Source: a virus. From it: a stretch of DNA of 27,048 bases. Positions 1-27,048 of the stretch are shown here, piece by piece. Each line of letters starts with the position of its first letter. Positions within the stretch are counted from its first letter, which is position 1. Below the pieces are notes generated by a model. That model was not told the DNA's origin. It did not search any database and worked only from the letters and a program-made list of their open reading frames with translations. The translations under genes and the position numbers were made by a program. The DNA is taken from positions 1 to 27,048 of IMG/VR virus record IMGVR_UViG_3300018079_000034; one strand, 5' to 3'.

Positions 1-171
1 GAAAGTAAAGACGTTCACATTAACATTGATAATCTTACTATCAATTCAGGTTGTGGAACACTACCATCTATATGCCCAAACTGTGGCTCACAACTAGACT
101 TTGGGCGTAGAATTGAAGAAGAGTTAATCTGTAGAGATAAGTGTGGGTTTGTCATTCTTTATCAGGAGTGA
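1..171 (+). CDS. Zinc-ribbon microprotein, 5'-truncated by window edge
   Basis: The reading frame is open from base 1 and ends at TGA 169-171, giving 56 residues of a protein whose start lies outside the window. It contains CPNCG followed about 20 residues later by CRDKCGF, the paired cysteine knuckles of a zinc ribbon. It ends just before the AGGAG Shine-Dalgarno of the next gene. Function is unknown. It is the first of about a dozen small cysteine-pair proteins in this array. Confidence 0.7.
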   Translation, partial: ESKDVHINIDNLTINSGCGTLPSICPNCGSQLDFGRRIEEELICRDKCGFVILYQE

Positions 172-173
172 AT

Positions 174-494
174 ATGACCAAAGATAAATCAATAATACTA
201 CAACAAATGATTGATTGGTTAGAGATTAGCGGCTATGTATTTGACGAAGATAGGGACTGTTGGGCTATAGCATGGTCCATGAGAGTTGGGTATGACTATA
301 CTGATTTAGAATTTAGAAGCTCTGGCACAGGTAGGTATGCTAACTCATTAGATGCTATTATCGGACATCATGCTAGTGGTAGTAACCCTAGAATGATATT
401 AGGACAATGTGATACTCTTGAAGACGTTATAAGAACACATGAAGCCGTTCGTTTGATTAATGGCTACCCAAAACCAGAGTTAGGTAAGAACTAG
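174..494 (+). CDS. Conserved-looking phage hypothetical protein, 106 aa
   Basis: I chose the ATG at 174 because AGGAG (164-168) lies five bases upstream; a start at 141 would overlap the preceding gene. The product is an acidic soluble protein with no membrane segment and only two isolated cysteines. The middle contains a glycine/serine-rich stretch (SSGTGRY) and the end is helical. I do not recognise a family. Its TAG stop overlaps the GTG start of the nuclease gene by one base, so the two are probably translationally coupled. Confidence 0.75.
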   Translation: MTKDKSIILQQMIDWLEISGYVFDEDRDCWAIAWSMRVGYDYTDLEFRSSGTGRYANSLDAIIGHHASGSNPRMILGQCDTLEDVIRTHEAVRLINGYPKPELGKN

Positions 495-1399
495 TGGCTA
501 AGATAAACGTAGTATTTGACGCTTCAATGCTAGATATGTTTCGGCTATGCGAATGTCGATATAATTATGCTTATAATCTACACATAAGATTACCGGAGAA
601 AGCCGCTCCATTAGACCGTGGAACCCTAGTTCATATAGGTAATGAAGTCTATTATGAAGCATTGAAGAATGGAGTTAAATATCAAGATGCTGTCAATGCA
701 GCACTCTCTAAGATACGTGAAGCTGGTGTTATTCTAACTGATTTAAATAATGAAGTTATAAGCCGCGTCGTTGATGTTATGGAAGAGTATTACGATTACT
801 GGCGAGTAGATGACCAAAGGTTTCAAATTGTTTCTGTTGAACAACCATTTATTTATCTTCTATATGAAGATGATGATATTCGTATACATATGGCTGGTAA
901 GATTGATTTACTCATTAATGATAATCAATATACTAATCTACCATACGATCACAAGTCGTATGATAGAGCATGGGATACTCACAGAATGAGTAATCAATTT
1001 AAGAATTATTGCTATGCTACTAAATCCAATTATCTAAGAGTAAACAAAATAGGATTTCAAAAGACTTTGAAACCACATGAAAAATTTATCAGGGTTCCCC
1101 TTAGCTATGACCCATTAATACTTGAAGAGTGGAAGAACAATATAGTTAAAGTAGTAATGCATTACCTCACTTGTGTAGCAGAGAATTCTTGGCCAATGAA
1201 TGAGACTTCATGTGATAAGTTTAACAGAAGATGTGATTACTTTAGAATTTGCGATTCTTCAGGCTTAGCCGCTAAGAATTATAAGATTAATTCAGACTAC
1301 ATTCAAGTAGAGCCTTGGGATGTGACTAAAGTAATGCGCAAGGCTAGCCAAATTCTAGATGACGAACGGTCGAAGAAGGAGGCTAATGCTAATGGATGA
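494..1399 (+). CDS. PD-(D/E)XK nuclease, Cas4/RecB-like with Fe-S cysteines
   Basis: This is a 301-residue nuclease with the motif order of the RecB/Cas4 family. An N-terminal cysteine patch (C19, C21) is followed by RGTLVH with the conserved histidine near residue 47. The metal-binding aspartate D138 lies in GKIDLLI, the catalytic D152-H153-K154 follows, and Q168/Y172 form the QxxxY motif. Three C-terminal cysteines (C240, C247, C253), together with C19 or C21, fit the four-cysteine iron-sulfur clamp of Cas4/AddB-type exonucleases. Phage members of this family process DNA ends during recombination or replication. It sits upstream of a Sak4-like ATPase and a likely single-strand-binding protein, a familiar phage recombination set. 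The start is GTG, overlapping the previous stop as TAGTG. The fold is sure; the exact substrate is not. Confidence 0.88.
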   Translation: MAKINVVFDASMLDMFRLCECRYNYAYNLHIRLPEKAAPLDRGTLVHIGNEVYYEALKNGVKYQDAVNAALSKIREAGVILTDLNNEVISRVVDVMEEYYDYWRVDDQRFQIVSVEQPFIYLLYEDDDIRIHMAGKIDLLINDNQYTNLPYDHKSYDRAWDTHRMSNQFKNYCYATKSNYLRVNKIGFQKTLKPHEKFIRVPLSYDPLILEEWKNNIVKVVMHYLTCVAENSWPMNETSCDKFNRRCDYFRICDSSGLAAKNYKINSDYIQVEPWDVTKVMRKASQILDDERSKKEANANG

Positions 1400-1604
1400 A
1401 GCCACACTTAAAAAGATAGAAAAGAAACTTAAGAGAGTATTAGACCAGTATAAAGTTGGTGTATTCATAATAATCCAATCTGATGATGATAATGGCTGGC
1501 ATTATATGGGCAATATGTGTCCTGTATGTGTTAGTGAAAGTATGGTAGAATGGGTTGATGATGAGAATATATCACACTCTAAGAAAGACGGAGTTTTTCA
1601 TTGA
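1392..1604 (+). CDS. Small protein with lysine-rich helix and CxxC, 70 aa
   Basis: The start at 1392 was chosen because AGGAGG (1377-1382) is nine bases upstream; ATG 1386 is only three bases away. The first 20 residues form a basic helix, then comes a beta-type segment (VGVFIIIQ) and one CPVC knuckle. The gene overlaps the end of the nuclease gene by eight bases. A single CxxC would need a partner for zinc binding, so dimerisation is possible. Function unknown. Confidence 0.7.
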   Translation: MDEATLKKIEKKLKRVLDQYKVGVFIIIQSDDDNGWHYMGNMCPVCVSESMVEWVDDENISHSKKDGVFH

Positions 1605-1614
1605 AAGGATAAAC

Positions 1615-1734
1615 GTGAGCTCAAAATTAACAAAACCGATTAATTCTATTCCAACATGGCTAGCAGTGACAGTTATGTCTGTTATACTTTGGGTAATAAT
1701 GCCTTTAATATTGTTCGTTTGGGGCATACCGTGA
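1615..1734 (+). CDS. 39-aa single-pass membrane microprotein
   Basis: A GTG at 1615 follows AAAGGA (1604-1609) and opens 39 codons ending at TGA 1732-1734. The first 14 residues are polar with two lysines, followed by about 24 hydrophobic residues rich in Val, Ile, Leu and Trp, which reads as one transmembrane helix with almost no tail after it. It fits neatly between its neighbours without overlap. A small inner-membrane protein in an early region could interfere with a host membrane process or superinfection, but that is inference. It is too short to be a typical holin. Confidence 0.6.
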   Translation: MSSKLTKPINSIPTWLAVTVMSVILWVIMPLILFVWGIP

Positions 1735-1747
1735 CATTGGTAACAAG

Positions 1748-2107
1748 ATGCAGAACTCAAAGCACATACACAAACTAAAGAGACACAAGTATAAGACTGG
1801 TAATACAGTCTTTTTCTGTACACTACCGGACTGTGGATTTAAGATAGACGTTGCGCTATCGTTAGGAAAGAGAACTTTATGTAATCTATGTAATACTGAA
1901 TTTATTATTAATGAATACACAATGAAATTAGCAAGACCACACTGTGAGAATTGCAGTAAACAAAAGGTGAGAGGAGTTGATGGAAAAAATCATTACGTCC
2001 GTAAATCAAACATTGCTGTTCTCTCAACAATTGCAGATGAGAATGCTGAAGATTTGCGGTTACGTCTTGAGAATGCCATTTCACCTACTAACGAAGGTGA
2101 TATTTAG
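1748..2107 (+). CDS. Multi-cysteine zinc-finger phage protein, 119 aa
   Basis: The product begins with a basic segment, then has FFCTLPDCGF, CNLC and CENC, with the sixth cysteine around residue 64. I know similar proteins from many phages: a Cys/His knuckle, a 'GKRTLC..C' knuckle and a 'PHC..C' knuckle. No activity is established for them. The C-terminal 50 residues are charged and probably flexible. The ATG at 1748 has only a weak ribosome-binding sequence. Confidence 0.8.
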   Translation: MQNSKHIHKLKRHKYKTGNTVFFCTLPDCGFKIDVALSLGKRTLCNLCNTEFIINEYTMKLARPHCENCSKQKVRGVDGKNHYVRKSNIAVLSTIADENAEDLRLRLENAISPTNEGDI

Positions 2108-2207
2108 ATGTAGGCATAAGCATGCATTTAAGACAACTGAAGGAAATAGAATGTTTCTCATATGTCCTGACTGTGGTTGGGAGAGTGAAGGATGGAGTAT
2201 TAAATGA
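2097..2207 (+). CDS. Zinc-ribbon microprotein, 36 aa
   Basis: The frame covering 2097-2207 encodes a compact peptide with CRHKH near the start and CPDCGW near the end, enough for one zinc site. The GTG at 2097 gives an 11-base overlap with the preceding gene. Its TGA overlaps the ATG of the next gene (ATGA). The frame stays open further upstream to 1977, but that part lies fully inside the preceding gene and looks random. The start is uncertain. Confidence 0.5.
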   Translation: MIFRCRHKHAFKTTEGNRMFLICPDCGWESEGWSIK

Positions 2208-2452
2208 TTATCAGACTCGACTATGATAATGATTGTATTAAGATAGGAAGTGACCAAGCAATTGGTAGTTATGATGAGAAGGGAATTCTAGTTTTTAATA
2301 AAATTAAGGATATGAATAGATTCAAAGAAGTATTGTGTGAAGTAGTTAATATGATAGTATCAATGGAAAATATCTATAGCAATAGACACCTTGATAACAT
2401 ATCAATTGATAAGCAAGATGAAGGCCAGCTCTGGGGAATTGAGGAGTATTAA
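2204..2452 (+). CDS. Hypothetical acidic protein, 82 aa
   Basis: Coupled to the preceding gene by ATGA and abutting the ATPase gene at 2453. The N-terminal 40 residues look like alternating beta strands, followed by an amphipathic helix (residues about 42-60) and a polar acidic tail. No family recognised. The position directly before the ATPase suggests co-translation. Confidence 0.7.
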   Translation: MIIRLDYDNDCIKIGSDQAIGSYDEKGILVFNKIKDMNRFKEVLCEVVNMIVSMENIYSNRHLDNISIDKQDEGQLWGIEEY

Positions 2453-3373
2453 ATGAGTCCAAAAGCAAGTGAGATGATTATTGATAGCCAAGCTAGTATT
2501 CTACTTAAAGGTCCATTTGGATTTGGCAAGACACTCGCTGCAGCAAGCTTCGCTCTTGAAGGACCGATACACATATCATACTGGGATAAGAAGAAACCAG
2601 TAGAACTTGAACATTTCTTCAGACGTATTATTAAGAGACCTGATTTACTAAATAGAATAGAATATGATGTATATAATTCTCATAATGCAAATGAGTATTT
2701 GAATAAACTAATAGGGTTTATTAAAGATTGTAGATATTTTGCTATAGTTAATGATTCAGTAACTAACATGACATCAGCCGCTGTTAATTGGAGCTTAGGC
2801 TTTAGAGACAATAAGAAAGCTAAAGATAAAGATAAGTTAATACCAGATTTTGATGAGTACAAGGTTGAAACTTCTCTTGTTACGCAAGCATTAGATATTT
2901 GTAAGGCTCTACCAGTCCATGTTCTCTGGACATGCCATCCTGTTCCATCAATCAAGATTGAAGGCTCTGGAAGTAATATGAAAATTATTAAAACTAATCC
3001 TATTGTCACCTATGGTAGTAAGGTGGCAGGGATTGTTCCAGGTAACTTTAGTGAGATATATCATTTCTCACGTCGTTCTAATTGGGACGCAACCTCTGGA
3101 AAACCATCTATTCAATATATAGTATCTACTCAGGGAGTTGCAGAAGATGATTTTGCCAAGAGTAATTTAGGTTTAACTGGAGATATGGATATTACTAATA
3201 GACTATTCTATGAAGTTTGGAAAGAACAAGTTCAAAAGCTAAAGGAGGTGAATAATGCCGACAGGTTAATAGCAGAAGAAACACCAATCAATCCATTTGC
3301 AAATCAAACTAATCAATCAACTAATCAACCAACCAACAAAACCTGGAATCCAGAAAAAGGAAACTACGAATGA
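2453..3373 (+). CDS. RecA-fold ATPase, Sak4-like (AAA_24) recombination protein
   Basis: Residues 20-27 (GPFGFGKT) form a perfect Walker A P-loop close to the N terminus. A hydrophobic strand ending in Asp (FAIVND, around residue 100) is the Walker B. The short N-terminal lead and overall size of 306 residues match the Sak4-like/AAA_24 group of phage ATPases. Sak4 proteins are RecA-related and promote single-strand annealing or exchange, usually next to a single-strand-binding protein, as here (overlap ATGA at 3370). The C terminus is a low-complexity Asn/Gln/Thr tail (residues about 283-298, near-tandem NQT/NQS units), probably disordered. Alternatives are a packaging or helicase-accessory ATPase; I consider these less likely given the neighbours. 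Confidence 0.82.
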   Translation: MSPKASEMIIDSQASILLKGPFGFGKTLAAASFALEGPIHISYWDKKKPVELEHFFRRIIKRPDLLNRIEYDVYNSHNANEYLNKLIGFIKDCRYFAIVNDSVTNMTSAAVNWSLGFRDNKKAKDKDKLIPDFDEYKVETSLVTQALDICKALPVHVLWTCHPVPSIKIEGSGSNMKIIKTNPIVTYGSKVAGIVPGNFSEIYHFSRRSNWDATSGKPSIQYIVSTQGVAEDDFAKSNLGLTGDMDITNRLFYEVWKEQVQKLKEVNNADRLIAEETPINPFANQTNQSTNQPTNKTWNPEKGNYE

Positions 3374-3750
3374 GAGCAATCCTTACCCCAGACGATTTAA
3401 AACGTGGAGACTTGGCAGAAGTCGGCTGGCATCCAATGGAAATTACTGATTACATTGAGAAGCCAGCAGACACAGATGGTTCAACTAATTGTATTTTTCT
3501 CTTTAAGATTATTGATGGGCCAAACAAAGGCATTAGCCCACAGAAGTTATTCAATGAGAAAGCACTAGGATTTGGTAAGAGTCTGTGGCTAGTTCTTTTC
3601 GGACCATCAGACCCAGTTAAGGGATATGAATTGAGTTCAGAAGCATTCAAGTCTAAGATTGGAGCTAAGGTTAAGGGATATATCAAGAGAGGTAAGTCAA
3701 ATAAAGGTAATGAATTTAACGACGTTGTTGATTTCATGCCTCTTGGATAA
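3370..3750 (+). CDS. Probable single-strand DNA-binding protein (OB-fold, DUF669-like)
   Basis: The 126-residue product has the pattern of a phage OB-fold protein: it opens with a strand carrying 'ADTDGSTNCIFLFKI' after a short lead, contains a 'GPNKG' turn, and ends with a basic segment (KVKGYIKRGKSNKG) followed by a final strand. DUF669-like and related phage proteins encoded beside Sak4 ATPases act as single-strand binders. The start overlaps the ATPase stop by four bases. The family assignment rests on pattern and context, not on a diagnostic motif. There is no typical acidic SSB tail, although the sequence ends with an Asp-rich strand. Confidence 0.6.
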   Translation: MRAILTPDDLKRGDLAEVGWHPMEITDYIEKPADTDGSTNCIFLFKIIDGPNKGISPQKLFNEKALGFGKSLWLVLFGPSDPVKGYELSSEAFKSKIGAKVKGYIKRGKSNKGNEFNDVVDFMPLG

Positions 3751-3755
3751 TTATC

Positions 3756-3980
3756 ATGCCAATAGACAAACCATATGCATATCACAAGCCTAGCGTAGAT
3801 GGATTGACTAAAATCAGTCGTTTACGTGAGCATTTTAGTGAAGGTGAAAGACTAATTAGAGAGATTTGTCCTACATCTCGACATCAGTCAGTTGCTCTCA
3901 CAAATAACGAAACAACAGCTATGTGGGCAATTAAAGCCGTTATCTTTAATGACCCAAATAGTGAAGTAGAGAATAGCTAA
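3756..3980 (+). CDS. Acb2/Tad1 hairpin-domain-like protein, 74 aa
   Basis: The sequence starts with YHKPS and DGLTKIS, continues with a long helix, and ends with a second helix bearing S-x-ALT-x5-AMWAIKAV. I know this pattern (KPS.EG..RI ... S.ALT.LE.A.MWA..AI) from small phage proteins placed in the Acb2/Tad1 hairpin family. Characterised Acb2 and Tad1 proteins are oligomeric sponges that bind cyclic nucleotides made by CBASS and Thoeris immunity. Whether this copy binds any nucleotide is unknown, and many family members are uncharacterised. It stands alone between the SSB-like gene and a noncoding gap. Assignment is by remembered family pattern, so moderately sure. Confidence 0.55.
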   Translation: MPIDKPYAYHKPSVDGLTKISRLREHFSEGERLIREICPTSRHQSVALTNNETTAMWAIKAVIFNDPNSEVENS

Positions 3981-4108
3981 GATAATTATTTACCTTGCTT
4001 TCGGCGAGTTAAACCTATAGACTTCGCTGGATACTGAAGGCTGATTCTAGAACAGAGTGCCTGAAATGAAAGTCAGAATAAAGTGGTTCTGGAAGCAGGG
4101 TGCTTATT
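3981..4108 (+). other. Noncoding gap with small hairpin
   Basis: This 128-base gap is the largest noncoding stretch in the rightward array. It holds a clear hairpin, CTTGC (3994-3998), loop TTTCG, GCGAG (4004-4008), and a weaker CTTC/GAAG pairing at 4022-4039. No T-run follows, so it is not a standard terminator. I see no convincing -35/-10 pair; TATGAT at 4107-4112 overlaps the next start. It may carry a leader or regulatory element for the gene at 4109. Confidence 0.4.
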
Positions 4109-4510
4109 ATGATAGCTACAGTTTGTAAGTCCTGTCGAATAGTAATCAAAACAATAACAGATAGATGTAGATGGTGCGGCTCACAACACGTTGAAGTTAA
4201 GTTTGTTAATGAGACTGAAATAATACATAAACATGGTCATGACTACTTAAGGGAGAGAAAGAAAAAAATGAGTAAACCAGAAAATGTAAAATGTCCTGAG
4301 TGTGACGGAGAAATGGTATCACGTAAGAGTCAATATGGAGTATTTTGGGGATGCAAACAGTTCCCCAAGTGTAAAGGAACTAGAGATAGTATGGGACGTA
4401 GTAAAGCAGAAGCTAAGGCAGAACGTGATGCTGAAAAGGATAATAAAGAAGAAGATAATAGTGAATGGCAAAGAAATACTGAAGATAAGATATCATTTAA
4501 TCGGAAATAA
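4109..4510 (+). CDS. Two-part zinc protein with topoisomerase-type C4 zinc finger
   Basis: ATG 4109 has GCAGGG eight bases upstream and is preferred over GTG 4100. Residues 6-24 carry CKSC and CRWC, a classic zinc ribbon. After a basic linker comes CPECDGEM...GC...CKG, the C4 finger found in the C terminus of bacterial topoisomerase I (zf-C4_Topoisom). The last 40 residues are a highly charged helical tail. Such fingers bind single-stranded DNA in topoisomerase I; here there is no catalytic part. An internal in-frame ATG at 4268 follows AGGGAGAG, so a shorter product with only the second finger could also be made. Confidence 0.75.
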   Translation: MIATVCKSCRIVIKTITDRCRWCGSQHVEVKFVNETEIIHKHGHDYLRERKKKMSKPENVKCPECDGEMVSRKSQYGVFWGCKQFPKCKGTRDSMGRSKAEAKAERDAEKDNKEEDNSEWQRNTEDKISFNRK

Positions 4511-4512
4511 AC

Positions 4513-4788
4513 TTGAAATCTCCTCCTATAAAACCACACTGGCTAGAACGCGCTGTAAGTATTCATCAATTCCATATACATCAATTAAGAGACGAGCCAG
4601 ATTGGACAATAAAGAAAACGGCTGAATCTCTTAATCGTTCTATTGGTTCTGTTTCTCAAGACTTGCTATTAGCTAGTTGGGTCAAGACTCATGAGAAACA
4701 GTTAAGACATTTTGTATCTATGAAGGATGCATTAGAATTTGTGCGTTCTAAAGAGAGAGAAATAAGATTAGGGGAGGTAGAATTATGA
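4513..4788 (+). CDS. Small helix-turn-helix-like DNA-binding protein, 91 aa
   Basis: The only usable start is TTG at 4513, three bases after the previous stop. Residues about 28-55 (DWTIKKTAESLN, then RSIGSVSQDLLLASW) read as a helix-turn-helix: a helix with Ala-Glu-x-Leu, a turn, and a recognition helix starting at the serine pair. A second helical part follows (HFVSMKDALEFV). I have seen related small phage proteins of this pattern without known function. It could be a regulator or a replication accessory. A TGA/ATG overlap links it to the next gene. Confidence 0.65.
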   Translation: MKSPPIKPHWLERAVSIHQFHIHQLRDEPDWTIKKTAESLNRSIGSVSQDLLLASWVKTHEKQLRHFVSMKDALEFVRSKEREIRLGEVEL

Positions 4789-4943
4789 TGGAATTTGATG
4801 ATATAGTAGATGACCCATATCGTAAATGTGAAATTTGTGATATCAGATATCATGAGGAGTTTGGAAGGACTTGTGCTGAATGTGATATTTGGATTTGTAA
4901 TAACTGTTGGCCTGAGCATATTGCAGATGAAAGACATCCTTAA
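4785..4943 (+). CDS. Zinc-binding microprotein (two-site finger), 52 aa
   Basis: ATG 4785 (or 4788) sits behind a strong GGGGAGG (4771-4777). The product begins with about 13 acidic residues and then has CEIC...H...C-AEC-x5-CNNC...H, seven cysteines and two histidines spaced like a RING- or B-box-type cross-brace. No enzymatic partner is visible. It overlaps the preceding stop by ATGA and the next start by TAATG, and both spacing and Shine-Dalgarno support a real gene. Confidence 0.72.
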   Translation: MMEFDDIVDDPYRKCEICDIRYHEEFGRTCAECDIWICNNCWPEHIADERHP

Positions 4944-5104
4944 TGCCTAGCCATCCTGATAGAGTCAGAAAGAATTACATAAAAGAATCTATAAAATATT
5001 ATCCATGTGAAAGGTATACAGAACACGTCATTATAGATGGCAAATGTTTTATGTGTGAGAGAACAGAAAAAGAAATTAAAGAGATAAAAAAGACTGATGC
5101 CTAG
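4943..5104 (+). CDS. Zinc-ribbon-like microprotein, 53 aa
   Basis: ATG 4943 is joined to the previous gene by TAATG and the stop TAG 5102-5104 lies inside the start of the polymerase gene (overlap ATGCCTAG, eight bases). The protein has one cysteine near residue 22 and a CFMC knuckle near residue 37, in a very basic background with a lysine/glutamate helix at the end. Function is unknown. Genomic placement suggests it is translated just ahead of the polymerase. Confidence 0.65.
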   Translation: MPSHPDRVRKNYIKESIKYYPCERYTEHVIIDGKCFMCERTEKEIKEIKKTDA

Positions 5105-7565
5105 ATATGTAAATGGAGTCGGACCACTAGAGCCAGATTTGATGGCTATAGGTGAAGCTCCTGGTAAACAAGAGGATGACACAGGTATTCCATTCCATCC
5201 AGATGCACCATCAGGAAGAATAATAACTGATTGTTTAACAAAGGCTGGAGCTAGACGTTCTGAAGTTTATATCACAAATGTATCTAAATATCAGCCACCA
5301 TTCAATGATTTCAAGAAGTTATTTCTTATTGACATAGACATTAATGAGCAAATAAAGAATCTTTGGGATGATGAGATATTCAAATTACGTCCTAAATGTA
5401 TTCTAGCTATTGGAGATGAGGCTCTACAAGCTACTACTGGATATTCCGGAATTCTAAATTATCGTGGTAGTATATTATTAGCAAAGGATGGAGTTACAAA
5501 GGTAGTTCCTACAATACATCCAGCCGCTTTGTTCAATCGAGGTGATAAAGGTGGACTTGAATACACATATCTCAAACTTATTGAAGCAGATATTGCAAGA
5601 GCTGTTGAAGAATCCAGAACAAGGAAGCTTAACTTACCAGATAGACAACTTGATGTTTGTCACAGTTCATTGGACTTGTATAGATTCTTTGACAAATATA
5701 AACAGCTTGATAAAGCAGTTACAGACATTGAATCAATTAACTGTGTTCCTGTGTGCATCGGTTTTGCATTCAATAAACAACACGCCATTTCGGTGCCTTT
5801 ACTTAACTCCATTGGTAAGCATAGACTTACTGATATGGGAGATAACGAGCTTGATGAATGCTGGAGACTCATTGATACACAATTACGAAGACTTAAACTA
5901 GTTGGACAAAATCTAAAATATGATGAATTTAAGTTAAATTTAATTGGATTTGAATTACCAAATGTCTATAGTGATACTCTAATTAAAACAAGAGTTATAT
6001 TTCCAGAATTACCAATTAAACAATTACATGTTCAAAGTAGTCTCTGGACAAGAGAGCCGTTTTACAAGGATGAAGGTAAAGAATTCAAGCTGGGTAAGCA
6101 AAACATTGAACAGTTCTTTAAGTATAATAGTAGGGATTGTGCAGTCACCTATGAAATAGATGAGGTTCAGGAACAAGACTTAATTGATTTAAGTGAAGCT
6201 CATCATGTTCCATTGGTAGATTATTATTATAATTATATGATGAAGAAACATAAGTTTTATTTGAAGATGGAAAATAATGGCTTTGCTGTTAATGTTGCAA
6301 GGCAGAAAGAACTACGAAAAAGATACACAGAGATGGCATTAGTTGTTCATCAGAGAATTAGCGACGCAGTGGGTCACGAAGTAAATGTCAATAGTTATCC
6401 ACAGATGTTTGAGTTATTATATAACGAGATGAAATTTAAGTATATGAAGCGTAATCCAACGTCAGAGGATACGATTGTAGCATTACTGGGGAATCATGCC
6501 AAAACAAAAGAAAAGAAAGCCATCCTCACTGACTTACTTGAAGAGAGAAGAATCAGAACTCAAAAATCTAGATATATCAATTTCAATCCAGATTACGATG
6601 GAAGATGCAAAACGTCTTTCAATATTTCAGCAACAGAGACTTGTAGGAGTTCTACGTCGATTCTCAAAAAGCCAGTTAGGCCAAAGAAAATCGGACTTGC
6701 GTTTCATACAATATCTAAGCATGGGAGACTGGCAAAAGACATACGTAGCATGTTTATTCCAGATAAAGGGACTGTCTTCCTTGCAGCAGATTCTAGCCAA
6801 GCTGAACCAAGAATAGTAGCTGTGCTATGTGAGGACTGGGAGCTTCTAAAAGCATTTGATGATAAAATAGATATCCATAGAAGAATGGCTGGTTTTATAT
6901 TTGGATATACTAAAAGTTTAGAATTGGGAGTCAATCCAATATTAGTAGTTGATATCTTAGAGAAAGATGGACCAGAAAGGTTTTGTGGCAAAAAGACACG
7001 TAATGCAGGCAATTATAACATGGGTAAGAATAGGTTTATGGTTGAGTTTAATACTGACGCTCAAAAGTTTGATATTGCTATGTCTATTAGTGAGTGGCGC
7101 GCTGGACAGATGCTTGACTTATTTCATACGGCATCACCTAGAATCAGAGGCAAATTTCATCAGGATATTATTGATTGTCTTCAAAGCACACGAACAATTA
7201 TCGACCCATATGGGGGAGTTAGAATTTTCAATGGGAGAATGGATGATGAATTATATAAAGAGGGATTTGCCAATATTCCGCAGAGGACTGTTGCACATTT
7301 AGTTCAGGGAGCCGCTCTCAAGATAGATGATGAATTAAATGGTGATAGTGCTTTCTTGTGGCTCAGTGAAGACCACGACTCATTAAAAATGCAAGTCCCA
7401 GCCGCTAACTGGGAGCCATATGCTAAACTAATGAAGAAGCATTTTCTTACTCCTATTGACTTTTCAACTTACTGTAGTTTGAAGAGAAACTATACATTAG
7501 TAATTCCATGTGATATTGAGATGAGTGATACTAATTACGCAGAAATGAGAAAGGTAAAAATATAA
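5097..7565 (+). CDS. Family A DNA polymerase with UDG-like N-terminal domain
   Basis: This 822-residue protein joins three modules. Residues 1-165 match the uracil-DNA glycosylase family 4 fold: GEAPGKQEDDTGIPF (19-33), TNVSKYQPP (60-68) and HPAA (141-144). Residues 205-350 are a DEDDy 3'-5' exonuclease: D210/E212, N272/D276 and Y343/D347. Residues 390-822 are a DNA polymerase I-type palm and fingers: motif A aspartate D565 in ADSSQAEPR, motif B with K632/K633 and Y640, motif C H760-D761-S762. The phage SPO1 polymerase is known to carry the same type of N-terminal domain. Here the Fe-S cysteines of family 4 are absent: no CxxC at the start, and Tyr65 replaces the cysteine of KCRPP. Motif C has Ser where Glu is usual, leaving both essential aspartates. 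It is surely the replicative polymerase; glycosylase activity is uncertain. Confidence 0.95.
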   Translation: MPRYVNGVGPLEPDLMAIGEAPGKQEDDTGIPFHPDAPSGRIITDCLTKAGARRSEVYITNVSKYQPPFNDFKKLFLIDIDINEQIKNLWDDEIFKLRPKCILAIGDEALQATTGYSGILNYRGSILLAKDGVTKVVPTIHPAALFNRGDKGGLEYTYLKLIEADIARAVEESRTRKLNLPDRQLDVCHSSLDLYRFFDKYKQLDKAVTDIESINCVPVCIGFAFNKQHAISVPLLNSIGKHRLTDMGDNELDECWRLIDTQLRRLKLVGQNLKYDEFKLNLIGFELPNVYSDTLIKTRVIFPELPIKQLHVQSSLWTREPFYKDEGKEFKLGKQNIEQFFKYNSRDCAVTYEIDEVQEQDLIDLSEAHHVPLVDYYYNYMMKKHKFYLKMENNGFAVNVARQKELRKRYTEMALVVHQRISDAVGHEVNVNSYPQMFELLYNEMKFKYMKRNPTSEDTIVALLGNHAKTKEKKAILTDLLEERRIRTQKSRYINFNPDYDGRCKTSFNISATETCRSSTSILKKPVRPKKIGLAFHTISKHGRLAKDIRSMFIPDKGTVFLAADSSQAEPRIVAVLCEDWELLKAFDDKIDIHRRMAGFIFGYTKSLELGVNPILVVDILEKDGPERFCGKKTRNAGNYNMGKNRFMVEFNTDAQKFDIAMSISEWRAGQMLDLFHTASPRIRGKFHQDIIDCLQSTRTIIDPYGGVRIFNGRMDDELYKEGFANIPQRTVAHLVQGAALKIDDELNGDSAFLWLSEDHDSLKMQVPAANWEPYAKLMKKHFLTPIDFSTYCSLKRNYTLVIPCDIEMSDTNYAEMRKVKI

Positions 7566-7819
7566 TGCCTCACACTTGTCATGCTACCAATTGTGAAGTT
7601 AAAGTACCACCTGAAATGTTTATGTGCAAAAAACATTGGTTTAAATTGTCTAGAATATTACGAAGTAGAATATGGGCTACATATAGAGTTGGGCAGTGTG
7701 ACGATAAGAGTCCAAGTAATGAATATTGCATAGCTGCAAGAGAATGTGTAATATCTATCGCTAGGAAAGAAGGTATTGAACCTGACACACGACTATATGA
7801 CTTCTATATAAGGAGATGA
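7565..7819 (+). CDS. Cys/His-rich small phage protein, 84 aa
   Basis: Joined to the polymerase stop by TAATG. The first 30 residues hold CHATNCEVKV and MFMCKKHWFKL, a C-x4-C ... C-x2-H zinc knuckle that I know from small phage proteins often encoded near replication genes. The remainder is helical and contains a conserved-looking Y-C-x-AA-x-ECV segment. The activity is unknown. Confidence 0.78.
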   Translation: MPHTCHATNCEVKVPPEMFMCKKHWFKLSRILRSRIWATYRVGQCDDKSPSNEYCIAARECVISIARKEGIEPDTRLYDFYIRR

Positions 7820-7835
7820 GGAAGGTGAAAATATA

Positions 7836-8012
7836 ATGGATTGTGATAAAGTTAGAAAACTGTTTTTAGAGATAGAATTTGAATCATGTTGTTTATCATG
7901 CCATGAGGATGCTGATATTGGATTTGGTGATGATTTATGGTTTTTAGCACCTGATGGTAATACTTATTTTGTATGCTGCTCTATTGGAAGAGGACTTGAA
8001 GATGACGACTGA
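7836..8012 (+). CDS. Cysteine-rich microprotein, 58 aa
   Basis: ATG 7836 is preceded by GGAAGGTG and opens a 58-codon frame to TGA 8010-8012. It contains CCLSCH in the first half and VCC in the second, giving a possible C4 or C3H zinc site, with an acidic tail. It overlaps the next gene by 11 bases. No family recognised. Confidence 0.6.
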   Translation: MDCDKVRKLFLEIEFESCCLSCHEDADIGFGDDLWFLAPDGNTYFVCCSIGRGLEDDD

Positions 8013-8163
8013 TGAGCTAAGAAAGTATTTTAGTGAGACATTTGATATTAATGAATTTCCAAAAGTATTTGAGGTAGATCCTAAATATTGGTATTTTTTA
8101 TTCTCTGATTGCATATGCCCATCTTGTTATTGCTGGGCCAATAGCATACTGAGGATTGAATAA
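8002..8163 (+). CDS. Microprotein with CxCPSCYC cluster, 53 aa
   Basis: I chose ATG 8002 because AGAGGA lies seven bases upstream and the longer frame back to 7954 is inside the previous gene. The product is aromatic and acidic at first (FPKVFEVDPKYWYF) and then has CICPSCYCW, four cysteines in seven residues. The TAA overlaps the next ATG. Function unknown; the tight cysteine cluster is unusual. Confidence 0.6.
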   Translation: MTTDELRKYFSETFDINEFPKVFEVDPKYWYFLFSDCICPSCYCWANSILRIE

Positions 8164-8351
8164 TGAAGTTAGAACTAGTTCTAACTAGATGGGAAGATGG
8201 GCTATTCAAGTCCAGAGATAGGATTGAAGTTGATAGCTTTAGTGACCTAATAGAACAATTTGAATTCACTATTATTAATATGAAGGATAAAATAATAGAA
8301 GAGCAAGAATCAAAATATAAAATAGCAGAAGATGACGATATTCCTTTCTAG
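8163..8351 (+). CDS. Hypothetical acidic helical protein, 62 aa
   Basis: Coupled to the previous gene by TAATG. The first 20 residues look like a beta strand with RWEDG, and the rest is an amphipathic acidic helix ending in DDDIPF. That terminus recalls the acidic tip DD(D/E)IPF of bacterial single-strand-binding proteins, which recruits partners such as the polymerase clamp-loader or nucleases. Here there is no visible OB-fold, so the tail may mimic an SSB tip. This is inference from seven residues. Confidence 0.65.
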   Translation: MKLELVLTRWEDGLFKSRDRIEVDSFSDLIEQFEFTIINMKDKIIEEQESKYKIAEDDDIPF

Positions 8352-8368
8352 AAAGTGAGGGTAATAAA

Positions 8369-8593
8369 ATTATCTGCATCCTATCAGGCAACTACAATGA
8401 AGCTAAAACATGGGCTAGAGGACAACAACTAGATGCTGATGAATGGTTCTATCCTACTGAACCAAGAGACTTATTAGGACATATGAATTTCCATGTTATA
8501 GTTATTGGTAGTGCAGGACAGAATATACCATTATCTTATTTTGAAAAAATTTATAATTTAGCTAGAGAACGTGGGAGGCTTGGGAGAAGATGA
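8369..8593 (+). CDS. Small conserved-looking phage protein with ATT start, 74 aa
   Basis: A continuous, protein-like frame runs from about 8345 to TGA 8591-8593 with no ATG, GTG or TTG near its front. The best start is ATT 8369, seven bases after GAGGG (8357-8361). The product has ILSGNYNEAKTWA, then DADEWFYP, a strand FHVIVIG, and ends with LARERGRLGRR. I recognise this GNY.EA..WA ... EWFYP ... FHVIVVG.AG ... SYF ... RGR pattern from small phage proteins of unknown function. Its end overlaps the next ATG (ATGA), which supports a real coding frame. The first in-frame ATG, at about residue 38, would remove half the conserved part. Confidence 0.65.
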   Translation: MICILSGNYNEAKTWARGQQLDADEWFYPTEPRDLLGHMNFHVIVIGSAGQNIPLSYFEKIYNLARERGRLGRR

Positions 8594-8838
8594 ATAAACC
8601 TGAAGATAGAATCATATTAAACGATGTATATGAAGTAATTGAATTAATCTCAGATGCAATCAGACATTCTAAGTCTAATAAAAATACTTCAGAAAGACTA
8701 AATGAGGCACATGATTATGTTCATGAATATTGTATGGAAGTAGGTTGGGGCAAAAACGTGTGGCATACCATTCTAGACGATGCTATTAGAATGAGAAGAG
8801 AGATAAAAATAAGAAAAGAGTTAGAGGATAAGAAATGA
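8590..8838 (+). CDS. Helical protein with GWGKN motif, 82 aa
   Basis: Coupled on both sides by ATGA overlaps. The protein is almost entirely alpha-helical and charged. Near residue 52 it has EVGWGKNVWHTILDDA, a motif that returns in the gene at 10642-10797 (TGWGKN, then an acidic residue, Ala and Arg at the same spacing), so the two appear to be paralogues. No function is known for either. Confidence 0.72.
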   Translation: MNKPEDRIILNDVYEVIELISDAIRHSKSNKNTSERLNEAHDYVHEYCMEVGWGKNVWHTILDDAIRMRREIKIRKELEDKK

Positions 8839-9047
8839 GTAAATTCAGAGTAGGTGATAGAGTAATTAGAAGAGGATTAACAAAAGAAGAACCAATTAGA
8901 CATGGAGTAATTACACAAGTTAACAATTCATGGAAAGATTATAAAAATCAAACTACAATTCTTTATGCAGTTATATGGGATGATACTAAAATTGAGGAAT
9001 CTGGATATATGGAAATAGCTAATGGTTTAGACTTTGAGACAACTTAA
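8835..9047 (+). CDS. Small beta-barrel (SH3/KOW-like) protein, 70 aa
   Basis: It begins FRVGDRVIRRG, followed by strands RHGVITQV and YAVIWDD, the layout of a small SH3-like or KOW-like barrel. Such domains are often inserted beside phage replication genes and bind nucleic acid or protein. The gene overlaps the helicase-like gene by 14 bases. The fold suggestion is from pattern only. Confidence 0.68.
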   Translation: MSKFRVGDRVIRRGLTKEEPIRHGVITQVNNSWKDYKNQTTILYAVIWDDTKIEESGYMEIANGLDFETT

Positions 9048-10272
9048 TTGGGTAGACTCACTTGTTGCTGAATGTCTTCATGTCGAAACGCCCGCAAGTT
9101 GGCTTTGGTGGTCTTTCATATCTTGCATTTCAGCGGCTGCTGGAAACAATTACAGCCTGACCACATTAAAAGGTGACCTAATATATAAGCCTAATTTATA
9201 CATAATGCTTTTAGGAGAGAGCGGTTTAGGTAAAGGTTTTCCTATAAATAGGGCTAAGCTATTAGTGTCTAGAGCTAATGTCACTAGAGTAGTGGCTGGA
9301 CGTAGTAGTATTCAAGCTATTGTTCAAGAATTATCTCGAACCAGAACAGTTGAAGGAAAAGCAACAATCACAGATAGTAGAGGATTCATAATCAATGGTG
9401 AATTATCAACTGCAATTATTCAAGACCCAGATTCTCTTACGATTCTCACTGACCTATACGATGGACATTACAATCCTGAGTGGACTAATTTACTTAAAGG
9501 TGATGGAGCTGAAAAGCTCAAAAATCCTTATATTACTGCTTTGTTTGGTAGTAGTCCGGCTCATTTCTACGATAGTATACCACAAGCTAATATCGAAGGT
9601 GGGTATATTGGTCGTAATCTCATTGTATATGAAGAGAAAAGAAGTAAAGACGTAGATTTATTAGACAATGAAAGTAAAGATGACAACAAATTTGATGAAT
9701 ATTTAGTCCCAAAGTATGTTCCACATCTTGAGAAGGTTGCGAGCCTTAAAGGACGAATTACTCCAAGTGATGATGCAAAACAGTTATTCAATACATGGCG
9801 CCGTAAATGGAGAAATTCACAAACATATGATAAGACAGGATTCCTGAACAGAGTTCCTGATCATGTATTAAAAGTAGCTATGTGCTTGACATTAGCTAAT
9901 TATGAATTCACTGGTGAAATCAGTGAGATTGATATTGAAGAATCAATTCAACGTGTTACACAGTTAGTCTATTCTAATAAGAGAACGACTGAAGGTAGAG
10001 GCCCAGATCCATTAGCCGCTGCGACTAAGAACGTATTAGATTACTTGTTAGCGGCTCCTGACCAAGAATTAGCTAGAAGACAACTTCTTTGGAAGGGTTA
10101 TGGAATGTTCACTAGTTTTACGTTAGATCAGATAATTGACAATCTAATGGAAATGGGATGGATACGTAGGGTGAAAGTTGGAGTTGGAAGTAACATGGAT
10201 TGGTCCATTAAACTTTCGGGAGAGCCATTAGACTCATACAAGAAATATATGGCTGGTAAGGAGAAGAAATGA
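9034..10272 (+). CDS. DUF3987-like helicase/primase-associated ATPase
   Basis: The 412-residue protein has a P-loop at 61-68 (GESGLGKG) and an acidic second motif in FIINGEL (118-124), with the order and surroundings of the DUF3987 group found in phage and plasmid replication modules. Downstream are TALFGSSPAHF (a sensor-like segment) and an arginine-rich helix. Residues about 330-400 form a winged-helix-like end (QIIDNLMEMGWIRRVKVG). The P-loop ends in Gly rather than Ser/Thr, which is uncommon. The start is TTG 9034, inside the previous gene; no ATG is available before the P-loop. Probably the replicative helicase or a primase-helicase part. No separate primase is seen in the window. Confidence 0.75.
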   Translation: MRQLNWVDSLVAECLHVETPASWLWWSFISCISAAAGNNYSLTTLKGDLIYKPNLYIMLLGESGLGKGFPINRAKLLVSRANVTRVVAGRSSIQAIVQELSRTRTVEGKATITDSRGFIINGELSTAIIQDPDSLTILTDLYDGHYNPEWTNLLKGDGAEKLKNPYITALFGSSPAHFYDSIPQANIEGGYIGRNLIVYEEKRSKDVDLLDNESKDDNKFDEYLVPKYVPHLEKVASLKGRITPSDDAKQLFNTWRRKWRNSQTYDKTGFLNRVPDHVLKVAMCLTLANYEFTGEISEIDIEESIQRVTQLVYSNKRTTEGRGPDPLAAATKNVLDYLLAAPDQELARRQLLWKGYGMFTSFTLDQIIDNLMEMGWIRRVKVGVGSNMDWSIKLSGEPLDSYKKYMAGKEKK

Positions 10273-10481
10273 ATCTAGAAGAAAAAATCAAACATATTAA
10301 AGAGTATCCAGAACAGCATAAACATGGTTCTATGAATGGAATAATTAACTGCTCTATGGATAACGGTGCTATTAATATGACTATTTTTGATGCTCATCAG
10401 CAGTATGCAAATTATGGAACAAATGGTGGAGTTAGATGTGATGTATCTGAAGGACCATGCTCTTGTGGTGCTTGGCATTAA
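10269..10481 (+). CDS. Conserved phage protein ending in CSCGAWH, 70 aa
   Basis: It follows the helicase by ATGA overlap. It has an N-terminal KEYPEQHKHGS segment, a strand with ING/GAINM, and the end NGGVRCDVSEGPCSCGAWH. I know this C-terminal pattern from a small family common in phages, which has no assigned activity. Three cysteines and several histidines suggest metal binding. Confidence 0.78.
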   Translation: MNLEEKIKHIKEYPEQHKHGSMNGIINCSMDNGAINMTIFDAHQQYANYGTNGGVRCDVSEGPCSCGAWH

Positions 10482-10501
10482 ATTCAAAAGAAGAAAAAAT
10501 A

Positions 10502-10642
10502 ATGCATTATGTTAGAGTATATCAATTCAATTGCGGCTGTGCTTTTATACCTGCACTAATAGGTATTGAATGGGTTGCGTACTGTCAGAATCATCCACCT
10601 GAAAAACAATTAAAATTACCTTTTAATGAGGAGAAAAGATAA
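10502..10642 (+). CDS. Small Cys-containing protein, 46 aa
   Basis: ATG 10502 was chosen because AGAAGAA lies just upstream; the frame extends to 10457 only inside the previous gene. The sequence includes NCGCAF and AYCQNHPP, so C, C, C and H could hold a metal. It is joined by TAATG to the next gene. Function unknown. Confidence 0.6.
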   Translation: MHYVRVYQFNCGCAFIPALIGIEWVAYCQNHPPEKQLKLPFNEEKR

Positions 10643-10797
10643 TGGACAGACTCATAGAGCTAATAAGAGAAGAGTTTGAGAAGGAAGTTGGAGTTAAGAC
10701 CGGCTGGGGTAAGAATGAAGTAATGACTTGCTTTGATAAAGCGTGTATTAGAGCTATCACTAAATTTGCTAGAGAAAAAGCAATTTCTTTAGACTAA
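10642..10797 (+). CDS. Helical GWGKN microprotein, 51 aa
   Basis: ATG 10642 overlaps the previous TAA and follows GAGGAG (10629-10634). The product is one or two helices with KTGWGKNEVM in the middle and DKA-CIRA after it. The motif and spacing match the gene at 8590-8838, which points to an old duplication. The family is unassigned. Confidence 0.68.
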   Translation: MDRLIELIREEFEKEVGVKTGWGKNEVMTCFDKACIRAITKFAREKAISLD

Positions 10798-10798
10798 T

Positions 10799-10996
10799 AT
10801 GACACGAGATCCTTCGTGGAGAAATCGTAGAGATAATCTTGTATATGTTAGATGTTTATGTGGGTTTAATACATGGCGTAAGTATATTCCAGGAGATGAA
10901 CGGGATGGGAAAATACATGACGGATTTGGCTTTTGTACTAAATGTAAATTACCAATGAAAAGGGCACAGTTTGAGAAAAGGATGATTAACAGGTGA
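10799..10996 (+). CDS. Zinc-ribbon protein, 65 aa
   Basis: CLCGF near residue 19 and CTKCK near residue 47 form a zinc ribbon within a basic protein. The start ATG 10799 lies two bases after the previous stop and has no clear ribosome-binding sequence, so it may depend on coupling. Nucleic-acid binding is plausible from charge; no function is known. Confidence 0.7.
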   Translation: MTRDPSWRNRRDNLVYVRCLCGFNTWRKYIPGDERDGKIHDGFGFCTKCKLPMKRAQFEKRMINR

Positions 10997-11000
10997 AGCT

Positions 11001-11504
11001 ATGGAACATGAACTATTTGAAGTTTCAGAAGCAAGAATTAAATTTGGTGACTCTAGCTGGGAGGGATTTAAGAAGATGCCATATGACTATTTAGCGGCTC
11101 TTCGTGAGTTTCATGAGAAATATGGTCACTATATTAGTAATAGGCCATTTAATGGTGATAAATATCCTTCATTTCCAACTGACGTAGTCAGATTAAGAGA
11201 GAAATTAATAACAGAAGAAACTAAGGAATTCCATGATCGGTCATATGGGGTGTGTGGCACACTTGATAGTATCCCAGTCGACATTATAGAAATAGCCGAT
11301 GCTATAGCCGACTTACTATATGTAGTCTTTGGCGCAGCATTAACATATGGGATACCAATTGAAGAAGTCTTCAAAGAAGTTCACCGTTCTAATATGACAA
11401 AGTCAATGATAAAAGATGAAAAATCAATCAAAGGTAAAACAATTAAAGGACCAAACTTTGAGCCACCAAAGATTAGAGAGATTCTTGAGAGGTATATGAA
11501 ATGA
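11001..11504 (+). CDS. MazG/PRA-PH-like nucleotide pyrophosphohydrolase
   Basis: The 167-residue product has the all-alpha NTP-pyrophosphatase signature: EETKEF (around residues 72-77) and EIADAIADLLYVVFG (around 99-113), giving the EExxE...ExxD metal-binding pattern. It also shows the family features EVHRSNMTK and KGPNFEPP. Members hydrolyse nucleoside triphosphates to monophosphate and pyrophosphate, or act on phosphoribosyl-ATP. Phages use them to clear modified or unwanted nucleotides or to alter alarmone levels. An AGGTGA stands seven bases before ATG. The first 50 residues are an N-terminal helical lead. Family sure, substrate unknown. Confidence 0.88.
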   Translation: MEHELFEVSEARIKFGDSSWEGFKKMPYDYLAALREFHEKYGHYISNRPFNGDKYPSFPTDVVRLREKLITEETKEFHDRSYGVCGTLDSIPVDIIEIADAIADLLYVVFGAALTYGIPIEEVFKEVHRSNMTKSMIKDEKSIKGKTIKGPNFEPPKIREILERYMK

Positions 11505-11680
11505 TTATAGAACCTGGTGTAATAGTTAGTATTCCCATGTCTAAATTAGAAATTAAACGAGATAAGTTACACGAATATATTATTATGAAATTGGAAGAGC
11601 GTGATTATCATGCAGTTCAAGATGCAGGCTCAGACCTTAGAGAACTAGAGGTTGAGATTAGGATTAGGAATGAAAAATGA
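11501..11680 (+). CDS. Hypothetical charged protein, 59 aa
   Basis: ATG 11501 overlaps the previous stop (ATGA) and the stop overlaps the next start (ATGA). A short hydrophobic strand (PGVIVSIPMS) is followed by a highly charged helix. No cysteines, no membrane segment, no recognised family. Overlaps at both ends support reality. Confidence 0.6.
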   Translation: MIIEPGVIVSIPMSKLEIKRDKLHEYIIMKLEERDYHAVQDAGSDLRELEVEIRIRNEK

Positions 11681-12024
11681 ATTTATTAGTTCCAGCAGAA
11701 TGTGAATCTGAAATTTCACATTCTTTCTTTCAGAAGATGATAAATGCTATGTCTTTGAGTTTTTTCAAATACGGACCAATTAGATTAGGTTATCCAAAAC
11801 GTGTAAATGCTATAGCAAGCCTAAAGGCTCGGTTGGAGAAGTATGAGAAGAATGGTAATACAGAATATTTAGTAGATATAGCAAATTTTGCCATGATTGA
11901 ATTCATATTACCTGCACATCCTAATACTAATGATAATCCTAGTGATAGTAATGAATCCCCAGGTCGTATATGGAATGGTGAAATAGAAGGTGTTCAGGAT
12001 AGAAATGACTTGAAGAGTAGCTAA
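11677..12024 (+). CDS. Conserved phage protein of unknown role, 115 aa
   Basis: Contains AIASLKARLEKYEKNGNTEYLVDIANFAMIEF split over residues 48-79, a helical segment I recognise from many phage proteins found near nucleotide-metabolism genes. The end (residues 80-115) is polar and likely disordered, rich in Asn, Ser and Asp. It stands between the MazG-like and Nmad1-like genes, so a role in nucleotide metabolism is possible but not shown. Confidence 0.72.
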   Translation: MNLLVPAECESEISHSFFQKMINAMSLSFFKYGPIRLGYPKRVNAIASLKARLEKYEKNGNTEYLVDIANFAMIEFILPAHPNTNDNPSDSNESPGRIWNGEIEGVQDRNDLKSS

Positions 12025-12036
12025 TGAGGAAAAAAA

Positions 12037-12390
12037 ATGTCAATCAAACAACTACCAGAAATACTTAAAAAGATACAAGAAATACATGAAAGGAAGAATA
12101 AAGACTATGCACAAGCTGACGATCCATTTAGTAATTTTAAGCGTGCTAGTATTATTGCTTCTTGGTTTGATGACCCTATTGACAAAGTTTTTGCGACCCT
12201 TACTGGAATTAAGCTTGCTCGTTTGGCAGAGCTTCTAAATGGTAAAACTCCATTACATGAATCTATTGATGATTCATTCTTAGATAAGAACACCTATGGA
12301 GTTATTTGGCAGGCTTGGAACTTGGCTAAGAATGAAGATGGCACAAAAAAAGAAGATTTACTGCAGAGTTCAAATATTCCGTATAAGTGA
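12037..12390 (+). CDS. DUF1599/Nmad1-like nucleotide-modification-associated protein
   Basis: GAGGAAA lies just before ATG 12037. The 117 residues show KNKDYA, then DPFSNFKR, TGIKLARLAEL and ESIDDSFLDKNTYGVI. This spaced KNxDY...F-x-NF...K-x-x-R...ES-x-x-D-x3-D order matches the DUF1599 group (nucleotide modification associated domain 1), an all-alpha family proposed from phage gene neighbourhoods to take part in base modification. Enzymatic activity is not established. It forms a likely nucleotide-metabolism set with the MazG-like gene at 11001. Confidence 0.65.
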   Translation: MSIKQLPEILKKIQEIHERKNKDYAQADDPFSNFKRASIIASWFDDPIDKVFATLTGIKLARLAELLNGKTPLHESIDDSFLDKNTYGVIWQAWNLAKNEDGTKKEDLLQSSNIPYK

Positions 12391-12520
12391 TGGAAAATGG
12401 ATGACTAGTGGCTATCTAAATAGTTATGGTGCTGTAATTCCAAAATATCATTTGAAGCCAGATAAATATCTTGTGAGGAGATTCTATGGTAGGAATAATC
12501 AAAGAAAAATTACTGGTTAG
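12338..12520 (+). CDS. Terminal small protein of the rightward array, 60 aa
   Basis: The frame open to 12520 encodes a basic, tyrosine-rich segment (SDGKWMTSGYLNSYG, then KYHLKPDKYLVRRFYG) that reads as real protein. I place the start at ATG 12338, which overlaps the previous gene by 53 bases; ATG 12401 would give a 39-residue product after that gene's stop. Its 3' end overlaps the 3' end of the opposite-strand gene by 11 bases. Start uncertain, function unknown. Confidence 0.45.
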   Translation: MAQKKKIYCRVQIFRISDGKWMTSGYLNSYGAVIPKYHLKPDKYLVRRFYGRNNQRKITG

Positions 12521-13100
12521 GAATCTTACTAACTACTTGAAAAGCCCAAACATGAACACCATCAGGACAAAATACAGCCGTATTTCCATTTAATATAGCT
12601 ATCTCATAAGGACCACTAGTTCCAAATAGGCGGTGTTCAACTTCACCACCTGGTTGGACACTAATTGTGCCAAGATTATCTTCAAATATAACTGTTCCAT
12701 CACCTTGTTTTATAATTTTTAGTTCTTGCTTAACTAGTTGAACAGGCCCTAAGAATGCTGATATTTTATCTACAGGTTCTGGCATTGGTTCACTCTCTAC
12801 AGGCACATATAAATTAGTATTAACAAAACCATTATCTTGCCATGATGGACCATTAGTAGTTGGAACATCAGTAAGACATTTGTAAATGTTGCCATCAAGA
12901 AAGCAAATTCGGCTAACTGATACAGATGTTCCTTTATAATCTGCAATATTCTCTCCACCATCTTTTCTTAATAATCCTGCTTTATCCTCTTTTGGTGAAG
13001 CTCCGATTACACGAAGAGTGAAATCTAATGCACCCTGAACAGTTTTCTCAGCTGGTTTCTCTGAATATAGTTGATTCACTAAGCTAGTATAGTCAGGCAC
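12510..13100 (-). CDS. Last virion-array protein, 196 aa, function unknown
   Basis: The GTG start overlaps the preceding TAG (TAGTG) and follows GGAGG. Residues about 38-95 hold a compact part (GLLRKDGGEN, then RICFLDGNIYKC, then SWQDNGF) like modules I have seen in small phage proteins downstream of ejection proteins. After a Pro/Glu-rich linker, residues 115-196 are beta-rich with GDGTVIFED and SVQPGGEVEHRLFG. It may be a minor virion protein; no enzymatic motif is seen. Confidence 0.7.
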   Translation of the reverse strand: MPDYTSLVNQLYSEKPAEKTVQGALDFTLRVIGASPKEDKAGLLRKDGGENIADYKGTSVSVSRICFLDGNIYKCLTDVPTTNGPSWQDNGFVNTNLYVPVESEPMPEPVDKISAFLGPVQLVKQELKIIKQGDGTVIFEDNLGTISVQPGGEVEHRLFGTSGPYEIAILNGNTAVFCPDGVHVWAFQVVSKIPNQ

Positions 13101-15658
13101 TACCTACCTCCAATGTTTAAGTCATACTCTTCAGGTATGAATGTTGGCTTTCCGAATGAGCCCTTTTCATATGTTTGTGTTCCCAAACCAGCTCCAGATA
13201 ATCCAAGAATTAATGGAGCTAGCTCTGGATTCTCTTTAAGCACCTCAACCAAATCTTGTGTATACATTGGAAGTGCTGATTGAGCTATTCTATCAGCAAG
13301 ATGAAATGGAGTTCTATTAGTAGTGTTAAATAAATCAGTTGCAAACTTAGCAGTTGGATGTAGTCTATTAACTCCAAATTGAGCTAATGTGGACAACTCA
13401 GTTTCAGGCTTAAATCCTTCACCAAATGGTGTGAACTTACCAGAAGTGCTAGAAGTAGTTCCACCCTTAGCAATTCTACTACCAAGCACTAAATATTGCT
13501 GTAAACCTCCTGGTGGATCTATACGTGTATTACCAATCTTAATCTTACCAAAATCAGCATTAGTAGGATCCTTACTAACACTAGCTCCAGCCATCTGAGC
13601 AAGTCCAGCTATTGTCCACCAAGTTCCAATTCTTCTAACTAAAGCAGACAGATATTGTTTTCTTACAAATGGATTAGCCATAATATAAGTAGATGGATTA
13701 AGCATTCTTATCTCAGAAGAGATTTTACGGGGGCTAAAGAACGTATTAGATAGGAGTCTCGCATTACGTTCTAGATTGAACTCTTTACTTAGTTTCTTGG
13801 AAATACCAATTTCAACTCCAAGTTTTCCAATTGAAGTAGCTGTATTCACAAACTCTGCAATTTCTCTTCCAAGAACCAAATTACTTTGTGGATTTAATCC
13901 ATCTTTAGTAGCATCATTAACTAAAGTCTCAAATGTATCAGCTCTTAGATTGTTCAGGAATGATGTATAGGCTCTATTCGAGCTTCTAATATACTTGCCA
14001 TAGACAGGAATACGTTCTGCTAATTGACCACGTAATGCTTCTTCCCTCTGTGAATATTTACCCAGATCACTTAGCTTTAGTCCAACTTGGTCTGCATAAG
14101 ATGGAGTCTCAAAACCACCAACTCTGCCAGGAGTAGACTTAAAGAGTGGTTTCTCTTTAATACTATTCTGAATAGCATCATGAGTAGCTTCACTACCAAA
14201 TGATTTAGCAGCGGATGCCCACGATCTGAACCAGTGTTTAGTGCCAACTAATGGTGCAGCTTGGCGGAATGCAGCACTTGTCATAAATGGTGGGTCAACA
14301 GACATTGTTCCACGGGCTAGGTCATAATACTGTTGAACTTTACCAGGTTCTTTTTCAGTAGCTTTAGCAAATTTAGATGCTTTAGCTAATTCAGGTCTTA
14401 GTTCTTTACCTTCAAATTGAGCAGGACCAATCTGTTTACCAGTTTCATCTATTGGTATAAATCCACCAGTTTCTCTATCTAATTTGTATCTAGGTTTGAT
14501 AGATATTTTGGGAGTTTCTGTTGCTTTTATTTGAATTTCTTCTAAATTTAATTTAGGAATAGTAATTTTAGCTTCTGGAGTAATACTTTCTGGTTTTTTA
14601 TAAATATTAGATATTTTAACTTTGCCAGGCTCTTGTCCAGACAACTGGGATTTAATTCCTTGCCGAATTTGATTACCTAGTTGTCTAGCTTCTTGCTCTT
14701 CAAGACCTGTATGGTCCATTACGAATTTAAGATAGCTAGAATCTCTTAGAGACTTTTGTTTTTGTGCAATAATGAATAATGCCTTATCTAAATCACTTTC
14801 AAATTGCGGCTCATATGAATTCTGGCCGATATTAAATCTGGGCTTAGCTCCTTGTAATTCTCTTGGTAATATTGGCATTCCTAACTTATCTTCAAACTTA
14901 AGTTTTGCTGATGGAACTTTATCTTCAAACTTAAGCTTAGATAAGAATTCTGGAGTTTCTGGTAATTTAGCTAAATCTGCTTCTGCTTTCATCTCACCTA
15001 ATGTCTTGCCACCAGTTTGTTTTAAAGATTGAGTAAATTTAGGACCTTCTATAGGCTCTAAATCTAATTTAGGTTTAGTTATTGGACGTTTTCTCACTCC
15101 AGCCAAACCACCAGCTACTTCGACTAAACCAGTAGCTCTTTCACCTAAAGTAGCATTAGGTCTAGCTGTTTGATAAGCTCCATGAGCAACAACTGGTAAT
15201 GAGGCTAATCTAGTTCCTGCTCTCATAGCACTAGCAATACCAGTTAATCCTTTCTTAGCCGCACCAAGCTCTCCCAAACCTAATGCAGTTAAGGCAAGAT
15301 TAACTGGTGAAGTTAGACTACTAACTAATTCTCCAGCACCTTCTACAGCTCCACGAGCAAATCCTTTAGCTCTAGCCTTTACGCCAGATAAATATGATGG
15401 ATCTACGTCAGAAGGTTCATCAATATACTGCGCAATAGAACGAGCAAACTCAGATGGAATTTCAGTAACAGGTTCAGTTATAGCACTACCAACTTTAGAT
15501 ATAGAATCATAAGCCTTAGACAACCATCCTTTTTCTGGAGTCGGTTCTTCAGTAGAGATAGGAGCAATATCTAGTTCTGGAGCAATAGTAGTCTCTTCTA
15601 CTGGCTCCAAGTCCAAACTAGTATCTTCAACAGGTTCCAAATCAAGCTTCTGAGGCAT
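13100..15658 (-). CDS. Large internal virion (ejection) protein, polyvalent-protein-like
   Basis: 852 residues. The N-terminal 120 are acidic and disordered and hold two copies of LDLEPVE (residues 5-11 and 15-21), with further related copies near 197 and 370. Residues about 110-150 are Gly/Ala-rich and hydrophobic, fit for membrane contact. From about 410 on the sequence is helical. Around 630-720 is a block with FFSPRKISSEIR, NPFVRKQYLS and FGKIKIGNTRIDPPGG that I associate with the LPD38-type domain of large polyvalent phage proteins. Near the end is another hydrophobic stretch (ELAPLILGLSGAGLG). Such proteins are packed in the head and pass into the host with the DNA. No lytic transglycosylase motif is seen. 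Confidence 0.7.
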   Translation of the reverse strand: MPQKLDLEPVEDTSLDLEPVEETTIAPELDIAPISTEEPTPEKGWLSKAYDSISKVGSAITEPVTEIPSEFARSIAQYIDEPSDVDPSYLSGVKARAKGFARGAVEGAGELVSSLTSPVNLALTALGLGELGAAKKGLTGIASAMRAGTRLASLPVVAHGAYQTARPNATLGERATGLVEVAGGLAGVRKRPITKPKLDLEPIEGPKFTQSLKQTGGKTLGEMKAEADLAKLPETPEFLSKLKFEDKVPSAKLKFEDKLGMPILPRELQGAKPRFNIGQNSYEPQFESDLDKALFIIAQKQKSLRDSSYLKFVMDHTGLEEQEARQLGNQIRQGIKSQLSGQEPGKVKISNIYKKPESITPEAKITIPKLNLEEIQIKATETPKISIKPRYKLDRETGGFIPIDETGKQIGPAQFEGKELRPELAKASKFAKATEKEPGKVQQYYDLARGTMSVDPPFMTSAAFRQAAPLVGTKHWFRSWASAAKSFGSEATHDAIQNSIKEKPLFKSTPGRVGGFETPSYADQVGLKLSDLGKYSQREEALRGQLAERIPVYGKYIRSSNRAYTSFLNNLRADTFETLVNDATKDGLNPQSNLVLGREIAEFVNTATSIGKLGVEIGISKKLSKEFNLERNARLLSNTFFSPRKISSEIRMLNPSTYIMANPFVRKQYLSALVRRIGTWWTIAGLAQMAGASVSKDPTNADFGKIKIGNTRIDPPGGLQQYLVLGSRIAKGGTTSSTSGKFTPFGEGFKPETELSTLAQFGVNRLHPTAKFATDLFNTTNRTPFHLADRIAQSALPMYTQDLVEVLKENPELAPLILGLSGAGLGTQTYEKGSFGKPTFIPEEYDLNIGGR

Positions 15659-16620
15659 TACTTAACCTGTTTATAACCCTGTTTAGTAGCTTCTCCTAGC
15701 TGAGACTTTGGAAGGTTAAATCTCTTACCATCCTTTTCAACCATTATCTTATCACTAGTAGTAGTTGGTTTAATTTCAGCTTTCTTCTCAGATGGTAGTT
15801 TGATATCTTTACCAGGCTTATATAAAGCACTATTAATCCTATCAAACTCAGGTGAACCTTGTGGAGCAGTATTAACTGGATTACCTCTCTCATCAAATGT
15901 AATAAACTTACCTAAATCAGGTCTAGTATTTACTAATTCACGAGCTATATTCTGTTGGGTCGTTCTAAGTTGTGTAGGAGCTAGTTCTTTATTAGGCCTA
16001 GTATCTTGTAACTGTTGTCTACCAGCAATGCTAGCAGCTATTTCTCCTAACCTCTGTTGTCCACGAGTACCTTGGATATCTCTTTGAATATCACCACGAG
16101 CACCAATTTGCTCCATCCTTTGTCCACCAGTTAGTCTTAATCTATCTTCTTCATCCATCTTACCGGATGAAATACCTAAATCCATAGTCTCACCTGTAAG
16201 TGGATTAATAGCTGATACATTACCTCCAGGTGGCATAATAATTTTCATATGTGGATTTTTAGCTTTGAAGTCATAAATATCTGCTCTTTGCTGTCTGATG
16301 GCAGAATCTCTCTCTTTAATTCCCATTCCGTGTCTAGCTATATCACCTCTAGATTCAATTTCTTTCTCTTGCAGTCTAAATGCTTCTTTTTGAGTAGGAG
16401 TAATACTTCTATCAACAGTCTGAATAAACTTTTCTGGTTCAGTAACCATAGGTTTAGGCCCGTATCTAATTGGTCCTTCACGATTAATATTTATCCCAAA
16501 TGGATTTTGTCCACCTGTATCATATTGAATTCCAGCATCAAAATCAGGCATTCCAATAGGTTTGCCTTGTACTGGAAACAAATTTTGCATTCGTAGCTTT
16601 TCGATGAAGTCTGTTGGCAT
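15658..16620 (-). CDS. Internal virion protein candidate, 320 aa
   Basis: Polar, Gln/Arg/Glu-rich and largely helical, with little hydrophobic core. A proline-rich lead is followed by a long helical centre (residues 75-215, rich in RQQ, RGD-type and GQQ segments) and a Lys/Pro tail. Its TAATG coupling to the 852-residue protein and its position after the Gln-rich 207-residue protein fit an ejection-protein set of short-tailed phages. No enzymatic motif is visible. Confidence 0.62.
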   Translation of the reverse strand: MPTDFIEKLRMQNLFPVQGKPIGMPDFDAGIQYDTGGQNPFGININREGPIRYGPKPMVTEPEKFIQTVDRSITPTQKEAFRLQEKEIESRGDIARHGMGIKERDSAIRQQRADIYDFKAKNPHMKIIMPPGGNVSAINPLTGETMDLGISSGKMDEEDRLRLTGGQRMEQIGARGDIQRDIQGTRGQQRLGEIAASIAGRQQLQDTRPNKELAPTQLRTTQQNIARELVNTRPDLGKFITFDERGNPVNTAPQGSPEFDRINSALYKPGKDIKLPSEKKAEIKPTTTSDKIMVEKDGKRFNLPKSQLGEATKQGYKQVK

Positions 16621-16624
16621 AGTC

Positions 16625-17248
16625 TTATCTCAATCTGGGACGTGTCGGTTCAGAAATTCCCATAGAAGGTGAACGTCTACCTGGTAATGGTTGTTGATTA
16701 ATGCGATGTTGTAGTTCAGCACCTTGTAATGCTTGATCTCCAAAGGTTTTAGCTAGCGCAGGAGTAGTTCCATACAATGAACTGGAACCACCTAATGCTG
16801 ATAACTGTTGTGCATTCATAGCTTGTTGATTTTTCATCATATCTTGAGCTAATTGAGCATTGACATTAGTTGTAGCTCCAGATAGAGATTCAGACATCTC
16901 ACGAGCCATTTTGGCTTTCACGGCACCATAATTAGGTGAATAACCACCTTGTAATGCTCTCTGCCTATCAACATCTCTATTAGCACTTGAATAAACTGAA
17001 CGAATTGGTGAAATACCACGTTCTCGAATATCAGCCTGCTGCTGAGCTGAATATTGACCTTTGTTTGCTATATTTCCATACATTTCATTAAATCTTTTCA
17101 TTAAACCAGAATAATCCTCAGCCTGTTGTTCAACGCCAGTATTATATAATTGATATTGTCTAGTTAGTGGGTCTAAATTTGGCTGTACTCTTCCGTACGG
17201 CTGTCTAAGTGATTGTGTATTAAGTAAGTCGATTCCAGCAGGTGGCAC
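16625..17248 (-). CDS. Gln/Ala-rich internal virion protein candidate, 207 aa
   Basis: GTG start behind AGGAGA with six-base spacing. The protein has repeated helical Gln/Ala segments (QYSAQQQADI, then NVNAQLAQDM and NQQAMNAQQL) and a core IRSVYSSANRDVDRQRALQGGYS that I recall from podovirus-like virion proteins in the same place. Composition resembles the smallest of the three internal proteins of T7- or P22-type particles. No homology to those is claimed. Confidence 0.62.
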   Translation of the reverse strand: MPPAGIDLLNTQSLRQPYGRVQPNLDPLTRQYQLYNTGVEQQAEDYSGLMKRFNEMYGNIANKGQYSAQQQADIRERGISPIRSVYSSANRDVDRQRALQGGYSPNYGAVKAKMAREMSESLSGATTNVNAQLAQDMMKNQQAMNAQQLSALGGSSSLYGTTPALAKTFGDQALQGAELQHRINQQPLPGRRSPSMGISEPTRPRLR

Positions 17249-17257
17249 AAATTTCTC

Positions 17258-17737
17258 CTAAGAATCCAAAGCACCATAGCGCAAATTCTGTGCAATTCTA
17301 CGTGCCCAACCTTTACTAGCATTAGGCCAATTCTTTAATCTAGTCATGAAATCAAGTCTTTCCGCATTTAATCTCATGATAATATCTGATTCTATCATAG
17401 AAGATGCAGCAAATTTACTTACTGGACCCCAATAGCCATCGTCAGCAACATTCACTGCTCTTTGTAGATATCTAATAGCAGTCTGAATTCCTGAATTTAC
17501 TGCAAAATCAAATATTTGAAACTGAACTACATCAGTCCATGAATCTAATTCCAATTTATTCCAAAAGTCATATCTATATATGTTAATTGCATCTTCACGA
17601 GTTAATTCTTTAATAATTAGATTAGGGTATGCTCTCTTACTAATACCCCATTTAGTTTCTCCACCAGGATCATCAGGATTATTGACATATCCACCTTCAT
17701 GATCGACGACTCTCCCAAATATTTCAATAAATTGCAT
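17258..17737 (-). CDS. Endolysin, glycoside hydrolase family 108 (N-acetylmuramidase)
   Basis: The sequence shows the GH108 signature: catalytic glutamate in HEGGY (E14), then NNPDDPGGETKWGIS, and FDFAVNSG further on. After it comes LQRAVNVADDGYWGP, the PG_binding_3 peptidoglycan-binding part, and a helical end with ERLDFMTR. The full length is about 160 residues, normal for the family. It cleaves the glycan backbone of host murein for lysis. I prefer ATG 17737, just after the previous stop; a GTG at 17764 preceded by AGGAG would add nine residues. There is no signal peptide, so a separate holin is expected; none is obvious nearby. Confidence 0.92.
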   Translation of the reverse strand: MQFIEIFGRVVDHEGGYVNNPDDPGGETKWGISKRAYPNLIIKELTREDAINIYRYDFWNKLELDSWTDVVQFQIFDFAVNSGIQTAIRYLQRAVNVADDGYWGPVSKFAASSMIESDIIMRLNAERLDFMTRLKNWPNASKGWARRIAQNLRYGALDS

Positions 17738-17741
17738 AAAA

Positions 17742-18113
17742 TTATCCACTAACCCCAATCTCACCTTCTCCTTGAATAGTTAATGCAGTAGGAGTATTAG
17801 AACCACCAACTAGAAAATCGGCAGCATCTAGTCTTGCCATTCCATACCAATCATACGCACTATTAGCAGGAATAGAAAAGCCTGTTCCAATAAATTCAGT
17901 TCCAATCGCATTAGCACCTGTAGCACCCAGATATAATGTAAACGTCGCGGCAGCAGCTGTTTTATTAACAATTCTAATATGTCTCAATACTATGTACTGA
18001 CTACTTGAACCACCATTAACTCCACCAGATGCAGTAGGTGGATTTAGAATATTAGTTGTTAATGTAGTTGTTAATGCAAGCGGTCCGAACCTAAAAATTT
18101 TATTTGCTGCCAT
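17742..18113 (-). CDS. Small beta-rich virion protein, 123 aa
   Basis: Beta-strand-rich with small residues: YIVLRHIRIVN, then ATFTLYLG, FIGTGFSIPANSAYDWYG and a final LTIQGEGEIGVSG. This is the profile of a single beta-sandwich seen in head-decoration or tail-accessory proteins that cover the fibre region. It overlaps the coiled-coil gene by 14 bases and the endolysin start region. Role is inferred from position only. Confidence 0.65.
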   Translation of the reverse strand: MAANKIFRFGPLALTTTLTTNILNPPTASGGVNGGSSSQYIVLRHIRIVNKTAAAATFTLYLGATGANAIGTEFIGTGFSIPANSAYDWYGMARLDAADFLVGGSNTPTALTIQGEGEIGVSG

Positions 18114-18273
18114 CAGATTTCTCCGATATCTTATTAACGACTTCTACTAGTTGAACTTTTAGCTTTTCTAAATCTTTTTTTAAGGCATCATTCTCAGCCT
18201 GAAGAATACAGACTTGAAATGCAAGTTCACCCAAATTACGTTTAACTACAACATCTAAAAGAATTTCTGGCAT
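18100..18273 (-). CDS. Coiled-coil microprotein, 57 aa
   Basis: ATG 18273 stands one base after the stop of the fibre gene. The longer frame back to 18384 lies within that gene. Residues 20-50 have leucine/valine at heptad spacing with a Lys/Glu pattern (ENDALKKDLEKLKVQLVEV), so a coiled coil is clear. No transmembrane stretch is present, so it is not a holin. It may pair with fibre or lysis proteins. Confidence 0.68.
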   Translation of the reverse strand: MPEILLDVVVKRNLGELAFQVCILQAENDALKKDLEKLKVQLVEVVNKISEKSDGSK

Positions 18274-18274
18274 C

Positions 18275-19564
18275 TCACGTCCAAAATGGAATGTATCGTA
18301 CAGCGGCTCCGTCAAGAATTTCAATATATCCAGATGGATTATTTGATGGGACACCACCAGTCCATGTAGTTGCTGGAGTATCACTAGTTGCTGTTATTTT
18401 AAAATTTGGATTACCTGCTGAAATAGCACTCAAATCAATTTTAACCCCTGATGCAATTGCCTGGAAATCTCCACTATTTGCAAATCTCCAAATACTAACA
18501 GCAGTTACAGATGCATTTGGAGTAGTTTGAATAGCAATTTCTCCACCACCATGTGTAGAATCATAATTTTCAGTTGCTATGAAGTTAAAAGCAGCGGAAG
18601 CATGAGTTAAAAATGCACCAGAACCATAACCTCTTGCTTGGAACGAAAATATTTGATCTCCATTTAATGTTGCTGATGGAGACGATTGACTTCCTCTAGC
18701 TCTTCTAGCTGTAATATTAGCACTAGTTGCTACACTAACTGCATTAAAGCTATCTAAAACTACTGAATAATCAGCATCAGAAGCTGCAGCAAAACTCGCA
18801 AAAGGATTACTAGCATATCCTAAATGACCAATAAATCCAGTTGAAGCAATTCTTAATCTCTCTATTGGTGAAGTAGCACCATTTGGAATTGTTCTAAAGC
18901 TTATATAAGACTCATGATTAGAGCCACTCCAATTAGAACCTACACGAAAAGCAATTTGAGCAGAAGTATCACTAAATCCTAATGCATATTCACTCCAATC
19001 AGTAGCAGAACCATCATATCCACGTCCATCAAGTATTAGAAGATAATCATCAGTTTGCAATGTAGTTGGTGAAGCAAGAGTTCCTCGTGCAGCAATACCA
19101 GTGAAAATTGGTTGTGGAACAACTGCACCACCGGAAAAATGTTGATGACGAATAACTGATTCACAAGGATTAGCATTTGACTGCCTACGAAACCATCCAA
19201 TCCAGTCTCCGCCATAAAAATCTTTAGATGTAATAATAAATCCAGATAATCCATATTCTTTTATATCACCAATACTTACTGGCCCAAGTATTCCTTGTTG
19301 GGCATCAATTTGCCTATTAAATAATAATTCATTAAATGGATCACTACTACCATCCATTCCGCTATCTAATGAAATTCCTACTCCTGGTATTCCTTGAACA
19401 CCTTGTGGTCCTACTGGTCCTATTGTAGTGCTACCACTGGAAACAGCATTAGTTAATTCAGAAGTAGATTTAATTAGGTTATAAATGACTTGATATAGAG
19501 GATTATCCTTCTGTTGTAACCCTGTATTTAGTAATTGTGCAAATAGTCGTGATGGATCGAACAT
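18275..19564 (-). CDS. Tail fibre protein with collagen-like segment
   Basis: 429 residues. The N-terminal helix (1-45) is followed by a short collagen-like Gly-X-Y run (GPVGPQGVQGIPGVG, about residues 49-63), typical of trimeric phage fibres. The rest is a long beta-rich body with repeated aromatic/Ser/Gly strands (TDDYLLILDGRGYDG, then SYISFRTIPNG, IERLRIASTG) as in trimeric fibres. The end lies at the RYIPFWT terminus. There is no chaperone-type intramolecular cleavage motif that I can see. It likely recognises a host receptor. TAATG coupling to the preceding gene. Confidence 0.82.
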   Translation of the reverse strand: MFDPSRLFAQLLNTGLQQKDNPLYQVIYNLIKSTSELTNAVSSGSTTIGPVGPQGVQGIPGVGISLDSGMDGSSDPFNELLFNRQIDAQQGILGPVSIGDIKEYGLSGFIITSKDFYGGDWIGWFRRQSNANPCESVIRHQHFSGGAVVPQPIFTGIAARGTLASPTTLQTDDYLLILDGRGYDGSATDWSEYALGFSDTSAQIAFRVGSNWSGSNHESYISFRTIPNGATSPIERLRIASTGFIGHLGYASNPFASFAAASDADYSVVLDSFNAVSVATSANITARRARGSQSSPSATLNGDQIFSFQARGYGSGAFLTHASAAFNFIATENYDSTHGGGEIAIQTTPNASVTAVSIWRFANSGDFQAIASGVKIDLSAISAGNPNFKITATSDTPATTWTGGVPSNNPSGYIEILDGAAVRYIPFWT

Positions 19565-19854
19565 TACTGTGGATAACCAGTTGCTGTTTGTTTAATAAAT
19601 ATTCTAATTTTAGAAATATTAAAAGTTTCATCAATAGCAACAGTTCTAATTTCCAATTGGGAATATTGATCTTTAAAATTAGCTAGTGTATTAGCTTCTT
19701 TATTAGTAGTTGCCTCCATTGCAACATTGGCTAATTGAGTATTATGAACATCATCTAAACTTCTTAAATATTGCTGAAGATTACCTGAACCAGCCACACG
19801 AATTCTAACTGTATTGAAGTGTAATATTTCACCAGCTGAAAATTGCCTAGCCAC
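19564..19854 (-). CDS. Small tail-region protein, 96 aa
   Basis: I place the start at GTG 19854, which overlaps the previous stop in GTGGCTAG (eight bases); a TTG at 19875 would lengthen it by seven residues but overlap more. The protein has strand-like segments (HFNTVRIRVAG, then LEIRTVAIDETF and KIRIFIK) around a central helix with repeated ANV/ANTLANF. This could be a tail-hub or fibre-attachment subunit. No family known to me. Confidence 0.62.
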   Translation of the reverse strand: MARQFSAGEILHFNTVRIRVAGSGNLQQYLRSLDDVHNTQLANVAMEATTNKEANTLANFKDQYSQLEIRTVAIDETFNISKIRIFIKQTATGYPQ

Positions 19855-21034
19855 CAATAAATCCAGTCTTTGCAAATGGATTTGGAATTCTTACATTAAT
19901 TGTAGCACCTGGAGTATCTCTATCATAGAGAGTGTCTGCTGTCTTATCTTTAATAATTCTATAAATTCCGCTTGCATTCTCAATTAGAATTGTTATAATT
20001 CCAACAAATATAGTTCCACCACCAGATGGTGGTTTAATTACAGCCACAATTTGTGCTGTTCCACCAGAGTTTCCAATTTCAGGAGGAACAGTAAATACTA
20101 CTCTATCTGGAGTGCAGATTTCAATATACTGGTTTGGGACATCGAAAGTCTCTCCACCTACGATTATTTGAATGCCTTCAAGATTAGGACATAAATCTTC
20201 GTCAGGAGACGTAATTACAATTGGTGACCCAATTACAACAGGACCAGGTGTCTCTAATGTCCACCGAAAAGCCTGACTCCATGTAACTATCATGCTCCAA
20301 TTATTTGTAACAATTAATACTGAGACATTACCACTCAAATCTACGGTAGTAGAACCTGCCGCAGCAGTGCCAATAGTAAGAGTATTAAATTGACTGGCAG
20401 ATATATTGTTACTTGATAATATTATTCCGACTTGAGTGAAATTAATTATAAAATCATCATAACTCATAAATCCTTGTGGAAAAGCTCCACCAGGATTCTG
20501 AGAAAAATCATATTCTACCTCAATTATAGGATTCGTACTCAATGATATAATAGTCTGAAAATTTGTAGGCGGTGTGTTAATTTCTTGATCAATATTAGAA
20601 GTGCTTATAATATTTTCATCAGTTATCCAACTTGGAAGATAAGGAAATGGAACTAAACCAATTTCATATTGAGATGCTCCAGTAATTGCATCTAGAATAC
20701 CAGTAGCCGCTTCAAATGAACCCTGAGTAGTTAGTGAAACAGCTGCATTAAATCTAAGAACGACTTTTGATATTGCTGAACCAACAGGAATTGGCCCAAT
20801 TACACCAGCATGATCAGCATCACCCATTAATAAATAATCTGGGCCTGGAGTTACTGTAACTTCTGCAGTGATTTGCTCAGGAGATGGTAAAGGACCAGCA
20901 TCAACAAAACTATCAGAATGAACTCCACTAATAGACAAATTACAATTACTTCCAGAATCTGTAGCATTAACAAGCGTGCCAAGACGCTGGATATTATCTA
21001 CATCAAAATTCCCACTATATGTAGTAGTAGACAT
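19847..21034 (-). CDS. Tail protein with TIG-like domain, 395 aa
   Basis: Entirely beta-rich with many Ser/Thr/Gly turns. Residues about 262-350 read as an immunoglobulin-like TIG/IPT unit: PVVIGSPIVITSPDED, the strand IQIIVGGETFDV, then DRVVFTVPPE and AQIVAVIKPP. The final segment (VRIPNPFAKTGFIGG) is like a short attachment tail. It is joined to the preceding gene by TAATG. Position before the fibre suggests a tail-sheath-free hub or baseplate-type adaptor of a short tail. Confidence 0.68.
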   Translation of the reverse strand: MSTTTYSGNFDVDNIQRLGTLVNATDSGSNCNLSISGVHSDSFVDAGPLPSPEQITAEVTVTPGPDYLLMGDADHAGVIGPIPVGSAISKVVLRFNAAVSLTTQGSFEAATGILDAITGASQYEIGLVPFPYLPSWITDENIISTSNIDQEINTPPTNFQTIISLSTNPIIEVEYDFSQNPGGAFPQGFMSYDDFIINFTQVGIILSSNNISASQFNTLTIGTAAAGSTTVDLSGNVSVLIVTNNWSMIVTWSQAFRWTLETPGPVVIGSPIVITSPDEDLCPNLEGIQIIVGGETFDVPNQYIEICTPDRVVFTVPPEIGNSGGTAQIVAVIKPPSGGGTIFVGIITILIENASGIYRIIKDKTADTLYDRDTPGATINVRIPNPFAKTGFIGG

Positions 21035-22548
21035 TAATCTGTATCCGCACCTATGACTATCTCATCGATATTATGAATTGCTACTGTATTAACACCCATT
21101 TGATATGACCACGGTGCCCACTTTATCTTTTTATAATCAAATCCATTACCATAATTGCCACATAGAAGTCTTCGGTCTGGTAATGCACAATAAATTTCTT
21201 TCTGGATTGGTGCATTAACAATTTGAATAAGCCTAAAATCATTCCTATCAAGATTTTTCCAAAAATCTTCAATTTTCCAAGTTAACTCTGGAGTTAAGTA
21301 TCGACCATTAAATACTGATATACCCTGGTAAGTACATATGATAAGAAAATCAACAGAAGAAGAACCAGAATCTAATACTGTGGCAATACCATGAACACAC
21401 GTACCTAATGCATTATCTATGTTTACAAGTATCCAACTAGATGGAACATCACCATTATCTGCATATGAAACAGTTCTTGCACGTTTGAATACATAGAAGA
21501 CATCACGTAATTCTTGCGAATTAGTAATTGGATTTCCATCTAAAGGAGTAACTATAAGACCATCTATTTGACTAATTGCTTCTGGTTCTCCTAGTGCTGA
21601 TACCAAAGTCAAAGAAATATCATTAAATGTAGTAGATAAACAAAGACGATTATGATATAATGCAAGAACAGCACCAGCCGGAATTTCTGCAAAGTTATCT
21701 AGTAGATGCGAAGCATCATCCAGTAAATCAGCATCGAAGAATGATATGTTATTCAATACTGTTGTGACATTATCATTAATTGTTGCATTTGGAACGAAGT
21801 AAAATGTATATCCTGTAGTATTACCATTATAACCAGTAATTACTTTAGTAGCAACAAGATGCCTCTTAGTAACAGTTGCTCCACCAACCGGAACAGTAGA
21901 GAATGAGACAGAGAATGTTCCACTAGTATTAAATCCAGTAATAGCTCCTGGTGCTGTTAGATAGCCAGAATTTGTTTCAGCAACGAAAGCAAATAGATGA
22001 AACCCAGCATCTGTATTTCCTGCTGCGCCATTTGCAATAGTTAATGCACCTGCTAATGGTGAACCAGCGGCTTTACGAGCGGCTGTTCCATCACCTGCAT
22101 ACACATAAAGAAATTGACTAGATAGCCCCTTTTCAATGTTTAAATCACCAGTAACAAATGTTGTAAATGGACTAATATATGCTCGTCCTGCATATGAAAC
22201 AAATGCAAAATCAGTCATTCCAACAATAGATAATAGTGGCCCAAAAACAGTAGTTGAATTTACAACATGATGAATACTACCAGTGTTTGTAGCATCATTA
22301 AACGTCAATACGATCAATGTATTACCAGTTGCTATTGGATAATTATAGATTCGTTTAACATTTGATAATGGAACAGCTACATCCTGGCTAATTCCTATTC
22401 CGTCTCTAGTTCCAAACGATGATGTGCCAACAAATTTTATATTTTCACAATCCTCAAAATGATCTAATGGTGCATTTTCAGGATCTCCACGTTGCCATAA
22501 GCCATTGAATTCAGATATAACTACTGGAGAATGATCACGAAGTTTCAT
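21034..22548 (-). CDS. Large tail protein, possibly nozzle/beta-propeller, 504 aa
   Basis: The sequence begins FNGLWQRGDPENAPLDHFEDCENI, split as an arm, and then has GTRDGIG, repeated hydrophobic strands ending in aromatic residues, and DRRLLCGNYG near the end. This start, 'NGL..R...E.AP..H..DC.NI', is the usual opening of phage tail proteins that form a ring or nozzle under the head. The body looks like repeated four-strand blades (RIYNYPIA, FAFVSYAGRAYIS, LYHNRLCLS, DFLIICTYQG), which suggests a beta-propeller as in P22-like stabilisation proteins. That comparison is inference. It starts about 21 bases after the structured element at 22570-22659 and has no clear Shine-Dalgarno. Confidence 0.7.
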   Translation of the reverse strand: MKLRDHSPVVISEFNGLWQRGDPENAPLDHFEDCENIKFVGTSSFGTRDGIGISQDVAVPLSNVKRIYNYPIATGNTLIVLTFNDATNTGSIHHVVNSTTVFGPLLSIVGMTDFAFVSYAGRAYISPFTTFVTGDLNIEKGLSSQFLYVYAGDGTAARKAAGSPLAGALTIANGAAGNTDAGFHLFAFVAETNSGYLTAPGAITGFNTSGTFSVSFSTVPVGGATVTKRHLVATKVITGYNGNTTGYTFYFVPNATINDNVTTVLNNISFFDADLLDDASHLLDNFAEIPAGAVLALYHNRLCLSTTFNDISLTLVSALGEPEAISQIDGLIVTPLDGNPITNSQELRDVFYVFKRARTVSYADNGDVPSSWILVNIDNALGTCVHGIATVLDSGSSSVDFLIICTYQGISVFNGRYLTPELTWKIEDFWKNLDRNDFRLIQIVNAPIQKEIYCALPDRRLLCGNYGNGFDYKKIKWAPWSYQMGVNTVAIHNIDEIVIGADTD

Positions 22549-22569
22549 AATTTAATTCGCTCATAAAAA

Positions 22570-22659
22570 GGGCCATCCTACTTGTCCCTCTTCCTATTCT
22601 TTATCAACACGGAGCAATGATAAAGTCCCACGGCAAGAGTTAGTATCATAGGATGGCCC
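22570..22659 (-). ncRNA. Long multi-helix RNA element followed by U5 (terminator or structured RNA)
   Basis: On the minus strand a perfect 11-bp helix closes the element: GGGCCATCCTA (22659-22649) with TAGGATGGCCC (22580-22570). Inside is a 7-bp helix, CTCTTGCC (22639-22632, one bulged G) with GGAAGAG (22594-22588), then an 8-bp helix CTTTATCA (22625-22618) with TGATAAAG (22606-22599) around an 11-base loop. Twenty-six base pairs in 90 bases is far beyond chance. Five T's (22569-22565) follow the closing helix on the minus strand. It stands between the beta-helix gene and the large tail gene. It is a candidate terminator/attenuator or noncoding RNA. Confidence 0.6.
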
Positions 22660-22669
22660 AACTCACTAA

Positions 22670-23575
22670 TTACGCAGGAATACCAAAATCAATAGCATCC
22701 TGTAAGTAATTAACCCATGTATCAGTTGCATTACCAGTGTATCCACCAGCTGGGTCGAATCCAGCATTATCAACATTAAACACATTCATATAAACGAAGT
22801 TACGAAGACCAGTATTTCCTGATGCAAGATTAATAGTAGTAGTTGTTGCTTTAGCAATAACATTATGTAGAAAATCACTATCAACCCAAGCACCAACAAT
22901 ACCATTAACACTTGGTAGAAATCTACTATTGCGAACCATCCATCTTGATGGAATAGCAATTCCCTGATTAGTTACTCTAATAGCAGCTCCGCCTGCACCA
23001 GAGAAGTCCTCAAATGAACAATTTTCAATCAATACGTTAGATGCACCACCAAAATCTTCTAATCCAATAAATCCACCACCCAATCTACATCCACGTAATG
23101 TCAAATGGGAAGCATCTGGATAAGTAGCTGTTTCTTCGCGGTGCATTTTAATACATGCATCATCAGTTGGTCCATTAAAGAAGATGTTCTCAAATGTCCA
23201 ACCTTGTTCTCTTAATTCAATTAGTGGAGTAGCCGCTGCTGGAGATGTAGGAGCTAACCAAGTAGCACCACCACCAGTTGGAACACCGCCGCTAGTAGCT
23301 TGTCTCGGCTGATTAGCGGCTCCAATAACAGTAACATCAAATACACCAAGTGGTGCTATTGCCTGTTCTCTCAATACACCACCAATAACAATAACATCTC
23401 TTGAACGAAGATGAGGTGCTAAAGCAGTAAATGTAGTGAAGGTAAATGCCCCACGGGGACCGTTTCCTTGTGGAAATATATAAAATGCTCTACTTAGTGC
23501 TCCTAGTCCACCAGAACCACGAGCTACATCTCTGTTATCTGTTCTTAACTGTTGCCAAAATCCCGGCATTGTCAT
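22670..23575 (-). CDS. Right-handed beta-helix virion protein (pectate-lyase-like fold)
   Basis: 301 residues with the look of a parallel beta-helix: short strand and turn units such as DVIVIGGVLRE, ELREQGWTFENIFFNG, SHLTLRGCRLGGG, NVLIENCSFEDF and WMVRNSRF, with repeats of about 22-25 residues. In phages such folds form tail spikes or head/neck decoration that cut or bind surface polysaccharide. No conserved lyase catalytic set is obvious. GGAGG lies six bases before ATG 23575. Its place between the adaptor and the large tail gene is unlike most spikes, which lie after the tail genes, so neck or head decoration is possible. Confidence 0.78.
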   Translation of the reverse strand: MTMPGFWQQLRTDNRDVARGSGGLGALSRAFYIFPQGNGPRGAFTFTTFTALAPHLRSRDVIVIGGVLREQAIAPLGVFDVTVIGAANQPRQATSGGVPTGGGATWLAPTSPAAATPLIELREQGWTFENIFFNGPTDDACIKMHREETATYPDASHLTLRGCRLGGGFIGLEDFGGASNVLIENCSFEDFSGAGGAAIRVTNQGIAIPSRWMVRNSRFLPSVNGIVGAWVDSDFLHNVIAKATTTTINLASGNTGLRNFVYMNVFNVDNAGFDPAGGYTGNATDTWVNYLQDAIDFGIPA

Positions 23576-23584
23576 TTCCAGCCT

Positions 23585-23613
23585 CCAGTCGTTACGACCA
23601 GCATCTTAGATGC
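23585..23613 (-). promoter_or_regulatory. Twin UAA-loop hairpins before the beta-helix gene
   Basis: Two hairpins with the same three-base loop stand back to back in the 53-base gap. On the minus strand they are GCATC-TAA-GATGC (23613-23601) and CTGGTCG-TAA-CGACTGG (23601-23585; two wobble pairs), sharing one base. The second hairpin overlaps the Shine-Dalgarno GGAGG (23586-23582) by two bases, so it could limit translation of the beta-helix gene. Confidence 0.45.
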
Positions 23614-23628
23614 CAAAGGTATATTATC

Positions 23629-24339
23629 TCACATATAGCTTCTAGATTTATAAGATGCTCTAAATGGACGATGCCTAATACTAATTGATTGACGCCCTTT
23701 AGTACCAATTCCTAATGCTTTGTCAAGAGATATCGTAGCTTCTACATTCAATGATTGAGCACGAACATCATTCTCTTCTACAAACTTAGCAACATGAGCC
23801 GCTGTACGATACTGCAGATAGGATTGGGCGTTAATAACACCTAATTTAGCATATTCATCTACAACTAGAGCAAATAAGTTACGTATATAATCCATTTTAA
23901 TATCATTATCTTGATTAGCTGGTAAAAATTTGATTTTCTGGCTAGCCCAAACATAATTACTAAGTTGATTAATCTGAACTCCAGCCGCTGATAAATCAAG
24001 ACTATTAACACGAGTCATTGGAACATATGGGTCAATTCCTTCAGATCGTTCCCATAGCTTCCTAGGTTCAATTAAGTTACTTGGTAGATAATCTACATCT
24101 GGATTTGAAGGTATTGGTGCAAATATAATAGAGCTATTTCCAGCAGGAACGTTAATAACGGCTGATGTCTCATCAGATACTGGAATATTATTAAGCTCAT
24201 ATGACTCCTGTAAATCACGTAGAGCCATATTCAAATAAGGAATTTGAACGGTATAAGTATAAGTAGATTTAGCAGTATCATTCAATAATGAAGCTGCTGA
24301 ATCCATAACAGAAGATGCTAATAGATTTGCTGTTGTCAT
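23629..24339 (-). CDS. Putative head-tail adaptor protein, 236 aa
   Basis: Opens with LASSVMDSAASLLNDTAKS and LPYLNMALRDLQE, helical arms typical of phage head-completion/adaptor proteins (DUF6682-like). Then comes a beta part (VINVPAGNSSIIF, PSNLIEPRKLWER) and a later helical part with YIRNLF and LQYRTAAHVAKFVEEN, ending in a basic tail (SIRHRPFRASYKSR). Adaptors of this kind form a 12-mer ring under the portal. Position after head genes and before tail genes agrees. I know the pattern from many metagenomic phages; function is inferred. Confidence 0.72.
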   Translation of the reverse strand: MTTANLLASSVMDSAASLLNDTAKSTYTYTVQIPYLNMALRDLQESYELNNIPVSDETSAVINVPAGNSSIIFAPIPSNPDVDYLPSNLIEPRKLWERSEGIDPYVPMTRVNSLDLSAAGVQINQLSNYVWASQKIKFLPANQDNDIKMDYIRNLFALVVDEYAKLGVINAQSYLQYRTAAHVAKFVEENDVRAQSLNVEATISLDKALGIGTKGRQSISIRHRPFRASYKSRSYM

Positions 24340-24341
24340 AG

Positions 24342-25037
24342 TTACTCAGCAAACTTAATATTGAGAGATTTCGCTTTCTCAGTGTCAACAATAGCGTGAC
24401 AATTTGGGCAAACTGGAAATCCTGGATTTCTTGGAGTTCCACAAGCAACACATCTAACATTCTCAATCATTGTGAAATCTTTCATCCAATCCTTCTCAGT
24501 CAAATTGAGATTCTTTGCAGCCATTCTCATATCATCACTAATAGTAATTGGATTGCCATTTGTTTTAGCCCAAAGAGTATCCGCCATCTTAACTAATGCT
24601 TGGAACCAACGTTCCTGATTAGCTTTAGCTTTCTCAAGTGTTGATTTATGCTTAATTTTTAGCTCAATCTTAGTAAACTCACCAGGAATATAGAAAATTC
24701 CAGGCATTGCATCAACCATATTACAAGCAAGAAGCCCATTGCAATAATCTTTTACAATTGAATCTGCAACCTGAATTGAACTATTTGGAATTTCAAGCAG
24801 TGGAGATTCTTCATCAACTTCTCTCCACCAGGAACTACTACCAACTACTAGAATTGCAGGATTCTCAAAACTACCAGCATCTAAATGAAAGCGGCTGGGC
24901 ATAATTGTATGTTTAACTTCATCTAGCTCTTTAGGATAAATTGAAACAATAGTTGACTTATCCATAGGATTGACAGGTGCTCTAGTCGTCCGGCGCCTTG
25001 TCAATCCTTCAAAACCTGGAAATCCTACTGGAGACAT
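24342..25037 (-). CDS. Conserved head-region protein with C-terminal zinc ribbon
   Basis: The first 120 residues contain GFEGLTRRRTTRAPVNPMDK and WWREVDEESPLLEIPNSS, sequences I recall as strongly conserved in phage head-region proteins without assigned role. Residues about 195-215 have CVACGTPRNPGFPVCPNCH, a four-cysteine zinc ribbon. The zinc ribbon in a virion-region gene is unusual and suggests a scaffold, assembly or DNA-contact role. TAATG coupling with the gene at 25037-25621. Confidence 0.68.
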   Translation of the reverse strand: MSPVGFPGFEGLTRRRTTRAPVNPMDKSTIVSIYPKELDEVKHTIMPSRFHLDAGSFENPAILVVGSSSWWREVDEESPLLEIPNSSIQVADSIVKDYCNGLLACNMVDAMPGIFYIPGEFTKIELKIKHKSTLEKAKANQERWFQALVKMADTLWAKTNGNPITISDDMRMAAKNLNLTEKDWMKDFTMIENVRCVACGTPRNPGFPVCPNCHAIVDTEKAKSLNIKFAE

Positions 25038-25621
25038 TAGTGTATCCTTTCAAAATTTCTGGGCACTATGATTGATTCACCAGTCGCATATGTAGTACCT
25101 TGCAAAGACGACTGTTCCCCAAATAATTCTTCAATAATATTATCTATTCTTTTCTTTTGCGCAACTAATACCTCTTCTGTATTTTCACCATCTGGGTCAA
25201 AATATCTTTTTATAAATCTATTATCTTTATGTTGAACAGAAAGAATTACGCTTATAATTAATTGAATAGCCTCCCATTTTGGAGGAATTGGATTATCATT
25301 CTTATCTCTAAATGTCCAAAGTGGTTCATATGATGTCTGAATTTCTGGTATTTCTTTTTGTTGATTTACTGGAACAGAAACTAACCTCTCAAGAATATAC
25401 ATATGTGGTGCCCACTGCCTATATTTGGGAACCAATCGAGTTTCTACAACAGTTCTTAGATATACTCCAAATGAAGTAATATCTTCGTATTCTCCGAATC
25501 GCCATTCAAACTCCTCATCTCCCCAAGTTATACGCCACATAGGTCTAGATGAAGCTGTATCTATGCCAAATAAATCAGCTAATCGTTTGTTGATTACTTC
25601 AATTGGTTCTGTGAGTTCCAT
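25037..25621 (-). CDS. Conserved head-region protein, 194 aa
   Basis: Characteristic pieces are INKRLADLFGIDTASSRPMWR, split by a strand EWRFGEYEDIT, then VVETRLVPKY, LERLVSVP and SYEPLWTFRDKNDNPIPPKW. I associate this series with a phage family found beside the capsid gene but with no role assigned. It is mixed alpha/beta, soluble, without cysteines. The start overlaps the preceding stop as TAATG. A head completion or scaffolding role is possible. Confidence 0.68.
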   Translation of the reverse strand: MELTEPIEVINKRLADLFGIDTASSRPMWRITWGDEEFEWRFGEYEDITSFGVYLRTVVETRLVPKYRQWAPHMYILERLVSVPVNQQKEIPEIQTSYEPLWTFRDKNDNPIPPKWEAIQLIISVILSVQHKDNRFIKRYFDPDGENTEEVLVAQKKRIDNIIEELFGEQSSLQGTTYATGESIIVPRNFERIH

Positions 25622-25833
25622 TAGCTATTCAGCTTCCTAAAAGTGCTGTCTTCACCATTCATCAAATCTTTTCTGAATATCATATAATATCGAAATAAAA
25701 ATGGGCTCCTAAAAGTATAATATAGATGGAGAATGTAATCCCCAAATCCATATTGCATTGGATTACGAAATACAGATGGCAAACTATAATACCATCTGTA
25801 TCTAATCAGATAACGATGTTGCAGGATCTTCAT
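25621..25833 (-). CDS. Aromatic-rich small protein, 70 aa
   Basis: Coupled to the next gene by TAATG. The product is remarkably rich in Tyr, Phe, Arg and Leu (RYRWYYSLPSVFR, LHLYYTFRSPFLFRYYMIF), about one-third aromatic, with few acidic residues. The aromatic stretches are not a clean membrane helix since arginines recur every few residues. It could be a small head protein. It lies right after the hairpin at 25843-25866 and has no clear ribosome-binding site. Confidence 0.6.
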   Translation of the reverse strand: MKILQHRYLIRYRWYYSLPSVFRNPMQYGFGDYILHLYYTFRSPFLFRYYMIFRKDLMNGEDSTFRKLNS

Positions 25834-25842
25834 AGAATTTAA

Positions 25843-25876
25843 TGCCGGTTCCTAGCTGAGCCGGCAAGGGCTTTTT
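25843..25876 (-). terminator. Hairpin after capsid genes, candidate attenuator
   Basis: TGCCGG (25843-25848) and CCGGCA (25861-25866) form a 6-bp GC-rich hairpin with a 12-base loop in the 55-base gap after the gene at 25889. On the minus strand TTAAATT follows, a poor T-run; on the plus strand AGGGCTTTTT follows. It could lower transcription of the downstream genes relative to the capsid genes, or act on antisense transcripts. Confidence 0.4.
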
Positions 25877-25888
25877 ACTAGATAACTA

Positions 25889-26215
25889 TTATGCTACTGT
25901 CTGAACGTAATAAAGCTGAGTTCTTGGGTCATAATGCAATGTAACTGGCCTGTCTGCCACAGAAGTATATGAAGCATGAATAGCACCATCTCCAGAGCCA
26001 CCAGAAGTAAAAGCACCAGCATAAGCTGACGTAAAGACAAATGTCAACTGATGATAGCCTGGCATTGGAGGTGTAATCTTAGTAATTTGGGTTGTTCCGG
26101 TAACCCTAGTAAATCCATGAACAGGAGCAATCGTTGCAGCAGATGCAAGTGTATTAGGCTGTGCATTCTGCTCAGATTGTGGCTGTCCAATATTGTATCG
26201 GTTGAGTTCACCCAT
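25889..26215 (-). CDS. Small capsid-associated (decoration-like) protein, 108 aa
   Basis: TAGGAG stands eight bases before ATG 26215, right after the capsid gene. A disordered Asn/Gln/Pro lead (1-25) is followed by a beta-rich core (GYHQLTFVFTSAYAGAF, then ASYTSVADRPVTLHYD and LYYVQTVA). Size, fold pattern and location next to the major capsid gene suggest a decoration or head-fibre protein. A hairpin follows. Confidence 0.65.
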   Translation of the reverse strand: MGELNRYNIGQPQSEQNAQPNTLASAATIAPVHGFTRVTGTTQITKITPPMPGYHQLTFVFTSAYAGAFTSGGSGDGAIHASYTSVADRPVTLHYDPRTQLYYVQTVA

Positions 26216-26226
26216 TTTAATAACTC

Positions 26227-27048
26227 CTAAACGTATCCGGCCGGAATGGCCAAGTCATCGATATACGCCGTAGCGGCTGGATTATTAACAAAGAATTGCA
26301 TACCGCAGACCATATAGAAAATATCAGCCGTAGCAACTCCACCAGATGAGCTTCTAATCTCAAAGATTCTCCTACCATCAGTCATGTAGAAACCAATTGG
26401 TAGAATCTCTCCTCGACCCCAAACCTCATCCGATATGAAGTCAATACGCTTTTTACTCCAATTATAAGATGGCTTGTCAGGAGCACCAGCGAACTGCATC
26501 CTGTCAAAATACATATCCAAGCCTTCTTCTTTGGCTTGTTTCTGAATCATAATTACTGACTGACCAATATCTTCATAAGCCTGCTTCTGACAAGGGTGCA
26601 ACCAAGCATTTGGCTTGAAGTTATTGTCAATACCTACTCTATTTCCAATCTTATTAATTGCCAGTCTCGGCAATGGCAAAGAGAGAGCAGAGCTACCACC
26701 ATTGACTCGGTTTGACCGAATCTCAGGAGTAGTAGCACGGCTAAATCCAAGCCAAGTACCAGTGCTAGCATTAGAATGCTGATATGGAACACCATATAAT
26801 GCAGGCAATGACAAAGGAGCAGTAATACCATCGACAACAATCAAATCAGTTGCGATAGCACCAGCAATAGCTGGAGTTACATCAATAGAACTATTCTCAA
26901 CGTCCCATTGAGTAATTTGTCCTTTACCACGTAGCGTTGCCAGTGTAGTATCAAATACTTGAACTGTCTGACCATAACGCACAAGACGTGCGCCAAATTC
27001 AGAATCCAGCGTATAAGTATCGACTCCACCAGAAGTGGTAACTACATC
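26227..27048 (-). CDS. Major capsid protein, N terminus outside window
   Basis: The frame is open to the right edge (an in-frame GTG at 26982 is internal, not the start), so 273 residues are seen and the N terminus is missing. Typical pieces are FGARLVRYGQTVQVFDTT, WDVENSSIDVTP, GGSSALSLPLPRLAINKIG and QMQFF-type ends (IFYMVCGMQFFVNNP). The pattern of a mobile arm, central domain with WLHPCQKQAYEDIG and a final beta strand resembles capsid proteins of metagenomic podovirus-like phages with an HK97-type fold. Location ahead of head-tail genes agrees. Family named from pattern and context. Confidence 0.78.
   Translation of the reverse strand, partial: DVVTTSGGVDTYTLDSEFGARLVRYGQTVQVFDTTLATLRGKGQITQWDVENSSIDVTPAIAGAIATDLIVVDGITAPLSLPALYGVPYQHSNASTGTWLGFSRATTPEIRSNRVNGGSSALSLPLPRLAINKIGNRVGIDNNFKPNAWLHPCQKQAYEDIGQSVIMIQKQAKEEGLDMYFDRMQFAGAPDKPSYNWSKKRIDFISDEVWGRGEILPIGFYMTDGRRIFEIRSSSGGVATADIFYMVCGMQFFVNNPAATAYIDDLAIPAGYV

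Follow-up and report, generated by a model that had tools for sequence, protein, structure and literature searches.

What does a uracil-DNA glycosylase (UDG) domain do at the head of a phage DNA polymerase once the cysteines for its Fe-S cluster are gone? The locus that raises this question lies in IMG/VR record IMGVR_UViG_3300018079_000034, a viral fragment of 27,048 nt (the window). Its gene at 5097-7565 belongs to a tailed phage and encodes the family-A polymerase that replicates the phage DNA; a sequence-only reading had described the product as a UDG-exonuclease-Pol I fusion in the manner of SPO1, with a first domain that might read uracil or a modified base.

Architecture of the fusion protein

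The polymerase gene sits inside a rightward replication cluster, in which Pfam and ORF profile scans of the window also matched a PD-(D/E)XK nuclease (494-1399), a Sak4-like protein (2453-3373), a DUF3987 primase/helicase-like protein (9034-10272) and a MazG-like pyrophosphohydrolase (11001-11504). A host search in genome_contigs gave no relative. A further protein (12037-12390) carries a KNKDYAQADDPFSNFKRA motif, corresponds to phrog_1485 and has no Pfam match; it is presumably reminiscent of a nucleotide-modification-associated family.

The fusion protein (plus strand, 5097..7565; ORF call and Pfam) starts with ATG and is 822 aa long. Its UDG-fold domain (residues 1-146, 5097..5534; PF03167, AlphaFold2 and Foldseek) is devoid of Fe-S cysteines and contains E20, F33, N61 and H141. 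It is followed on the same strand by a 3'-5' exonuclease domain (about residues 185-370, 5649..6206), in which the DEDDy set D210, E212, D276, Y343 and D347 is complete, and by a family-A polymerase domain (residues 371-822, 6207..7562; Pfam and motifs A, B and C). The UDG superfamily profile PF03167 matches residues 7-149 with E 1.3e-18 and a score of 67.9 bits, where 24.3 is the cut-off, and DNA_pol_A, PF00476, matches residues 404-604 (E 2.9e-28), ending just ahead of motif B. Motif A reads DSSQAEPR (565-572), motif B R628-K632-N636-Y640 and motif C H760-D761-S762. Profiles, exonuclease residues and polymerase motifs thus bear out the proposed fusion and identify a family-A polymerase with a DEDDy exonuclease, whose motif B carries Asn for Phe762. 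The proposed likeness to SPO1 also holds for the arrangement, as SPO1 gp31 has the same domain order. The HDS of motif C, singled out earlier as an oddity, is no anomaly: HDS, HDA, HDQ and HDD are the rule among UDG-Pol fusions.

Two relatives carry inserted sequence at this gene. In L027 (ORF at 4968), an intein of ~335 residues (about residues 650-987), with LAGLIDADG-like motifs and apparently Ala first and HN last, splits polymerase motif B between GKK and TRHAGNY. In L004 (5001-5594), the polymerase gene has its initial 21 codons twice, and ~530 bases of unrelated content lie between the two copies, which resembles a mobile insertion at the gene start.

A predicted UDG fold of the family-4 type

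The ancestor of the N-terminal domain is a uracil-DNA glycosylase of family 4. Direct reading gives the motifs GEAPG (19-23), E26-D27, PF (32-33), YITN (58-61), KYQPP (64-68) and HPAA (141-144), so that GE(A/G)PG, HPA and the catalytic Glu, Asn and His of the family are all in place. The AlphaFold2 model of residues 1-173 has a pLDDT of 92.8 and a pTM of 0.89; the alignment behind it included one full-length row (L009), and the modelled residues are those of the first row only. Among solved structures, Foldseek matched it best to UdgX (E 2e-15) and family-4 UDGs (E about 1e-15), with TM about 0.8, and more weakly to the Thermus UDG 2d3y and to 9qhs_A, 'phiLo family-A DNA polymerase with modified template' (E 5e-7). 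When predicted viral proteins were compared, an uncultured-phage DNA polymerase I came first, followed by many other DNA polymerases. Structure prediction therefore returned the UDG fold that had been read into residues 1-165. The protein nevertheless scores 74.1 bits with NCBIfam TIGR00758 (family-4 UDG), below the curated cut-off of 125.3, and its UDG domain does not have the four cysteines that ligate the [4Fe-4S] cluster of this family. In each relative searched, the sole UDG-family match was the domain fused to the polymerase.

Loss of the Fe-S cysteines

All four cysteines are gone, extending what had been claimed for the KCRPP cysteine and the CxxC. In the alignment to Thermus 1ui0 and Thermotoga 1vk2, KCRPP has become KYQPP, with Tyr65 (codon 5289..5291, plus strand) in place of the cysteine; the N-terminal CxxC is absent, just 18 residues preceding GEAPG; and the fourth site (about residue 85) is a residue other than Cys in the window and, as aligned, in its relatives. 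Neither Cys65 nor an upstream CxxC occurs in any of the 62 sequences of the window family. Instead, an aromatic residue, Tyr or Phe, occupies position 65 in nearly the whole window clade, and the Mel-JY34 relatives likewise have no Cys65. We considered split ligands from the ORF directly upstream (4943-5104), which has a CxxC; as the gene at this place is not conserved in relatives, that ORF supplies no cluster. Short genes starting with MPSHPDR or MPSHQER and diverging in their tails lie directly upstream of the polymerase here and in L002, L012, L024, L032 and L033; some of these small proteins have Zn-knuckle-like cysteines, and their match to phrog_1461 is weak.

The cysteine set is kept in the fusions of ctfzr933, L136, ctLwi270, vir526, YenP744, Serbin, ctSAF950, MaInes and phiLo, and is missing in SPO1 gp31 and the SP-15 polymerase. 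In a quick tree of exonuclease and polymerase columns only, which leaves out SPO1 and SP-15 and has long branches for Desulfofustis, MaInes and ctSAF950, 36 of the 48 rows, all cysteine-less, are set apart from the others by a branch whose support is 95. The alignment proposed earlier as a check for lineage-wide loss thus came out in its favour, while the contrast with SPO1 implied at the time does not stand, since SPO1 gp31 itself is without the cysteines. UDG-polymerase fusions have been known at the sequence level since SPO1, and the label 'Phage SPO1 DNA polymerase-related protein' persists in the annotation of family-4 UDGs; the window's fusion represents a variant of this known fusion with lineage-wide cluster loss. 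As judged from these sequences, the [4Fe-4S] cluster was likely lost once, early in the polymerase lineage; with a quick tree and some long branches, a single loss is likely but unproven.

Conservation and decay of the pocket

In the window clade (n = 47, window included; 60-81% identity), the pocket is near-invariant: Glu20 is present in 46 of 47 sequences, and Asn61 and His141 in all. The sister clade (n = 13; 38-41% identity) retains the domain, with Asn61 replaced by Tyr in 11/13 and His141 by Ser in 7/13. Motif A and the His are also gone in L137, which is closely related to the cysteine-bearing ctfzr933, and Gordonia and Mycobacterium phages have the UDG domain reduced to a remnant. With pocket residues lost both in the sister clade and in L137, the domain has decayed repeatedly across the fusions, yet it is kept in the window's clade. 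There, substitution patterns point to purifying selection on the UDG domain: the median pN/pS is 0.32 for residues 1-146, 0.23 for the exonuclease and 0.24 for the polymerase, with synonymous sites near saturation, and mean identity is 67% in the UDG domain versus 72% in the polymerase.

Position 762 of the polymerase active site

The spacing R628-xxx-K632-xxx-N636-xxx-Y640 is that of motif B in E. coli Pol I, with its residues R754, K758, F762 and Y766; spacing (RxxxKxxxXxxxY) and alignment thus make Asn636 (7002..7004, plus strand) the equivalent of Phe762. Position 762 is His or Asn in all 36 cysteine-less tree rows and Phe or Tyr in all cysteine-bearing and remnant rows; L033, a further relative apart from the tree set, has Tyr. 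The residue is mostly His across the lineage, and Asn in the window (motif B, 6978-7016). For phage PolA, only Tyr, Phe and Leu are mentioned at this position (PMC13228545; PMC6302109), so His/Asn762 is a residue type unmentioned in these surveys, at a position used for classifying phage polymerases. As His/Asn762 and cysteine loss lie on the same tree branch, their co-occurrence is no evidence for functional coupling. Genes of the thymidylate-synthase (TS) family occur in 7/7 checked genomes of the Phe762 clade (with Fe-S domain or remnant) and in 0/19 records of the cysteine-less type.

What the domain may do

At about even chances, we consider the domain a cluster-free uracil-recognition module on the replicative polymerase, with or without excision. 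It would dock the template strand beside the polymerase, its pocket would still recognise uracil, the product of cytosine deamination, and template uracil detected during replication would either act as a signal to stall or steer the polymerase or be excised. Archaeal family-B polymerases stall or steer at template uracil by means of a different fold. For the window clade, recognising uracil is the likeliest role in view of the UDG fold, the near-invariant pocket, the purifying selection, the sole UDG match and the absence of dUTPase: PF00692 was found neither in the window nor in 13 relatives, so no phage gene of this family keeps dUTP low. Against it stand the sister clade, which keeps the domain without the pocket, the remnant in Gordonia and Mycobacterium phages, and the full-length model, whose pTM of 0.60 is too weak for placing the UDG domain against the template. 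Recognition without efficient excision, judged from sequence, is a possible though tentative form of this module.

A comparably tentative explanation is that the fold serves as a scaffold, gripping the single-stranded template or positioning the exonuclease, with the pocket residues having a structural role. The fold has indeed outlived the pocket in the sister clade, in L137 as compared with L136 and L043, in SPO1 and in Listeria phage LP-048; that the window clade hardly varies at Glu20, Asn61 and His141 speaks against it.

The excision half of the uracil-recognition reading, which we list separately, would be an active, cluster-free glycosylase tethered to the polymerase, in which packing around Tyr65 replaces the structural cluster. 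Glycosylase families 1, 2, 3 and 6 function without a cluster, the catalytic and uracil-contacting positions are retained and near-invariant in the window clade, and almost every member has an aromatic residue at the cysteine position. However, the protein misses the TIGR00758 cut-off, the sister clade has lost these residues of the pocket, and excising bases from a strand under replication seems harmful; in the template ahead of the replicative polymerase, it would leave a blocking abasic site. Overall, we regard this alternative as unlikely.

Still less probable is that the domain reads a modified pyrimidine of the phage genome itself, as is imaginable for SPO1 or phiLo. SPO1 DNA contains hydroxymethyluracil, and SP-15 is likewise a modified-DNA phage; both carry fusions, many fusions occur together with TS-family genes, and the phiLo structure is titled 'with modified template'. 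But the TS-family genes track the other polymerase clade. PF00303 (thymidylate synthase/hydroxymethylase) is present in ctfzr933, YenP744, Serbin, MaInes, SPO1, Amok, Shrew and NoShow, and in 0/14 long contigs of the window family and 0/5 cysteine-less phage records (Mel-JY34, ctMlz233, Desulfofustis, VS-ABTNL-3 and Kuura); the 27-kb window itself was covered by ORF scans only. This disfavours the modified-base half of the earlier proposal and an SPO1-type modified-pyrimidine genome, although phiLo and SP-15 also have no PF00303 match, so that a modification pathway lacking this gene family is conceivable. An aminoadenine (Z) genome was rejected as well, since no adenylosuccinate synthase of the purZ family (PF00709) was found; the polymerase scores 41.9 against 500 bits with NF038380 and is not a DpoZ. 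Other functions are just as improbable as a modified-pyrimidine reader.

Comparison with known systems

The window's fusion shares with SPO1 gp31 the UDG-exonuclease-PolA order, the loss of all Fe-S cysteines and the Tyr at the KCRPP cysteine. It differs in the pocket, which is intact in the window clade and degraded in SPO1 (QENPF; Asn80 to Ser and Phe54 to Met, Thermus numbering), and in the genome around it: SPO1 has a dUMP hydroxymethylase gene, the window relatives have none. The polymerase of Thermus phage phiLo is likewise a family-A enzyme headed by a UDG-fold domain, but keeps the CxxC and both other cysteines and is 1175 aa long. PDB 9qhs (2026), which the UDG-domain profile matches at E 1.7e-14, is apparently this polymerase, phiLo_158, going by phage and molecule name. 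With Microcystis phage Mel-JY34 and groundwater phage ctMlz233, the window shares the cysteine-less, His762 polymerase lineage; these two differ from it in that identity is about 27%, their UDG domain contains an insertion and a DNA methyltransferase gene lies nearby.

With the family-4 UDGs 1ui0 and 1vk2, the window domain has the fold and the motifs GE(A/G)PG, ED, the N in TN and HPA in common, while it has no Fe-S cysteines, is part of a polymerase and falls under the NCBI family-4 cut-off. UdgX of Mycobacterium smegmatis, the top fold match, is defined by a KRRIH R-loop and a GEQPG motif (PMC10359453). As the window domain has GEAPG and no R-loop (residues 58-90), covalent DNA capture of the UdgX type is not expected.

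In its broadest form, which we think unlikely, the finding would be a widespread phage polymerase lineage whose cluster-free domain senses uracil and makes the replicative polymerase halt or change course at deaminated cytosines, together with a new His/Asn762 class of Pol I active site. If true, bacterial viruses would have in this sensor a counterpart to the read-ahead pocket with which archaeal family-B polymerases detect uracil. Together, the fusions form a natural series, from the intact Fe-S domain through the cluster-free domain with a pocket and the pocket-less domain to the remnant, through which the contributions of cluster, pocket and fold can be told apart.

Follow-up and report, generated by a model that had tools for sequence, protein, structure and literature searches.

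Our analysis of the viral record IMGVR_UViG_3300018079_000034 (positions 1-27,048; this whole stretch of 27,048 nt is referred to as the window) revealed a structured RNA element directly upstream of the predicted tail nozzle gene, which belongs to an RNA family with covariation support that appears to be absent from Rfam. On balance, the element is probably a leaky RNA in the shape of an intrinsic terminator that carries a structured insert in its loop, marks the boundary after a swapped-in gene and lowers the level of the nozzle protein.

The element occupies a 121-nt gap (22549-22669) between two minus-strand open reading frames, one ending at 22670 and the other starting at 22548 (Table 1). 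Folding of the minus strand yielded a 90-nt hairpin (22659-22570, -40.1 kcal/mol) in which an outer helix of 12 bp (11 perfect pairs and one weak pair) surrounds a middle helix of 5+2 bp and an inner helix of 8 bp; the three are nested, and the loop enclosed by the outer stem measures 66 nt. Its energy was matched by none of the shuffles (z = -3.66 for the minus strand and z = -4.4 for the plus strand), and the pair probability of the outer stem was 0.97-1.0 when folded in a longer context. Bases of the 5′ flank also take part in the minimum-energy fold, in which GUGAG pairs with UUUAU. The hairpin is a genuine structure and, like the virion genes, is read from the minus strand. The first-pass annotation had proposed three nested helices followed by five uridines on the minus-strand side, as well as a downstream gene that lacks a Shine-Dalgarno sequence and begins 21 nt after the element; folding and inspection of the sequence bore out each of these points, with the U-run lying directly 3′ of the outer stem. 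Two points need amending. The conserved portion starts 9 nt farther 5′, with the flank at 22668-22660. The gap is strictly speaking not the only long one in the virion array, where 25622-25888 leaves 267 nt unless a 70-aa open reading frame inside this longest gap (25621-25833, minus strand) is real.

Table 1. Features of the element and of its surroundings in the window.
Feature	Position	Strand	Basis or remark
Conserved 5′ flank TAGTGAGTT (family consensus TATTGAGTT)	22660..22668	-	9-mer identical in L107, L145; p = 2e-5
Outer stem, 5′ arm GGGCCAUCCUAU	22648..22659	-	fold, family alignment
Internal loop, 5′ strand GAUACUAA	22640..22647	-	identical in L098
Middle helix, 5′ side CUCUU-G-CC	22632..22639	-	fold
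GUGGGA, purine-rich, 5′ of inner helix	22626..22631	-	GGGA at the same place in many relatives
Inner helix, 5′ arm CUUUAUCA	22618..22625	-	fold
Apical loop with UGCUCCG	22607..22617	-	UGCUCCG also in L394
Inner helix, 3′ arm UGAUAAAG	22599..22606	-	fold
Middle helix, 3′ arm GGAAGAG	22588..22594	-	fold
Internal loop, 3′ strand GGACAA	22582..22587	-	GACAA common to L098
Outer stem, 3′ arm GUAGGAUGGCCC	22570..22581	-	fold, family alignment
U5 run	22565..22569	-	sequence; T-tract score 4.0
Tail nozzle gene (predicted), 504 aa	21034..22548	-	AlphaFold model vs PDB
Inserted gene, 301 aa	22670..23575	-	77% identical copy in L024
Adaptor gene, 236 aa	23629..24339	-	Pfam SU10_adaptor
Smaller hairpin UGCCGGCUC..GAACCGGCA at the window's second site	25843..25866	-	between 108-aa gene and 194-aa gene

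The protein encoded downstream was assigned as a tail nozzle protein from its AlphaFold model (mean pLDDT 74), which matches the nozzle and tail-hub proteins P22 gp10, SU10 tail and T7 gp12 in the PDB. About half of the relatives carry the adaptor gene, recognized by its Pfam match, immediately upstream of the nozzle gene. The 301-aa gene, whose product had no match in PHROGs or Pfam, is an insertion between the adaptor and nozzle genes. Elsewhere in the window, a 429-aa protein (18275-19564, minus strand) contains a GPVGPQGVQGIPG stretch resembling collagen and weakly matches a tail-fibre PHROG. Neither the element region nor the nozzle or capsid protein had a match in a phage-isolate collection, the bacterial genomes searched contained no relative, and relatives of the window's DNA polymerase were only ~26% identical. 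All relatives found are uncultivated viral contigs, and the phages that carry the element form an uncultivated, short-tailed group to which no isolate of this collection is close.

A family of 20 members including the window copy shares the purine-rich 5′ flank TATTGAGTT (UUGAGUU), located directly before an outer stem that mostly starts with GGRCY. The common architecture consists of this flank, a GC-rich outer stem of 11-13 bp and usually a U-run, with the next gene following shortly after; the conserved flank purines are able to pair with the U-run. The flank of the window fits a profile built from the remaining members with p = 2e-5, and the two members with an identical flank are both found at the other site described below, behind unrelated genes. 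The first-pass annotation had made its claim dependent on conservation or compensatory changes in relatives, and both were observed: the window carries its outer stem at the family position, all 11 pairs are kept in 20/20 members and 10/11 are changed on both sides, counts that are inflated because members were chosen partly for forming hairpins. The covariation score of the outer stem was 0.81, compared to 0.32 for shuffled and at most 0.20 for slid alignments. The flank, U-run and shuffle tests are free of this selection bias. Rfam searches at gathering and relaxed thresholds gave nothing credible in the window, and none of 21 related loci had a hit at the gathering threshold. Hammerhead and twister ribozymes as well as integron attC sites were dropped by eye, their conserved bases being missing. 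A covariance model (R2) in which an artificial linker of four Ns connects the arms of the outer stems did not find the window; because it recovers only a few of the long elements it was built from and cannot span a 66-nt loop, this miss is uninformative.

Equivalent elements occur at two sites in the relatives and follow unrelated upstream genes. Among 105 distinct nozzle loci, the adaptor gene lies directly upstream in 50 and another gene in 55, and a strong hairpin within 140 nt before the nozzle gene was found in 18/55 loci with another gene vs 2/50 with the adaptor (Fisher p = 1.4e-4). Since four of these 20 hairpins (L163, L007 and, in the adaptor group, L106 and L088) fall within the upstream coding sequence, as judged by position, the intergenic contrast is 16/55 vs 0/50. 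About half of the relatives lack the element, and the genes abut there. At the second site, which precedes the homologue of the 25037-25621 gene, 22/65 distinct loci have a strong hairpin, counted without choosing loci by hairpin. Overall, 75/264 of the relatives' gaps of 40-320 nt contain a strong hairpin vs 1.4 expected from dinucleotide shuffles. The stems contain 92 G-T (G-U) vs 15 A-C mismatches, which our search treated equally, and therefore the selected structure is the RNA of the coding strand. Among elements of at least 56 nt, a T-tract score of at least 2 was reached on the coding side in 16/27 vs 1/27 on the other strand; in some elements (L098, L043 and L057) the U-run is missing. 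One contig, L113, carries the same element twice in opposite orientation (4129-4206, plus; 5246-5323, minus), which is probably an assembly artefact.

The interior of the element varies across the family, from a plain short loop in a few members to a second folded domain in most others. The loop domain is optional, because L062, which has the outer stem of the family, and L123 carry ordinary hairpins at the second site, the former with a GAAA loop and UUUUU close behind; L070 has a loop of 10 nt. When folded alone, the interiors of 31 elements had a mean z of -1.88, and 24/31 were below -1. A site-B subgroup is characterized by a conserved GGGA and a covarying stem capped by an AAUYNN loop, and in its alignment, which was fitted to the model, 14/18 pairs show changes on both sides. 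The corresponding covariance model (R1) did not find the window at E up to 10. Instead, GAUACUAA at one end of the window's interior and GACAA at the other recur in L098, whose stems differ; by a rough count that allows for all element pairs, such a match has a chance of ~1e-5. L098 is the only relative with these internal-loop bases, and among the matches listed, pattern scans of viral contigs with the motif gave only chance hits apart from it. We also considered whether GGGA forms a pseudoknot with the apical loop, which could not be established. Short hairpins with differing stems and the same heptaloop CUAAUAA occur at the two sites in L043, L047, L069 and L141.

We consider the element to resemble an intrinsic terminator because of its GC-rich stem, its U-run, its place after a stop codon and its replacement by plain terminators in some relatives at the second site. 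The 11 perfect pairs of the window copy are followed by UUUUU, a tract of just five whose score of 4.0 is among the highest in the family. The intercistronic element, a GC-rich outer stem and U-run with a second folded domain set into the loop, would mark the 3′ boundary of the gene that has been exchanged into the position separating adaptor and nozzle genes. A fraction of the late transcripts would most likely be ended or attenuated after the inserted gene, their 3′ ends being protected by the hairpin, while the remaining transcripts would read through, and the nozzle protein would be made at a lower level. Only 21 nt separate the stem end from the nozzle ATG and a sigma-70 consensus scan of the minus strand of 22549-22669 revealed nothing resembling a promoter, and thus expression of the nozzle gene must rely on read-through or processing. 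What counts against a terminator are the loop of 66 nt, the U-run that is short here and absent from some elements, and the conserved loop bases (GAUACUAA/GACAA in one pair, GGGA and the AAUYNN loop in the other group), which exceed its needs. The compensated equivalents in relatives and the folded interior support the initial view of an RNA more elaborate than a plain terminator. From the functions it had listed, a terminator, perhaps a conditional one, fits best; a protected noncoding RNA or an RNA for packaging or ejection is unsupported, because about half of the relatives manage without the element and it tracks the inserted gene.

The main rival to this terminator reading is an RNase III-type processing site, at which the long irregular hairpin would undergo a cut that splits the upstream and nozzle mRNAs and determines how stable each of them is. 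We regard such cleavage as possible and less than probable. An intercistronic hairpin that contains an internal loop and lies close to the following start codon would suit it, as would stems that are free to vary while pairing is kept and the several elements without U-run, and the late region of T7 has sites of this kind (PMC5592923). The significant U-run bias, which is confined to the 3′ side, argues against it, as do several short hairpins of 12-14 bp that look like plain terminators (L062, L070). Far less likely is that the hairpin and flank are merely shared sequence for the exchange of tail-gene cassettes, a recombination boundary with no RNA function of its own. Its tracking of inserted genes, its position behind unrelated upstream genes and its presence at two sites would be expected of such a boundary, but the stems diverge widely yet stay paired and the wobbles are strand-specific, and a DNA recombination site would keep its sequence and not its pairing.

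A regulatory RNA, a conditional terminator whose conserved loop domain would be bound by a factor of the phage or host and would thereby control termination ahead of the nozzle gene or its translation, is in our view rather unlikely. Interiors folded beyond chance, the unpaired AAU loop and GGGA of the site-B group, and the bases common to the window and L098 despite different stems all point towards it; loop domains that differ among subgroups, the failure of the site-B model to find the window and members without any loop domain (L062, L070) point away. It is similarly doubtful, and would be a bolder proposal, that the elements represent a new class of conditional terminators in phage virion operons whose conserved, folded loop domain senses a factor from phage or host and tunes read-through into nozzle or head-completion genes during assembly. 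Translational control of the nozzle gene by the element is possible. Leaders that are A/T-rich and lack a Shine-Dalgarno sequence are frequent at the nozzle site among relatives. In the window, an out-of-frame ATG AGC GAA TTA AAT TAT GAA ACT TCG TGA (22564-22535, minus strand) overlaps the nozzle start and could be a short upstream open reading frame. Six other loci (L112, 3245-3289; L114, 3349-3398; L119, L046, L050 and L116) carry another arrangement where an inserted tail gene follows a small gene: a hairpin and then UUCUC-UGU-(hairpin)-(hairpin)-CUGGAGAA, which ends close to the ATG. Judged by eye, this motif forms a three-way junction in which the Shine-Dalgarno sequence GGAGAA would be masked, and it had no Rfam match in the loci scanned.

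The preferred reading, a leaky terminator-like element, suggests a way for modular phages to maintain suitable amounts of their assembly proteins while acquiring new tail genes by exchange. The family adds a covariation-supported RNA, not in Rfam, from a phage lineage without close relatives among the isolates searched.

Conserved hairpins in phage SU10 were looked for in the SU10 paper and not found there. T4-type phages have promoter-early stem-loop (PeSL) cassettes, in which an early promoter stands beside a stem-loop between exchangeable genes. Our element likewise is a stem-loop between exchangeable genes, but it lies in the virion operon and has no adjacent promoter by the sigma-70 consensus scan, which sets it apart from a PeSL. 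It resembles the RNase III R sites of T7 in that intercistronic hairpins divide a late polycistronic mRNA; in contrast to these, its family shows a U-run bias after the stem, and cleavage here is putative. With canonical intrinsic terminators it has in common the GC-rich stem, the U-run and the place just after a stop codon. These are limited to loops of 3-13 nt and stem-loops of at most 59 nt (PMC12207403), whereas the window has a structured loop of 66 nt in a 90-nt hairpin. Standard predictors would therefore miss it, and our own scan of the window did so; since they overlook structured loops this large, similar elements may be common yet unannotated. A precedent is offered by T-phi of T7, a simple hairpin between gene 10 and genes 11/12 that serves the phage's own polymerase; a search for such a phage-type polymerase gave no match in 19 relatives, nor did its positive control. 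Genes 11 and 12 of T7, gp12 being the nozzle, are expressed only via read-through of T-phi (PMC5592923). The window element resembles it as a terminator-like hairpin that lies within the late operon of virion genes and precedes the nozzle gene, which here, too, would be expressed only by read-through, and differs in the folded domain in its loop and in its position directly before the nozzle gene.
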